From Terramyces sp. JEL0728 (Eukaryota; Chytridiomycota; Chytridiomycetes; Rhizophydiales; Terramycetaceae), in contig JADIIU010000079.1 in assembly GCA_027603945.1 (NCBI GenBank), positions 1 through 62,869 of the forward strand: 62,869 bases of DNA. The letters run 5' to 3'. Within the stretch, counting starts at the first letter, position 1. The number at the start of each line of letters is the position of its first letter. The notes beneath the pieces were generated by a model. The model did not search any database and was not told the DNA's origin. It saw nothing but the letters and a program-made list of their open reading frames with translations. This document shows positions 1-62,869 of the stretch, piece by piece. Both the position numbers and the translations under genes were made by a program.

Positions 1-1785
1 TGCCTCTGCACGTTCTGCCATATAGTCATTGAATACATTTTGAATAAAATCTTGGTTTTCAACTTTACGTTTTTTCAATGCATTTTCCAATTGTCCAATA
101 TTTTTAATGCCTTGTGTTGCAAGTTTTCTGGAACGAGCATCACCTATATTGTAAATATCTTTGACAGGCTGTGTTGAGTAATCTGCAGGAGTTTCAATCA
201 TTATAATATTTTGACGCTTATAGTCCGACATCCCCTTTGGAACTACAAAGATTAGAATGACTTTGATATCTTGATTTTCCCAATTGTTGTTTTTGATTAG
301 TTTGATGATGCCTCTTGCATTTACTGGATGATGATAATTTATGGTGATCTGAAAAAGGTATAAAGTGTTGTTCAATTCATTATACCACCACCCATCGACT
401 GATTCATAATGTCCACTTGTTGCTTTCACATAGCTATTTGCTGGTAGTGTAATAATTTCATCTGGTGTCATCTCTACAATATTATTGTCTGACAGTTTGT
501 GCAATTCCAATTCCCTTCCATTTTTCAAGAATTCATTGCAAAATCCTTCAAATAGCCAACCTAAAATTGTTGCACTCTTGGAATCTCCTTTAAGCCATTG
601 CACCAGATTTTTTCTTTCTGCATCACTCATCTCCTGAATTCGGTCTGTAATAGCATCTCTGATTTGCTCTGAACAAACTTGTAATTTGTAATCAACAGGA
701 AGCCAAACATTTTCAGAACCAAATTGAATTTTGTAATAATCAGTCTTTTTATAAACCGGGACAAAATGGAATATGCGATGGATTAAATTAGATGGATTTG
801 ACCCTTTGTATTGTAAGCTATCTGCAAGTGAAACAAAAGAATTGATTTTCGTAATCTTATCCAACATTTTATTAGCTGCTCCCTCATATCTAAAATCGTC
901 TAAACAAAGACAATAACGAGGAACACCTCCAACATACAAGTAACGTTCGTTAATCACTTCTTTACGAATTCCAAGATTTAGTTCATCGTTGGCAATTAGT
1001 AATTCATCAGAATCCCATGTAGACATATATAATTGAATGTGTGGGCCTTGTTTTTCCATTGAACGAAACCAATCAAAATTTGGGCTGGTAAAACACACTA
1101 ATTTGTTATCTGACGGTTCCATGTTTGGTGGTCCATCATACAAATGTAGAGCATCTTTAATTGCGGGGAATGGTAATTCTTTTTCCTCTTCTGGCTCAAT
1201 GTTTGGTTTAAACACCATACATTTTTTCATTTGTCTTTTCTTATTGAATGAAGCTGTAACAATAGTGATGTCTGGGTTTTCTTTTCTGTATCGTTGAAAA
1301 AAGTAGATATAAAACACCGACTTTCCAATACCTGGTGTTCCAGTCAATGAAATATACTTTTTCCTTTGGAGTATTTTAATGATATCCTGATAATATTTGT
1401 CATAACAATCTCTAACATAGAAACTCTCTCCTTCGAATTCATATGACATTGGTAAATTCTTGTATTCGAATCTCCGAGTCAAAATAGGATCGTCAATTTC
1501 CATCTTGAAATTTTTATAACTTTGCGGCTGAATGAAATTAGAAAAAGTCAATGGACTATTATCAGTAACTTTTATATCTGATGCAGTCCAGTATGTTTAA
1601 CATACTGTAAATCATTCTCTGCAATTAACAAGTACCTCGGCATGTTAAACAAGTATTTTATACCTTTGAGAATAAACTCTTTGTTCACCCAAAAGATTGA
1701 ACTTATACAGCCCTTGGCACGAGATAATCACCTCCAATTCTGCTTTTTCGCGGTTTAGTTTGAATTTTACCAAAAACTGTCCTCA
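1..1785 (-). CDS. Crinkler (CRN)-type P-loop NTPase/nuclease, 3' end outside window
   Basis: An uninterrupted frame runs on the minus strand from about 1596 to the window edge, with no stop over more than 500 codons. Near 1325-1355 it encodes a Walker A loop (TGTPGIGKS). The C-terminal part has the YLFQITINYHHPVN segment near 330-370, typical of the restriction-nuclease-like half of CRN/RHS-type proteins. Such proteins are known as effectors or selfish-element-linked factors in oomycetes, chytrids and Rozella; the role here is inference. Upstream, 1616-1785 looks coding if a 19-nt intron (1712-1730) is removed, ending in MPRYLLIAENDLQYVKHTGL. I could not join this in frame to the NTPase part: a perfect 19-bp palindrome lies exactly at the break. 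No start Met was found, so the gene may be 5'-damaged. Confidence 0.7.
1589..1607. repeat. Perfect 19-bp palindrome at a frame break
   Basis: Two 9-bp arms, CAGTATGTT and AACATACTG, flank one central base. It lies where the upstream and downstream reading frames of the CRN-type gene fail to join. It may be a small insertion, part of an unusual intron, or chance. Confidence 0.6.
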
Positions 1786-1821
1786 CATTGCAGCTGGTAA
1801 ACTTTAATAAGTAAATGTATT

Positions 1822-2358
1822 TTAGACTTTATTTTTTACAATTAGATTCTCTTTCAGCCATTCCATATTTGCTAAATTTCCATTTTCTGTTGCTTGATAA
1901 AATGTAGATTCATTCCATGGGCAATTATTCTCTTTCAGCCATTTCATGGTTTCTAAAATTCCAGCTTTTGCTGCAAAACTAAATGTCCATTCATTCCAAG
2001 GACAGCCATTCTCTTTCAACCACTTCATGTTTGCTGCTTGATAAAATGTATATTCATTCCAAGGACAGTTATTCTTTTTCAACCATTTCAAGTTTTCTAA
2101 ATTTCCAACTCTTGCTGCAAAACTAAATTTATATGTATCCAAAGCCCAATTCTTTAGCAACCATTTCATGTTTTCTAAACTTCCTTCTTTATATAATATA
2201 TCAGGGCCAAAAAATTCTGTTGTTTTCTTTACATATTTACTTTGTAATTCTCTTGTGCTTTTTAAAGTTTCTTTATCACATAATAACCAAATTCTGTCCC
2301 AAACTTCAATTGGTAAGCTCCAATTCTCTCCTGGCACTTGCATCATTTTTTTCAACAT
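1822..2358 (-). CDS. Short ankyrin-repeat protein with CPWNE-type repeats
   Basis: The 178-residue protein from the first ATG (2358) starts with an F-box-like segment (LPIEVWDRIWLL) followed by about five degenerate ankyrin repeats of the form GNLENLKWLKKNNCPWNEYT. This tryptophan/proline ankyrin subtype is best known from large DNA viruses, amoebae and stramenopiles. One repeat is internally shortened: FYQAA runs directly into NMKWLKEN, suggesting a deletion between repeats. The open frame extends seven codons further upstream but only from a TTG. A GATAAATA element lies about 35 bp before the ATG. It sits 3' of the CRN-type gene in a small accessory block. Binding partner unknown. Confidence 0.65.
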   Translation of the reverse strand: MLKKMMQVPGENWSLPIEVWDRIWLLCDKETLKSTRELQSKYVKKTTEFFGPDILYKEGSLENMKWLLKNWALDTYKFSFAARVGNLENLKWLKKNNCPWNEYTFYQAANMKWLKENGCPWNEWTFSFAAKAGILETMKWLKENNCPWNESTFYQATENGNLANMEWLKENLIVKNKV

Positions 2359-2761
2359 ATCGCAATGTAGATAGGACAAATGTTTGATATTTATCGTTTT
2401 ATTACTCTTTTGTCAACAAGTGATGAATTCTACAGGGATTTGGTTCTTGCTCAATTAGGCTCTTTTCACTTTCCATTGGCGTCTTGGTCCGGAATCCAAC
2501 CCCAGTTTGAGTTTTGGGCGGCAGTGGCAGGTATCCTCGGATAGTTTATTAGCTGATGAAAGAGCTGCACCATTAAAGGAAAAATCACCTTGCATTATAC
2601 CAATCGTTAATATCCGAAAATAAATACCGACTCCAGTTCGCATCCAGAACTTTTATCAAGATGTGAAACCAAACTGCCATAGGCTTCCATCGCGCCTCCA
2701 AGGCTTTTCATCTACCGTCAAAGTATAAAATAATCGATAGTATTGGATCCACATCTACAAA
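2359..2761. other. Intergenic region between divergent genes
   Basis: About 400 bp with no convincing coding frame; a short minus-strand ORF at 2455-2643 has no recognisable sequence. It holds the 5' regions of the ankyrin gene (minus) and the lectin gene (plus), including the TATA box at 2724. Confidence 0.5.
2724..2731 (+). promoter_or_regulatory. TATA box of the secreted lectin gene
   Basis: TATAAAAT lies 38 bp before the ATG at 2762, so the 5' leader must be very short. The same spacing recurs at other secreted-protein genes in the window. Confidence 0.6.
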
Positions 2762-3544
2762 ATGTTTAAACAATCAATCTTAATCGCAATTGCCCTTGCC
2801 AACCCAGTCCCTCAAACACAAATTCGAATTTCTGCTGAAGACAAGCCTGCATTTACCAGAGATGATACTGCTACTAGAGCATTGACCGGAGTCCAACTGG
2901 TAGCCAGCAATGGTCTATGTATGGATGTAACTAATATTACCAATGGTGATTTCAGAGAAAACAAAGTACCAATCTTGTTAGCCCCTTGTCAGTCAAATAC
3001 TCCTGCTGGTCAGAAATGGGATTTGATCACTTCTGGTGTTCATATTATCAACGATCCAAAAAAATCAAGGACTTTGCTCGTCACTCAAGTAAATCAACAC
3101 TGTGTAGACTCCAACACTGTCGGTGCTCTTGACAATATCAAGCCTGCTTTATTTGCATGTGGTGGTAGAGCTGTAGGAGATGGTAAAGAGTCTGGCACTC
3201 AAACCATCTTTTTTAACGCTAATAACGCAAAGATTGGTGGAAAGATTGCTTTCCCATTCACAAACAATGCTCAAGGCAATACTGCTGGCCCAGGAAATAA
3301 CTGCTTGACTGTTTTAGCTGATGGGAAAAGAGTTGGTCTTGCTGCTTGTGATGGTTCCAAACCAGCTGCAAATCAATTATTTACCATTCAAAATGGTGTT
3401 GCAAGTAATGTACAAGCTCCTCCTGCCAATGCCAATCCTCCTCCTGCCAACAACATCAATGCAGGCAACAACCAAAAAATCCTTTCCCAGCTCTCCCAAA
3501 TCGAAACCTTATTGGCTCAAGTCAAGTCAGAATTAAATGCATAA
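2762..3544 (+). CDS. Secreted ricin-B-type (beta-trefoil) lectin-like protein
   Basis: A 260-residue protein with a short hydrophobic start (FKQSILIAIALANP) likely to be a signal peptide. Residues about 42-215 carry beta-trefoil hallmarks: NGLCMDV followed by PILLAPC and a QKW motif (the QxW signature), then NNCLTVLADGKRVGLAACDG. This points to a carbohydrate-binding lectin domain; only the binding module is visible, with no catalytic domain. A Pro/Asn/Ala linker (about 220-235) leads to a short C-terminal amphipathic helix (KILSQLSQIETLLAQVKSEL) that could form a coiled coil and oligomerise the lectin. Intronless. It could act in adhesion to host or prey surfaces, which is inference. Confidence 0.75.
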   Translation: MFKQSILIAIALANPVPQTQIRISAEDKPAFTRDDTATRALTGVQLVASNGLCMDVTNITNGDFRENKVPILLAPCQSNTPAGQKWDLITSGVHIINDPKKSRTLLVTQVNQHCVDSNTVGALDNIKPALFACGGRAVGDGKESGTQTIFFNANNAKIGGKIAFPFTNNAQGNTAGPGNNCLTVLADGKRVGLAACDGSKPAANQLFTIQNGVASNVQAPPANANPPPANNINAGNNQKILSQLSQIETLLAQVKSELNA

Positions 3545-3558
3545 AATATATTGTACAG

Positions 3559-5141
3559 TTACATTTTAATCGTTCCTTTGTCATTTACGGTTTTTGTCGA
3601 TTGCTTTGATGCTTCAGAATCGATAAATTGCTTTAGTGGGATTGGCTTTCCTTTGCTTGATTGACTTTCCTTTGCCGTAGTTGGCTTTCCCCTCTTGTCG
3701 ATCGCTCGTTGTAACGTGGTCTTGAAATAGTCAAAGCTAAAGCATGTAATGTACATATGTCCAGAGAGAAAGAAATTTTCAAACTCAATTAATCCAGTTT
3801 GAGCTCTGTCGTTTCCTGCGACTGTCGTATTGGCCACCATATAGTTTGCAATATAGAAACAGGCAATGCTGAATAAATGCAGTATTAGCGGAACAAGTAA
3901 ATACACATCTTTAAATGCAGCCAGTAATTTCCCGATAATGCTTTGCGCTCTGTAAGTTCTGTCGTACAAGAGGATTCGTATAGTAACAGCAATGCACGTT
4001 GCGGTACCAAATATAAACCAAAGCAGTATTTGGACGGATTCTGTTCGTTTTTTCCACCCTACAGACATTAAAAACAAATCTGGATCGCCGTTTGCAAACA
4101 AATTGACTAATGCTGGATACAGAGGAGACACCCATCCTTCCAGTCCAAGATTTAGCATGAAAATAGCAATGTATGATAGGATAGAGTACTTTGCTGAAAG
4201 ATTCAACACTAGTTTGTCCAACACATACATCTCTGTCAGCATTCCAATGAGCATACATAATGCTTGCAAGTAGGCTGGCAGAGTCAGGATAAATACTTCG
4301 TCTTGAATGGATAGCTCTGGTGGAGCTTGGTAATAACCTGTATAAACTTTTATTTACCTTCCCACATGAATATTATACAGTAGGCCATCCATAGGATTAA
4401 ATTTGCCACAATAACTCCTTGAGTAAATATAATCTTTCTTTTTTTGATTACTTTATAAACCATGTATATCAAACCAAATCCTGGTATTACAATTGTCAAC
4501 GTCTGACTTATCGTTCCTAATAGCTCCAAAGGATCTTTGTTTAGTGGATAGAATAATCCTGTTGGGTAAGCTGCAACCCAAGTATAAAACAATACTCCTT
4601 TGGACAGCATTGTCATTTTTCCTTGAAACTCTCCCAGCACAGATGACGAAAAGTTTCCAAGCGCAGCAAGATTAAAACGTTCGACGTTCCCAGTGCATTC
4701 TTTCCCATTGTACGCATAAAGAATGTTTGCGGAACATTTGATGTAATCTTGAAAACATTGATTGTTGCTCAAGTAGTAACCAGTATCAAACTCCAAAAAA
4801 GAACTATTCAGCGCTTCAATTGTACAATACTTGGAATTGGACGCTGATTTTGGATACAGCTCTGTTGAATTCAAACTATTGTACGCGTCTCCCGTGTATT
4901 GGTATGTACCAGCGGATGCCTGATAGCCCATTGTCGCTGAAGTATTTAGCGAAGATTTGCAGCAATTGTCAGCGGGAACTATTTTTTCTGTGGAACAGAC
5001 ATCGAATCCAGTGTCGCTGTTAATATATGCCAAGATTGTCGAGTTTGCGTCGTAATTATAGGCAAATATGGACGATGGGGGTCCGACACAATCTGTTGAT
5101 AACCAATTGAATTGAAGAAATGGAACCGGATCGGCAGACAT
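3559..5141 (-). CDS. Multi-pass membrane protein with Cys-rich N-terminal ectodomain
   Basis: Two exons: 5141 (or further upstream) to 4358, and 4337-3559, joined by a 20-nt intron (4338-4357; GTAAATAAAA...TATACAG) that restores FMWEG-YYQAPP. The N-terminal ~180 residues are rich in Cys, Ser, Asn and N-glycosylation sites. Then about seven hydrophobic segments follow (VLFYTWVAAYPTGLFYPL, LTIVIPGFGLIYMVY, ANLILWMAYCIIF and others), ending in a Ser/Lys-rich tail. The topology resembles a 7-TM receptor, but I recognise no family. The first in-frame ATG is at 5141; the frame stays open to 5180 and beyond, so an upstream exon is likely (no signal peptide is seen). Confidence is high that it is real and low on function. 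Confidence 0.65.
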
Positions 5142-5400
5142 TTGTAAAGATATTATATGATACTGAGTGACGTCTGACAAGGAACGTATCCATGTTTTTG
5201 CTAAAAGTGAGTTTACTCATATCATTGAATTTAACTCTCAATAATTAGCATTGCTTAATGATTTGCATTGTAGAATACTCAATCTAAATAATGAGATTAG
5301 CTTACTAATTACCTGGCTCGTTAAAGCAATGGCTGCAAGACATGAAATTCAAATGTTACATCAAGGAAATTAGCAATAAAGCTCTAATTGTTATACACGT

Positions 5401-6761
5401 TTATTGGCTTTCTGCGGATTTGATTTCAGTTGGAATGGGGACTAGCTGGAAAGTACTCAACAATCGTGGTTTGCCATCACGCAGAGCATCAGCCGATTTT
5501 GTTTTGAAATACAAGGATTTTGGGAATCTATGAGCACTCTTTACAAATTCTTCAACTTGATTCAAAGTTGGATTGTGCTGATCTGACGGGGAATAAGTTG
5601 CAGGAATCTCATTTTGGGAAATAATAGGAGTTTCAATCGCATCACTATTTGACATTGAAATGAATGAATCTGGTAAACCTCTACGTTGGTTTGGCATTGC
5701 AATCAAAGTTTCTGTGAATGAGGGGACAGGTGTAATACTGTGGTTTGATTGGCTGTACATTGGATTGCTGTATGTTCTAGCTTCTGTTACAGGCAATATT
5801 TTAGCTTTTGGTGGTAAATCGTTGTAATATCCAAGAATAGAGTCGTCATCATTAATCAACACCTTGTCTTTGTAGGAAACAAACATGGCTACTACAACAC
5901 CAACTACAACTATTCCCACAGTCAACCCAGCTACTAACGGCGCATTAACTGAAGACCCAGAAGTCCCAGATTCAGATGGGATAGGAGAGGCAGTCGGGAT
6001 GGTGATTCCTGGCAACACACTACTGCTGTCATTTGGATTTACTGCAACTCCATTGTTTGATCCATTTTGGTTGTTTCCACTGTTTGTATTTCCATTGTTG
6101 TTATTAGGATTTGGATTGCTACTGGTATTTCCAGAATTTCCAGTAGATTGCGATGGTGGGTTGGTATTATCTGATCCACTGCCATCACCATTTTGATTCT
6201 TTCCGATAGGTGCAGGAACAGGGGATTGGGAAACAGGAATTTTGACAATTGGGCTTGGTGGAGTAACAGGTGCAGGGATTGGGTTTGCTGGTGGTGAAGC
6301 TGGTTTAGTAGTAACAGCTGGTGGGTTAGGCTTTGGATTTGTTGGTGGATTTGATTTTGGTGGTGCTGGATTTGAGGGAGGTGTGACTGGCTTTGGTGTT
6401 GGGTTTGGTTTAGGGTTTGATGGCGGTGGACTATTTTGCTGCGGTGCTAAACATTGGGAATACCAAGCATTAGAGTATTGGCAAGTTGAACCAGTTTGAC
6501 AGCAGGTTGGTCCGTTCCAGTTTTGGCCACCACTACAATTAATAGAAATTACCATTGTCCCCACATTGCTGAACAAGAAGGGTTTAACTGAGAAGAGTCT
6601 GCCAAACACTGAGAATACCATTCACTGGAATACTTGCACGCTGAGCCAGCCTGGCAGCAGGTTGGTCCGCTCCAGTTATTTCCTCCACATTGTCCGTATA
6701 GTGCCGAGCAACCTGCTAAAACGACGCTCGAGAGCAGAAGCGTCAGTATATGTCTATTCAT
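5401..6761 (-). CDS. Single-pass membrane protein with two CBM1 (fungal cellulose-binding) domains
   Basis: Exons 6761-6553 and 6532-5401 (446 aa). A signal peptide ([17 protein letters not shown]) precedes CBM1-1 ([17 protein letters not shown]...WYSQCL), then CBM1-2, which straddles the 20-nt intron at 6533-6552. Splicing gives [16 protein letters not shown], exactly the CBM1 consensus, so the intron is strongly supported. Next come a Pro-rich stalk ([14 protein letters not shown]), an Asn/Ser/Gly stretch, a transmembrane helix ([21 protein letters not shown]) and a ~145-residue cytoplasmic tail. CBM1 normally anchors secreted cellulases to cellulose; here there is no catalytic domain and the module is tethered to the plasma membrane. 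A surface sensor or adhesin for cellulosic walls is a reasonable inference. Confidence 0.88.
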
Positions 6762-7238
6762 TTTTTGCAAAGCTCTGTCAATCTCGGTTCCAGACCAGAC
6801 AGTCAAAGCGATCACAGGCTCAATCGCCAAAAAAGGAAATCGATTTAAAACAAGCAGAAAAAGAATAGTAGCTGTTCGGTAATACCTGCAGAGCACGAAT
6901 GACCCTCCAGTTATCTCATCCAACTAACCCAGCCCTATTGCCTCCTATTTTTCGTTCTGTTTCAATCAATTGAACATGATTGATACCCCGATCCATCAAC
7001 TGTACTGAATCAAATCTGGATCGGCAGTGCAGTATCCATCAATGATGCAATTGAACGTCCCAGTTGTATACAATCTAATCATCCGCCATCGGCATCACAG
7101 TTCTTTTTAGTTACTTTTTAGTGCATAAATGAAGCGGCATTGATGGCTTGATAACAGATGAGATTGCAATCAAGTGCCAAAGGAAATGCTACACTCACAG
7201 AACTGGCATTTATTAAAATGTAGAGCGTCAGGAGAAAA
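6762..7238. other. Intergenic region
   Basis: About 480 bp with no coding signal that I can support. It contains the upstream region of the CBM1 membrane protein (minus) and the 3' end of the SH3 protein (minus). Confidence 0.5.
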
Positions 7239-9332
7239 TTAATCTATTACAAAGTTTATACTATCTTGCCTCCTAATGCTAGCCTCCCTCTTCATCATTA
7301 CAGAATACGACCGATACAACATGTCCTGCTCCTGGGATCCAACAGACCCCTCACTGTTGCTACTTACTCTTTCAGGCAAGCTGCCTTCACCATAAACATC
7401 AAGGAAAATAGGTGTAATCAATCCCTCTTTATCTGTTTGATGGTTGTATGCTTGAACCCACCCGTTTTCGAGTATGCGCTTGATTGAAATAATATCTCCT
7501 ATTTCCAAATCAAGCTGGTCACTCGCTTGAGCATTGTACTTGATTGTAACTTTATACTGTAAATCAAGATCAACAATTTCACTGGCATCCTCTTCATTGC
7601 CATCCAATTTCTCCATCAGGATTATACAGCACATTCCAGCTGATCCGTCTGATTTTGTTGCTTTACCCCAGCCTAAATTTCAGTTTTAATTTACCATCAT
7701 CATAAAGATGTAAAAACTTTACTACATCGCCTTTGGATAGCTGTAATTCATCCTTTTGTCTTGGAATAAAGTCATTTTTGGCTCGACAAACAAATAGAGT
7801 CGATAAAGGCGCTTCGGGATTTGAGAATGGAAAAGATTTGACTGTAGTTCGTTTCCTCAGCAACAGACTATACTTTTCAAACATTTTCGCTTGCTCTTCT
7901 ACTTGGTATGATGATATCAACCGCGTGGTCTCTTTAGCCACCGAAGTGGATCTGGAAGGGAGTGTAACTTTTTGTAATGCTTCAAGGCGTGTTTGTGTGT
8001 CTTGAGAAGAATCAACAGACACAAGCATGTGCGAAGTAAGTCCTTCGTGCCCACTAGTAACATTAAATGCTTCCAGCCAACCATCAGCACGCACTTTTCG
8101 AAGTATAATATGGTCACCTTTTCTGATATCCAAACGGCCTTCTACATGTGCTGTATAATCAAATTGAGAGATATAGTGCAAATTGATTCCATCAGGTGTT
8201 GTCAATGTAGAATTGGGTCCTATAAAATCTCTGTCTTTCGGAGACAAATCTTCGCCTTGAAGTTCCATTATCAGTAGGCACGCAGCTCCTCTGGTACCAT
8301 CCGCTTTAGCTGCAGTTCCCCACCCTATGATTAAATAAGATTACCATCATCATAGAGGTACTCAAATGTTACCGTCTCTCCTTTTTCAATCTCCAATTCA
8401 TCAACAGAGCGAGGAGTATAGTCACATTTAGCTATACATTGAAGCTCCAATTTATACAAAGATATAGAATCTTGTTTAGGATTTGCGATTGACTGGTCGT
8501 CTTCCCAATCATTATAGAATGGAATAATGGAATCATTATCACCAAGTGTCTTTGGAATATTGCAGAGTGATTTATCGTCATCAATAGAGAATCTGTCTGA
8601 ATCTACCTTTTGGAAATATTCTTTGGATATGGAATCATTGCGCTTCTTGTACAAAACATGATAAAGTCTATAAACTCCATATCCAAGTGTGGCAAAGACA
8701 ATTAAACCGCCAAAGATACTTAGTATCACTGTAGTCCTGAACGAGAATGGTAAAATCGACTTGTTATCGCCAGCTGGGATAACTGTGACATTCTTGCAAC
8801 ATGGATGCTCGTCCTTGCAATAATTATTAAACAAACTCTGATCTTGGAATCCACAGGTTGACGAATCCTTTCCAACTCCCATTAAACAGTCCTGCCCAAG
8901 AAATATATCCAGCTTGTTCTTGGAATTACAGTTTTTTGAATCCCGTAAAAACATTGTACGATCCACCAGCTGCTCTACATTGAAATTGATGGGGCAAGTA
9001 CTTTTGTTTGAGAGTATACTATCCATACTTGATTCATAGCTGTCGCATACTGAGGTGCACAGTGGTGGTGCTTTGGTATTACAGCTTGCAGAATGGACAA
9101 AAATATCGTTGAAGCAAGCATACGACAAGTAATACTGAATATTGGTTGCGGCACATCCAGTTAATCCGTTAAACTGTGCAATGTCTAAATCAGATAAAAA
9201 GGCTGATTCCCAGGTTTTTGAAGTGAAATCAGCTTGTGGGATTCCATAGATTTGGGATAGTATTTCAGTGTTTATTGATTGTAAAGACCATTTACCGCAG
9301 ACTGAGGTATCTGCTATTGATGTGCAGGACAT
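7239..9332 (-). CDS. Single-pass receptor-like protein with Cys-rich ectodomain and four cytoplasmic SH3 domains
   Basis: Exons 9332-8345, 8324-7695, 7672-7239 (683 aa). Residues 1-195 are Cys-rich, with a spacing (YACFNDIF...C...LCTSVC) loosely like Frizzled-type domains. A TM helix lies at about 200-223 (TVILSIFGGLIVFATLGYGV). The cytoplasmic part has four SH3-like domains arranged as a duplicated pair: SH3-a (CDYTPRSVDELEIEKGETV), SH3-b (FDYTAHVEGRLDIRKGD), SH3-a' (NDFIPRQKDELQLSKGDVV), SH3-b' (KYNAQASDQLDLEIGD). Introns of 20 nt (8325-8344) and 22 nt (7673-7694) interrupt SH3-a and SH3-a' at the same codon, YDDG|W. It probably links an extracellular cue to proline-rich cytoplasmic partners (inference). 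The ATG start gives no signal peptide, which is odd for this topology. Confidence 0.8.
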
Positions 9333-9777
9333 TGATATTTACAAAATTTGGCGAGGTTTTATTTCTAAACTCAGCCTTTTAAAGCGAGGATCAAACCAAT
9401 TTGGGCTTTGTCCTGTTTCAACGAGAGCAGCGATTGAGTTACTTTTCAAAGAGGATTACAGCAACCCCAGGATATATAGTCGGATTTCAGAATATTTATC
9501 GCGAAAGGTTTTCAAGCCCACTTTTTTGAGCATTTCTGATTATAGGGCTTAGTGGACCGAAAGTGCAATCTATCGAAACTAGGTTTGCGATTCGATACCA
9601 ATATCATAAACTACAATATCTTTGTTCTACGCGCAAAGGTTAAACCTCAAAGAATTTACCGAAATGAGCGCAATGTAAAAAGTCTGAACACGAAACAACC
9701 CAGCATGGCTAACCAATCCATGTAATCCCCTCTTCTTTACTGACAGTCTTTATTACACTCTCTCGTCGCTTTGAAAT
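9333..9777. other. Intergenic region
   Basis: About 445 bp. A plus-strand ORF (9268-9552) overlaps the SH3 gene antisense and has no recognisable features. A TATATA element near 9473-9480 may serve the minus-strand SH3 gene. Confidence 0.45.
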
Positions 9778-12758
9778 TCATAAAAGTCTAATTCCTTGGT
9801 CCACTTCAAAGAATACAATCATACTTTTGGCTACAATCTTCTCCTCAGAATTGGTTTTCTTTCCTAACCCCTTAATAAATTCAACTTTCACATCAGGTCC
9901 GGTAACAGCTATCTTTATATAGAGCTTTTCAAGCAGATGCGGGGAATCTATTTCATATACATCCTTAAAGCGTTTTTGCGTTCTTAAAAAATACTCTCCT
10001 TGCAACTTGCGTGTAAAGACTATTTCCAAGGGCAAATTTGTCGGAATTCGCTTGAGGATGGCTTTCATTGTTTCAAGGTTAATTTTTGAACCGTAGTCTT
10101 TGCTTTCGCCAGCAAGAATGACTCTAGAGTCGGTATTCATAACCTGGAAATCCACTCTGTCCATGTTCAGCGATCTTTCCAAATTAGCAAAGTTACCTCC
10201 ATCAATTTCGTGCATGTAACTTGGCCACTTTTGATTTGGCGGAGATAGAAATGGAACAACAAGATCAAACTGAATTTTGTCCAACCCTTTTACTTGAATC
10301 TTGTCAATAGTTGTGCATTTTCTCTGCAGTTGAAATACAATGTCTTTGATAAAATCGTGAAACCCAATACCCTCAATCCCGTTTCTGTGCGAAGACAAGC
10401 AGACAATTGTACTCAGCATTGCTTCAAGAAATTGGCCATCGTTTGATTTGACAATTGCGTTTCTATCGTCAATAAATGTACTAGTGTCTATGGATCTGAT
10501 ACACTTCATGTAGAAATAACTATACGGCTCAGCTTCGAGACTCCTGGATACGAATGCCGAATATTTTTTACCTCCCATCATTGTCAGATAAAGCAATACA
10601 TCTTCTTTGATATTTGGAAAAACTGACCCTAGTTTGGACACAGTAACGCCATTTGCCGTAATGTCGCCATTATACATAATACTAAAGTTTTTTACCTCCT
10701 TTGTTATCCCATTTTTGCGATCTTCAGCGCGTATTGGTTGCAATTGGGCGAAATGAGAATGGATCATCGCCTTTACAACTTCTTCCTTGTCAATAGCGTC
10801 CAGCTTACAGTGGGCATTTCTAAAAAGTCGAACTTGTCCAATTTGGCCAAGCATTACGTTAAATATATTTTTAGAGTTGCAAAGCTCTTGAAACATATTG
10901 CCCATTGCTTCGTCAAAGTCCATCTTGCCATCAACAAGAAATTTCTTTGCCTTAGTTGCAAACAGGGGTCTTGAATTTAATATTACTTTCTTTGACCAAT
11001 GTAGAGTATTCTCTGGCAATCCAAGCAAACCGCTTTCCACTTTCGGGATATCCGCAACAACATAACACCAAGGTTTCAGTTTGACTTCATCTCGAGATGT
11101 AGATTGCTCAAGATTATTGTGCAGGTGTGTAAACTTGGAATCCGTCCCTAACATAACCAAACCACAGCCAAGTGATTTAAATATATTCCGCGCTAGTCGT
11201 AGATATCGATTTTCAGCTTCGTCCCCAGATGTAAGTACTTCATCCAATATAAATACAGGTCGGCTATTTAGAATACCTTTATCATTCATCAACTTTATCA
11301 CATTGTTCCTGGACATCTTTTTGATTTGAACTGTTGCTCCTCTTTTCCCAAGCAATTGGAATTCTTCAGCAACAAGTTTTTTAATAAGAGAGCCTCCTTC
11401 CCTTTGCATCAAATTAGACATCTGGCTTTTCTTTTCCATTGTTTCTTCAGCTGCAAGGCTTTGTTTCTCTCGGTGGATTGTGCTGGATTCATTCTCTGTG
11501 CTTAGCAAAGCATAAATAAACCCATAGCTAAAACGTGATTGATTGGGTACATTATGCAAGCTTGGTGAGTGATTAACAAATTTCAACTCTTCCAAATCTT
11601 TCTCGATACATCTGCGAAATAGCTTGGTGATTTCATCATAATTGAGGTAAATCTTCTGACCATTTTCGCCTGGCGATTTGTATAACAAATAATATGCCTT
11701 TCTGTCCTTTGAGATCCTTTTTCTAACTGCCAGTGCTGTCTGTGTCTTTCCTGTACCTGAAGACCCTCCCAAGAATATGAATGGAATATCAATATCCAAT
11801 TCAGCTGCGCTAAAACCGTCTTTGGATTCTTCTATCCTAAAACTCGGCTTTCCAGTTTCTTCAATGAGCATATCACAGACGTGCTTGACAGCTTCGTGAT
11901 CTTGTAGTTTGTGTGCAATGTACAAATATGGATACAGACCATCATTCTCGTTCGATTCAGAGAGAAAGAATCCAACTATCTTGTCCCTTGGAGCTACAGT
12001 TACAAATAATTGTTACATTTGAGATTTGAATCTACAATTAAACAAATAATACCTTCATCTTCAATCTTCCTTAAAAGTAATGGCTCATCGTACGTTGATT
12101 GGAGTGCGGATAGCAAGCAATTATTTTCAAGTCTGGTCTCATTTATATCAGCACTTGCAAACTTTGCTCTCGGGAAATCATCTCGATGGGAACCATTGGG
12201 AATGTTACAAGCTATATCAGTTGGTTTTAAATCTGTAGTGAAAGCATTGGTTAATCCCCATTTAATGAGATCAAAAACATCGTCTCCTTTATCTACTCCT
12301 ACTATAAATTTCGCATTTGGGCGATCTCTAAATTTTAACCATAGTAGATTCTCAGAGTCAAGTTTCAATTTCTTGCTGGCTTCCTGAACAACAGTTGGTC
12401 TTCTTTTTAAATTTGTCAACCCAAAGGAATTCGGGATCTCTCCAGTAGCTGAATCTTTGGCTGTTGAATGGTCAAGTACCTAAGTTTAGGAAACTTCTGT
12501 ACATTGTCATTTGGTGAATCAACAGCTGTGTCTATGGTACTACCAATAGTGCTTTTACGAGAACCTAAACTAGGTATTCCACTTCGAGTTCTTCTTGGAG
12601 AAAGAAACTCTTTAGTTTTCATTCTTTTCGAAAGATTTCGAATATTAGGGTGGCGTTTCAATTGTAAGTTTGTTTCTTTACTAATTTCACGAGCTGATCT
12701 TGGAGATAGTTGCTTGAAAAGTCAGAAAATAATGTCGCCATACGAATAAATGGTACAT
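9778..12758 (-). CDS. Crinkler (CRN)-type protein: ubiquitin-like header, P-loop NTPase, PD-(D/E)xK-like nuclease
   Basis: Well-supported exons are 12712-12503, 12479-12017 and 11993-9778, joined by 23-nt introns (12480-12502, 11994-12016). A first exon 12758-12744 with a 31-nt intron is only a guess. Header-like segment: LLWLKFRDRPNAKFIVGVDKGDDVFDLIKW. NTPase: Walker A GGSSGTGKT and Walker B PVFILDEV. The C-terminal RVILAGESKDYGSKINLETM has the ExK core of a restriction-type nuclease. This header/NTPase/REase order is that of CRN-RHSP proteins, known from oomycetes and chytrids as putative host-directed effectors or as products tied to transposable elements. No signal peptide is visible, which is usual for fungal CRNs. 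About 968 codons in total. Confidence 0.75.
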
Positions 12759-12767
12759 GAAACTATA

Positions 12768-14930
12768 TTAAAACTTTGTCTTTTGCATTTGGCTCATCTT
12801 TTGATTCAAATCCAAATCTTCATCCTCGCTGTCATCGCTGTCTTCCTCTACATCAATCTTCACTGCCGGATAGTCGTTTTTCCAATAGTTGAAATCATTG
12901 TACTCGGGAAGCATGACTTTCATTGGCGGGAATAGTTGGTCTACAGTCTCGTTCAGTTTAGTGTACGTTGTGTTGTAGTTGGTCATCAGTTCAAGTTTGA
13001 CTTGACCAGTGGGATCAATGGTAAATATTTTGGATGCCGGGATATCCTACGATTAATTGTAGTTACCACGCTCTTGTATGACATTGCATCTGTTATACGG
13101 TTACCAAACCCTGCAAAAAATGGCAATCTGTCGCCAAACAGTTTTTTTATATCCCGCAGACACTGTATCTTGAATTCCTGCGGTTTGCGTTGAATAACTT
13201 CTCGCGTAAATGCTTGTACAAGTCTATCAGGTGACAAAAGGATTGGTCCTTCTGGTAATTGGAACTGATTCTGCTCGACTTTTGCCAGATATTCACGGGT
13301 ATAACCAGCCTGGCCAATTGCTCTAGAAGTCAGATAAAGGAAATGATATCCGTTCTTTGCAATGCTGGTATAGAAATTAGCAACACCTTCGTGCGTCCAG
13401 TCTTTTCCTACCATAGTAAAGACATGGCCAAGTACATCCGATTTGGTAATTGTCCCATCAACATCAGAAATAACAATTTGGTCGTCATAGTTCCACAGAT
13501 AAATCTTTGCTTGTGTTACTGCTTTGCCCTGGAAACCAGAATTTACAGTGAATTGGATTGTGTTTGGGCCATCTTCCAAACCCAATGAATTTAGCTGATC
13601 GCTGGTCAGCCGAAGTGATTTAGCATACCGTACTTTTTCAAGTGACGGACTTGCAGATCTCGATGTCATCCTTGGACTGGTTTCTTGAAGAGGACTAGGT
13701 GCCCTGTCTAACTTTGCAGCAATCAAATTAGGACTAGAGATTGGCTTTGGCGTAGATCTGCCCCAGCTAAACCAACTGGACGATCTGTTTGGCTCCGGCT
13801 TCAGCACTTTTCTCAACCCATCAGTTGATAATGATCTATTAAATAGTACATGGGACATGATAACTGGTGCTGCAGAACTCCATGAATGATAACTAGCATT
13901 AATAAAAACTACAATCCATGGATTTTAAAAACGGTACTCGGGTCTAATAATCTATCAGGACGTTCACAAAATATATCAAATTCAACAAGATTATTGTTGA
14001 ACAATGTATCTGCCTCCTCCTTTGATAATTTGGATAGGTTGGTTATTGGTCCACATTGAGAAACATAGACAGTCGATTCTTCAGACTCTCCTAACCCAAG
14101 GATATCTTGGCACTTGTTTTCATTCAGTTCTTGGTTCATGGCAACTCGGGTTTCGCTGCTAAATTCAATTGAAGTCAAATAGTTGTCTACTTTTTCATTA
14201 ACAGACATTTCTTCATTTACAAGCGTAGCTGGTCCATACGCTATTTTTGTATTTTTGAATTGCGGGGTTGAAGTCATTTTTGACAATGTTTTTGGATGTG
14301 AATCTTGTTTTTCTGGGAGACCGCCCCAGCTCCACTCCCAAGGAGGCGAGTTTGGATACCTTTGAGCCAAATCCAACTCGATTTCCGTGTGCACTGGAAT
14401 GTCTACTGGTTTCTTTGTATTGTGGATCGTCGGGGTAGTTGGTGACAAACTTGGTGAATCTTTCTTTTCGCCTATTCCCAACTTTGAAATATCGATTTCG
14501 TCAATGAATTTAGTATCATCTGCATTCAATTCAAAATTTGTAAAACTCTCATCGACGTTTGGCGAAACTGCAGTGACGATAGGTGAAGTGGCATATTCGG
14601 AAGGGACTGGATTCTATATTAATTTGGTTTACATCGGCTTTTACAACGAAAAACGCTTCTCCAGCATCCCCGACTTTCATTGGGAGATCAATTGTTTTGC
14701 CATTTACAGCAATCTCTACTACTTTATCGGATGGTCTTAGCAGTTTCAATTTCCCAAACCGAACATGAAATGGTGATCCATGCAATTCTCCGTTTGGTTG
14801 GCGAACAACCTTTGTTAACTAAAGATACGATAATGTCGATTGCGCCAGATAGAGTTGCTGGGTTGATTTCGCCGTAAAATGTTCCCACTGCACTCACCAC
14901 ATTGACAACTGAATTCACAATTGCGGACAT
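12768..14930 (-). CDS. PAH1: Lipin / phosphatidate phosphatase (PAH1/SMP2 family)
   Basis: Five exons (14930-14829, 14809-14633, 14613-13913, 13892-13067, 13046-12768) give 694 aa. The introns are 19, 19, 20 and 20 nt, each confirmed by restored lipin sequence: DIIV-VRQPNGELHGSPFHVRFGK, VKAD-NPVPSEYATSP, KIHG-FYHSWSSAAP, YKSV-DIPASKIFTIDP. The N-LIP domain is at 1-100. A Ser/Pro-rich middle includes WEWSWGGLP. The C-LIP/LNS2 HAD phosphatase carries the catalytic DVDGTITKSD (DxDxT). It dephosphorylates phosphatidic acid to diacylglycerol for storage and phospholipid synthesis at the ER/nuclear envelope, with Mg2+. An acidic patch (EEDSDDSEDEDLDL) ends the protein. It lies close to two acyltransferases that make its substrate. 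Confidence 0.95.
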
Positions 14931-15310
14931 ATTTTGCTAACCTTTTTTCACTAGAGCAAAACGTGATGTTTTGTGTGACTTGCGGGGTGGATTGAATTAA
15001 ACTTCCCGTCCGTTGGCATAATTAAATTGGTGGTTAAAATATAGCACAATAGGAACCCGAATTTATGCTTAATTTGTCATGAGTAACAGTGAATTTTAAA
15101 GCATACGATATAATCTTTATTACATTCCGTTAATGGTCCAATATCTGCTAGCATCAAATTAAAAGAACTGGGAGCTTGATAGATACCTCCAGAAGTAAAA
15201 GCCAGTGCTGAGTTTCAACTCCCAGGAAAGCAAGAGATTTACTCACGGCAGGTAGGAAGGCAAGCACCGGTGCTCGTGCAAGACTGGCAGAACAAACCAT
15301 CTCACATCTA
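14931..15310. other. Intergenic region between lipin and LPAAT
   Basis: About 380 bp between divergently transcribed genes. I see no coding frame or RNA gene; it presumably holds both promoters. Confidence 0.5.
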
Positions 15311-16275
15311 ATGATGAAACAAGTACAAATATTTCCGCTGCAGAACCGTCCACCAAAAAAACCAAAAATTTCAAAGTCAATCAAGAAAAAGATGAACTTT
15401 ATCTACGTATTCTTAATTACGTTCGTATTAAGAACAATATTCACTCGTTCGCACAAAGCCCGTTACGTTGTCAGATTTGTATTATTCGTATTTGGAATGT
15501 TATCGTCAGGATTTTTGACAATTGTCTCCGCAATGGTACTGTATCCTATAGGAAAGGGAATTTGGGTTAATCGGATACAAGCTAGACTGATGGCGATAGT
15601 CGCTCCCCTATTAGCTGGAATTGACGTTGATATCGTGTCTGGAAAAGAGCATTTGAAATTTACTGGACCTTGCGTTTACGTTTCAAACCATCAAGCCAAT
15701 CTGGACATGCTGGTTTTGGCAGAAACCCTAGCGGAAAGAGCGGTAATCTGTGCCAAGAGCGAAATCAAGTACTGGCCAATTATAGGGCAAGTCTTGTTTG
15801 CTGGACAAAACATTTTTATTGATCGCAAGAATAGAAAGAATGCTATTGATGCAATGAACTCTGTAGGCAAACGAATGAAGGATAAAAACCTGGCATTGTG
15901 GATGTAAATCTAGCTAATGTAGGTATCCAGAAGGCACACGAACCCACCAAGTGGATGATTCTCTAGGACAGTTTAAAAAAGGCGCTTTCCACCTGGCAAA
16001 GCAATTGAATTGTCCAATTGTGCCAATTGTTGCTTCAACTTATTACCCAGTGTACAATGAGAAAAAGATGATTTTTGAGAGAGGTACAGTTCAAGTAAAA
16101 GGTAATCACTATTAATCTAGTGTTGCCTCCAATTAAAGCCGATGGTACGGTTGAGGAATTGCTGGAAAAAACCAGGAGTGCGATGGCGGATGCGTTAAAG
16201 ACAATCAAGACTATTCCTGCAGACACAGAGTTGCTCGATTCCATTGTTGCACAGTACGGGAAAAAGACTCAATAA
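15311..16275 (+). CDS. 1-acyl-sn-glycerol-3-phosphate acyltransferase (LPAAT), intron-containing copy
   Basis: Exons 15311-15903, 15923-16101 and 16121-16275 (308 aa; a start at 15392, MNFIYVFLI, would match the paralogue better). Both introns are 19 nt; splicing restores LWM-YPEGTRTH and VQVK-VLPPIK. N-terminal hydrophobic segments are followed by the PlsC motifs: NHQANLD (NHx4D, catalytic), FIDR, YPEGTR and VPIVAS. The enzyme transfers a second acyl chain to lysophosphatidic acid, making phosphatidic acid in the ER membrane, which the neighbouring lipin can then dephosphorylate. A convergent paralogue lies immediately downstream. Confidence 0.9.
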
Positions 16276-16392
16276 AATCATCTTAATTGCGTAGTTGTAC
16301 AATCATTCCTTGGTGTTGCCAACTTGCAAGAGTAAATGGCTGCAAAATACCAGTAAGATTACAATCTTTATTAGAGGTCAATATATGAGGTT

Positions 16393-17217
16393 CTAAAACA
16401 AGGTTTCATACTTTCTGCTTGGTGCTTTAATAGTATGAATATCCAATAAAGCAGCAGACATTTTATCATGCGTTTCTTTCAATAAATCATCTACTGATTT
16501 ACCAACTGATGCGATAGGATCCAGAACTTTGACTTGAACAATCAATTTTTCAAATCGCTTTTCCTTTTCATCGTAAGCAGGGTAATAGGTGGCAGATACG
16601 ATTGGGACGATATCGAATCCGTGCTGCGTAGCCAGGTGGAAAGCGCCTTTTTTGAAATTGGAAATGGTATTTGTGATTTGATGGGTACGAGTGCCTTCAG
16701 GGTAAATCATCAGTGATAACGAATCTTTTTCCATTCTGTTTCCCACTTTATTCATAGATTCAATGGCAGACTGTCTACTCTGTCTGTCCAAGAAGATATT
16801 GTTTCCAGCATGTAAAACCTGGCCAAGGATGGGAACTGCTTTGAGCTCCTTCTTGGCGATAATAACTGTTCTTTCTGGATATACTTGGGATAGCACAGTA
16901 GTATCCAGATTAGATTGGTGGTTGGATACATAAACGACTGGTCTGGTAAATCTGAGATTTTGTTTACCAGATACCACATCTACCTCGACTCCTGTGATCG
17001 ACTTTGCGAATAAGCCGTTGTAATAGCTTGCTGTTGCGTTCACATCAATAGTTTTATTGATTAAAGTCAATGGAGCAGCTAGCAGTCCCATCAAGGATCC
17101 AAAAGCCATCGCAGCGAATAAAAGGATTGTGCGGATATAGAATCTGAATGTTGCTGATCGATCAAACATTGTGTAGAACAACGATTGTAAGATTATGAAA
17201 TAGATTACTTCAATCAT
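16393..17217 (-). CDS. 1-acyl-sn-glycerol-3-phosphate acyltransferase (LPAAT), intronless paralogue
   Basis: A single 274-residue ORF clearly homologous to the LPAAT encoded on the plus strand just before it: NHQSNLD, IFLDRQSRQSAIESMNKVG, YPEGTRTHQ, VPIVSATYYP. N-terminal membrane segments (FYIRTILLFAAMAFGSLMGLLAAP). Unlike the partner it has no introns at the two positions interrupted there, so either introns were lost (for example by a reverse-transcribed copy) or gained in the other gene. Tail-to-tail arrangement suggests an inverted tandem duplication. Its substrate preference may differ. Confidence 0.9.
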   Translation of the reverse strand: MIEVIYFIILQSLFYTMFDRSATFRFYIRTILLFAAMAFGSLMGLLAAPLTLINKTIDVNATASYYNGLFAKSITGVEVDVVSGKQNLRFTRPVVYVSNHQSNLDTTVLSQVYPERTVIIAKKELKAVPILGQVLHAGNNIFLDRQSRQSAIESMNKVGNRMEKDSLSLMIYPEGTRTHQITNTISNFKKGAFHLATQHGFDIVPIVSATYYPAYDEKEKRFEKLIVQVKVLDPIASVGKSVDDLLKETHDKMSAALLDIHTIKAPSRKYETLF

Positions 17218-17680
17218 TTGAGGTGGTTGGGTTTTTCCCTGTCCACTTTTATAACCGTGCGGCCAAATAATGTGAAACGCACCCTTCCCTTTTGGTACAG
17301 TGTAATTTCGCCGAAGGAAAAGTGTGTCGGGGGAATTTTTACCAAAGGATAGAACTTGTTATGACATGGGGATATTTAGTTGGCGTGCAATTTAACTTTT
17401 CATTTGTGATCGTGCGATCAAATTTAATAGACATCTGATTGCAAGTGACTGAATGCGGGGTAAATACCATCCTCAAACGTCTTTTCTTTGACAGAGCCAT
17501 GAGATCGCTGATGCTGATCTGCAGCTAACCAACACAATCACCTTCAACAACCGCCAGATTAACACTTTGCAATTTCTCCAGATCGAGAGCACACTTTCAC
17601 ATGATTCTATAGAAAATAACAAAAGTGCCATTTAGATTTCAAGTTTACCATTCCCATCCGAAAGGCGTGTAAAACAGACG
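17218..17680. other. Intergenic region
   Basis: About 460 bp upstream of the intronless LPAAT (minus) and downstream of the ankyrin gene (minus). No coding frame, tRNA or repeat is seen. Confidence 0.5.
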
Positions 17681-18646
17681 TTAAAAACTATCATTAAATG
17701 TATTTAAAACTCTTTGATCTTTCATGAGCAAGTCAACAATATCCAAGTAAAAGTTATCCTGCGCCAATTTCAATGGCAAATTGTTCATTACCGTGGGGTC
17801 AACTCGACTGTCCTTCAACAACACCTTCACTATCTCCAGATGCCCATTCTTGCTCGCATTAATGATCGCATAATTGTCGTTATCACCAGGATTACATTTA
17901 TCAATCAGGTATTTTACACTTTCAGCATTTCCGTACTCGCTAGCCATCCGTATTCCTTCGCTGAGATTAAACCCACAGTCTACATGTAGTAATGGTAATA
18001 TTCTAGGCGAGTAAATACAAGCGTTAATAAAGGCTTGGTTTTGTTTTGCGTGAATATCTACTCTTCCATCGTTCAGCAACAACTGTACAATCCCCAGCTG
18101 GTCCTTTTTACATGCTTTCGCAAGCGCTTCTGACTGGTTAAACGACGGGTTAATTTTAGTCAACAGCAATTCAACAAGTTCATTGTATCCCTTTTCACAC
18201 GCTTTAACAAGTCCTCTGCCCATTACAAACTCTGTTTCCATGGTAATTTCAGCGTTTCTTATCAAACTAATGCTTGATTGAATATAGCCATAGTTAACGA
18301 ATTGTTCTAAAGGGAATTCCGTAATGGGTAAGAGCAAAAGTACAATATCATCTGTAAGTTTATAGCGCACCAGTGTATTCCTAGTCTCCAATTTCAATCC
18401 TTCCATTCTTTCCAGTTCCGCAGCCATTCCATATTCGGCAAGCTTAATTGCAGTACTGTCTAAATCGATACTGGCTTTGTCAAGCACCATTATTTTAGAA
18501 TAATCTTTTTTTGATTTCAGGAAATAGTAGAGGGGAGAAATGGTTGGTATTAACGGCAGAGTGTTTATGCTGTACATGAATTGATGGTATTCGTGGATAT
18601 TCAAGTATCTGCTAACCATAAATAACTCATTCAGAATCTTTTCCAT
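17681..18646 (-). CDS. Ankyrin-repeat protein
   Basis: A 321-residue protein from the ATG at 18646; an earlier in-frame ATG (18682) would overlap the start of PEX1. The N-terminal half is non-repetitive; the C-terminal ~190 residues are ankyrin-like repeats (GYNELVELLLTKINPSFNQSEALAKACKKDQLGIVQLLLNDGRVD; NGHLEIVKVLLKDSRVDPTV). No other domain is recognised. It belongs to the lineage-expanded F-box/ankyrin-like type common in chytrid-grade fungi, with different repeats from the CPWNE protein at 1.8-2.4 kb. Divergent from PEX1 with only 15 bp between start codons. Confidence 0.75.
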   Translation of the reverse strand: MEKILNELFMVSRYLNIHEYHQFMYSINTLPLIPTISPLYYFLKSKKDYSKIMVLDKASIDLDSTAIKLAEYGMAAELERMEGLKLETRNTLVRYKLTDDIVLLLLPITEFPLEQFVNYGYIQSSISLIRNAEITMETEFVMGRGLVKACEKGYNELVELLLTKINPSFNQSEALAKACKKDQLGIVQLLLNDGRVDIHAKQNQAFINACIYSPRILPLLHVDCGFNLSEGIRMASEYGNAESVKYLIDKCNPGDNDNYAIINASKNGHLEIVKVLLKDSRVDPTVMNNLPLKLAQDNFYLDIVDLLMKDQRVLNTFNDSF

Positions 18647-18661
18647 CTCAAAAGTGCAAAA
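18647..18661. promoter_or_regulatory. Minimal divergent intergenic region, ankyrin gene / PEX1
   Basis: Only 15 bp separate the chosen ATG codons of the two divergent genes. Promoter elements must therefore lie inside the neighbouring coding sequence, or the true starts are further in. Confidence 0.4.
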
Positions 18662-21300
18662 ATGAATCTGACTGTTAAACATCGACTGTTGAAAAACTGC
18701 ATGGTGAATATTCCGCTGACTTACTACTCGATCCTCCTCGACCAATCAACAGTACAATCAACTAACACAGACGAATTACGCATTGAAAGCCAATACGCAT
18801 TACCTAACCATAAACTCAGTCTCACAATCTGATTATCTGGAAATAGATACAAATTTTGCCAGCTGTTTAGGGCTGAAGGATGGACAGGTAATTTACTGTG
18901 AATTTGCTTTTGATTTGCCAATTTCAAAGATGGTTAATGTTGAACCAAAAACCACAGATGATTGGGAGATATTAGAGTTAAATGCTGGCTATTTGGAAGA
19001 ACAATTACTGAACCAAATCAAAGTTATACAAAAGCAAACCATTCCAATTTATATCAATACTACAGTTATTTATATTGATATTCAATGTGATGAACCTCGG
19101 CTGCTGTCTACTGATTCTGAAATTGCAGTTAAGCCAAAACCAAGGAAAAAACAAGTAAAATCTATCGCAGGTAAAGTTTATCCTCAAGAATGGACTTTAG
19201 TTCAAGGATTTGGCATTGGTGTAAACAACAAGGAAATGGTTGGAACCGTAATGGTTGAAAATATTGATTTTGTTCATATTCAGGTGCTTTTTCATTAATA
19301 CAAGCATGAGCACGGATTCACTAAAAAGTCAAACGGACCGAAACATTTCCTGACATGCTATTACCAACCCGAAAGCCATTTCATTTTGAATGAATATGAT
19401 ATGGGAATACTGCAAGCAGGACCATTATCAATCTTGAAAATCACAAAAATGGAACTACAAGTACCTCAAAAAGAAATTATACTTCAGTCTCAAGATAGAA
19501 ATTGTATTGAAAAGGTTAAAGACTATTTATTTGAATTTGCTACGAAAACAGATCCCATTTTGTTTGATGGAATGGAAATTACAGATTTGAATGTTACAAT
19601 AAGATTCAAAGAACCAAACCAATACTTTAGATTTACTATTAAACAACTAAACGAGCTGCAGTTTACTGTTGAGCAAAAGAATCTTGTATATTATGAAAAA
19701 AATGTTAAAAAAATTGGAGATCCGTTCAAGATGGTAGGGTATGAAAATCAAATTATCAGTTTGATTAATGATATACAAGATTACAAAAAAGTGCTAGTTA
19801 CTGGCAGCATAGGGTCTGGAAAAACTACACTCGCCAACACGATATCTCAATATCTAGTGAAATACTCGTCAGTGTATCCCATCATAATCAAGTGCCAAGA
19901 GTTGAAGCAATTGAATTTATCTGCTATTTTCAAGCAATTTGAACTTTTCCAAAAGGAATACGACTATCATTCACCCTCAATAATCATATTTGACAATTTG
20001 GATGTACTGTGCCCTGAAGAAGAAGGGTTAAGGTACAAACAATTAGGCTACTTGCTGGAAACGTTGAGTGCAGACATACTAGCAACAACCACTCTTCCTC
20101 TGAACCAGGTTGTTTCAATCTTTCATAATTTCAAGTTACCTCAGCCATCAAAGCAGCAAATGATGGAAATACTAGAAAACCAAAATATAGAAACTACTCA
20201 AGATATGGAAGGATACTCTCTACTTGATTTAGTCAAAGTAATAGAATTGGCAAAGAGAAAACAAAAAGATTTGAACGATATTATTAGCAATTACAAGCCG
20301 TTGAATTTAGCTAGCAGTAACCTAGAAAAAACCAATGTTAAATGGGATATGGTTGGCGGAATGAAAGCGACTAAACAGCTGTTGCTGGAAACACTGCAGT
20401 TCCCCAACTTGTACCCACGGCTATTCAAATCATCTCCGATCAGACTGCAAACTGGTATCCTACTGTATGGATACCCCGGCTGTGGAAAAACGCTACTCGC
20501 AAATGCAATTGCAACCGAGTGTGGTTTGAATTTTATTACTGTCAAAGGTCCTGAACTACTCAACAAGTATATAGGTTCCAGTGAACAGGCCGTGCGGGAC
20601 TTGTTTGATCGAGCAAAGCAAGCCAAACCGTGCTGCCTATTCTTTGATGAATTTGATAGCATAGCGCCTAGAAGAGGAGTAGACAATTCTGGTGTCACTG
20701 ACCGAGTTGTTAACCAGCTATTGACCGAAATTGATGGTGCTGAAGGTTTGGAAGGTGTGTACGTCCTCGGAGCTACCTCTCGTCCCGATATGATTGACCC
20801 AGCTTTACTTCGACCAGGTAGACTCGATAAATCTATTCTGTGTGACTTGCCTGATTATGAAGACCGACTGGATATTATCAAAGTTATCACTACAACAATC
20901 AAACTAAACAGCGAAATCAATCTCGAACAAGTTGCGCGAGATACAGATGGATACAGCGGAGCTGATTTGCAAAGTTTGCTCTACACCAGCCAGCTGGAAG
21001 CAATACAAGAGCGAATGGCTTATACGCAAATCACAAAAGAAGTTGACTTGAAGTATACCATACTCCGAGGTAAACCTGACCCCGATATTCTGCAAATGTT
21101 TGGCAAAGAGCAAACACGGGAAAAACAGCAACAAGTAAGATCCTTTAACGTAGGTGCAAGTGTTCAAGAAGCATTTGGAAACTGCAATGAGCAAAACGAG
21201 GAAGAGTTTGAGCGAAAATGACATTAGCAAGTTTGGTGGGTACTTTGATTTGTTTCAGGGCAAAAAAGTTCAGGCTGGTTCGAAAACTCTCCAAATGTAA
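18662..21300 (+). CDS. PEX1: Peroxisomal AAA ATPase Pex1
   Basis: Four exons: 18662-18751, 18771-19283, 19305-21134 and 21154-21300 (859 aa), with introns of 19, 21 and 19 nt. The N-terminal domain has VNVEPKTTDDWEILELNA, characteristic of PEX1. D1 has Walker A TGSIGSGKTT. D2 has GYPGCGKTLLANAIATE, Walker B CCLFFDEFDS and RPGRLDK. The last intron matters: without it the protein ends early, and with it the conserved tail HLETAMSKTRKSLSENDISKFGGYF is restored. Pex1 with Pex6 extracts the receptor Pex5 from the peroxisome membrane, so functional peroxisomes are expected. An AATAAA-like signal overlaps the stop codon. Confidence 0.95.
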
Positions 21301-21390
21301 TAAAACTGGTTTATATCATTACTCTATTTGTTCTTAGTTGACCGAAATTTCAGATGTTACCGACTTTAAGATGCATTTCAAATCAATTGT

Positions 21391-23519
21391 TTATTGCATG
21401 ACTCCCAAACTAGCCAATTTAAGTTTCAATTCAACTAACTCGACAGCCTGAACAGTTTGTAGATGATTACGCGCACTGTCTAACCAATCACCGGCAAGTA
21501 CTTTAACCCAACCGTTTAGTTGGTTGATTTCACGAGCTGCAGAATCTATATCATCATGATCAAGATAGTATTGAGCTCTTGAAAGGATAGAGTCAGTAGT
21601 GTTTCCAGGTACCAGGCCTTGTTTTGGTACAAGTGTGAATGATAGTAGCGCTGCGATTGCGTATGAGAGTGGGCCAGCATCTTTTGGGACTAACTGTGCT
21701 CTGTATAATGGCCTTTTGATTTTTTCGAAATGGTTCTTTAATTCCTCTTTAGAAACATAGGTATTTGATTCGACAGAGTTCAAAACAGTAGAAATTAATC
21801 CATCGTGCTTGCCTTGCTTTCTGAGAATGTTTAGTTCATCGTCGAAATTGGTGGATATTGGGGCATCTAATTTCGCCTTTAGTGCTCTGACAGACGCCAT
21901 TTCTTGCTGAATCAAATATGACCGGTTCAAGTGGAACGACGAATCCAGTGAAATTCTCTCCAACTGTTTAAGTTTAAGCGCTAAATGATCTAATCTTGCT
22001 AGGCGTCCTTCTCTTTCGGTATCCAATCTGCGTTTGATTTCCAACGACCAGAAAGCATCAAGTTGCTCAGCTTGCGATTTTAACTCTTTATCTAAAGCAG
22101 CGTGGAACAAGTCTTGCTGTTCCGTTAATCTGGTTTGTAATTCCTTTGCCGCAGATTCTTGGCCCACAACCCTTTCTTCTGCCATTTGAGAGGCAAAAGA
22201 TGACGTTAATCTTGCAGATGTGTCTGATAGAAGCTGATCGTAGTCTGATCTGATTTTGGCAATAGTTGATTCGAATGCTTGTGATTGTTCATGCAATGCT
22301 CTGGCCAATGTTGCAGACTCTTCAGTTTCAAGGTGTGAGAGATAATTGCCAAGTCCTGCCAATTGAGCTGCAGTTTTTTCCAGTCCAGCCTTGTTTTGAG
22401 ATGATTGTGCAACAACATGCAAATGCTCAGCCAGCCCTGTTATTTGGGTAATCAGTGATTGGAAAGCAGCTTCATTAGGAATTTGGATTTGTTCTGGAAT
22501 TAGTACTGGAATTGCTTCGACAGGCACCGGAATTGGCTCTTTTTCAAACGCAGGTGTTTCTTTTGGGGTTGCTTTTGCTTCAACTGGTTTCTTTTCCTTT
22601 TTTTCTTCCAATTTCTGCTCGACTTTCTTTTCTTTAGGCTTGCGCTCTTCCTTTTTTATTTCCGGTTTCGGTGCTTCCTTTACTTTTTCAATAACCGCTT
22701 TCGCTTCTGCAACTTTTTCAACTACAGGTTCAGCAACTGTTTTGATTTCCTTTTCAATTTTTGGAGCACTGTCTTCCCTCAATTGTTGGACAACTTGTTC
22801 TTTTACCTCTGCTACTTTTTCTTGGACTACATTTGGGTCTACCCTATGCACTCTAGGAGTCCTTGGCGCAGGCTTAGACCCAGTAACAAACCCAACGACA
22901 TTATCATAGGTTTGTTCAGCGCTGTCAACTACTCCCAGTACAAAATCTTCTCCTCTTTTGTAGGTGGTAGTAACAACATCCACAGTATCTCCAACAACTT
23001 TTTTCCCCTGATCAACCGTTTCAGCAACTTGATTCTTTGTATTTCCAACAGTTTTTTGAATCTTTTCGCTAGTATCATGAATGGTTTGCATAGTGGTGTT
23101 GTATCCATCCTGTGCCTTGTTGGCGATATCAACCGAAGATTTATATGCGGAATCAATGTACTCGCCAGTTTGTTTCTTGATATCTGATGCCTGTCTAACA
23201 GTCTGTTGATAAGTGGAGGAAATTTGATCGGCAGTTTTAGTTGCACTTGAATTGATTGTTTCCATATCAACTTTCTGCAAATCAGAAGAGACTTTATCGA
23301 CATAATCAAGGATCGTTTGACCTTGAGGTACATAGTCAAGCCAGATTTTGCGTACTTGTTCATTCTTTGTTGCCAAGTATGCTGTCCCTGTTACTGCTGC
23401 AGTAGTAACTACCACTGCGCCAACCAAGTTACGAGGACGAAAAGCCAAAGTGGACTAGATTAAAAACTTGGTACTTGGTGCCTCTTTTGAATTAATTTAG
23501 GAGCTCTGGTGCGCAACAT
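21391..23519 (-). CDS. MIC60: MICOS subunit Mic60 (mitofilin)
   Basis: Exons 23519-23475 and 23454-21391 (702 aa). The long ORF alone lacks an ATG; a 20-nt intron (23455-23474, TTAATCTAG end) joins it to a first exon encoding MLRTRAPKLIQKRHQS, a good mitochondrial presequence. A TM helix follows (LVGAVVVTTAAVTGTAYLA), then a Lys/Glu/Pro-rich stretch, a coiled coil (about 380-540) and the mitofilin signature (LVPKDAGPLSYAIAALLSF, NTTDSILSRAQYYLDHDDI, GWVKVLAGDWLDSARNHLQT). Mic60 sits in the inner membrane and shapes crista junctions. Its presence implies cristate mitochondria. Confidence 0.95.
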
Positions 23520-23727
23520 TTTATTTTTGGTTGCTTGATGACTGAAAAACTTTAGTGGAAATTTTTGAGATTGGAAATCGCTATCCAGCGTCTCTGCTCA
23601 GTCCTACTACAGGTGCAGCACAATGCTACTTGCTATTGACCTTTGCTGGCCGGCTGTAGTTACTACTTCCACTCATGTTGACACTTGATCACCTTCTGCA
23701 AGCCAACAACTCAATATTTCTATAAGA

Positions 23728-24339
23728 TTAATTTATTAATGAATCCAAATTTGGCGTAACTACATTTCTGACGTTCGAATGTCCATAAAATGACAATGTG
23801 CCCTCGTCTTTATCCAGCCCGCAAACATACTGCGGTATCTTGCTAGTACTCTGGTTAATATCAAACACCAAGTCGCCGACTATGATTTCCAACTTGCCGC
23901 TCTTACGTTTAACCAGTCTTGCTTCATCCTTTGGGAAAACCTGGGGAAATGTGAAAAACATTAGCGGATCTTGTAAGCAATAAAATACCTCTTTGTTGTG
24001 GTGATGGCGGTTTGATGATTGTTGGGTCCCATTCATCTAAATCTATAGTTTCATCCATAATTTCATCTACAGTGTCGACCAAATCCAAATCTGTTTTTGT
24101 GTATGTTTGGATAGAAGAAATCTCTGGTCTGCCAATAGTAGCAGTAGCTCTGGCAGCAGGTCCTGTAATTAATTCCAATTACCAAGTGCAAAAGGTCCTG
24201 AAGCAGTGATTTCACGCTCTTCTCTTTTTGGTTTTGGCTTTGGTTTCCTGTTGGCATTCTTTTGTTTATCTGCTTCAGGCACTTCTTGTTTAACCCTTCG
24301 TTTCGAAGGTATTTTGGGTTCAAACTTTTTTGTCGACAT
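23728..24339 (-). CDS. RPC53: RNA polymerase III subunit RPC4 (Rpc53)
   Basis: Exons 24339-24181, 24160-23989 and 23969-23728 (190 aa, short for the family). Introns of 20 nt and 19 nt restore TASGPFALG-PAARATA and PPSPQQR-DPLMFFTFPQVFP. The basic N-terminus (MSTKKFEPKIPSKRRVKQ) and C-terminal core (GKLEIIVGDLVFDIN, TLSFYGHSNVRNVVTPNLDSLI) match RPC4, a TFIIF-like Pol III subunit acting with RPC5 in initiation and termination. The middle acidic region (DEIMDETIDLDEWDP) is short. It is divergent from RRP41 with an 18-bp gap between ATGs. Confidence 0.88.
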
Positions 24340-24357
24340 ATTTTTTTTGAAAAAGAA
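24340..24357. promoter_or_regulatory. 18-bp divergent promoter gap, RPC4 / RRP41
   Basis: The start codons of two conserved genes, both validated by protein homology, face away from each other across 18 bp consisting mainly of a T run followed by an A-rich run. Both 5' leaders must be very short, or the transcripts overlap. Confidence 0.7.
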
Positions 24358-25080
24358 ATGAGTCGACTGGAATTGATTTCACCAGAAGGATTAAGGGTTG
24401 ACGGACGGAGACCAAAAGAAACCCGTCGCATTTATTCAAGGATAGATTTGCTCGCAGCAGACGGTTCATCGTACATTGAAATGGGGAATACAAAATTAAT
24501 CACAACGGTTTATGGACCAAAGGAAGTAATTTAATATTAATGCAGTCCAAAAACAGCAATAATAATTCAACTATAAACGTAGAATTTCATCTAGCTTCGT
24601 TTGCTTCAGGATCAACAGCTAAAAAGTTGAGAAATGACAAGAAATTGAAGGAAAGCAGTATTGCAATTAGAGATATTTTCGAATCTGTGCTTATAAAATC
24701 CTTTGGGAGGAGCGAAATTGACGTATTTATTCAAGTGCTACAAAGCGATGGTGGGATATTAGCAGCCGGTATTTGTTGTTAATCTAGCAATTAATGGAAC
24801 TTGCTTGGCAATGATCGATGCTGGTATACCGATTACAGACTACGTGTGTGCTTGTACTGCTGGGTATTGCAATGAAGAAGCTATTTTGGACTTGAATTAT
24901 ATCGAAGAAAGTAGCGAAGTTCCTTGTTTGACAGTTGCGATTACTCCAAAGAATGAAAAAGTACTACTGATGAATATGGAGCATCGATTGCATTTAGACA
25001 ACTTTGATTCGGTTTTGAGTTTGGCAAAAACCGGGTGCCAAACGATATACGAGACTTTGGATGCTTGCATAAGGAAATAA
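24358..25080 (+). CDS. SKI6: Exosome core subunit Rrp41 (Ski6)
   Basis: Exons 24358-24525, 24546-24768 and 24788-25080 (227 aa) with introns of 20 and 19 nt. RNase PH fold: RLELISPEGLRVDGRRPKE, TTVYGPKE, then SKNSNNNSTINVEFHLASFA, SDGGILA-AINGTCLAMIDAGIP across the second intron, and a C-terminal DACIRK. One of six RNase PH-like ring subunits of the nuclear and cytoplasmic exosome, which degrades and trims RNA 3'-5'. The ring subunits are catalytically inactive in fungi and form the RNA channel. Confidence 0.95.
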
Positions 25081-25143
25081 ATATTATATGCATATGGGTT
25101 CGCTTGTACGACTATATAGCGAGATATTACAGCATGGATTTAT

Positions 25144-26220
25144 TTAAATCAAATTGACGGTATTCCTGGCAATACCATTCCTGAAATTATGAAGCGGTCT
25201 GTTCTTATTCTGCAAAATACGATGTGCTTCTTGGATGTGACGTGGTAAGAGAGGAGTCTGTTCGCCAGGCGGTTTCTGGAACAATCCGTACACTTTGCCG
25301 CCGGTATTTTCTTGCGGGAGTGTTGAATTTCTTTCATCTTCTTGTTTTTTCACTCCCAAGGCCGTCTCGGTAATTGTGGATACTGCTTCGTGACAAAGGA
25401 ACCCTAGGGAATCAATTATGTCGGAATTTGCTTTGGTATCATAATACTTCGACATTTCGCACCAGTCTTTGAACCGCTTTAGTTTCTTGTACGTAAATGA
25501 AGCTTGGCGACATTCGGAATAGTAAATATACTCTTCTTTGGACATTTTTCTTGTTACGAGATCGGCAACTCGTAATCGATTAATTTGATCTTCATAAGCC
25601 TGCATTTCTTCTTCATCGGCCAAGTCGTCATCATCATCTTCCAGTATAGAATTGAAAATATTTAATGGATCCCACGTAAACTTGATGTTCATCTTTTTGA
25701 CTTTAACTGCCTTGTTTACGTCTTCTTCGAGTAAATCTTCGTCAATTTCCTTATCTTTTGCATTCTTGCGGACATCTTTCCATGACAAGAATGACCGTAA
25801 CCGGTTTACTTTGGATCTATCGTGTCTAATCAGGAAAATTAAATCTTCTGCTGCCAAATATCTTGATCCACGTTTCTGTGACTGAATAACTGCCTGGGAT
25901 ATTAATGTGATTAACTGCGTGCGAACGATATCTTCAACCAAAAGGGAAGTTTCATCCAGCGAATCTTGAACCTCTCCAAAAACAAACATCATTTGTTGAA
26001 TTTCTTGCTGATACATTGGCCGTCTTACTGAAGGGGTGTTTTGTATAGGTGCAGTTACAGCAGGTTGAGTGGGTAAAGCGTGGGGTTGAGCAATCATTTG
26101 ATTTTGTGCTACTTGCTGCTGGGTAAACTGCGGCTGATTAAGCTGTGCCATTTGCTGTATTTGTTGCTGGGCTAACTGTTGCTGAAACTGTTGTGCCAGC
26201 TGTGGATTCATTTGCTGCAT
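25144..26220 (-). CDS. SPT3: SAGA complex subunit Spt3
   Basis: A single 358-residue ORF. A Gln-rich N-terminus (about 1-60) precedes the Spt3 histone-fold pair: YQQEIQQMMFVFGEVQDSLD, ETSLLVEDIVRTQLITLI, GSRYLAAEDLIFLIRHDRSK, and the second fold around EYIYYSECRQASFTYKKLKRFKDW. Spt3 within SAGA contacts TBP and helps deliver it to promoters. The acidic stretch LEDDDDDLADEEE lies between the folds. The C-terminus (LLPRHIQEAHR) is also typical. Divergent from MPDU1 with 20 bp between ATGs. Confidence 0.95.
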   Translation of the reverse strand: MQQMNPQLAQQFQQQLAQQQIQQMAQLNQPQFTQQQVAQNQMIAQPHALPTQPAVTAPIQNTPSVRRPMYQQEIQQMMFVFGEVQDSLDETSLLVEDIVRTQLITLISQAVIQSQKRGSRYLAAEDLIFLIRHDRSKVNRLRSFLSWKDVRKNAKDKEIDEDLLEEDVNKAVKVKKMNIKFTWDPLNIFNSILEDDDDDLADEEEMQAYEDQINRLRVADLVTRKMSKEEYIYYSECRQASFTYKKLKRFKDWCEMSKYYDTKANSDIIDSLGFLCHEAVSTITETALGVKKQEDERNSTLPQENTGGKVYGLFQKPPGEQTPLLPRHIQEAHRILQNKNRPLHNFRNGIARNTVNLI

Positions 26221-26240
26221 TTTTTGATTTCAATCTAAAA
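26221..26240. promoter_or_regulatory. 20-bp divergent promoter gap, SPT3 / MPDU1
   Basis: Twenty bp of T/A-rich sequence separate the ATGs of two conserved divergent genes, a second clear case of near-zero promoter space. Confidence 0.7.
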
Positions 26241-27005
26241 ATGCAAGTTGTTGAATCATTGCTCGGAAAAATCGTTACACCACAATGTGCGAAAACAATA
26301 TTAGCATTTGATTTCTCGTCACTCGCTTGCTACAAACTAGCTATTTCTAAAGGACTTTCAATTGGGATTGTCGGTGGAGCAGTTTTGGTAAAAGTGCCTC
26401 AGATTATCAATATTCTTGCCAGTGGATCGGTATTAGGATTATCGTTATTATCGATTCTGTTGGAATCGGTTGCGATTATTATTAGTTTGGCTTACAATTT
26501 TCGCTTAGAAAATCCATTTTCAACTGTAATCTTGTTTTAAATTAGTATGGCGAAGGTATTTTTCTCGTGGTTCAAAATGTGATTATCACCGGATTGATTT
26601 TATCGCACCACCGAAACTACCCAGTCTCTTTTGTATTATCTGTTGCGGGGTATGCGTTTGCCTATTCCTTGCTCCATGAACATATTGTTTCTGCTTCATT
26701 GCTTAATACCTTGCAATATGGTACTATTTTTATTGGGATCGGGTCAAAATTACCTCAGATTTATGGAAATTTTGCCGCGAAATCAACTGGTCAACTATCA
26801 ATCATAACTACATTCTTGCAATTTGCTGGGACAGGTATTTCTTATTAACATAGTCGCTAGAGTACTGACTACTCTTCAAGAAGTGCCAGATCCAGCCCTG
26901 ATTACTTCTTTTGTCGTTGCTTCCGGTTTGAATGGTATTATCTTGTTGCAGATTGTTTTATACGGAAAGAAAAAGTCCAAGTTGGACGAGAAAAAGAATC
27001 TATAA
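26241..27005 (+). CDS. MPDU1: Mannose-P-dolichol utilization defect 1 (MPDU1/Lec35) PQ-loop protein
   Basis: Exons 26241-26525, 26546-26834 and 26854-27005 (241 aa); introns 20 and 19 nt. Two PQ-loop repeats: GIVGGAVLVKVPQIINILASGS and IGIGSKLPQIYGNFAAKSTG. Splicing restores NPFST-YGEGIFLVVQNVII and QFAGT-VARVLTTLQEV, both typical of MPDU1. Multi-pass ER membrane protein needed for use of mannose- and glucose-P-dolichol in N-glycosylation and GPI synthesis. This fits a genome encoding many secreted glycoproteins. The lysine-rich C-terminus (GKKKSKLDEKKNL) resembles an ER retrieval tail. Confidence 0.93.
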
Positions 27006-27015
27006 ATTCACTGGT

Positions 27016-29047
27016 TTATTTTCTCTTTTTTCTGCTGATTTCTGCATCAAACAAGTTTCGTTTTTTCGACTGCTGTTTACCTGTATCTTTCGGCCCAAAC
27101 TGGTTGAGTTTCTTTTGTTTCTGTGCAGATTTAGCACTTTTTGCAGCAACTTGCTGTTGCGCTTGTTCCTTCTTTTCTTCTTTTCTGGCGAAATACAGTC
27201 TCTTCTTTTTCCTGCTCATGCCATCAGTTTTGGAGCGAACTGGTGCGTTTGGGTCGACTGGTTTGGCTAAATTAGTTACAAATTACCTTTCGCAGCCTTA
27301 GTTTCTTCAGCACTTTGGAACCATACTTTGGCAGGACGCGATTTGATTTCTTTTTCGTGTAAAATCAAGTTTTGGGCTTTCTGGACCTGCATTTCTGCAT
27401 TGCTGATCAGTTTTTCTTGTTTTTCTTCGACATAGATTTCCTTGATTGTATCTTGAAGCCCTTCCAACACTGTTTCAAACTTTGTGATTACTTTTGACGG
27501 GACAACTCTGTGTTTTACAGCGTCACGGGAATTCTTGAGGGCTAGCTTAAGAATCAGACGATCCTGTTCCCCAACCAAACTAACTGCTCTACCGCCTGCG
27601 TCACCTCTTGCTGTCCTACCACATCTATGCACATAAACCGAATAATTTGCCGGCATATCGTAATTAATAACCGTTTTGATTCCAGATATATCCAACCCTC
27701 TAGAAGCCAAGTCGGTTGCCAAGAGAAAGTTTACTTTTTTATCCCTGAAATTTTCAAGAGATTCCAAACGCTGGAACTGGGTCAAGTTACCGTGTAATTC
27801 TGCAGCACTCAGCCCTAATAGACCAAATATAATCTTCATATGGTGCGCGGCAGCTTTGCTCCTAAAGAAAACCAGCGTTTCGGACTGATAAGTTCTTGAA
27901 CACAATGCAGCGAGAATTGCAGGCCGAGACTCTTCCTTGTGCTGTCTAACACGAATAAATTCTTGTACCAATTTACTAGTCATTGATTGGTTATTGTCTA
28001 CAAATAACCTAACCGGGTTCTTTAGCGACAACTTGATTAACTCGTCCACATTGTCAGTCATGGTGGCAGAGAACAGCATAGTCTGTCTCTTTACTGGTGT
28101 GTTTTTAATAATTTCATTCAATTCAGCTTTGAACCCGTCTTCGAGGATTCTAACATTAGCAAAACGTACCTATCTGCTTCATCAATTACCAAAATTTCAA
28201 TTTCATCAAGTGAGAACGATGGCGAATTGTGAATGTGATCAATCAATCTACCTGGAGTGGCAATTACTATATCTGGCTTCTTTCTTAGTTCTACTTCCTG
28301 CAGTTTTTGTGAAAGCCCACCAACACAAAGACAAATTTGAATGGTGCTGAATTTAGATAAATTAGTGGCAACAGAATGACATTGAGCACCGAGCTCTCTT
28401 GTAGGCACGAGTACCAATACACGGATAGCAGGCACTGTTCTCGGTCTGAATAATAAACGTTCAAGGATAGGAATCATAAATGCAGCAGTTTTACCAGACC
28501 CAGTGACTGCAGAACCGCAAATATCTCTGCCTTGTAAAGCCAGTGGAATAGATTTAGCCTGGATATCAGTCGGTTTGACAAATCCCATTGCAGCAATAGC
28601 TTTTAGTATAGGTCTAGAAAGTGAAAATGAAGTAAAGGACTCTGATTGCTCAGCAGTAGTTTCAATAACAGTATCATCGAAAAACTCTGCTTTTCTCTTT
28701 TCTTTAACGATATCTTCTGGGTCATCCTTTTCTAAAATTGAAATTCCTTCACGAACTTCTTCCTCCTCCTCTTCCTCCTCGTCATCCTCTTCCAGTCCTG
28801 ATAAATCAACTTTTTTGCTATTTATCACTTCATCCAGAGTAGCTTTCTGTCCTTGCTTTGCAGATTGTTTAATATCAGTGAAATCCCACTGATATTTTTT
28901 TGTATCCCAGTCTGCTCCGCCATCAACTGAAAATGTGAAATCTGTATTAAGGTCATTCTTTTTATCGTCAATTGATTCATCAGAGTCTGCAACTGATATT
29001 TCATCGTCGTCTTCAATGGTTTTTAAATTTAGTGGGTCAACTGGCAT
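27016..29047 (-). CDS. DRS1: DEAD-box RNA helicase Drs1 (DDX27)
   Basis: Exons 29047-28170, 28149-27287 and 27266-27016 (663 aa). Introns: 28150-28169 splits motif II and restores VIDEADR-ILEDGF; 27267-27286 restores [16 protein letters not shown]. Acidic N-terminus ([16 protein letters not shown]), then helicase motifs [47 protein letters not shown] and HRCGRTARG. Basic C-terminus ([13 protein letters not shown]). Nucleolar helicase for 60S ribosome assembly. I chose the ATG at 29047 (MPVDPLNL); the frame upstream opens only with GTG. Confidence 0.95.
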
Positions 29048-29149
29048 TTTTAAGCTGAAAAAGAAAAAAAAATTATTCTTGGATCGAGCTGTTGACAAAG
29101 TGATATTAAGGCTGCTACTATGTTTCAATAAGAGCACATAAAAAATTCT

Positions 29150-29875
29150 TTATTGAATATCCAGAATCCAGTTGTGTCCTCTATCGTTGTCATAAGAAAT
29201 CAGCTCACCAGAGGTGCAGACAAACCAAATATCCATCCTGCCTTTTGTGAGATTTTCAATAGGCAAGTATCGGTACCCAACAGCATCTCCAGAAGTGCGA
29301 ACAATGTTTGCAGTATGGACATGTTGGTAATCTTCATTAAACGTCCAGTAAGCATCAATTCTACCGCTTTTGGCAAAAGGACAAGCAGCTCTTTCAACCC
29401 TGTACTGAAGTTCAATACTAAAGTCAGTGGTAAGCGTAGAATTGGTTGAAATTGTAAAATCTTTGTTGAATACGACAGCAACAACAGGAAGTGGGTCTGG
29501 CTTGACTGCGAAATGAAAGTTCTTGCCTTGGTTGTTGTCTACAGAGATGTTTTCATTGGAACTACATTCGAACCAAAGTGCCAAATCACCTGCTGGAATG
29601 TTTTCTATTCCTGGTATAGCGAAACCAGTTGAAGTCTCACTGCTAACGTAAGCAATGTTTGCACTGTGTACATGATTGTAGTCGTCATTGAATACCCAAA
29701 AAGCATCTACTCGCCAATTTGGAGACATTGGACATGAAACTCTACCTTCGTATTCATATTTAATATTTACCACCGATTTCGCAGTTATAACCCCGTCTAG
29801 AGTGACATTATTCGCTGTAATATCAATGAGTACATTTTTAGCAAAGATAGCAGAAGCCAATAGCAAGGACAACAT
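29150..29875 (-). CDS. Secreted two-domain member of the NYG-motif small secreted family
   Basis: 241 aa starting at MLSLLLASAIFA, a clear signal peptide. A TATA-like element (29900-29906, reverse) lies about 27 bp upstream. It holds two copies of a ~110-residue domain shared by six neighbouring genes: pattern Y-x-x-x-R-x-x-CP, then (V)DA(F/Y)W-F(N)-(D/E)DY-HVH, then GDLALWFECSS and a C-terminal NNQGKNFHF or NDRGHNWIL. The terminal motif recalls the YDSNYGxNW of the other members. No catalytic site is evident; a beta-sandwich binding domain is likely. Possible relations are DUF6209-like proteins or starch-binding CBM21/53 folds, from memory only. Intronless. Confidence 0.75.
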   Translation of the reverse strand: MLSLLLASAIFAKNVLIDITANNVTLDGVITAKSVVNIKYEYEGRVSCPMSPNWRVDAFWVFNDDYNHVHSANIAYVSSETSTGFAIPGIENIPAGDLALWFECSSNENISVDNNQGKNFHFAVKPDPLPVVAVVFNKDFTISTNSTLTTDFSIELQYRVERAACPFAKSGRIDAYWTFNEDYQHVHTANIVRTSGDAVGYRYLPIENLTKGRMDIWFVCTSGELISYDNDRGHNWILDIQ

Positions 29876-30079
29876 GACTAGATTGTCGGAATTTCTCCCA
29901 TTTATAGAGCTGGTTCCGATCGACTCGGCAAAGTTTTGCTGTTTTAGTTCTTTAACCAATCACCTGCCTTAATTGGCATGCCGAGGCCAAACCGTAACTA
30001 TGACAGTTGTGTGGTAGGAAAAGGTAACAGTAGAGATACGCTTTAATGTTTCTTTAATTGTATAACAAATCCGCTTACC

Positions 30080-30190
30080 AGCTTTGGTAATACGTAAACA
30101 ACACTTTCATGGTTATGTGGCGCACATGAAATCCAAATAGAGACTACATCAGGGCTTTTGACTACCGTTCAATTGGATGTACCAATATTA
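30080..30190 (-). pseudogene. Possible remnant of another NYG-motif secreted family member
   Basis: The minus strand encodes SPDVVSIWISCAPHNHE, which parallels GDLALWFVCSS of the neighbouring family members at the right distance from a 3' end, but no start, signal peptide or YDSNYG tail remains. It sits between two intact members. Weak evidence. Confidence 0.3.
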
Positions 30191-30288
30191 TGTAGGTACA
30201 AGAGATAACACATCAACAGTGCCAATCAATAAAATTAGGAATTGAAAATGTTACCACACAATCGAAAATGCCATAGTTCTAATTCTAT

Positions 30289-30696
30289 TTATTGAACAGT
30301 CAAATGCCAGTTTTTCCCATAATTACTGTCATAAGACGAACCCATTTCAGACCCACAAACAAACCAAATAGCAATATCACCTTTTGGCGGGTTGACAATA
30401 GTAGGTTCCTGGTAAATTTGTGGAGAACCAGGAGACGGTGTATAAGCAATAGTAGCTCTTTGAACATGGCTGAAGTCACCGTTGTATGCCCAGTAAGCAC
30501 CAACGCTCCAAGTATCTGCGCCGTGGGTTGAGTAGTGAGGGCAAGTAGCTCTATGTAAATCGTATTTTATGACTACAGTTGAAGCAGATGTGATTTGTCC
30601 CTGGACATTAGTAGAGTAGTCTGCATTGAAATCAACTTCAACAGAGGTAGAGGCTGGGATTGCGAGCACAGTGGTTAATAGAGCAAACAAGGACAT
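30289..30696 (-). CDS. Small secreted protein, NYG-motif family
   Basis: 135 aa with signal peptide (MSLFALLTTVLAIPAS). Family motifs: VDFNADYS, VIKYDLHRATCPH, WSVGAYWAYNGDFSHV, GDIAIWFVCGSE and YDSNYGKNWHLTVQ. Two Cys are conserved across most members and could form one disulfide. A TATA-like TATTTATA (reverse) lies about 25 bp upstream of the ATG. Very similar to the gene at 31.1-31.5 kb (both with the STHGADTW insertion), so these are a recent tandem pair. Function unknown; abundant secreted binding protein is the likely class. Confidence 0.75.
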   Translation of the reverse strand: MSLFALLTTVLAIPASTSVEVDFNADYSTNVQGQITSASTVVIKYDLHRATCPHYSTHGADTWSVGAYWAYNGDFSHVQRATIAYTPSPGSPQIYQEPTIVNPPKGDIAIWFVCGSEMGSSYDSNYGKNWHLTVQ

Positions 30697-30843
30697 TGGC
30701 GTATTAGCTTGCCGTTGGTATTTATATCATAGGTCGGGGAACTCTTGGATTCACGATTCCAAATTGGTAATTTATATTCCCTGGCGTTCTGGGAACCTGG
30801 AGATTGGATGTTTCATTTAAATTTAGTTGAATTGTTTAAGGGA

Positions 30844-30912
30844 TACTACAAACAATTTGATTGAAATACTACATGTAATTTGATTGAACTAGTACAAACA
30901 ATTTGATTGAAA
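30844..30912. repeat. Three tandem 23-bp repeats
   Basis: Three consecutive 23-bp units of the form TACTACAAACAATTTGATTG plus AAA/AAC, with a few substitutions. They lie in the ~375-bp spacer (30697-31071) between two family members, which otherwise shows no gene. Confidence 0.75.
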
Positions 30913-31071
30913 CAGCTAGGTGCAACTACCGCCGCAGACGTTTGTATATATTGTTGTGATGTGCAGAAGATACCAACAAGAACAGGGACCTCATAGAGCT
31001 CAAGTGATCTCAAATGACATTGGAACAGTACAAGGTTCATTGGTCACCAAAGTTTATCCAACTAGCAAAGT

Positions 31072-31473
31072 TTATTGAACACTAAAATGCCAGTTTTGTC
31101 CATAATTGCTATCGTAAGAAGTGCCTGCCTCGGACGAACAAACAAACCAAATAGCTAAATCACCTGTTGGCGGGTTAGAGATTGTAGGCTCAAAGTACTG
31201 CTGAGTAGCACCAGGAAAGGGAGTATTGGCAATAGCCGCTTGAGATACGTTATTGAAATCATTATTGCACATCCAATGGGCAGCTACAGTCCATGTATCA
31301 GCGCCATGAGTTGATGCGTGTGGACAAACAGCTCGTTGTAAATCGTACTGCAAAACAACATTAGACTGTGATGAGATTACACCTTGGATGTCGAATGTGT
31401 AGTCTGGGTGAAAGTCTATATAGACTGGATTGCTTGGTAGAGAAAATACAGATGCAACTAAAGAGAAGATCAT
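31072..31473 (-). CDS. Small secreted protein, NYG-motif family
   Basis: 133 aa; signal peptide MIFSLVASVFSLPS. Motifs: YIDFHPDYTFDIQG, VLQYDLQRAVCPHASTHGADTW, AHWMCNNDFNNV, GDLAIWFVCSSEAG, YDSNYGQNWHFSVQ. Closest relative is the adjacent minus-strand gene at 30.3-30.7 kb. One extra Cys (WMCNND) is absent from the others. Intronless. Confidence 0.75.
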   Translation of the reverse strand: MIFSLVASVFSLPSNPVYIDFHPDYTFDIQGVISSQSNVVLQYDLQRAVCPHASTHGADTWTVAAHWMCNNDFNNVSQAAIANTPFPGATQQYFEPTISNPPTGDLAIWFVCSSEAGTSYDSNYGQNWHFSVQ

Positions 31474-31947
31474 TTACTTTGATCGAGAATTTCCTCATTT
31501 TAATCTGATCCATGTTGTACAAGGAAATCAGGTCGTAATTAAAGCTAAAATGGAAGGTCAGTTGAATGAAACTCCTTATCAGTTGCGATAACATTAAATT
31601 TCACCGCTCCTTTCTTTTTAGAATTTAATATAAGGACCCTTGAGGTGATATTTTGAGCAATAGACACCGCAACCAAACGAAACCCCATGACTTCGCACGA
31701 CACTAGTTATTCAACCCAATACTGAAGCTTAATGCAAAGCGGCCGTCTGTCTCGTGGATTTCGGCTCTGATAAGATGCAAATACAAATATATTTCTATAA
31801 CTAAGCAATATTAGATATACTTGCTGCGAAGCTAATCAACTAGAAATGCTCACTGCTATTCCAAAACGAGCTACTAAAGGTTCCATTGAATGGATCGATA
31901 CCTGGTTCACCGAGTATAAATAAGAAAAGAAACCCAGCAATAAACAA
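31474..31947. other. Intergenic region between divergent secreted-family genes
   Basis: About 470 bp. The only element I can name is the TATAAATA at 31915-31922. No coding signal. Confidence 0.5.
31915..31922 (+). promoter_or_regulatory. TATA box of secreted-family gene
   Basis: TATAAATA 33 bp before the ATG at 31948, the same arrangement as at other secreted genes here. Confidence 0.65.
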
Positions 31948-32322
31948 ATGTTGCCAATCATCTTTGCTACTTTTACTCTTGGCGCTACCATCAATTTCAA
32001 TGCAGACTACACTGTTCAAGTACAAGGAGACTTGGTATCAGGAACCAATGCTACCGTAAACTACGACATGTCAAGAGCACAATGCCACCACGCATATTAC
32101 AACGGATTCGATACCTATGGTGTTTACTTGAACTATGTTTTCAATGATGACTTTGTTAACACTGTAACCACTGCAATCGCCCGTGGAACCCCAACTACTC
32201 ATTACACTCCAATCATCCCATTGCAGAAAGGCAAGTTAGCAATGTGGGTGTTTTGCTCCTCTGAACAAGACACTACCTACGATTCCAACTATGGCACCAA
32301 CTGGATCTTGGCCGTAAATTAA
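31948..32322 (+). CDS. Small secreted protein, NYG-motif family
   Basis: 124 aa; short signal peptide MLPIIFATFTLGA. Motifs: INFNADYTVQVQG, VNYDMSRAQCHH, NYVFNDDFVNTV, KLAMWVFCSSEQD, YDSNYGTNWILAVN. Related most to the plus-strand copy at 33.0-33.4 kb (YDMSRA). It converges with the minus-strand member at 32.35 kb with only a 27-bp gap. Confidence 0.75.
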   Translation: MLPIIFATFTLGATINFNADYTVQVQGDLVSGTNATVNYDMSRAQCHHAYYNGFDTYGVYLNYVFNDDFVNTVTTAIARGTPTTHYTPIIPLQKGKLAMWVFCSSEQDTTYDSNYGTNWILAVN

Positions 32323-32349
32323 AATACAGTGTTGGATAAAATAATATAT

Positions 32350-32745
32350 TTAAAGAATTTGAAAATGAAAGTTTCTTCCAAAATCGCTATCGTAAGCAAT
32401 ATCAGATCCCATACCACAAGCAAACCAGACCGCAAGATCGCCCTTTTCCATATTCACCAGCGGTACAGCATAACTTTCGGTTCTGTTATCAACATGGTAC
32501 GCAATCAACTCGTTATACACATGGTTAAAGTTATTGTTGTACACATAGTATACGAATGCAGCCCAGTTTTGTTGGTTAAAGTGGGGTGAATGTAGACATA
32601 CAGGACGGTAAAAGTCGTATATTATTTGAGCGTTTGAGGTGGTTGTTAGTGCACCGTCCAGGATTACGTTGGTGTAGTCTGCCCGAAAGCTAATGTACAC
32701 TGGTGCAGAAGCAATAGCAATCGAAATCAACAACAATGAAAGCAT
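32350..32745 (-). CDS. Small secreted protein, NYG-motif family (divergent copy)
   Basis: 131 aa; signal peptide MLSLLLISIAIASA. Motifs: VYISFRADYTNVILDG, IIYDFYRPVCLHS, YYVYNNNFNHVYNE, GDLAVWFACGMGSD, YDSDFGRNFHFQIL. The tail (DFGRNFHF) bridges the NYG type and the GKNFHF version of the two-domain gene. TTTTATAC (reverse TATA-like) about 25 bp upstream. Confidence 0.75.
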   Translation of the reverse strand: MLSLLLISIAIASAPVYISFRADYTNVILDGALTTTSNAQIIYDFYRPVCLHSPHFNQQNWAAFVYYVYNNNFNHVYNELIAYHVDNRTESYAVPLVNMEKGDLAVWFACGMGSDIAYDSDFGRNFHFQIL

Positions 32746-33029
32746 TGTTAGTTCCAGCCTACGGTTTCCTTTTATACTTTTTTTCCGGCATCAAGTAACC
32801 TCGATTTCCTCTATTTGGACAGAACTCTTATCAAACCACTGCCACTGTACAATTAATTTATCCCTTTAAAGAAACCAAAGGAACCTGCTATCGTCCACAG
32901 TTAAACGAATCAACAGAAATATTGGAAATACCCAAAATTGCTTATGAAACTGGATCCAGTACTCACAAGACCCTGCAATCACACTGTATTATATATTTAT
33001 ATGGGAACTCAATTTCCAAACAAATATCA

Positions 33030-33404
33030 ATGTTTATATTGGCACTCTTACTCACACTAGTCTGCACCCAATCAATAAGCTTTAACAGCGACTATACCAT
33101 AACAGCACCTACCCCACTAACAGTCGGACAAAAAGTTGCTGTGAATTACGACATGTCTAGAGCAACTTGTCCAGACGCTCATGTCAATGGGCTAAGCACA
33201 AAAGCAGTGTTCCTATACCATGTCTTCAATTCCAAGTTTAATTCTACTTTAAATACTGTCGTTTATGATGGTAGACACTTGTTTAGCCCGGTAATAGAGA
33301 TGGCAGAAGCTGGCGATTTGGCATTGTGGTTCCTGTGCACTTCAAACAGCGGTAGTACGTACGACAGCAACTATGGAAAGAACTGGCACATTACAATAAA
33401 TTAA
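33030..33404 (+). CDS. Small secreted protein, NYG-motif family
   Basis: 124 aa from the ATG at 33030, which gives a signal peptide (MFILALLLTLVCTQS); the frame is open further upstream, but an upstream start would bury that peptide. Motifs: ISFNSDYTITAPTPLTVGQ, VNYDMSRATCPDAH, YHVFNSKFNS, GDLALWFLCTSNSG, YDSNYGKNWHITIN. AT-rich TATATATTTATA about 35 bp upstream. Confidence 0.75.
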   Translation: MFILALLLTLVCTQSISFNSDYTITAPTPLTVGQKVAVNYDMSRATCPDAHVNGLSTKAVFLYHVFNSKFNSTLNTVVYDGRHLFSPVIEMAEAGDLALWFLCTSNSGSTYDSNYGKNWHITIN

Positions 33405-33425
33405 TAACATGAAATAGAAAAGGCT

Positions 33426-35334
33426 TTAATGGTGAACTAGAGAAAAGATCTTGGTGTTGGCATCAGCACCAGAACTGGCAATAGTATTGTTATCCAAAAA
33501 TACAGCCCCAGTGGCAGACTCAAGATGAGCGTTCTTGATTGCAATATGTTTACCTGGTTTTTCAACCGACCATACTTCAACATTTGTATCTAATGAAGTG
33601 GATACCACATGCAGTCCATCTGGAGACCAAGAAACAGAATTGATTCTAGCACTATGGAATACCCATTGATCAAATTTAACTGTATTGGTTGCTGTTTCAT
33701 AACCAACTACTTTTCTTTGAGTATCACCAGCAGCCAGATATTCTCCTTTTGGTGAATAAGCCAAACAAGTGATTTGTCCTCTGTTTTCTTCTAAAACACC
33801 AGTTTCTTTGAAATCAGAAGAGCTGAACAAATGAATTTTGCCTTCCTATCGTTAAAATCAATTACTTCAGAGCCGACAGCAATCGTTGATCCATTTGGTG
33901 AAAGCGCAACTGCAGTTGGTGCAAAAGATGTCTTGAAGCTTTTCTCTTTTTGGCCATTTGTGATTACAATGACTTCAGAGTTGATTGTTGCAACGACAGA
34001 TACGCCTTTTGCGACTGATAATGCTTTTGGAACTCCGCCAGTTGCTACAAACTCTGGCTTGAATGTTTTATCAGAGATGGATAGTGATCTGAATGCATCA
34101 TCCATTCCACAGGAATATATCGTTTGATCTTCACCAACAAGGGATACCACTTGGTTAGTATGTCCAGTTCCAGCAACTTCTTCAGCGCCTGCAGAACCTT
34201 GGTCCCACGCACAAACTTTTCCATCATAACTTCCAGTGTAAATCTTTTTATCGCCACCTAGTGCAATGGAGGTAATGCCACGTTGATGTCCCTTGTCTCA
34301 ATTGCTTTTTACCTTTACGATTTTGACGGCTTTTCCACCGACTCTAGGATCCAGGTAGTTCAGGTGTCCAGAAAGGGATGCAGTAATCAGATAGGACCCC
34401 TTCCACAAAGTTCCGACTTGTTGGTGCTCAAATGTAGGCTTTTCAGCAAATTGGTATGTTCTAAATTATATAAAACTTACTGAACTACTTTTTGCGCAGC
34501 TACGTCCCAAATCTTGGCAGTCATATCCCCAGATCCAGATAAAATCTGAGTATTGTCTCCTGACCAAGACACTGAAAAGATTGTTCCTTTATGAGTGTCT
34601 GCAGCAGTGCTTAATTCTGCAATCTTGTCTCCGGTTTTACCATCATACACAAATAACTTTGAATCAGAAGCAGCTGAAACAAATTGCTCGCCATTAGGTG
34701 AGAACCTAACACATTGCACAAATCTGGAATGGTCCTTGATTGATTTGTTGAATTTGAATGGAACTCCGTGGTAATAGTTTACTGTGAAATCGTCAGATCC
34801 AGTAACGGCTCTCAATGGACGGCCCGGTTTGATGGAAACAGAGTTAATGGCTTTAGCGTGTCCACTAATTTCACCAACGCTACTGGCTGAATCAAACAAG
34901 AACGCATGGCCAAACTTGTCTTTTCCTTCACCGACACCAATAATTCTTTTACTTTCAAAATCCCAATCGAGATCATTGATTTTACCAGAAAAGATCTTGG
35001 TTTCAGTTTTCAGGATTTGTTCAGTTCCAACAGTGTCCCAGATTCTAATATTACCTTGGACATCTTTTGTCAGAGTATCTATTACCTCCTGAAGCAATAT
35101 AGTATCCACTTGGAGCATATCTTGCTACTGTAGCATTGCACGAATGTCCTGTATATTCAGTTGCGATTGAAGGGTTTTCCAAGTTTCGCATGTAAATGGT
35201 TCTTCCGTTTGCGTACAGAAAAGTAGTTCCTTTCGGATCAGCTGAAAGTTGAATTGAACGGCCTCTTTCTGTTGATGGCGATGGTGCAAAAGTTGCTTCT
35301 ACGGTTATAATTTTGTACTTTTGGTGAACGACAT
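33426..35334 (-). CDS. AIP1: Actin-interacting protein 1 (Aip1/WDR1)
   Basis: Six exons (35334-35319, 35298-35086, 35063-34481, 34460-34313, 34291-33866, 33845-33426), 601 aa, the usual family length. Introns are 20, 22, 20, 21 and 20 nt. Splicing restores ASG-DVQGNIRIWDTV, KIVK-GHQRGITS and VGSE-EGKIHLFSSS. About 14 WD40 blades in two propellers (GHSCNATVARYAPSGYYIASG; GSYDGKVCAWD; LEWSPDG-like repeats). Aip1 works with cofilin to disassemble actin filaments. The first exon is only 16 nt (MSFTK). It sits inside the secreted-protein cluster, suggesting that cluster expanded around a resident gene. Confidence 0.95.
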
Positions 35335-35695
35335 TTCAGATTGAATGGCGCGAAGTTCAAATTTTGGATTCCATTTCTTGTTTGTCGGTGGTAATAATAC
35401 CGCTTTGGGTTTATTCATTTCTCGAATTATTTAGTCGTTCCCGCTCGTGAACACTTGAGTATGTCATTGACTACTTGCCTACCAACATGTATGAGATCGC
35501 GACCTTTCAGTTGCCCTTCCAGTCCGGTCAGTACCTTCAGTCATTGCAAACAACTGTTGATACCACCTGACATCATTCCCTTATCGCTGTTGCACAATTT
35601 AATTAAATAACCGTTTATGTGGATTAAAAAGGAAGGGACGGCACCGATTCAATGAGCAAGAGAGGATAAATAGAGTCAAATCCGTACAACCAAAA
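35335..35695. other. Intergenic region
   Basis: About 360 bp between AIP1 (minus) and a secreted-family gene (plus). GATAAATAG at about 35664 may act as a TATA element for the latter. Nothing else recognised. Confidence 0.5.
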
Positions 35696-36106
35696 ATGAT
35701 CGCTGCTCTCCTCAGTTTATTCCAAGTTCAAGCTTCTCCCATAAGTGCTGGCAATCCAAACCCAGTCTACATCAACTTCCATGCAGATTACACCATTGAT
35801 GTTCAAGGTACATTGTCTGCTTCCGACCAGCATGTTTTGATTCAATATGATCTGAACAGATCTGGCTGCAAAGGAGCTCAGTATGTCGAAGCCAATGTCA
35901 GGAACAATGGCCAAGATAGCTCGTTTGTATTGGCTTTCACTAGTCCTAGCGGTGGGTTTAATCATTTTAGCCCTGACATAGCTCCATTGCAAGAAGGCAG
36001 TCTGGAGATTTGGTTCATCTGTGACATCCCGAATAGTAACGGGACATCAATTTCTCACTGGGACAGTAACTATGGAGCAAACTGGCCATTTGCTGTCCAA
36101 GCTTGA
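35696..36106 (+). CDS. Small secreted protein, NYG-motif family (outlying copy)
   Basis: 136 aa; signal peptide MIAALLSLFQVQASP. Motifs: PVYINFHADYTIDVQG, VLIQYDLNRSGCKGAQ, EGSLEIWFICDI, WDSNYGANWPFAVQA. The central region differs (NVRNNGQDSSFVLAF) and lacks the FNDDF segment of other copies. Separated from the other members by AIP1. Confidence 0.75.
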   Translation: MIAALLSLFQVQASPISAGNPNPVYINFHADYTIDVQGTLSASDQHVLIQYDLNRSGCKGAQYVEANVRNNGQDSSFVLAFTSPSGGFNHFSPDIAPLQEGSLEIWFICDIPNSNGTSISHWDSNYGANWPFAVQA

Positions 36107-36177
36107 CTGTCTCTTATTTAAATAAATACAGGAACTACATCCTCACCTCCAAGAGACAAAGATCCTACACTACCAAT

Positions 36178-37080
36178 TTATTTAAGATTCTTAATCTTAT
36201 CTTCTAACTGCGACTGTTCAATTTTACACCTGGAATAGTGTTCTATATTTTCATTATGAATCAGTTGCACGGGTTGATTACTTGAACTGTAAGCAACTGG
36301 GTTGACCGCCATTAGTTGTATACGATTAATATCTACTGGAATACTATCGCTTTTTTTGATTGAGCTGATTGAATTAAACTCTACAGCAGTGTAGCTTCTT
36401 ATTTGTTTTGGAGACGGCTCCATGACTTCAGTACAATCTATCACGGTAGTAGATCCTTGTACAGAATCCACAATTGCTGTTTTCCCACGAGGTTTTTTGG
36501 ATAGTATTGCTATTCCTATTCCTACAAATAACAGTATTACAAATATTATTCCGCCGAATACTAGGCCTTGTGATAACGCATCTGGTTGTTGTGGGCTTGG
36601 TGATGCTGTCGGCAGTGCTTCAGTCAATGTAGCATCATCGAGTAACAGGCCAGAGTTTGGCAAAAGCGTTCCGATATTCACCACAGATACGTTTGACAGC
36701 GCGGTAAAGGTATATTCCACGCTCGCCCATTGCAAATACGAACTGGTGAATGTTTGTAATGGGTAGCTATCGATCCAAAATATCCCAGACTGATTCATCT
36801 CAAATAAGCCCTTTACATAAAATTCAAGTTTGTATCGTTGATTTTGAGTAACGGCAACATACTGCGAAATGGTGAATGGTGTATTCGAAGACAAATCTAA
36901 AGAGTAGTTTCCTGAATGCGCTTCTGAATATTTGGTTCCAATGTAATCAAACGTCACGTTGTCCCTACTGATAATCCAAGGAAGAATAGCGCGTGAATGA
37001 TCGTTTAGAGTGCAATTCATGGTTATATCGCAAGTATCTGGGGTATTCTTTTCAAAATCCCCGTTTATAATTAGGTTCAT
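36178..37080 (-). CDS. Single-pass membrane protein with DUF642/galactose-binding-like ectodomain (1)
   Basis: 300 aa. The ectodomain starts NLIINGDFEKNTPDTC and contains SGNYSLDLSS, ISQYVAVTQNQRYKLEFYVKG and WASVEYTFTALS: the jelly-roll pattern of DUF642/CBM4_9-like galactose-binding domains (NGxFE, Q-x-V, Y-x-L-x-F). Several N-glycosylation sites. TM helix GLVFGGIIFVILLFVGIGIAIL, then a ~100-residue tail. No signal peptide precedes NLIINGDF, although the domain is surely extracytoplasmic; a signal-anchor topology or a missed upstream exon is possible. Related to the two genes at 38.4 and 39.35 kb, with a different tail. Confidence 0.7.
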   Translation of the reverse strand: MNLIINGDFEKNTPDTCDITMNCTLNDHSRAILPWIISRDNVTFDYIGTKYSEAHSGNYSLDLSSNTPFTISQYVAVTQNQRYKLEFYVKGLFEMNQSGIFWIDSYPLQTFTSSYLQWASVEYTFTALSNVSVVNIGTLLPNSGLLLDDATLTEALPTASPSPQQPDALSQGLVFGGIIFVILLFVGIGIAILSKKPRGKTAIVDSVQGSTTVIDCTEVMEPSPKQIRSYTAVEFNSISSIKKSDSIPVDINRIQLMAVNPVAYSSSNQPVQLIHNENIEHYSRCKIEQSQLEDKIKNLK

Positions 37081-37152
37081 AAGTATAATAACGCGTGAAT
37101 TTCGTCATTATTGATTCAAGGTCATGCTTTGATATCGAAATCACATTTATTA

Positions 37153-38348
37153 TCAATCTTCATCATCAGTATCGCTCATTAGTTTTAGCGTGTCGTCTTG
37201 CATTATATCTACGTCTGTCTCTTCATAAACGACTTTCTTTTCAATTACACGTTCTTTAATGTCATATTCATCCTCTGCTTCGATATACTCAATATTATCG
37301 TCAAGTTCGGCGAATAATGGTTCAAAACTGCTGAATTTTTGGTTAGGTATATGTTGCCAGAGATTAACATGGCCATAATAATTTGACACGGATACAATCA
37401 AAGGCCGGGTTGGATGCCATACCATATCACTTATGCCTTCCTGCGGCCCTTCCAACATCTTGATAAAGCTCATGGTAGCTTTATTCCACGTATATATCGT
37501 GTGTTTATGTCCAACTTCGCATGCTACGTTAGGCTGGTATTACAAGCTGCAATATACTCGCCATCAGCACTGAAATGGCATTTAGACCATTGCATACGGT
37601 CGATCGCATCCAGGAATTTTTGTTCGTTTTGCAAAGTCATATCCTTGGTGCATATGAATACCCTGATGATCCTGTCCAATGAATTGATCAATACTTCTCT
37701 CCCACTAGTATTGAATTGAATTTGTTTGATTGATGATGACGAAATCCTTTGTTCTTTAATAAATTGTCCAAATTCAGTGTAAATTAACAGGCATCCTTTG
37801 TTTGTTCCTACAAGAATATGCTTGCCATTAGGTGTATATTGCAGTGTCGTCGGGGAATCTTTTCTCGGCTCCGTAGTCTCCAGAATAATCTTGTACCAGT
37901 CACCAACTTTTTTATTATCTTGGAAACCCTCCATGCTTTCGTGCACAAATAAACAAGGAGCGTCCCCGTTCGCCAATACAATAAACGAATCTCTACGAGG
38001 ATGGATGATGGATAATAATACAACTGAAGTAAATCTAATCGTTTCTCTCCTCATTTTTCTTTCTAGATCCCACAAAACCACATTCCAGTCCCTGGAGGAA
38101 GATAGTAGAAACTTGCCGCATCTAGAAAACGAGAGAGAAGTTGTAGGCTGTACATGTCCTTTAAGTTCCATGCTGATTCCGAGTGTATCCATGTCCCATA
38201 TGCAAATGATTCCCTCTTGCGATCCAGTTGCTAACTGGGTTCCTCTTCGGTTGAATTTGACTATATTGATGTGGTAATCGCAGGTGAGATTGCCTGTGAT
38301 GTCCTGTGGAAGTGTTACTTCAAAAGGATCCAAGAGAATCACATTCAT
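37153..38348 (-). CDS. SWD1: COMPASS subunit Swd1 (RbBP5 homologue)
   Basis: Exons 38348-37544 and 37523-37153 (391 aa) with a 20-nt intron; splicing restores YIAAS-CEVGHKHTIYTWNK. WD40 repeats: FNRRGTQLATGSQEGIICIWD, FSRCGKFLLSSSRDWNVVLWDL, VWHPTRPLIVSVSNYYGHVNLW. The N-terminus (MNVILLDPFEVTLPQD) and C-terminal acidic tail (LDDNIEYIEAEDEYDIKERV) match RbBP5/Swd1. Part of the Set1/COMPASS histone H3K4 methyltransferase. Lies between two copies of the DUF642-like surface protein group. Confidence 0.93.
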
Positions 38349-38438
38349 TTTTGGAAAAAAATAATTTATTAAATTGATTACTACTATAATGGATCTATGG
38401 ACTGTCCAACGATCGACAAGATTGCCAATTCTTTAAAG

Positions 38439-39152
38439 CTACCGATCAGCTACAGGCTGTAATTCAACGATTAGCGGCTCATCATTCAAAGTCGCACAAT
38501 CATCGACCATGTCTTCCAACTCTATTTCTTGAACTGTTTCTACACTCCTATTAGTTTTAATTGTATTATTCCAGATATAATAAAAAAGCGATGCGCAAAA
38601 ACAAACCGCAAATACAGTGATAATTGTGATCCATATTGCAAGCATAACACTGCTATTACTTGAAGCGCCTATTAGTAAAGTATTATTCGACGTTGCATAT
38701 AATACAATGTTGTCTATTACTGGTCCTGTAGATCCGTTCGAGGTGGATACGATCGAAACTATTTGCACTTGAGTTGATGGGATAAAGGAAAAATAGACTT
38801 TTTTCCATTGGTACATTTCATCAGTCCAACTAAAATATCCGATTTGGTTGCTAACATTGATATACCCAGTGCAAGGTAAAGATCCGCCATTTGCCAACAT
38901 TAGAGTGAGCACATATTCTTGCCTTGGTGTAAGCGAAACAGTCTGGCTGATCCCGTACGGCGAATCTGTATTTAACGAGATGGAATAGACTCCACCATAG
39001 GCGTAACCGGGTGATTGAACTATTTCAAAGGTGTGATTGGTGGTCCATGGATATATAGCATTAGTATTGTTTAAATCGCACACGGGCTGCTTTAGTGAGC
39101 AGTATTGTCCGCTGTAGTCTTCAAAACTACCGTTTTCTATCAGGTTTTGCAT
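38439..39152 (-). CDS. Single-pass membrane protein with DUF642/galactose-binding-like ectodomain (2)
   Basis: 237 aa: NLIENGSFEDYSGQYC, YPWTTNHTFEIVQSPGYAYG, GVYSISLNTDSPYGISQTVSL, then LTLMLANGGS, TM helix VMLAIWITIITVFAVCFCASLFYYIW and an acidic tail EIELEDMVDDCATLNDEPLIVELQ. Strongly similar over its length to the neighbour at 39.35-40.08 kb (tandem duplicates sharing EDMVD(D/E)CATLN). The tail motif is conserved, so it is probably recognised by a cytoplasmic partner (inference). No signal peptide visible. Confidence 0.72.
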   Translation of the reverse strand: MQNLIENGSFEDYSGQYCSLKQPVCDLNNTNAIYPWTTNHTFEIVQSPGYAYGGVYSISLNTDSPYGISQTVSLTPRQEYVLTLMLANGGSLPCTGYINVSNQIGYFSWTDEMYQWKKVYFSFIPSTQVQIVSIVSTSNGSTGPVIDNIVLYATSNNTLLIGASSNSSVMLAIWITIITVFAVCFCASLFYYIWNNTIKTNRSVETVQEIELEDMVDDCATLNDEPLIVELQPVADR

Positions 39153-39349
39153 TGGGCCGCGCAGTTGGAAAATTGTGAAAAGTTGTGCCCCGAAAAGCGA
39201 GTACAGATTGTTAAATAGTCTCGCTGGCGGCCAGAGTAGCTTTCAATCATTTCGTCAGCTAGACAATTTCCGTTTTAGTGAACCAAATAATTTATTAAAA
39301 TCTATAGCAACGTGAAAATACAGATATAAGAATCAAATCCATCAAATAA

Positions 39350-40075
39350 TTACAGCTCTCCAACTTGGACTATGAACGGCTCTTCGTTCAACGACTCTTC
39401 ATTAAGAGTAGCACATTCATCCACCATATCCTCCATTTCCATATCACCTTCCCTTCTAGTTAACCCTATTTCCCACTTTGAGGTTGCCCATATATAGTAA
39501 ATCAGCCATCCACTAAGGCAAACTACAAAAATAACTATGACAATGACAAACACGGCTAGTAGTATAGTCCCTGTGTTAGTTCCATCAAGACTGGTTGTTG
39601 AATTTACTGTGTTAACGGGTGTCAAGATTATATTATCAATCACTGGCCCTGTAGTTCCATTTGTTGTTGAACCGATAGAAATATTTGATATAATATCTGA
39701 TGCTACGAATGTAAAATAGACTTTCTTCCAGGTTTGCAATTCTTTATCCCAGCTAAACGACACTAAATTATCTCCAACACTAATGTATCCGGTACAAGCT
39801 CCCTGTCCGCCGTTTGTCAGCATAAATGTCAACTGGTACCCTTGTAACGGCTGTAAATTTACTGTTTGGCTGATAGCATAAGGTGAGTCTGAATTAAGCG
39901 ATAGTGCGAATTGTCCATCATAAACATATCCAGGATATTCTAGTAATTGGACTGTATGATTAGTTGTCCACGGATAAATTGATTTTGTATCGTTGATATT
40001 ACACGGGACTGATGATTTTGTACAGTATTGAGAAGCATAACCTTCAAACCCTGAATTTACTATCAAGTTTTGCAT
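39350..40075 (-). CDS. Single-pass membrane protein with DUF642/galactose-binding-like ectodomain (3)
   Basis: 241 aa, tandem paralogue of the gene just downstream: NLIVNSGFEGYASQYC, IYPWTTNHTVQLLEYPGYVYD, ISQTVNLQPLQGYQLTFMLTNGG, TM helix LAVFVIVIVIFVVCLSGWLIYYIW and tail DMEMEDMVDECATLNEES. Four Cys in the ectodomain are shared with its paralogue. As with the others, the predicted start (MQNLIVNSGF) leaves no signal peptide. Confidence 0.72.
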   Translation of the reverse strand: MQNLIVNSGFEGYASQYCTKSSVPCNINDTKSIYPWTTNHTVQLLEYPGYVYDGQFALSLNSDSPYAISQTVNLQPLQGYQLTFMLTNGGQGACTGYISVGDNLVSFSWDKELQTWKKVYFTFVASDIISNISIGSTTNGTTGPVIDNIILTPVNTVNSTTSLDGTNTGTILLAVFVIVIVIFVVCLSGWLIYYIWATSKWEIGLTRREGDMEMEDMVDECATLNEESLNEEPFIVQVGEL

Positions 40076-40403
40076 ATTTTAAAGTGAAACAGTTTTTAAT
40101 GGTTTTGAAACGGATTCAACAGATATGGCTTGAATACATGCAAATAGTAACCTTTTGATTTGCTTGATGTTAATCTTTTATGTTGAATTCTACTTTCCAT
40201 TCATGCGTTCTATTCAAGCAGTTGGGAATGTTACATAAGCCAATTGTCAGGACAATACTATACGAGCATAAAAGAAATAGAGAATCTTTCAATTAATTTC
40301 CGATTGGTGGATTGGTTTTTATATTTGAATTGGGATACCATTGAGTGCATTCGAGCCCAGCCATTGCTGCTTTTGCTGCGAATTCTTTCCAGAATAGATT
40401 AGA
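40076..40403. other. Intergenic region
   Basis: About 330 bp between divergent genes; no coding frame recognised. Confidence 0.5.
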
Positions 40404-41170
40404 ATGAACGCTCAAGACCAATATCAATTATTCAAGAAATACAGTAAAAAGTCGCCTGCTCGTTCCGAAAAATTAGAGAACCTAACAACAGTCCAATTCA
40501 CAGATTTCTCTCAAGATTTGTATGACGAGCTGAACAGACGCAATGATAAAGAATGCATGGATCCGTTCTTGCCAATTAATGAGTTATTCCATGCAAAGCG
40601 AAACCAAGCAAGGCAGAAATTGGCAACACTTGGTGAAGAAAGATTTGAGGATTTGATTGACGATTTCTGTGTTGAACATGAATACCGAGTGCTTGTAAAT
40701 AATACTAACCAAGGACCAATTGGAATTTGAAGTATCGGAATTAGCAAAAGAGTTTTCAGCAAAAGAGTTTTCAGCAAAAGAAAGCGCTCATGAGGATTTG
40801 GTTTTGCAACCAGCAGAGGATATCGCAAAAACAGAACCAAAGCCAGTACAGATTCCGGGAAGATTCCAATCGCTCTACCAACAGGATATCAGCCAAGAAC
40901 TCTTGGATTTCAAAACACAGTACCAAATCAAAGAACAAGCATACCAGGTAATTAATCAAGAAACACAAGATTTGAAAATGGGGTTTGCACTACTGCAAAG
41001 AAACTACCGTGAAATCAAAAGTGAGAATGAATTATTGCGGAATGAAAATAAGGAAACTAATATGCAACTAAAGGAACTGAAAGCAATGGTTTTGAAGCAG
41101 CAAAAAGTAAGATATTTCTAACTAGCTACTTGATTCTATGAACACAATCATGGGTATTGAAATTGAATAA
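40404..41170 (+). CDS. Short SPA2-like polarity protein (SHD/GIT repeats plus coiled coil)
   Basis: Exons 40404-40694, 40714-41106 and 41126-41170 (242 aa), introns 19 and 19 nt. The second intron adds a short conserved end (LLDSMNTIMGIEIE). Two SHD (Spa2-homology) repeats: LTTVQFTDFSQDLYDELNRR and RNQARQKLATLGEERFEDLIDD, separated by FLPINELFHAK. Then AKEFSAKEFSAKES, a 15-bp in-frame tandem duplication, and a coiled coil (about 170-230). In yeast the Spa2 SHD binds MAPKKs and Rab GAPs at sites of polarised growth. Head-to-tail with a longer paralogue. Confidence 0.85.
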
Positions 41171-41278
41171 AATTCCCTGCGAATCCATGGTAATAAATCG
41201 GTTCATTGATTTTTCACGATGCTGAGAAAAAGAAAAGCAATTTTTTGCCACATCAGAAAGCCAAGAAGCAAATTTACA

Positions 41279-43420
41279 ATGGCAACTATGGTAACCCAAT
41301 ATAATTGCAGGAACTCTCAGAGCTAGCTAGACAGCATTACAGGCTATTTACAGATTTCTTGCGAGTAGATTTGCCTCAGCTGCGAAGCCAAACAGGGAAC
41401 AGTAGGTCGTCAGCAAGAGAAAAATTAACAAGACTTTCAAAGAATCAGTTTAGTGAACTGTCAACGGACGTTTATGATGAATTGAATAGAAGATTAAAGG
41501 ACACTTGTATACTCGTTTATAATGATAGCTGTGCCTTATTTGTCCGTTAATGAAATGTATCATCCGAAACGGAATCAAGCTAGACAGAAATTAGCTTCTT
41601 TACAAGTTGGACGGTTTAAAGAGCTGGTTAGCGATGTGTTTTTTGAAATTGAAAGGAGATTTCCACAATTATTGGAGCCACAGCCTCAGTATCAGTATCA
41701 ACAACCATATCCTCCTCAACAATATCAACAGTACCCATCACCCCAACAGCAATACCAACAACCATCGCAGCAACCGCTGCCGCCAATACCAGATAGAAAA
41801 ACATCACTAGAGCCACTTCCCGTTAATTTTGCTTCGTTGGACTCTTTAATGGCAGATTTAGGAGGGATGATGTCGGCAGAAGTACTTTTAATTTGATTGT
41901 AGAAAAGAGAACTGCAGCCGCAAGCCTCGATCAATAATGATACAACAAATGGTGATAAAGTACAACAGTTGCTGGGACAGTTGGAAGAAATGAAGGGGAG
42001 ATATATTGATAAAGAAAAGGAAGTTAAGGATCTATTGGAAAAACAAAAGAAGCATTTGGAGTTTGAACAGCAATATCGTAAATTGGATGATGAACATGAA
42101 AGATTAAAATTGGAATTGAGTGCGCTCCAAGAAGATGCAGAAGAACAGCAACAAGTATATATTGGTTAATTCAGATTACAAGCGCAATTAGAGGAGAAGC
42201 TACCAATTTGCTGGGCGAAATCAAGCAACTCTCTTTGGAAAACCAGACACTAAAGAATTCAAACAAGCAATTGGGTGATGATATGGTGGGCCTGACAAAA
42301 GAGAATTCTCAGTTGCGAGAAACCAATCAAAAGAATTCGCAGAGGATTGCGGAATTATCACAAATAGTAACTATTCCTAATCCAGAACCGCGAATTAGAG
42401 TCGAGATTAGCAAATCAAGCACAGTCCTCCAAACCGACTCTTCAAAAGAAAGAGAGTACTAATTACCCAAGCTGTAACTAATCACTAATGACAGTATCTA
42501 GAAGAGAGAATCCGAATATTGATTTCCAAACCGAAATTTCCGAGGAGGGCTATTTCGATAGAAAGAGGCTAGAACCTTATACACTGGCTGTCAACCAACT
42601 ACTTTCAGAAGCACAATCCAAACAAGCAAATACAAACATTCTAGTGGCAATGAAGCAGATTGTATTGGCATGTAAAAGCATAACAGAGGACTGTGATAAA
42701 TTTGAAGCCGAGAAGAGGCTCTCCAAGCAAGAGAAACTACTTCTTACCCAAATTAAATCCAAATTGTCCAGCTATTTGACCAATCAAATGCTGGTTGCAA
42801 AATCTGCTGCTACCGAAGCACCTAAAGAAGATTTCTATGCTAATATCGAAACTGCCACTAGCGACTTGACGGCTGTAGTTGTCGAACTGGTCAAAACAAT
42901 CAACTCATACGAAGAACGACCTGCATCCCCATCACGACCTCAGTCGCCCATCAAACTGGAATCTCCAAGATCTCCGATAACAAATGGTAATTCACAAAGC
43001 GGTGCCTATGATAGAAGTGAGTTGAAGGTAAGTTTATCTAATTTAGGCATTCTTGGAGCAACAAACCGATCTCATTGTCCAAACAATTCAAAAACTGTTA
43101 TTAATTTTAAAGCAAACAACTCCTCTCGATGGAGAATTCCGCAATACTATAGAAGGAATATCAAAGATTGTTACTACATTAATTAAAGAGTCAAGTGCGA
43201 CACTACGTGGGGCTACTCCTGATCTTCAAACACAAGGAGAAGTCGTGTTGAGCAAACTTAAAGCCGCCAACAAATCGCTTGTTGATCTTTGCGATCAAAT
43301 GGCAGTTTCGCCAGGGAGCAAACAGACTAAACAGCAAATTGCTTCCAGCTCGTATGAAATCGCCAAGGTAACTATGCGTTAATTTAGTATGTGAAGCAAT
43401 TGATTAGCTTGATGGAATAA
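41279..43420 (+). CDS. SPA2: SPA2-like polarity scaffold, long form
   Basis: Eight exons: 41279-41290, 41311-41506, 41529-41881, 41903-42154, 42175-42455, 42502-43027, 43047-43367, 43388-43420 (657 aa). Seven introns, six of them 19-22 nt and one anomalous at 46 nt. The first exon has only 12 nt (MATM). SHD repeats: LTRLSKNQFSELSTDVYDEL and RNQARQKLASLQVGRFKEL; a Gln/Pro/Tyr-rich stretch; long coiled coil; C-terminal domain with AKYVKQLISLME at the end. The middle intron (42456-42501) is uncertain: the alternative is two genes, one stopping at 42462 and another starting at ATG 42488. Spa2 organises the polarisome and MAPK modules at growing tips. Confidence 0.78.
42456..42501 (+). other. Anomalous 46-nt intron, possibly nested
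   Basis: The only intron in this gene far from 20 nt. Inside it lies a complete 21-nt intron-like unit (GTAACTAATC...TGACAG, 42474-42494). Removing that would leave a 25-nt outer intron (GTACTAATTA...TATCTAG). Nested splicing is an inference; the alternative is an intergenic gap of 25 bp. Confidence 0.4.
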
Positions 43421-43471
43421 TACAGTAGTTTTTAAATAAAAACGTCATTACATTGAATGTGAGGAATGCGT

Positions 43472-44531
43472 TTATTGCTGAGCAAAGAATTCCTTGATGC
43501 GCTTGTCAATGAATGCAGCATCGTCAACACTAGTTCCTGGACCGCCAGCCCAGTGGCCCCAAACACTTTCAATTGGCACATAAGTAGCATTTGGCATATG
43601 CTTGACTTCATACTCGTTATCTTCTGGTGGGAAATACAAGTCCATTGAACCAGGCATGACCATAGACTTTGCTTTGATTCCAGCTAGCGCTTTTTCAAAG
43701 TTTCCGCCATATTGTGGTAACTGGGAGATATCCCCGTTTTGCCAGGTCCATAATTGGCACAGCAAGTTGTTTGGGTCTTTGGTCAAAAAGTATCCTTCCC
43801 AGAATCCGACAAGGAAGTCTTCGAGGGATGCGTACCCCATCTTTATGTATAGTTTTTCTCGGTAGAATGCCTGAGATAGACCCCATCCAGCATATACACG
43901 ACCGAATGCTCTTAATCCTTTTTGAGGTTTAGTCTTGTAATAGCCTACATTAACCACAAGGTACCATCTTGGAATGCGGCATCTGCCCTCAATGCATTCT
44001 TTGGTCCTTCCAAAAAGACAATGTTGTGAAGAGATGTTTTGGCTTGATTACAAACAGATTACCTGATCCGCAGAACGGAACGATGCGTTCAACGTAGTCT
44101 GGATATTGAGCCCCCCATTGGTAACTCTGGCCAGCACCCATTGACCATCCAAGCACGCAAAAGACTTTTTTAATTCCCAAGTGTTGAGAAACCAATTGGT
44201 GCTGCGCTCTAACGTTGTCGGCTACAGTAACATTTGGAAAGTTTGGTCCATCATACGGTTCAGGCTGGTTGCTAGGGGAAGAGGAGAATCCGTTTCCAAA
44301 CATGTTTGGACATACAACAAAGTAGTTTGCGAGAGTTTTGCCGTGAATCAACCATTCATTGTCGAGATGGGAGCCAGAATACCAAGTCGGAAAAACCACA
44401 CAAGGGTTAGAACGATCACCGTAGGTTTTGTAAGCAAGAAATGCTTTTGGAATAGTCATTTCGCTTTGGAGCTTAAAGTCACCGAGTTGATAGATTTCGT
44501 AGTCTTGCAATTGAACCATTTTTGTCAACAT
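43472..44531 (-). CDS. Alpha/beta hydrolase of the homoserine O-acetyltransferase (MetX)-like family
   Basis: Exons 44531-44063, 44042-43965 and 43944-43472 (339 aa), both introns 20 nt. The 78-nt middle exon restores FCGS-AKTSLHNIVFLEGPKNALRADAAFQD-GYYK, a MetX-like stretch. Nucleophile elbow GWSMGAGQ, acid residue in PGSMDLYFPPED, base in ESVWGHWAGG. Family members acylate homoserine or serine, but many fungal proteins of this type are hydrolases of unknown substrate; this one is shorter than true MetX. Probably cytosolic, with no signal peptide. Confidence 0.85.
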
Positions 44532-44949
44532 GAATTCCCCATTTTTTTTATAAGTGAGGTGGCACAGTCAGGTGGTATGCCAAAACAAGTTGATTAACTG
44601 CCCATTTTGAGTGTGCAGGTAGCAGCCCAATTACAACGATAGAATTTCTCCTGTCGTTTTATCCTGAAATGATTTTAGTCACTGTAGCCCTCAGTAGAAC
44701 CTATCAATGCGAGAGCTAATGCATGGTAAATAAGTCCAGTCCGACAAGATTAGAATGGCCAGTTTGATACACTATTAGTTTTCCAATATCTGTTCATTTG
44801 ATTGGAATACTTTATCGAAAGATTGCCCTATATCATCAACCGGATATTAATATTAAATAGAATTATGTCTGTGCGCGATAATTCAATGATATTAAATCTA
44901 TTTTATATTAAAACCACGTCTTTATAAGGCACCACAATTAATACCCGGT
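44532..44949. other. Intergenic region with TATA element
   Basis: About 420 bp between divergent genes. TTATAAGG at 44922-44929 lies 28 bp upstream of the chitin-binding protein's ATG. No genes seen. Confidence 0.5.
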
Positions 44950-46308
44950 ATGATCTGTATTTTATCCATTATTATAGGATTAGCCCCTCTGGCATTATCA
45001 CAGGATGTATGTCTAGGTGGAATGTATTATTCAAACGGAAATTGTTTATCATGTCCAAGCGGAACTTTTTCTCAGATGGGTGCGACTAGTTGTGCTCAAT
45101 GCCCAACGGGAAGCACTTCACCAAGCGGATCTCCAATGTGTATCTGCGATGCAGGTACATTTTTCAATGCACAAAATGGTACCTACACTTGCGATACATG
45201 CCAGTCTGGAACATATTCTCCAGAAGGATCATCAACTTGCTACCAGTGCGAGCCTGGAACTTTTTCAGATTCTTCTGGATCTAGCGATTGCACAATGTGT
45301 AGTCCTGGAACTGCACCAAACGACATGATTTATGGGGCAACCAGTTCCTTAACCTGCAACAGCTGTACGACAGGTACATTTTCTCCAGGCGGATATGCAT
45401 TCTGCATCGATTGCCCTTTTGATTCAGTTTCTTCTCAACGTGCATCTTCATGTTTGGTTTGCAATCCAGGCACTGTTCCATCTGCAGATTCCTCAGTCTG
45501 TGTTGGTTGTAGCCCAGGAACATATGCCAACTCTAGTGGAGTGTGTCAAAAATGTCCTACCGGTAGTACTTCAACAGCTAATGCTACAATGTGCACCTTT
45601 TTGACGGCGACGACATCTCTAGTTAAGTCTACAATCTCAATTACCATTGGATCAACCAGTACAAGTACATCTGTCACTGCTAGATCAGCAAGTTCAAATA
45701 TCAATACTTTGGGGTCGACTGCATTACTTGGATCTGCAACATCTACCGCAATGTCTCCAACTACTTTAATTTCCAAAACTTCTGTTGGGACAACAGTTGT
45801 AGCATCTTCGATATCTACAGTTTTGGTAACCACTACCACAATCTCTGTAGGTACACCAAACCCTGTTGGTTCTACTATTAGCGCAGATACTATCGTCCAA
45901 ACCACTCAAATTGCCCAAACAACTGCATTCGGCCCTCCCCCTCAGGCTACGACCACAAAAATATTAGCACCGATTCCAACACTATTGGCACAACCTGGCG
46001 ATCAATGCGGCAGTATTAACGGATACGCTTGTCCACTCTCCGAATGTTGTTCAATGTACGGATGGTGTGGTACCACAGCTCTCCATTGTGGACAAGGCTG
46101 CCAATTAGACTATGGTTATTGCTCAGTTTCCACTGGCTCTCAAACACAGGAACCTCAATTGATTGCAGAGTATGGTGGTCAGTGTGGATTCAATGGATAC
46201 TCGTGTCCAGGGAATGAATGTTGTTCACAGTATGGATGGTGTGGGATAGAATCTGCTCATTGTGATTCTACCTCAGGTTGCCAATCGTTATTTGGAACGT
46301 GTATTTAG
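44950..46308 (+). CDS. Secreted Cys-rich protein with two hevein-type chitin-binding (ChtBD1) domains
   Basis: 452 aa, intronless. Signal peptide [17 protein letters not shown]. Residues ~20-215 are GCC2/GCC3-type repeats, [20 protein letters not shown] and similar, each with paired Cys, as in TNFR- or ephrin-receptor-like modules. Residues 215-340 are Ser/Thr-rich, probably O-glycosylated. The C-terminus has two ChtBD1 domains with eight Cys each: [20 protein letters not shown]...YGWCG and [25 protein letters not shown]. It probably binds chitin in the organism's own wall or cyst, or masks it. Likely an extracellular or wall-bound protein; no TM or GPI signal is clear. Confidence 0.88.
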
Positions 46309-46361
46309 TTATTTATAAAAGTCTTTGAAAATACATTGAGATAGCATTTATTCAGCCAGCC

Positions 46362-47660
46362 TTACAGTTCAATTACGTCTCCGTTCCTTTTGGATATGAA
46401 GATTTTTGGTTTCTTTTCGTCTTGGCTGATTTTCGTATTATCAAGCAGTTGGGTCAACTTTTTAATGCTATTCCTCTTCGAGCCCTTTCCATCAGCTGAA
46501 GACACAGTGCCTCTGCTGCTACGGGTGCGGTTGGAACTCCTCGTATCTGCCCCTTCTGGCATATTCTGTAGCGAATTACTTGACTGAGACTTTCTTTTGC
46601 CATTCCTTTCACTGCTGTTCTTTTTGACCCCTTCTTGGATTTCTTCCTGATTAACTCTATTTCTAGGGTCCAATCCTCTTGACTGGTATTGTTTATTTCT
46701 GTTTCCAGTGTGGGATTGGTGTCGAAATTGCTGCCCTAAATCAGACATTATTGTATAAAAGTTAACGGCACCGCCTATCGCCATGTAATATACTTCATAA
46801 ATAGCAAGATAGATTCCAAATTCATGTAAAGCCCACTGGTGCGGATCACAATCAATTTTTTTCAAGTAATCGCCCATGAATTTCTTCACTGCTATATCTG
46901 GTTTCATTAATAGATGCGTAAATGCCGGATCTGAAGAAACAACTTCTTCAATCCAAGTTGAATTTCCTTCACTGTCGACATCGACATACCGCTCCTCCAC
47001 TGACGAGACTCCAAACTTGTGATAGAGTGCTTGCCGTAACGGCCGGTAAGCTACACTTTGATTCATTTCAAAATATTTTGCAAGCGGGGTAATTGGAGAG
47101 AGTTTAATAAACTTTGGCAAATCTGCAAACTGAGGAAGGTTTTCAATTACTTTTGGAATATCGATAATATCCCTCTTTGAGATATCCCTTTTTTCATTGA
47201 ATTCTGCCTTCTTTAAAATCAACTGCCCCTTTTTGAAACTAAAATCAGAGTAAATTTCAAAGTTTCTATCATTGTATCTAAAAAAATCCTGATCTCTACT
47301 AAGAACAGCTGCACCATCCCTTTGCGCAAAAGCAGCCAGGGTGTCGTCGTTATCCGCTCCAGACGAATACAGCACAGTAACACCTAAACTTTTAAAGATT
47401 TCCCCATAGATCAGAGTCGACCCCGCTGGCAATGCAAAGGAGGCTTTACGCAGCTGTAATGCATATCTCTGTCTGTGTTTTCTTATTGCTTCTTTGGTAT
47501 GCCTGGTTGCGTCCAGAAATACAACGGTTTCAATTTCCCTGTTTTTGCATGCCTGGACGAATCTGCTGATTTGCAAATGGACCTGTTTTAGATTCCATGG
47601 GTTTGTCCCTTCTCTCCAAAATCTGCGTTTGAAGTTTAGTCCGTCTATGTAGAGTTTCAT
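46362..47660 (-). CDS. PIN/FEN1-like nuclease-fold protein
   Basis: 432 aa from MKLYIDGLNF; in-frame ATGs at 47711 and 47747 are alternatives, and TATATAAG lies at 47750-47757. Acidic residues occur where a PIN/XPG-like fold places its metal site: YIDGLNF, VVFLDA, GADNDDTLAAFAQRDGAAVLSRDQDFF. After a helical region (about 210-330) the C-terminal ~110 residues are basic, Ser/Arg/Asn-rich and low complexity (NRTRSSRGTVSSADGKGSKR). It resembles asteroid-type proteins, but I cannot name an orthologue. A role in RNA or DNA cleavage is inference. Confidence 0.65.
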   Translation of the reverse strand: MKLYIDGLNFKRRFWREGTNPWNLKQVHLQISRFVQACKNREIETVVFLDATRHTKEAIRKHRQRYALQLRKASFALPAGSTLIYGEIFKSLGVTVLYSSGADNDDTLAAFAQRDGAAVLSRDQDFFRYNDRNFEIYSDFSFKKGQLILKKAEFNEKRDISKRDIIDIPKVIENLPQFADLPKFIKLSPITPLAKYFEMNQSVAYRPLRQALYHKFGVSSVEERYVDVDSEGNSTWIEEVVSSDPAFTHLLMKPDIAVKKFMGDYLKKIDCDPHQWALHEFGIYLAIYEVYYMAIGGAVNFYTIMSDLGQQFRHQSHTGNRNKQYQSRGLDPRNRVNQEEIQEGVKKNSSERNGKRKSQSSNSLQNMPEGADTRSSNRTRSSRGTVSSADGKGSKRNSIKKLTQLLDNTKISQDEKKPKIFISKRNGDVIEL

Positions 47661-48241
47661 TTGAGAAAAAATCTTCAAACTAGAATTTGGTAATTTGCGA
47701 ATATATTCCATGCACATGCTATTTCCGTAGTGCAGGGCTGCAATCATCTTATATAGCTTCCAAGAGTTTATCAAAGTGAAGCTTAGTGGCAGATAAATAT
47801 ACCTGTCAATGCTTCTCTGTGAATCTCGGCAAATATCTCAATCAATAGAAGGATGCAGTATCCTTCTGTTGACTTTCTTCCAGCTCACAATCAGATAGAT
47901 TACTCTCACCGAGACCTACCAAATTTGCACACAATGGGGCCAACCTTCGCCGATCCACATCCAAGAATGACATGCATGTTTTCAGGGTCTGTAGTGTTCC
48001 AGATAAATAGCAGTAGGTTAAATTCAGAGTTATGAAACTCGGATCCGGAGGTTACACACGCCAAAAAAGTGAATGCTGCTGCCATAAAATCACTGAAAAG
48101 TCTAATAATTAGTCTTTAATTGACGATCGCATAATGATGGCAGTTGGCAGTTTATCCATCGCCAGCACTGGTCTTTCATCAATTGATCGAAATGCATCTC
48201 CAGCCACGTTATTTATTTTGCATGTGTCAAAAAGTATAAAA
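47661..48241. other. Divergent intergenic region
   Basis: About 580 bp between the PIN-like gene (minus) and malic enzyme (plus). A short ORF at 47853-48035 has no supporting features. TATA-like elements: 47750-47757 (reverse) and GTATAAAA at 48232-48239, next to the malic enzyme start. Confidence 0.45.
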
Positions 48242-49958
48242 ATGAGTCAAAAACAATGGATACATAAAATGCTCTCGCTTAGGGGAAGGTTCGCAAAAAT
48301 GGTACACATCAAAACGCAGAAATCGGTTGGTAATCACAACTTAATTCGAGACACTTCACTTTCGATGCAGGAACGAAAGTCTTCCAGCGTATCCTATCGA
48401 CTTCCCCCAATCCAAGAGAGCTATGGAATCCAAATCCAGCGCTGTTCCAAGCAATTAGCTGATAAGCCAACAGATCTGGAGAGGTATATTTATTTATCGC
48501 AACTGCGTGCTTCCTCTCCAGATATGTTTTACCGGTTGATCTTGAATGATGTGAAAGTAATTTGAATTAACGCAGGCAATGACTCCTTTGGTGTACACTC
48601 CGGTTGTAGGAGAAGCATGTCAAAAATGGTCAGACATATACAGACAGCCTGAGGGAATGTACTTGCCTGTCACTGCACTGGGAAACCTTGAATCTATCAT
48701 TTCTCAGTATGAAGGCGAGCCTCAAATTTGTGTAGTTACTGATGGTGGAAGAATTCTTGGACTCGGCGATCTCGGTGTTGGCGGGCTAGGAATTTCTATT
48801 GGGAAATTGGATCTATATACTGTCTGTGCTGGCATCTCTCATTATCACACACTGCCAATCGTAATTGACTTTGGAACAAACAACAAGGAATTGTTGGATA
48901 ACCCGCTGTATCTTGGTTTACGCCAAAGCAGAGTAGATGTCGAAACTCAAACCAAATTTATGGATGAGTTCATGCAGGCAATCACCAAGAAATTCCCTAA
49001 ACTTATTGTCCAGTTTGAAGATTTTGCTACTGACAACGCTTTCAAATGGTTGGCCAGGTATCAAGAAGAATACTCTTGTTTCAACGACGACATTCAAGGC
49101 ACTGGTGCTGTAGTATTATCAGGAATACAAAAAGCCCTCCAACTGGCCAAAGTCAAACCAGAAGAATCTCGAGTTGTATTTATGGGTGCTGGATCTGCCG
49201 GGGTTGGTGTTGCCAAAATGATCAGTGAATGGATTGAACGCAACTCTGATTTGACTGAGGAAGAAGCTAAAAAGTTGATCTATTTGGTCGATAGCAAAGG
49301 CTTGGTCTGTAATTCCAGGGGAGACAAGCTGGCCGAGCACAAGAAATATTTTGCAAGGAATGATGTTGACTTCAAAAGCACAAACAACAACTCACTAATG
49401 GGTGTGTTGGAGCACGCCAAACCAAATATCCTGATTGGCCTGTGTACCGTTCAAAATGTATTTACTACTGAAATTCTAAAGTACATGGCTGAAATTAATG
49501 AAACCCCAATCATCATGCCTTTATCCAATCCTATAAGAAATGCAGAATGTACATTTGAGCAAGCAATGGTCCACACGAACAACAAAGTCATATTTGCATC
49601 TGGTTCTCCATTCCCATCATACACTGTCGATGGAGTAGAAATGGTTCCTGGACAAGGAAACAACATGTACATTTTCCCAGGTCTCGGTTTGGGCAGTATC
49701 TTGTCGCAATCATCGCGAGTAACAAACAATATGGTGTTTGCCGCTTCAAAAGCATTGGCAGATTGCGTAACTGAACAGGAAACTGGCAAAGGAATGATAT
49801 ATCCCGATATTGATCGCATCCGTGAATGCAGCTTGGAAATTGCTATTGCAGTAATCAAAGCCGCTATTGAAGACGGTGTAGGCAAAAAGCCAGACACAAC
49901 AGATCTTAAGACTTGGGTTGAATCCAAAATGTATGATCCGTTCTACCCCAAACTATAA
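48242..49958 (+). CDS. MAE1: NAD-dependent malic enzyme, probably mitochondrial
   Basis: Exons 48242-48556 and 48576-49958 (565 aa from the first ATG; 48269 and 48299 are also possible, and the TATA-like GTATAAAA at 48232 favours a later start). Intron 48557-48575 (19 nt) restores ILNDVK-AMTPLVYTPVVGEA. Motifs: YTPVVGEACQKWS, VVTDGGRILGLGDLGVGGLGI, CFNDDIQGTGAVVLSG, NAD fold FMGAGSAGVGVA. The N-terminus MLSLRGRFAKMVHIKTQKS is basic and lacks acids, as in mitochondrial presequences. It decarboxylates malate to pyruvate with NAD(P)+ and a divalent metal ion. Confidence 0.92.
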
Positions 49959-50104
49959 ATAAACTCTACATTGAATCTTTATTCGGTTGCGTTCATTCAG
50001 AGCAGGTTTGCAATTCATAAACGCAGAATAGGATTGCTGTGAACACTAATGCTTTGTAATATAACAATTTTATTTTACGTATATGACGATTTAATTTAAA
50101 CAAT

Positions 50105-50845
50105 TTAGAATTTAGTAGTACGGCCATCGCCGCAGAATTCAGCGTTGGATTTCAAAGACAGTGGTGCTCTGCACTTGAAGGAAGATTTTTCACAACAAGT
50201 AGAAGCGCATTCGTTGTCAGCAGCACAAGGGCCGGTGATGAATTGAGTACCAAGTGGTTTTCCAGATCCTTTTCCAACTTGACCATTTCCGCTGTTGCCG
50301 TTGCCAGTGTTGGCAGCAGGAGCTGCAGCTTTTCCACCACCAATATTTACAACTTGTGCACCGTGGTCAAAGTTTGGAGTTCTTCCGTCTCCACAAGCTT
50401 GCACACCAGGAGTTAAAGATAACACTGCTCTGCACTTCTTTTGGGTTTTTTCGCAACATCCTTGTTGACCAGCAAATGGAGCGCAATCATTATCAGCAAC
50501 ACAAGCACCAGTGATGAATTGAGTACCGCTTCCAGATCCGGCACCAGTGGAAGCCTTGTTTGCGCCAGTGTTGGTATTAGTATTTGCAGGAGCAGCGTTT
50601 CCACCACCAATGTTTACAACTTGTGCACCGTGGTCAAAGTTTGGAGTTCTTCCGTCTCCACAAGCTTGAACTCCAGGAGTTAAAGATAACACTGCTCTGC
50701 ATTTCTTTTGGGTTTTTTCGCAACAACCAGCTTGTCCAGCAAACGGATTGCAGTCAGAATCTTGTTGACATGCGCCAGTAATGAATTGTCCGGCAGATAC
50801 GGTGTGTGCAGCAAAGAATAAAGATACAAGTGAAGTGAATTTCAT
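50105..50845 (-). CDS. Secreted protein with three Cys-rich repeats (BAS2-like pattern)
   Basis: 246 aa; signal peptide MKFTSLVSLFFAAHTVSA, chosen over an earlier ATG. Three ~50-residue repeats: QFITGAC..D.DC-PFAGQ-GCCEKTQKKCR...VQACGDGRTPNF. Repeats 1 and 2 are almost identical at both protein and DNA level (about 120 bp); repeat 3 is shorter and diverged (ECASTCCEKSSFKCRAPLSL). Gly/Asn/Ala linkers join them. The C-D-x-DC...CC...KC...CG pattern resembles biotrophy-associated secreted proteins of plant-infecting fungi, from memory only. TATA-like TTTTATATTTT about 40 bp upstream. No intron. Confidence 0.75.
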   Translation of the reverse strand: MKFTSLVSLFFAAHTVSAGQFITGACQQDSDCNPFAGQAGCCEKTQKKCRAVLSLTPGVQACGDGRTPNFDHGAQVVNIGGGNAAPANTNTNTGANKASTGAGSGSGTQFITGACVADNDCAPFAGQQGCCEKTQKKCRAVLSLTPGVQACGDGRTPNFDHGAQVVNIGGGKAAAPAANTGNGNSGNGQVGKGSGKPLGTQFITGPCAADNECASTCCEKSSFKCRAPLSLKSNAEFCGDGRTTKF

Positions 50846-51547
50846 TTTGTAGTATTTGATAGACTGCACAGAGAATTAGCTTGTTTTATATTTTTGACGG
50901 CTGCTGGGCTTGTAACAGTTGCTGAGGCTCCTTTCAGCATGGCGCCAGCTTTACAACCTTAAAACATGGCGACAGATGGTACGATGTGGATACGGTAAAG
51001 TGGAAGTCTACCGTAATGTTCTCCCTCGCTTACTTTTCTTTAGTTGCTATTTTTGCGCAACATGAATTTGTTTTCCAAAGAATTTTTTGACATCGGCTCA
51101 CTCCATTTGAAACGAGCCCAAGACTTAATTGCTGAGCGAGGGGATTTTAAAAAAGAGATAGCAATCAGAAATTCCCACCTACACGTATCACCAAGGAGAG
51201 TAATTCTACCCGAACCTTTTCGCCTCAATAGTTGATTTAAAATAAATTCTGCGAAAAAATACTGGTGGAATGTCGAAATATCCATTGCTGGGACCAGTAA
51301 TTTTCACCAACAGTCTGAATTAGTCAGGGAACTATACCATAGCCTCTTTCTGAAACCCACAAATGTCGTCAAGGGGGTAATGCAACCTGGCTCGACGGCC
51401 TACCGTCTCTATTTGGAAATTTTGATTGGTGTTCTATAGTTAAAAACCATTTAGTCTTGCTTTCTTAAAAAGCCCATTGCTTTTGTGTTCACATTCGTCG
51501 AAGGTTGCATGGCCGTGAGACTAAAAGTAAGGCCAAGTTTATGAGAT
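50846..51547. other. Intergenic region with one small ORF
   Basis: About 700 bp. Apart from the ORF at 51062-51235, no features are supported. The minus-strand TATA-like element near 50885 belongs to the Cys-repeat gene. Confidence 0.4.
51062..51235 (+). CDS. Small hypothetical protein
   Basis: 57 residues, MNLFSKEFFDIGSLHLKRA... ending EPFRLNS, mixed-charge and helix-forming, without signal peptide or repeats. The amino-acid composition looks protein-like and the spacing between flanking genes would allow a small gene, but I recognise no family and could not find a splice partner. It could be an exon of a larger model or spurious. Confidence 0.35.
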   Translation: MNLFSKEFFDIGSLHLKRAQDLIAERGDFKKEIAIRNSHLHVSPRRVILPEPFRLNS

Positions 51548-54500
51548 TTATTCATTCAAGACAATATTAGCGCCAGAAGTACTAGCAACTCGTTTAGGGA
51601 ACGAACACACTTGATCCTTGACACTAGTGACTTTAAACACACCTTCAAGTCCAGTTTGGATAACATACTCTTTCTCGACATTATCAACACTAAAGCTTTC
51701 CACCATCTTTTTGTTCTTGCGAGTATAGGTGAAACTGAAGGGTCCTTGTCCTACAAAGTGAATACGAATCGGCAAAGAGTCGCCTTGGTTGATATCTGTT
51801 ATTAAATCACTACCATCGGCTATAATAGCTTTTGGCAACGTATTGATTGTGGTTGATAGGGTTGTATATTCTTGACAGCAATTGTACTTGTTGCAGATCT
51901 TTTTGATCTGGAATACACCTGGCTTACCAACCCATACATTAAACACTGGATCATTCAAAGTTACTGTTTGCTCCTTTTTCCAATCATATGTTATTGAGAA
52001 TGGCGGAGTGCCTTGGAGAGTGTAAGATAGCATGTCACCAATGCAAATGGAAGGTGGGTTGAGAGAAGTCATTGACGCTTGATCATTGATTTCAATATAT
52101 GTGCTTGGCTTGACAAATTCATCTAGTTTGCCAGTACATCTAGAATCCCTTAGTGAATCGAGAACAAATTCATGTTTCCCCATTTGACTAATATGGACAT
52201 TGAACTCGTACTTGTATTTGTCACCATGTTTGATACCAGAGGTTTCAAAGTCAATGTACTTTACATAGTTATTGTCCTGTAATTGTTGAATGGTTCCTTT
52301 GAATGGAGGATGCCCTGTGAGTTCCAAATCAAGCGTAAATGTATTGTTTTGTTTCAAGCAGTGATAAACTTGTTGTACCGGCTTAGCAAATTCACCTTTT
52401 GGCAACTCGTAAACTTCTTGTTCGATAACCAAGCCAGCTAGTTGGATAGGCTGCTTGTAGTTTTCATCTGAAATAGAATTGATTTTAAATGTTTGCTTGC
52501 CTGGTCTGGTGGTATCAGTTTCTAAACGCAAATAGTCCAATTCGACAACCGACAACAGTGGATCTTTGTTGAAATTTGTTTGGTATTGAATCTTGAACGG
52601 CGGCTTACCCGTCAAATCAAGTTGGAAATGGTTAGACTCAAATTGGCATTTAGGTTCGATCACTTGCTTCTTAAATCCAATTGTTGGTTTTGGGATATTG
52701 GTGATTTGGAAGCGATTGGTGCCTATATTAAATGCCATTTACCATCAACCTTTCCTTGGCAAACTGAATCAGACAGGGACAAGAGTTCATAAGTACCAGG
52801 TCCTTGATGAATTTTCAGGTATCTAGCACCATTTTCCAGCCGGACAGACTCTTCCCTAGTATCTTTCTTGTACTTGAGGTTGAATGGACCCCTTCCAAAC
52901 AAGGCGATAGGAACATTTGCCAGCGTGTTTTCCAAAACAAGGATATTGGTAAGACTAGGCAAAGAAACAGTAGGAACAGTATCAACAATCTCAATGCGAG
53001 TAATTTCAGTGGATAATTTTCTTTTACACCCATTTCCGTCCGTAATTTCAGTTAGTTCGACTTGATAAATCCCGCCCTTTTCAAATTCTAGTTTCAATTC
53101 AGAGTGTTCATCTTTTTGATCTATAGAGCGTTTTTCAAGTTTGGATCCAAAGGTAATATCGTAATCAATCTTCCACGGCCCAGTTCCCATTGCATTAATC
53201 CTCAAAATGATTGGTTCGTTTTTGCACTTTATAAATGATTTCGGCGAAGTGAATTTGGCATTTGAATGTGGATGAATAATTTGTTTGAACGATTGATTGA
53301 TAGGAATGCCAATTTGGTACAACGAGTCGCCTAAATTAATATTAATTACCAACACGGTCAAAGACATACTTGTAGACACCAGGTTCTTGCGGTTTCAAGA
53401 CCAATTCAGCTCGGTTCTTGTCAAATTTGCTAACCTCATCCTTGAGTTTGAAAGTATTGCCATTGGCAGTCTTTTCAATATGCCAATAGAGGATATACGG
53501 TTTTGAACCAGTAAAAACAAAGTCAACATTGGTTCCAACAGTTCCAAAACATGATTCTTCAATTGTTGATTGGGTAAATGAAAAAGTAGGTGGCAATACT
53601 TGTTTGATTTGGATTTGCTGTTTCTCGATTGTGTTTTCACAGAATTGATCTTTAATCTTCAACAATTTGTAGTAGCCGCTTTCAAATGTCTTGAAACTAT
53701 GTCTGTAATCAATGTTGTCAAAGTGTAACGGTTGAGCAATCAAGTCATCTCTGACAAGCTCCAAGTCAAGGGTGAATGGACCATTTCCGTAATTGGTGAT
53801 ATCCACATCAACGTTTGGTGCCTGTTCGATTTGCGCGTCATAAACAGTTTTGATCTTTAATTCACTTTGATCAAATGTACTAGTTGGGAGTGGGTAAACC
53901 AATACTTCTTTCGTTTCGATTGAATCCAGTTGTATATCATTCTTTAGGAAAGGCAATGTGGATTTGGTTTTCCAAGTAATCGCGTTTTCGTTACCGTCAA
54001 TGATTCTAACAACAGAAAACAAGTGTTTATCAGTTGAAACAGCTTTCAAGGGGATATTAATCAATTTCTTTGTCGGTTTAATAGCCTCTAGCAAGTCGCT
54101 AATGATTTCGTTTTTGCTCTTTTCTCTATCAGCCATTTCCTTTTTTTCTACTGGCACAGTCATATCAACAATACGCTCATCATTCCCTATTCTTTCCATG
54201 TAAAAGAATTCAAATGGCCCAACACCGGTGATTTCAACACCTATTGTTATTCCAGCTTACCAAGATTGATCTGCTCGTTTAAACAAACATTTTGGGCTTC
54301 CTCCCATTCAAAAGTAGGGCAGTTATAAATAGAAATCAAATGGTTGTTTAGTAATTTTGCTTTGTCTTGTCCTGTGACACTATTCAATTCAAATACTCCA
54401 GTATGGCTGATTGGTATTTCATAGTGATCACTTTCAGTGGTGATTTTTTCTGGCTTGTGCGGGTGTAGAGTGTACATGATTTCAAACGGACCTTTTCCTT

Positions 54501-54990
54501 TGATTGTAACTGAAATATTTGTGTTTCCCGTCAAACAAATATTTTTTTCGCTGGTATTGATTTGGCACAGAGTTGGTGGTTTGATATTAACTGTTATAGA
54601 GCCTAGGGTTAAATCTCCACATACCTAGGGTTAGTAAAATATACCCAAGATGAACGAGTCGTTCAAGAGCGATGATTCATAGTCGCTTTCCGGCAAAATC
54701 AATTCCTGAGAGTAAAATGCTACTACTCCACAATTGATTAGAAACAAGCAAAAAGCACCAATCATTATCCCCAAATACTTTATCCTTGGCCGACTGTGCA
54801 TTCGTAATAAAACTAGAAAGCATAAATCAAATACTGTCCACACAAATATTTGATTTGGTTCCAAATACCCAGATTCTTGATCAAACAAAAATGATGGCTT
54901 GATTAAACTGATTGCATGTCCAACTTTAATAGTCTGTATTGAAAAAAACAAGAGAGTATACACCCTCCTTGTATTGACACTGTCCAACAT
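51548..54990 (-). CDS. POM152: Nuclear pore membrane protein Pom152
   Basis: Five exons (54990-54645, 54602-54261, 54240-53350, 53330-52743, 52722-51548), 1113 aa. Three simple introns of 19-20 nt plus one composite 42-nt intron. The N-terminus has hydrophobic segments (IFVWTVFDLCFLVLL; YLGIMIGAFCLFLINCGVVAFY). The lumenal part is a chain of Ig-like beta domains with recurring GxGPFxxxY motifs (GKGPFEIMYTL, GVGPFEFFYM, GTGPWKIDYD, GRGPFNLKYK, GQGPFSFTYTRK), typical of POM152. Splicing restores INLG-VEITGVGPF, FDRVG-DSLYQIG, GKVDG-TNRFQIT. Forms the lumenal ring of the fungal nuclear pore. Its presence supports a fungal assignment. Confidence 0.93.
54603..54644 (-). other. Composite 42-nt intron in POM152: two back-to-back intron units
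   Basis: Two units abut: 54644-54625 (20 nt, GTATATTTTACTAACCCTAG) and 54624-54603 (22 nt, GTATGTGGAG...TAACCCTAG). Each has its own GTA start and TAAC-CCTAG end. Removing only the first shifts the frame into a stop; removing both gives FILG-SITVNIKPP and a gene divisible by three. Confidence 0.75.
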
Positions 54991-55025
54991 TAATTTGCAG
55001 TTTTCAAGATCAAGAAAAAATTGAA
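54991..55025. promoter_or_regulatory. 35-bp divergent promoter gap, POM152 / MED20
   Basis: Only 35 bp separate the ATGs of two divergent genes, comparable with the RPC4/RRP41 and SPT3/MPDU1 pairs. If either gene has an undetected upstream exon, the gap would be larger. Confidence 0.5.
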
Positions 55026-55497
55026 ATGTACTGCAGCATAAAAGAGAATGAATCGCTCATTTCTACACAGTTATTACTGCAGAAATACGTACCAAAGAAG
55101 CATAAAATAAGTATTCGATTGTATTTGGGACCAAAGAAACTGTATTTGATTACTATTGGGAAAAAGAATTATATTTTTATCGAAAAGATTGTTTATTGCC
55201 CTGATATTACATTGATACTGAATAAATTAAAGAATATTTGGACGCCAAGACAAACTATAGGTAAATGTAGTTAATCGACAGGTAAATGTAGTTAATCGAC
55301 AGGTAATTGTGAAATAACAAGAAATACCAGGAAATCTGTTTGTGAGGGAAAAGGATTCTTGCTTTATCGGTAACTTTTTTATAGGCTCAATGTACAAAGG
55401 ACTGCTTTGCTTATCTACACTAGACTTGTTTGAAGGGGATTATATTGAAGGCGGAGATGAAGCAATTTGCCTGCACTTGATTAAAATATTGAGTTGA
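55026..55497 (+). CDS. MED20: Mediator subunit Med20 (Srb2-like)
   Basis: Exons 55026-55260 and 55322-55497 (136 aa), joined across a 61-nt intron array; total length divides by three. I assign Srb2/Med20 from three stretches: MYCSIKENESL, LNKLKNIWTPRQTIEIPG and GNFFIGSMYKGLLCLSTLD, which parallel yeast Srb2 segments YRCSIKN, LSNIWMQRQLIKG and FKGLLIEL. It is short and may lack an N-terminal exon. Med20 sits in the Mediator head module, contacting TBP and Med18. The 15-nt GTAAC...TATAG inside exon 2 is treated as coding because it is in frame without stops. Confidence 0.68.
55261..55321 (+). other. Triple tandem intron array in MED20
   Basis: Three complete intron-like units lie head to tail with no exon between: 55261-55281 and 55282-55302 (identical 21-mers, GTAAATGTAG...AATCGACAG), then 55303-55321 (19 nt, GTAATTGTGAAATAACAAG). 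Each begins GTAA, has a TAAT/TAAC element and ends AG. Keeping one 21-mer would introduce an in-frame TAA, so all must be removed. Confidence 0.85.
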
Positions 55498-55576
55498 TAT
55501 TGCTTTTCAATTTGTTTCCTCTTACTCTAAGCGTTGATTATATCTTTTGCGACTCTTGGAACAAGTTTGAAAAAAA

Positions 55577-55879
55577 ATGGACTGGCAGGAAATTGAACGA
55601 CAGAAATACAATGAAATAAAGCAGGAAACTACGATACAAAAACTGAAGCGAAAAATAACTACAAACCCGTTTGTCCCTATCGGGTTTGCAGGTACCGTTT
55701 ACATGATGGGAAGAATGATTCGGCTAAACAGACGAGGTGATAAATTGGGATTCATCCAAGCTCAGAGATATCGTATTGCCATGTCGTTTTTCACTATTGC
55801 TTGTTGTACGGTTGGCTATTATTACGAACACCGGGACAGACTTGAAAGTGATTTTAAAATTAAATTCAAAGACGAATAA
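55577..55879 (+). CDS. RCF1: HIG1-domain respiratory supercomplex factor (Rcf1-like)
   Basis: 100 aa, intronless. Two TM helices (NPFVPIGFAGTVYMMGRMI and IAMSFFTIACCTVGYYY) separated by a loop carrying QAQRYRIA, the conserved Q/R pattern of HIG1 type 2 proteins. Rcf1 is a mitochondrial inner-membrane protein that stabilises cytochrome bc1-oxidase supercomplexes. This supports an aerobic respiratory chain. Confidence 0.85.
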   Translation: MDWQEIERQKYNEIKQETTIQKLKRKITTNPFVPIGFAGTVYMMGRMIRLNRRGDKLGFIQAQRYRIAMSFFTIACCTVGYYYEHRDRLESDFKIKFKDE

Positions 55880-55981
55880 AATGTTTCTAATGGATTTTTA
55901 GATTGCTTATGGGCTGTTGGATGTTTTGAATACCCTTTTGGCCATGAGTCTGGGGCAATACGAATAGACGGCTATTCTTTA

Positions 55982-57919
55982 TTACCAAATCGATAGAGGA
56001 TCACGGAACATTCCATCACCCACTTGAACTCCAAAAGCATCATGAAATGGCTTGAAATTACTCAAGGCTGCTTCAGCTCTGATAGAATCAGGTGAATGCA
56101 CATCAACAGTCAGCAACATTAGCGCAGTATCCTTACGAACCAATCCTCTCCATGCTTGACACCAAGATATGAAAAATTCTTGATCTAGTGTAAAAATACA
56201 AGAAGCGTGAATATCGTTTTTCTTTTTGTATTCTTGGAATGCCTTGTATGCTATCGACAGTCCTCCCAAATCAGCTATATTCTCTCCAGCGGTAAGTTTA
56301 CCATTAACGTTTTGGCCAAACAAGGAGTATTCATTGAATTGCTGGATAATAGCTTCAGTCTTACTTTCGAAATTTAATCGATCGGGGTCTGACCACCAAT
56401 TGTTTAGGTTTCCTTCATGGTCGTATTTGCTGCCTTCATCATCGAATCCATGAGTAATTTCATGTGCAATTATTGCGCCAATTGCTCCAAAGTTGAGTGA
56501 TGGTTCACCAAGCGGTTTATCAGCAGTAGGAGGATAAAAGAATGGTGGGTGGAGGATACCTGCAGGAAACCCAATTTCATTCCTAGTTGGTTCGTAGTAG
56601 GCGTTCACTATGAAAGAGGGTTCATGCCATAATTCCTTGTCCACAAGTTTCCCATAGAAAGAATTTTGATTATCTCTATTAAACTTTGAAATAATCTTTA
56701 CGTTTTCCCATAGTGGATTTGAACGCAGGATTTTCCCTTGTAATGCGGAAAAGTCTCTGTATTTGTCTGGATACCCAATCTTTACTCTGAAGGTTGACAG
56801 TTTTAGCTTGGCTTTCTGCTTAGTTTCAGTCGACATCCATTCGATTTCGTCGATTCTCTTGTCAAATGCTTCAAGAATGTACTGTACCATTTCATTTGCT
56901 GCTTCTTTTGCTTCTTTTGAAAAGTTCTTTTCCACATATAAATGATCGAGCAAGTCGCGTAATCGAAATATCCAGTCATATGCTTTCTTCCATCTTGGCT
57001 TCATTTCTTCTATACCTGACAATACAGATTCGTTGAATTCAAAGTCAATCAGAGTCATTTCTTTGTGCAAGTATTGTGCCGCTGTGGATAAGTATCGAAC
57101 TGATAAGTGCTTTTTTAATGTTGCTAGTGCCGTATTTTTGATGATTATGGAGAGATTTTCAAAGAAGAAAGTACTTTGGAGAACTAATTCATCAATTTCA
57201 AGACCGGAAGCTTTGAAAAAGTGATCCCATTGAATTTCAGGAGACAAGATTTGCAATTCACTGATATTTCTCTTGTTGTAGTTCTTTACTGGATCACGCA
57301 ACTCGTCCCTTGGAATAGATATTTCTGCAAGTTGTTTTTCAAATTCATATACTTCTTGAGCATCAATTTGAGCAACATCTGGATGAATACCTGCAGAGAT
57401 AAACAAATTTTCCAAGTATTTCTTGTATTTTCCTGCTTTTTCATCTTTTAAATAGTAGTTTCTGTCAGGCAGTCCAAGTCTTGGCTGACCAAGGACTAGA
57501 GTATTGTAGCTGGCATTTTTGTCGTCTGCAGTTACATTGAATGCGAATAGAGTGCAAGGGATGCCTTCAGACCGAAATTTTGATGATAAAATAAAGTATC
57601 CTTCTTTGGAGTCGACAGCAGCTATTCTTTCCAAATCAGCAGCAAGTGGTTTTAGTTTTGATTTTTCAATTGCCTCCTCATCCATGGCAGAACCATAAAA
57701 CTCTGCTGCAATTGAGCTTTTTTCTTGCTCTAGTATTTCATCAAGTATATCTTTAATAGCAGCCTTGCTTTTTTCATCAAGTACTTCGAAACTACCATAA
57801 AGCGCCAATTCGCCTGGAATTTTGTTTTTTATCAACCAAGAACCATTGACGAACTTGTAGAAGGATTCTTTTGGAGAAACAGAAAAGTCGAAACTTGCGA
57901 GATCAATGGGATTGGTCAT
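55982..57919 (-). CDS. M13 family zinc metallopeptidase (neprilysin/PepO-like), soluble
   Basis: 645 aa, single exon. Zinc motif IAHEITHGFDDEGSKYD (HExxH), third ligand in GENIADLGG (ExxxD), substrate-binding NAYYEPTRNEIGFPAGIL. The N-terminus MTNPIDLASFDFSVSPKESFYKFVNGSW lacks a signal peptide or TM anchor, so it is probably cytosolic or released unconventionally. Cleaves oligopeptides. TATTTATAC (reverse TATAAATA) about 25 bp upstream. First of three paralogues in 7 kb. Confidence 0.95.
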   Translation of the reverse strand: MTNPIDLASFDFSVSPKESFYKFVNGSWLIKNKIPGELALYGSFEVLDEKSKAAIKDILDEILEQEKSSIAAEFYGSAMDEEAIEKSKLKPLAADLERIAAVDSKEGYFILSSKFRSEGIPCTLFAFNVTADDKNASYNTLVLGQPRLGLPDRNYYLKDEKAGKYKKYLENLFISAGIHPDVAQIDAQEVYEFEKQLAEISIPRDELRDPVKNYNKRNISELQILSPEIQWDHFFKASGLEIDELVLQSTFFFENLSIIIKNTALATLKKHLSVRYLSTAAQYLHKEMTLIDFEFNESVLSGIEEMKPRWKKAYDWIFRLRDLLDHLYVEKNFSKEAKEAANEMVQYILEAFDKRIDEIEWMSTETKQKAKLKLSTFRVKIGYPDKYRDFSALQGKILRSNPLWENVKIISKFNRDNQNSFYGKLVDKELWHEPSFIVNAYYEPTRNEIGFPAGILHPPFFYPPTADKPLGEPSLNFGAIGAIIAHEITHGFDDEGSKYDHEGNLNNWWSDPDRLNFESKTEAIIQQFNEYSLFGQNVNGKLTAGENIADLGGLSIAYKAFQEYKKKNDIHASCIFTLDQEFFISWCQAWRGLVRKDTALMLLTVDVHSPDSIRAEAALSNFKPFHDAFGVQVGDGMFRDPLSIW

Positions 57920-58136
57920 TCAATTTAATTTTACCGATGGGTATTTATACCTCAGTACCCGAATATTTTTCAGAAAAGCACTCTTTGCCGGCCATACAGT
58001 ACTGAATAAGTATTAAAATTGCCAATCGCCATTTACACCGCCAGTTTTGGACCCAGATGAACCCAAAAAGATGAAATCAGAAATAAGGGAAATGAAACCA
58101 TGAAAATATAAAAAATGAATCATCCATTGTTGTGTA

Positions 58137-58623
58137 ATGTCGATCATCTTGAACACAAACTTGAAAAGTGAAACTGCTGTGGATGAAAGCCCAATCGCTC
58201 CAACGGTCTCTGCCCATAATATAAAATTAGGAAATAGCGAGACTGAAAGTGGGAATCTTCTTGGAGCTGATTTAAAAGACATTAGGCTAGAAAAGGTGCC
58301 AGACCCACCTACGATGGAGCAATTAGGAATCTTCTCGTCTGTCGAAACGCTAGTTGATGAAATATTCTGTATTACTCCAGTTGAAAAGAGAAAGAAATCG
58401 AAAAAAGTGATATTTTACTTTGCATGAAATATATTCTATTTCGCTAGCGTTAAAGGTGTTTGTTTTTCATTGCCCGCTGCTAGAGTCCGCCGAGCTGGTA
58501 TTTTCTCCTGTTTATTATATCGATGGTTCTTTAAGGGATCCGTCCTTCATGGCACAAAGTGATGACTTATTTGTACGACCATATGCTTTGGTTCTGGCAT
58601 CATTAAATCAGTACACCATGTGA
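58137..58623 (+). CDS. Hypothetical two-exon gene
   Basis: ORF 58137-58406 (MSIILNTNLKSETAVDESPI..., ending TPVEKRKKSKK) and a second frame to 58623 (...SFMAQSDDLFVRPYALVLASLNQYTM) can be joined by a 49-nt intron, 58407-58455, the only frame-compatible choice near the junction. That intron lacks the usual TAAY element and is twice the normal length, so the model is doubtful. No domain recognised; no signal peptide. Confidence 0.35.
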
Positions 58624-58788
58624 CCACCCAGCATATTGGATTTACAACCTTCAAGCTACTACTAGAGAAGAACAAGAAATAGAACACCGATTTCCGTACA
58701 CTGTTCTCTTTTCTTGCCTTTACTTTTGTTTTTTCCTGTAAATACTATTGTGATTTATGAAACAAGTGCCGAAATTCTCCCAGATAAG

Positions 58789-58796
58789 TATAAATA
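58789..58796 (+). promoter_or_regulatory. TATA box of the second M13 gene
   Basis: TATAAATA 32 bp before ATG 58821, the same placement as at the other M13 gene on the opposite strand. Confidence 0.65.
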
Positions 58797-58820
58797 GGTT
58801 CGGCTTTGTTTTTTTGATTA

Positions 58821-60791
58821 ATGACCAAACCAATTGATATCAGCAACTTTGATTTTTCTGTCTCTCCTGCAGAATCATTTTACAAATACGTCAATGGCTC
58901 TTGGCTAATCAAAAACAAAATCCCAGCTGAAGAATCTATTTGGGGAACCATTTCCATTCTTAGAGACAAAAGCAAAGACGACCTCAAAGTGATTTTTGAT
59001 GATTTGCTAAAGCAAGAGCCTGGCAGCTCATTGGTAGCTGAATTATATGCTTCAGCAATGGACGAAGAAACTGTTGAAAATTCTAAACTCGAACCAATTG
59101 CAGATGATTTGAAGTCCATCGACGAAATTGCAACTGCAGAAGAATTTTTCACTAAATCCGCTGAATTTGGAAATGACTCTATTTCATGTACCATGTTCTT
59201 CAATTTTGTTTACGCTGATGCAATGAATTCTAGTATCAATACATTGTTGATGGGACAAGGAGGTCTTGGACTGCCTGACAGGGATTATTATTTGGAAGAA
59301 TCAAAAGCTGAAAAAGCTGAACAGTACAAGATATTTGCCAAGAAATTGCTTATTGCTGCCGGTGTCTCTGAAGAAGAAGCACAAACTGATGCTTTGGAAG
59401 TCTACGCTCTGGAAAAGAAATTAGCAGAAATCTCTATTCCTAGAGAAGAAATGCGCGACCCTGTCAAAAACTACAACAAGCGCACTCTGGTCGAATTGCA
59501 AGAGCTTTGCCCATCAGTCAATTGGGAGTCCTTCTTCGTTACCAGCGGAATTCAAAATGTAGATGAAGTTGTTATCATGAACATTGGCTACTTTGAAAAA
59601 CTAAACGAGTTAATTGCCGCTACTTCTTTAGATCTGTTGAAAAAGTACCTCAAGGTCAGATATTTGGCATCAGCTGCCCCTTACTTGAACAATGCATTCC
59701 AAATTGCAGAGTTTGAATTCAAATCACAGGCACTTTCTGGAATCAAAGAAATTCAACCAAGATGGAAAAGGGCAAGCGGTTGGGTTGATGGGCTGAAAGA
59801 TTTAATTTGTGAAATTTATGTTGGAAAGCACTTTTCTCAAGAAGCTAAAGCTGCAGCAGCTGAAATGGTGCGATATATTGTCAAAGCGTTTGAAAAGAGA
59901 ATTGAAGAAATCGACTGGATGTCTGCTGAAACCAAAGAAAAAGCACTATTGAAATTGTCTGCATTCCGAGTCAAGATTGGTTACCCAGACAAGCTTAAAG
60001 ACTACTCTTCTCTTGAAGGTAAAGTTGTGCGATCCAACTATCTCTGGCACAATGTTCGCTTGGTGAACAGATTTAACCACGACCACAGGAAAGGATTCTA
60101 CAAGCAACCAGTGGATAGAGATGAATGGTTCATGCCTCCATACATGGTCAATGCCTATTTCAATCCCCTCGGAAATGAAATTGTTTTCCCTGCCGCTATC
60201 CTGCAACCACCATTCTTTTATGCGCCAACTGCAGAAAAGCCTCTTGGTGAACCAGCACTAAACTTTGGTGCAATTGGTGGAGTCATTGCTCACGAAATTT
60301 CCCACGGATTTGATGATTCTGGTTCAAAGTACGATCACGAAGGAAACTTGGTCAATTGGTGGACAGAGAGTGACAAATCAAACTTTGAATCCAGAACCGA
60401 ACTAATCATTCAACAATTCAACGAATATACTACCTTTGGGCAAAACCTCAATGGGAAACTTTGTGCTGGAGAAAATATTGCAGATTTAGGCGGTATTTCT
60501 GTCGCTTTTAAAGCATTCCAAGCGTACAAGGAAGATCATTTGGATCAAATCAAATCCAGCTCTGGAAGATTCACCCCTGAACAAGAATTTTTCATTTCTT
60601 GGGCACAAGGTTGGAGAGGTCTTATCAGGAAAGATGCTGCTTTGTTACGTGTCACAACCGATCCTCACTCACCTGGAGAACACCGTACTAATGGGCCGTT
60701 GTCAAACTTTGAGCCGTTCCACGACGCTTTTAGCATCAAGGAAGGCGATCGTATGTTCAGAACCCAAGAAAAGAGAGTCTCTATTTGGTAA
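58821..60791 (+). CDS. M13 family zinc metallopeptidase (neprilysin/PepO-like), soluble, second copy
   Basis: 656 aa, single exon, collinear with the first copy: MTKPIDISNFDFSVSPAESFYKYVNGSW, HEISHGFDDSGSKYDHEGN (HExxH), GENIADLGGISVAFKAF, NAYFNPLGNEIVFPAAIL. The C-terminus EKRVSIW matches the first copy's LSIW ending. No secretion signal. Probably a peptidase of small peptides with overlapping function. It lies divergently from copy 1, separated by ~900 bp with one doubtful gene. Confidence 0.95.
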   Translation: MTKPIDISNFDFSVSPAESFYKYVNGSWLIKNKIPAEESIWGTISILRDKSKDDLKVIFDDLLKQEPGSSLVAELYASAMDEETVENSKLEPIADDLKSIDEIATAEEFFTKSAEFGNDSISCTMFFNFVYADAMNSSINTLLMGQGGLGLPDRDYYLEESKAEKAEQYKIFAKKLLIAAGVSEEEAQTDALEVYALEKKLAEISIPREEMRDPVKNYNKRTLVELQELCPSVNWESFFVTSGIQNVDEVVIMNIGYFEKLNELIAATSLDLLKKYLKVRYLASAAPYLNNAFQIAEFEFKSQALSGIKEIQPRWKRASGWVDGLKDLICEIYVGKHFSQEAKAAAAEMVRYIVKAFEKRIEEIDWMSAETKEKALLKLSAFRVKIGYPDKLKDYSSLEGKVVRSNYLWHNVRLVNRFNHDHRKGFYKQPVDRDEWFMPPYMVNAYFNPLGNEIVFPAAILQPPFFYAPTAEKPLGEPALNFGAIGGVIAHEISHGFDDSGSKYDHEGNLVNWWTESDKSNFESRTELIIQQFNEYTTFGQNLNGKLCAGENIADLGGISVAFKAFQAYKEDHLDQIKSSSGRFTPEQEFFISWAQGWRGLIRKDAALLRVTTDPHSPGEHRTNGPLSNFEPFHDAFSIKEGDRMFRTQEKRVSIW

Positions 60792-60908
60792 AATAAACCT
60801 TTTCTAGTTTGGTGTATTTTTCGGTGATTGTGTGCCACTTGAGGGGAGAATCTTTGATGGACAAAGTTCGGGGATTGCTTTGTTTCCGTTTCAAGTTTCT
60901 CACGAATT

Positions 60909-62869
60909 ATGAACTATGGAATAAGAACAATTGGGTTTGGAACTAAGGTGCCGCCCAAACCGAAAGTGGATTTCCATGCCAATGACAGTTTGGATGGGGA
61001 ATCAGACCTTTTAAATGTGAATTCTGCAACAGCAATTGATTCAGAAACCGACCTTTCACAGGAAATTAGTGCAGTACAGATACCTCTTATATATATGCAT
61101 TCTCATCATCCCACAAAGCCCTTGGAAAATAGTAAATATGCCTTAATTTAGTCTGCAAGGATCCCAATTGCCCGATGAATAGACCACAAAGTGAATCAGG
61201 GGTGGAATCATCCTATATCTCAGATTACAGGTTAAAAATATGCTTATTCAAGGTCCCATTCTAAATTGAGAAAAATGGAGTTGGCAGCATATTACAATTC
61301 ACAAAGTGTCGATACTTTGGCCAAACTAGAAGGATATTTGAATGAACAAAAGACCTTGTCATTCCAACTTAGCGACCCCGCTGCTTACAACTACGATTTG
61401 GACGACGACGTGGATGTTTTATCTTCCATCTCACAACAGGATATACAAAAACTCCGAATAGCTAGAAACAAATATTTTCAGGACAATGGGATTCCACTTG
61501 ATTCCATTCCACCTGCTAGCATCAGCAATTCAACAATTGGACGCACTACCGCCCATGTGCCTTCGGAATTCGCAGCTCCAAGCATATATAATCATACAAG
61601 TAACAGCTGGAATGAATTCCACACACCTAATAGCTCGCCAGATCAAAATTTACTTTATCAAATGGAATTTCTGAAAATTCACAAGGAAAAACAAAATGCA
61701 AGTGCTGGATTAAAAAGGGCTGAATTAGCAGTCATGGAAGCTAAATATCGAGCAAAAGTTATCCGATCGCAAGGTGGGGTTGCGAGTAGCACAATTAGTA
61801 CCCTTGAAAGAACTCGAAAATTAAAAGAAAGAGCTGCAGAAATGGTTAACCGCTCATTACAACAGAAAAGAGAAGTTGAAAAAGCAATTGATTTTGGAAA
61901 TTTCAATTTTTCAGTATCCCCAGCCGACTCCTTTTATCATTATGTTAATGGTGCATGGTTGCTCAAGAATCAAATACCAAACAGCCATTCAACATGGGGA
62001 ACATTTGAAAATCTGCATGATAAGCAATTGGTTGATAATGAAAGCAACATCATCAAGTACTTTGGAAAAGGAAAAGGAGACGCTGTACTTTTGGAATATT
62101 ACCGCTCTGCATTGGATGAAGAATCTATTGAGAAGGCACAACTAGATCCTACCAAAGAGGATCTGGCTGTAATCGCCTCTATTGAAACCCTGGAAGATTA
62201 TTTTATAAAAGCTGCAGCCTTCAATGCCCAATCCGTCAATGTTACAATGTTTTACACTCATGTTTTGGGATTCCCAAAAGCTAAAAAAAAAGTCTCAAAA
62301 AATCGTGCAGCTATACTTCTTCAGGATGGGCTTGGTCTACCGAGCAGAGATTATTATCTGCAAGAAGAGAAACAGGAAAAGGCGAAAGCGTACAAGGAAT
62401 ATATCAAAAGATTGTTGATTGTCTCTGGGGAATCGCTAGATGAAGCAATGCATAACGTGGAACTTGTTTACCAGTTGGAATACCAGCTAGCTGAAATATC
62501 CCTTCCTCTAGAAGACCTGTGTGATCCAGCAAAGAATAATACAAAAAAGTCACTGGAGGAATTGCAAAGTGCATTTCCACTGATAGACTGGAAAGGCTAT
62601 TTCGCAAAGATGGAAATACCAGATTCCGTTCATGTTATTATCGAGCCAGTGGAATATTTTGAGCGCCTGTTGGAGCTACTACAGAAAACTGATCTAGCGA
62701 CATTGAAAATATACATGAAAGTACGATATTTATCCACAGCAGCACCATTTTTACACAAAGAGATGCAGCTAATCCATTTTGAATATCAGGATAAAGCGCT
62801 ATACGGCGTGCAGGAGATGGAGCCAAAATGGAAAAGGGCATTTCAATTGGTGTGTGATATTTCAGATTT
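60909..62869 (+). CDS. M13-family metallopeptidase fused to a long N-terminal extension, 3' end outside window
   Basis: Exons 60909-61131, 61152-61230 and 61253 to the window end, introns 20 and 22 nt; the last frame is open for 538 codons to the edge. From about residue 311 it reads AIDFGNFNFSVSPADSFYHYVNGAWLLKNQIP, clearly an M13 peptidase; the HExxH region lies beyond the window. The first ~310 residues are unrelated to M13: an acidic/Ser-rich start (MNYGIRTIGFGTKVPPKP), then a helix-rich part (MELAAYYNSQSVDTLAKLEGYL; KERAAEMVNRSLQQKREVEK) directly abutting the peptidase. The ATG at 61275 is an alternative start for the fusion. A two-gene fusion by lost stop and start signals is plausible. 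Confidence 0.75.

Follow-up and report, generated by a model that had tools for sequence, protein, structure and literature searches.

The 61-nt interruption of a MED20-like gene in Terramyces sp. JEL0728, a chytrid fungus (Chytridiomycota, Rhizophydiales, Terramycetaceae), is, with good though incomplete confidence from its sequence, best read as three complete U2-type introns lying end to end, of which the first two would be recent duplicates of each other, and which would be removed in steps. The array is not isolated but belongs to a recurring type, of which 40 distinct arrays, comprising 135 units and two to eight units each, were verified letter for letter. A wider proposal, favored with somewhat less assurance, is that introns of this genome multiply in place via their own AGGTA junctions, building arrays of up to eight units that would be excised serially by splicing machinery adapted to introns of ~20 nt. 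The window, i.e., the whole stretch of DNA that was analyzed, is contig C79 with its 62,869 bases, from an assembly of 231 contigs and 15,016,339 bases in total. The MED20-like locus, which occurs once in the assembly, is composed as follows:

55026..55497, plus strand: MED20-like gene, 472 nt including the stop codon and 411 nt once the array is removed
55026..55260, plus strand: exon 1, ending in phase 1 with the final bases AG
55261..55281, plus strand: intron unit 1, 21 nt, GTAAATGTAGTTAATCGACAG (placed by the sequence, Tandem Repeats Finder, and the gene finder)
55282..55302, plus strand: intron unit 2, 21 nt, identical to unit 1 (GTAAATGTAGTTAATCGACAG; placed by the same three sources)
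55303..55321, plus strand: intron unit 3, 19 nt, GTAATTGTGAAATAACAAG, itself not recognizable as a copy (p 0.40)
55259..55306, plus strand: exact period-21 stretch of 48 nt, whose AGGTAA junction repeats give 6 nt of homology for slippage
55322..55497, plus strand: exon 2, including the stop codon

Along the strand, the exon end ...ACTATAG is followed by GTAAATGTAGTTAATCGACAG, GTAAATGTAGTTAATCGACAG, and GTAATTGTGAAATAACAAG, and then by the exon start AAATACCAGG. An earlier note on this DNA had described an array of 21, 21, and 19 nt, and the sequence itself, the tandem scan, the gene finder, and Tandem Repeats Finder (which independently reports 55259–55310 with a period of 21) all place it here; the identity of units 1 and 2, which the same note had claimed, is confirmed by the exact period of 21 over 48 nt. 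This stretch is one of two exact tandem duplications with a period of 15–30 in the 62,869-base window, the other having a period of 15 at 40743. A frame-aware gene finder, to which other GT..AG lengths of up to 90 nt were open, places exactly these three units; an earlier version of the finder, with a penalty on zero-length exons, left the array uncalled. AGGTAA stands at 55259, 55280, and 55301, and AGGT is thus found at each junction; because exon 1 ends in AG, each of the three GTAA starts is preceded by AG, and both internal junctions read AG|GT, with an acceptor abutting a donor. All three units also carry the GTAA start, internal TAAY element, and AG end that had been ascribed to them. 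In units 1 and 2, TAAT lies 4 nt before the AG, a spacing that is rare here (5 of 262 introns), and in unit 3, TAAC lies 1 nt before it (7 of 262). With flexible branch spacing, the units score below average in the intron model (percentiles 23, 23, and 5); a motif score with fixed branch spacing ranked them low for that very reason and was dropped in favor of the flexible version. Full removal leaves 472 − 61 = 411 nt, i.e., 136 amino acids and a stop codon, and none of the seven partial-removal products is open and in frame, in agreement with the earlier statement that only removal of all 61 nt yields the 411-nt frame. Judged from its GT..AG ends, its branch motif, and the frame restored on removal, each unit has the appearance of a U2-type intron.

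The gene is likely, not certainly, MED20, the sequence similarity being weak. The Pfam Med20 match (16.5 bits, E 0.0061) lies below the curated cut-off of 25 and spans the array junction; taken separately, exon 1 scores 11.8 bits and exon 2 gives no match. In a phmmer search, KLKNIWTPRQTI^EIPGN.. was aligned across the junction with yeast Med20 ..KLSNIWMQRQLIKG.. (E 0.75), NIW..RQ adjoining the junction in this alignment, and an unrelated protein ranked just above it in the same search (E 0.69). Twenty candidates of comparable length were compared with the product, and none proved a relative at E ≤ 1. The frame argument is independent of the gene identification.

The introns of this genome are mostly 19–22 nt long. 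Counts of GTA..TAAY..AG by length in the window show a clear excess at 19 and 20 nt that becomes smaller at 21–22 nt (19, 23, 7, and 7 at 19, 20, 21, and 22 nt, vs. about 4 expected at each), and isolated excesses occur at 42 nt (9 vs. 3.1 expected) and 52 nt (11 vs. 2.9). The gene finder was started from GT, AG, and a flat length prior of 12–130 nt, with A at donor position 3 given a simple bonus; before training (iteration 0), 95 of its 162 introns were already 19–21 nt long, and the trained version placed 262 of 273 ab-initio introns at 18–25 nt, ten being longer than 25 nt. The branch motif is YTAAY, which most often precedes the AG by 2–3 nt (109 + 71 of 262); TAAY is absent from 63 of the 262, and 80 of the 262 are preceded by an exon AG. 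Undivided longer introns are also present. That of RPS3 (L009) is 45 nt long, and the product ..ISKKRK^FVADG.. aligns gap-free across the site; further candidates measure 48, 60, 61, and 75 nt. Altogether, eight longer undivided introns or candidates of 45–87 nt were noted (L009, L011, L019, two in L023, L026, L038, and L039), and five of the eight start with GTAAG, the RPS3 intron alone having been checked by homology. G at donor position +5, set aside as a test of one-step splicing, is found in 7 of 14 long candidates, several of which look false, in 12 of 39 first units of arrays (the set without SRP72), and in 61 of 305 short introns. The longer GTAAG introns are possibly a second intron class.

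A search for U6 returned two matches within a duplicated segment, which, at 27 bits vs. a gathering score of 44, were not taken as U6. Near-identical segments are present twice on contigs C4, C18, C26, C44, C86, and C37, and also on C111 and C199 (L004 and L003). Six pairs, the C37 pair being set aside, were compared and are 98.4–100% identical, three over 3 kb and three over 191 bases; five of the six lie on the same contig and strand, 7–62 kb apart. Segmental duplication could account for them, as could an assembly in which haplotypes were joined. One intron in a duplicated segment differs in length between L003 (21 nt) and L004 (20 nt).

A second array lies next to the MED20-like gene, in the gene of the nucleoporin POM152:

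51548..54990, minus strand: POM152 gene (our model, 1113 aa)
54625..54644, minus strand: POM152 array unit 1, 20 nt, GTATATTTTACTAACCCTAG
54603..54624, minus strand: POM152 array unit 2, 22 nt, GTATGTGGAGATTTAACCCTAG, directly abutting unit 1

With both units out, the product reads ..ESSLLNDSFILG^SITVNIKPPT.., and identical residues are found in Boothiomyces macroporosus HK103_006513. The public POM152 protein of Terramyces sp. JEL0728 (HDV01_007160) is spliced differently at the array: it can be reproduced by a 210-nt intron (54834–54625, minus strand) that ends at the acceptor of unit 1, and it translates unit 2 and is devoid of residues kept in B. macroporosus. In this public model, zero-length exons seem to have defeated gene prediction. 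Elsewhere in the window, an M13 peptidase has its best named match in Boothiomyces sp. JEL0838 (68%), and a direct repeat of 156 nt joins 50325–50480 with 50592–50747 at 93% identity.

An array-aware finder, in which zero-length exons are allowed, covered 263 kb, namely the window and twenty 10-kb stretches (L005–L024), and called 314 sites: 310 single introns, three pairs in POM152 (20 + 22 nt), TOP1 (L021), and a REEP/Yop1-like gene (L023), and one triple, that of MED20. Read directly, the TOP1 array contains a third unit (22 + 21 + 21 nt). In the twenty stretches, which were not selected for arrays, 2 of 263 sites are arrays; the number of arrays per genome is put, roughly and with a very wide error, at about 150 (Poisson range 18–540). 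The shortest of the 252 exons between called sites is 8 nt long, and zero-length exons therefore form a separate class.

Genome-wide patterns in which an intron end abuts an intron start were run in five versions, giving 24, 6, 22, 24, and 4 matches vs. 1, 0, 2, 3, and 0 for the reversed patterns; the version with six matches touches three places only, with four of the six inside one array. The first pattern matched 24 times with a spacer of 0 and three times with a spacer of one base, a difference that arises partly since exons often end in AG. Because of this exon AG, the pattern counts were distrusted and both units were checked, and the raw counts were rejected as array counts, the zero-gap pattern also catching single introns that follow an exon AG. 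A frame-aware array was found at the matched junction in 8 of 20 loci cut out from the first pattern, and short stretches around pattern matches held a motif-scored array in 22 of 39 cases and none in 17; these 39 stretches and the loci already in the set cover all matches of three patterns (24, 22, and 24). The 40 verified arrays comprise 17 pairs, eight triples, seven arrays of four units, four of five, one of six, one of seven, and two of eight, so that 23 have at least three units. Twenty are anchored by the reading frame (13 with at least three units; those of TOP1, the SRP72-like gene, and L047c were parsed partly by hand) and twenty rest on motif score (10 with at least three units). 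The genome-wide search for exact tandem copies of introns that the earlier note had called for was carried out in part, through these patterns, and identical neighbors were found in 4 of the 40 arrays, including that of MED20.

The most striking locus is L047 (G000:C128, about 21245–24284), where five arrays lie within 3 kb: four on one strand, of 7, 3, 8, and 3 units, and one of 8 units on the other. Five exact 20-nt copies of GTAAAACAAGACTAACTCAG occur within an eight-unit array of C128, and the eight-unit array on the opposite strand contains three exact 23-nt copies. This stretch of C128 is an array hot spot.

Several arrays lie in conserved genes. In PSMA7 (proteasome alpha-4), ..FQVEY^ALEAV.. 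aligns gap-free over the two units (E 9e-103), and in TOP1, ..YDG^KAVDL.. does so over the three units (E 5.5e-141). Across ten proteins examined, a Pfam domain spans 7 of 13 arrays:

Spanned by a Pfam domain: PSMA7 (2 units), PIS1 (5 units), HAT1 (2 units), and the GTF3C1 winged helix (8 units)
Spanned by PH_TFIIH: TFB1 (4 units), at 23.9 bits, below the cut-off of 27.1
Spanned by HOOK_N: one array of 7 units, with two residues only inside the match, and one of 3 units

The other six of these 13 arrays, in VMS1, SPO11, APC8, REEP, and, with two arrays, the HOOK gene, lie outside a clear Pfam match, and for the PIS1 product no solved structure was matched at 1e-5. Among 506 partial-splice products of 18 frame-anchored arrays, five are open and in frame.

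How the arrays would leave the RNA can be approached through their junctions. The 20 frame-anchored arrays contain 74 units and 54 junctions, 51 of which read AG|GT; the arrays were mostly found through junction signals, and the 20 motif-only arrays are unable to reveal broken junctions. The 39 junctions that were unused in finding the arrays comprise 36 AG|GT, two AG|GC, and one TG|GT, although the array-aware finder itself had called four of them (in POM152, TOP1, and REEP), so that the set is not wholly selection-free. Where the adjoining spacers are at most half identical (31 of the 39; mean identity 0.25, with 0.32 for random introns), the counts are 28, two, and one. A T[AG]AN element is present in 68 of the 74 units. 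Two arrays contain one GC donor each, L045 1423–1542 (SRP72-like) and L047 1436–1600, and in L045 one AG is also replaced by TG; the units concerned may be decaying or may have fused.

The strongest alternative, to which we assign a real but clearly minor probability, is that each array leaves in a single step, at MED20 as one 61-nt intron, with the internal sites as leftovers of duplication. The undivided 45-nt RPS3 intron makes such removal possible in principle, the 48-, 60-, 61-, and 75-nt candidates point the same way, and fission yeast offers a precedent in which a single intron extends over 24-bp duplicates, two or four in number (Zhu and Niu, 2013b, in the account available from PMC4974935). 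If removal occurred in one step, however, the internal sites would be expected to decay once the spacers had diverged, and their retention, at 36 of the 39 incidental junctions and, where the spacers are unalike, at 28 of 31, is consistent with each unit being recognized. The unit length, which stays at 18–25 nt throughout all 20 frame-anchored arrays (three of them hand-parsed), also speaks against one-step removal, as does the rarity of undivided long introns, which is about that of the arrays (five vs. four of 314 sites, some of the five being doubtful). Singly spliced units, each an intron of its own with zero-length exons between, are thus the most likely arrangement on the sequence evidence. 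We infer both the splicing itself and its stepwise course: the spliceosome would take out one unit at a time, and the order would be immaterial because each removal sets the exon AG beside the following GTA.

The origin of the units is a separate question. Of 95 pairs of neighboring units, 16 show similarity at p < 0.01, where 0.95 would be expected; nine of the 16 are identical, and the 16 fall in 8 of the 40 arrays, leaving 32 arrays without alike neighbors at this threshold. The remaining 79 pairs barely exceed units drawn from different arrays (mean score 3.53 vs. 2.84, z 2.0). With 16 alike pairs against 79 unalike ones, in-register duplication does occur, but the majority of arrays must be old or have been formed in another way. 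At MED20, units 1 and 2 look like a local tandem duplication in which the duplicated segment is the intron and not an exonic AGGT segment. Beyond its two places, the 21-nt unit has no further copy in 15.0 Mb within three mismatches; the near-identical copies at many loci that would mark an introner were thus not found for it, and this single-locus occurrence therefore speaks against a dispersing introner as the source of the array. Unit 3 shows no detectable copy relation to unit 2 (p = 0.40), and duplication is for this reason shown for units 1 and 2 only. Intron multiplication by tandem duplication, as the earlier note had read the locus, accordingly holds for the first two units, which are identical and without another copy, with no detectable sign of it in the third.

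Separate insertions of units at an existing AG|GT junction, in place of duplication, would account for the 79 of 95 neighbors that are unalike at p < 0.01 and for a MED20 unit 3 unlike unit 2; against them stand the nine identical and seven further alike neighbors and the MED20 unit's lack of any other genomic copy within three mismatches, and we hold this origin to be unlikely. Under the favored duplication, a single 21-nt intron would have been duplicated in register, very recently, to give MED20 units 1 and 2. We infer that the AGGTAA junction repeats assisted, by slippage or unequal repair; slippage is among the mechanisms proposed for intron gain by repeat expansion or duplication (PMC2395259, PMC4974935, as far as the available portions of these articles go). 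Because an intron of about 20 nt is self-contained, such a duplication would be near neutral here, the mRNA being unchanged if each copy is spliced. Sequence between the splice signals would afterwards change from copy to copy, with GT, branch motif, and AG preserved, and the many unalike arrays may have resulted from this. An assembly or sequencing error, a pseudogene, or a misidentified gene is very improbable: the weak MED20 match, the failure to find a relative among proteins of comparable length, and an assembly that partly holds near-identical segments twice would favor it, but unalike arrays in conserved genes (PSMA7, TOP1, and POM152) cannot stem from collapsed or expanded repeats, and the MED20 locus was found once, with open frame and flanks.

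Intron multiplication is an old question for which few cases have been caught in the act. Exact, near-exact, and fully diverged arrays coexist in this one genome, and duplication, divergence constrained by the splice signals, and decay could thereby be read and dated; if the proposal is true, intron number rises stepwise while proteins remain unchanged. A practical warning also follows for annotation, in that the public POM152 model disagrees with the Boothiomyces macroporosus protein where the array lies, and none of the 20 candidates compared with the MED20-like product was related to it at E ≤ 1. Short introns, abutting AG|GT sites, and tandem duplication are each known; many exonless arrays of ~20-nt introns within one genome appear to be new. 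Among the literature matches listed (titles and openings of abstracts, with subscription journals mostly outside), neither end-to-end arrays of complete introns nor chytrid introns of ~20 nt were found.

The following comparisons draw on the portions available of each source. In size, the units resemble the introns for which PMC12316389 cites Bigelowiella (18 nt) and Stentor (15 nt), these also being of about 20 nt or less; end-to-end arrays in these organisms are not mentioned in the available part of that article, the comparison being one with literature. The arrays share with stwintrons (PMC7138796, PMC5639578) the presence of more than one U2 intron, consecutive removal (predicted here), and small duplications proposed in their origin. 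Stwintrons, however, are nested and removed from the inside out, whereas the present units abut and each is complete, with donor, branch motif, and acceptor; in the wider sense of the term given in PMC7138796, interruption of an essential element is no longer required. As in the ratchet-point recursive splicing of Drosophila, with its "0-nt" exons (PMC8605326), AG and GT abut; here, too, removal of one unit would rebuild the donor, and the mRNA would bear no trace. Ratchet points, by contrast, lie in long introns and involve a cryptic exon that is later skipped, whereas here the units are 18–25 nt long, up to eight in number, and followed immediately by the next, the entire MED20 array measuring 61 nt. 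The dual-specific splice sites of the UBC array (PMC10809524) are similar in the tandem arrangement of AGGT, which there can serve as both 5′ and 3′ site and here may do so, and in the connection of repeats with intron birth; UBC units, however, are coding and variably kept, whereas the present ones do not code and nearly every partial product loses the frame. The addition of introns by repeat expansion is likewise known from Cryptococcus CNN00420, where it is polymorphic (PMC2395259), and addition by duplication from potato RdRp and the AGGT model (PMC4974935). The AGGT model duplicates an exonic segment, and an intron–exon structure is duplicated in potato, whereas in Terramyces the intron alone is duplicated and the exons between the copies are of zero length.
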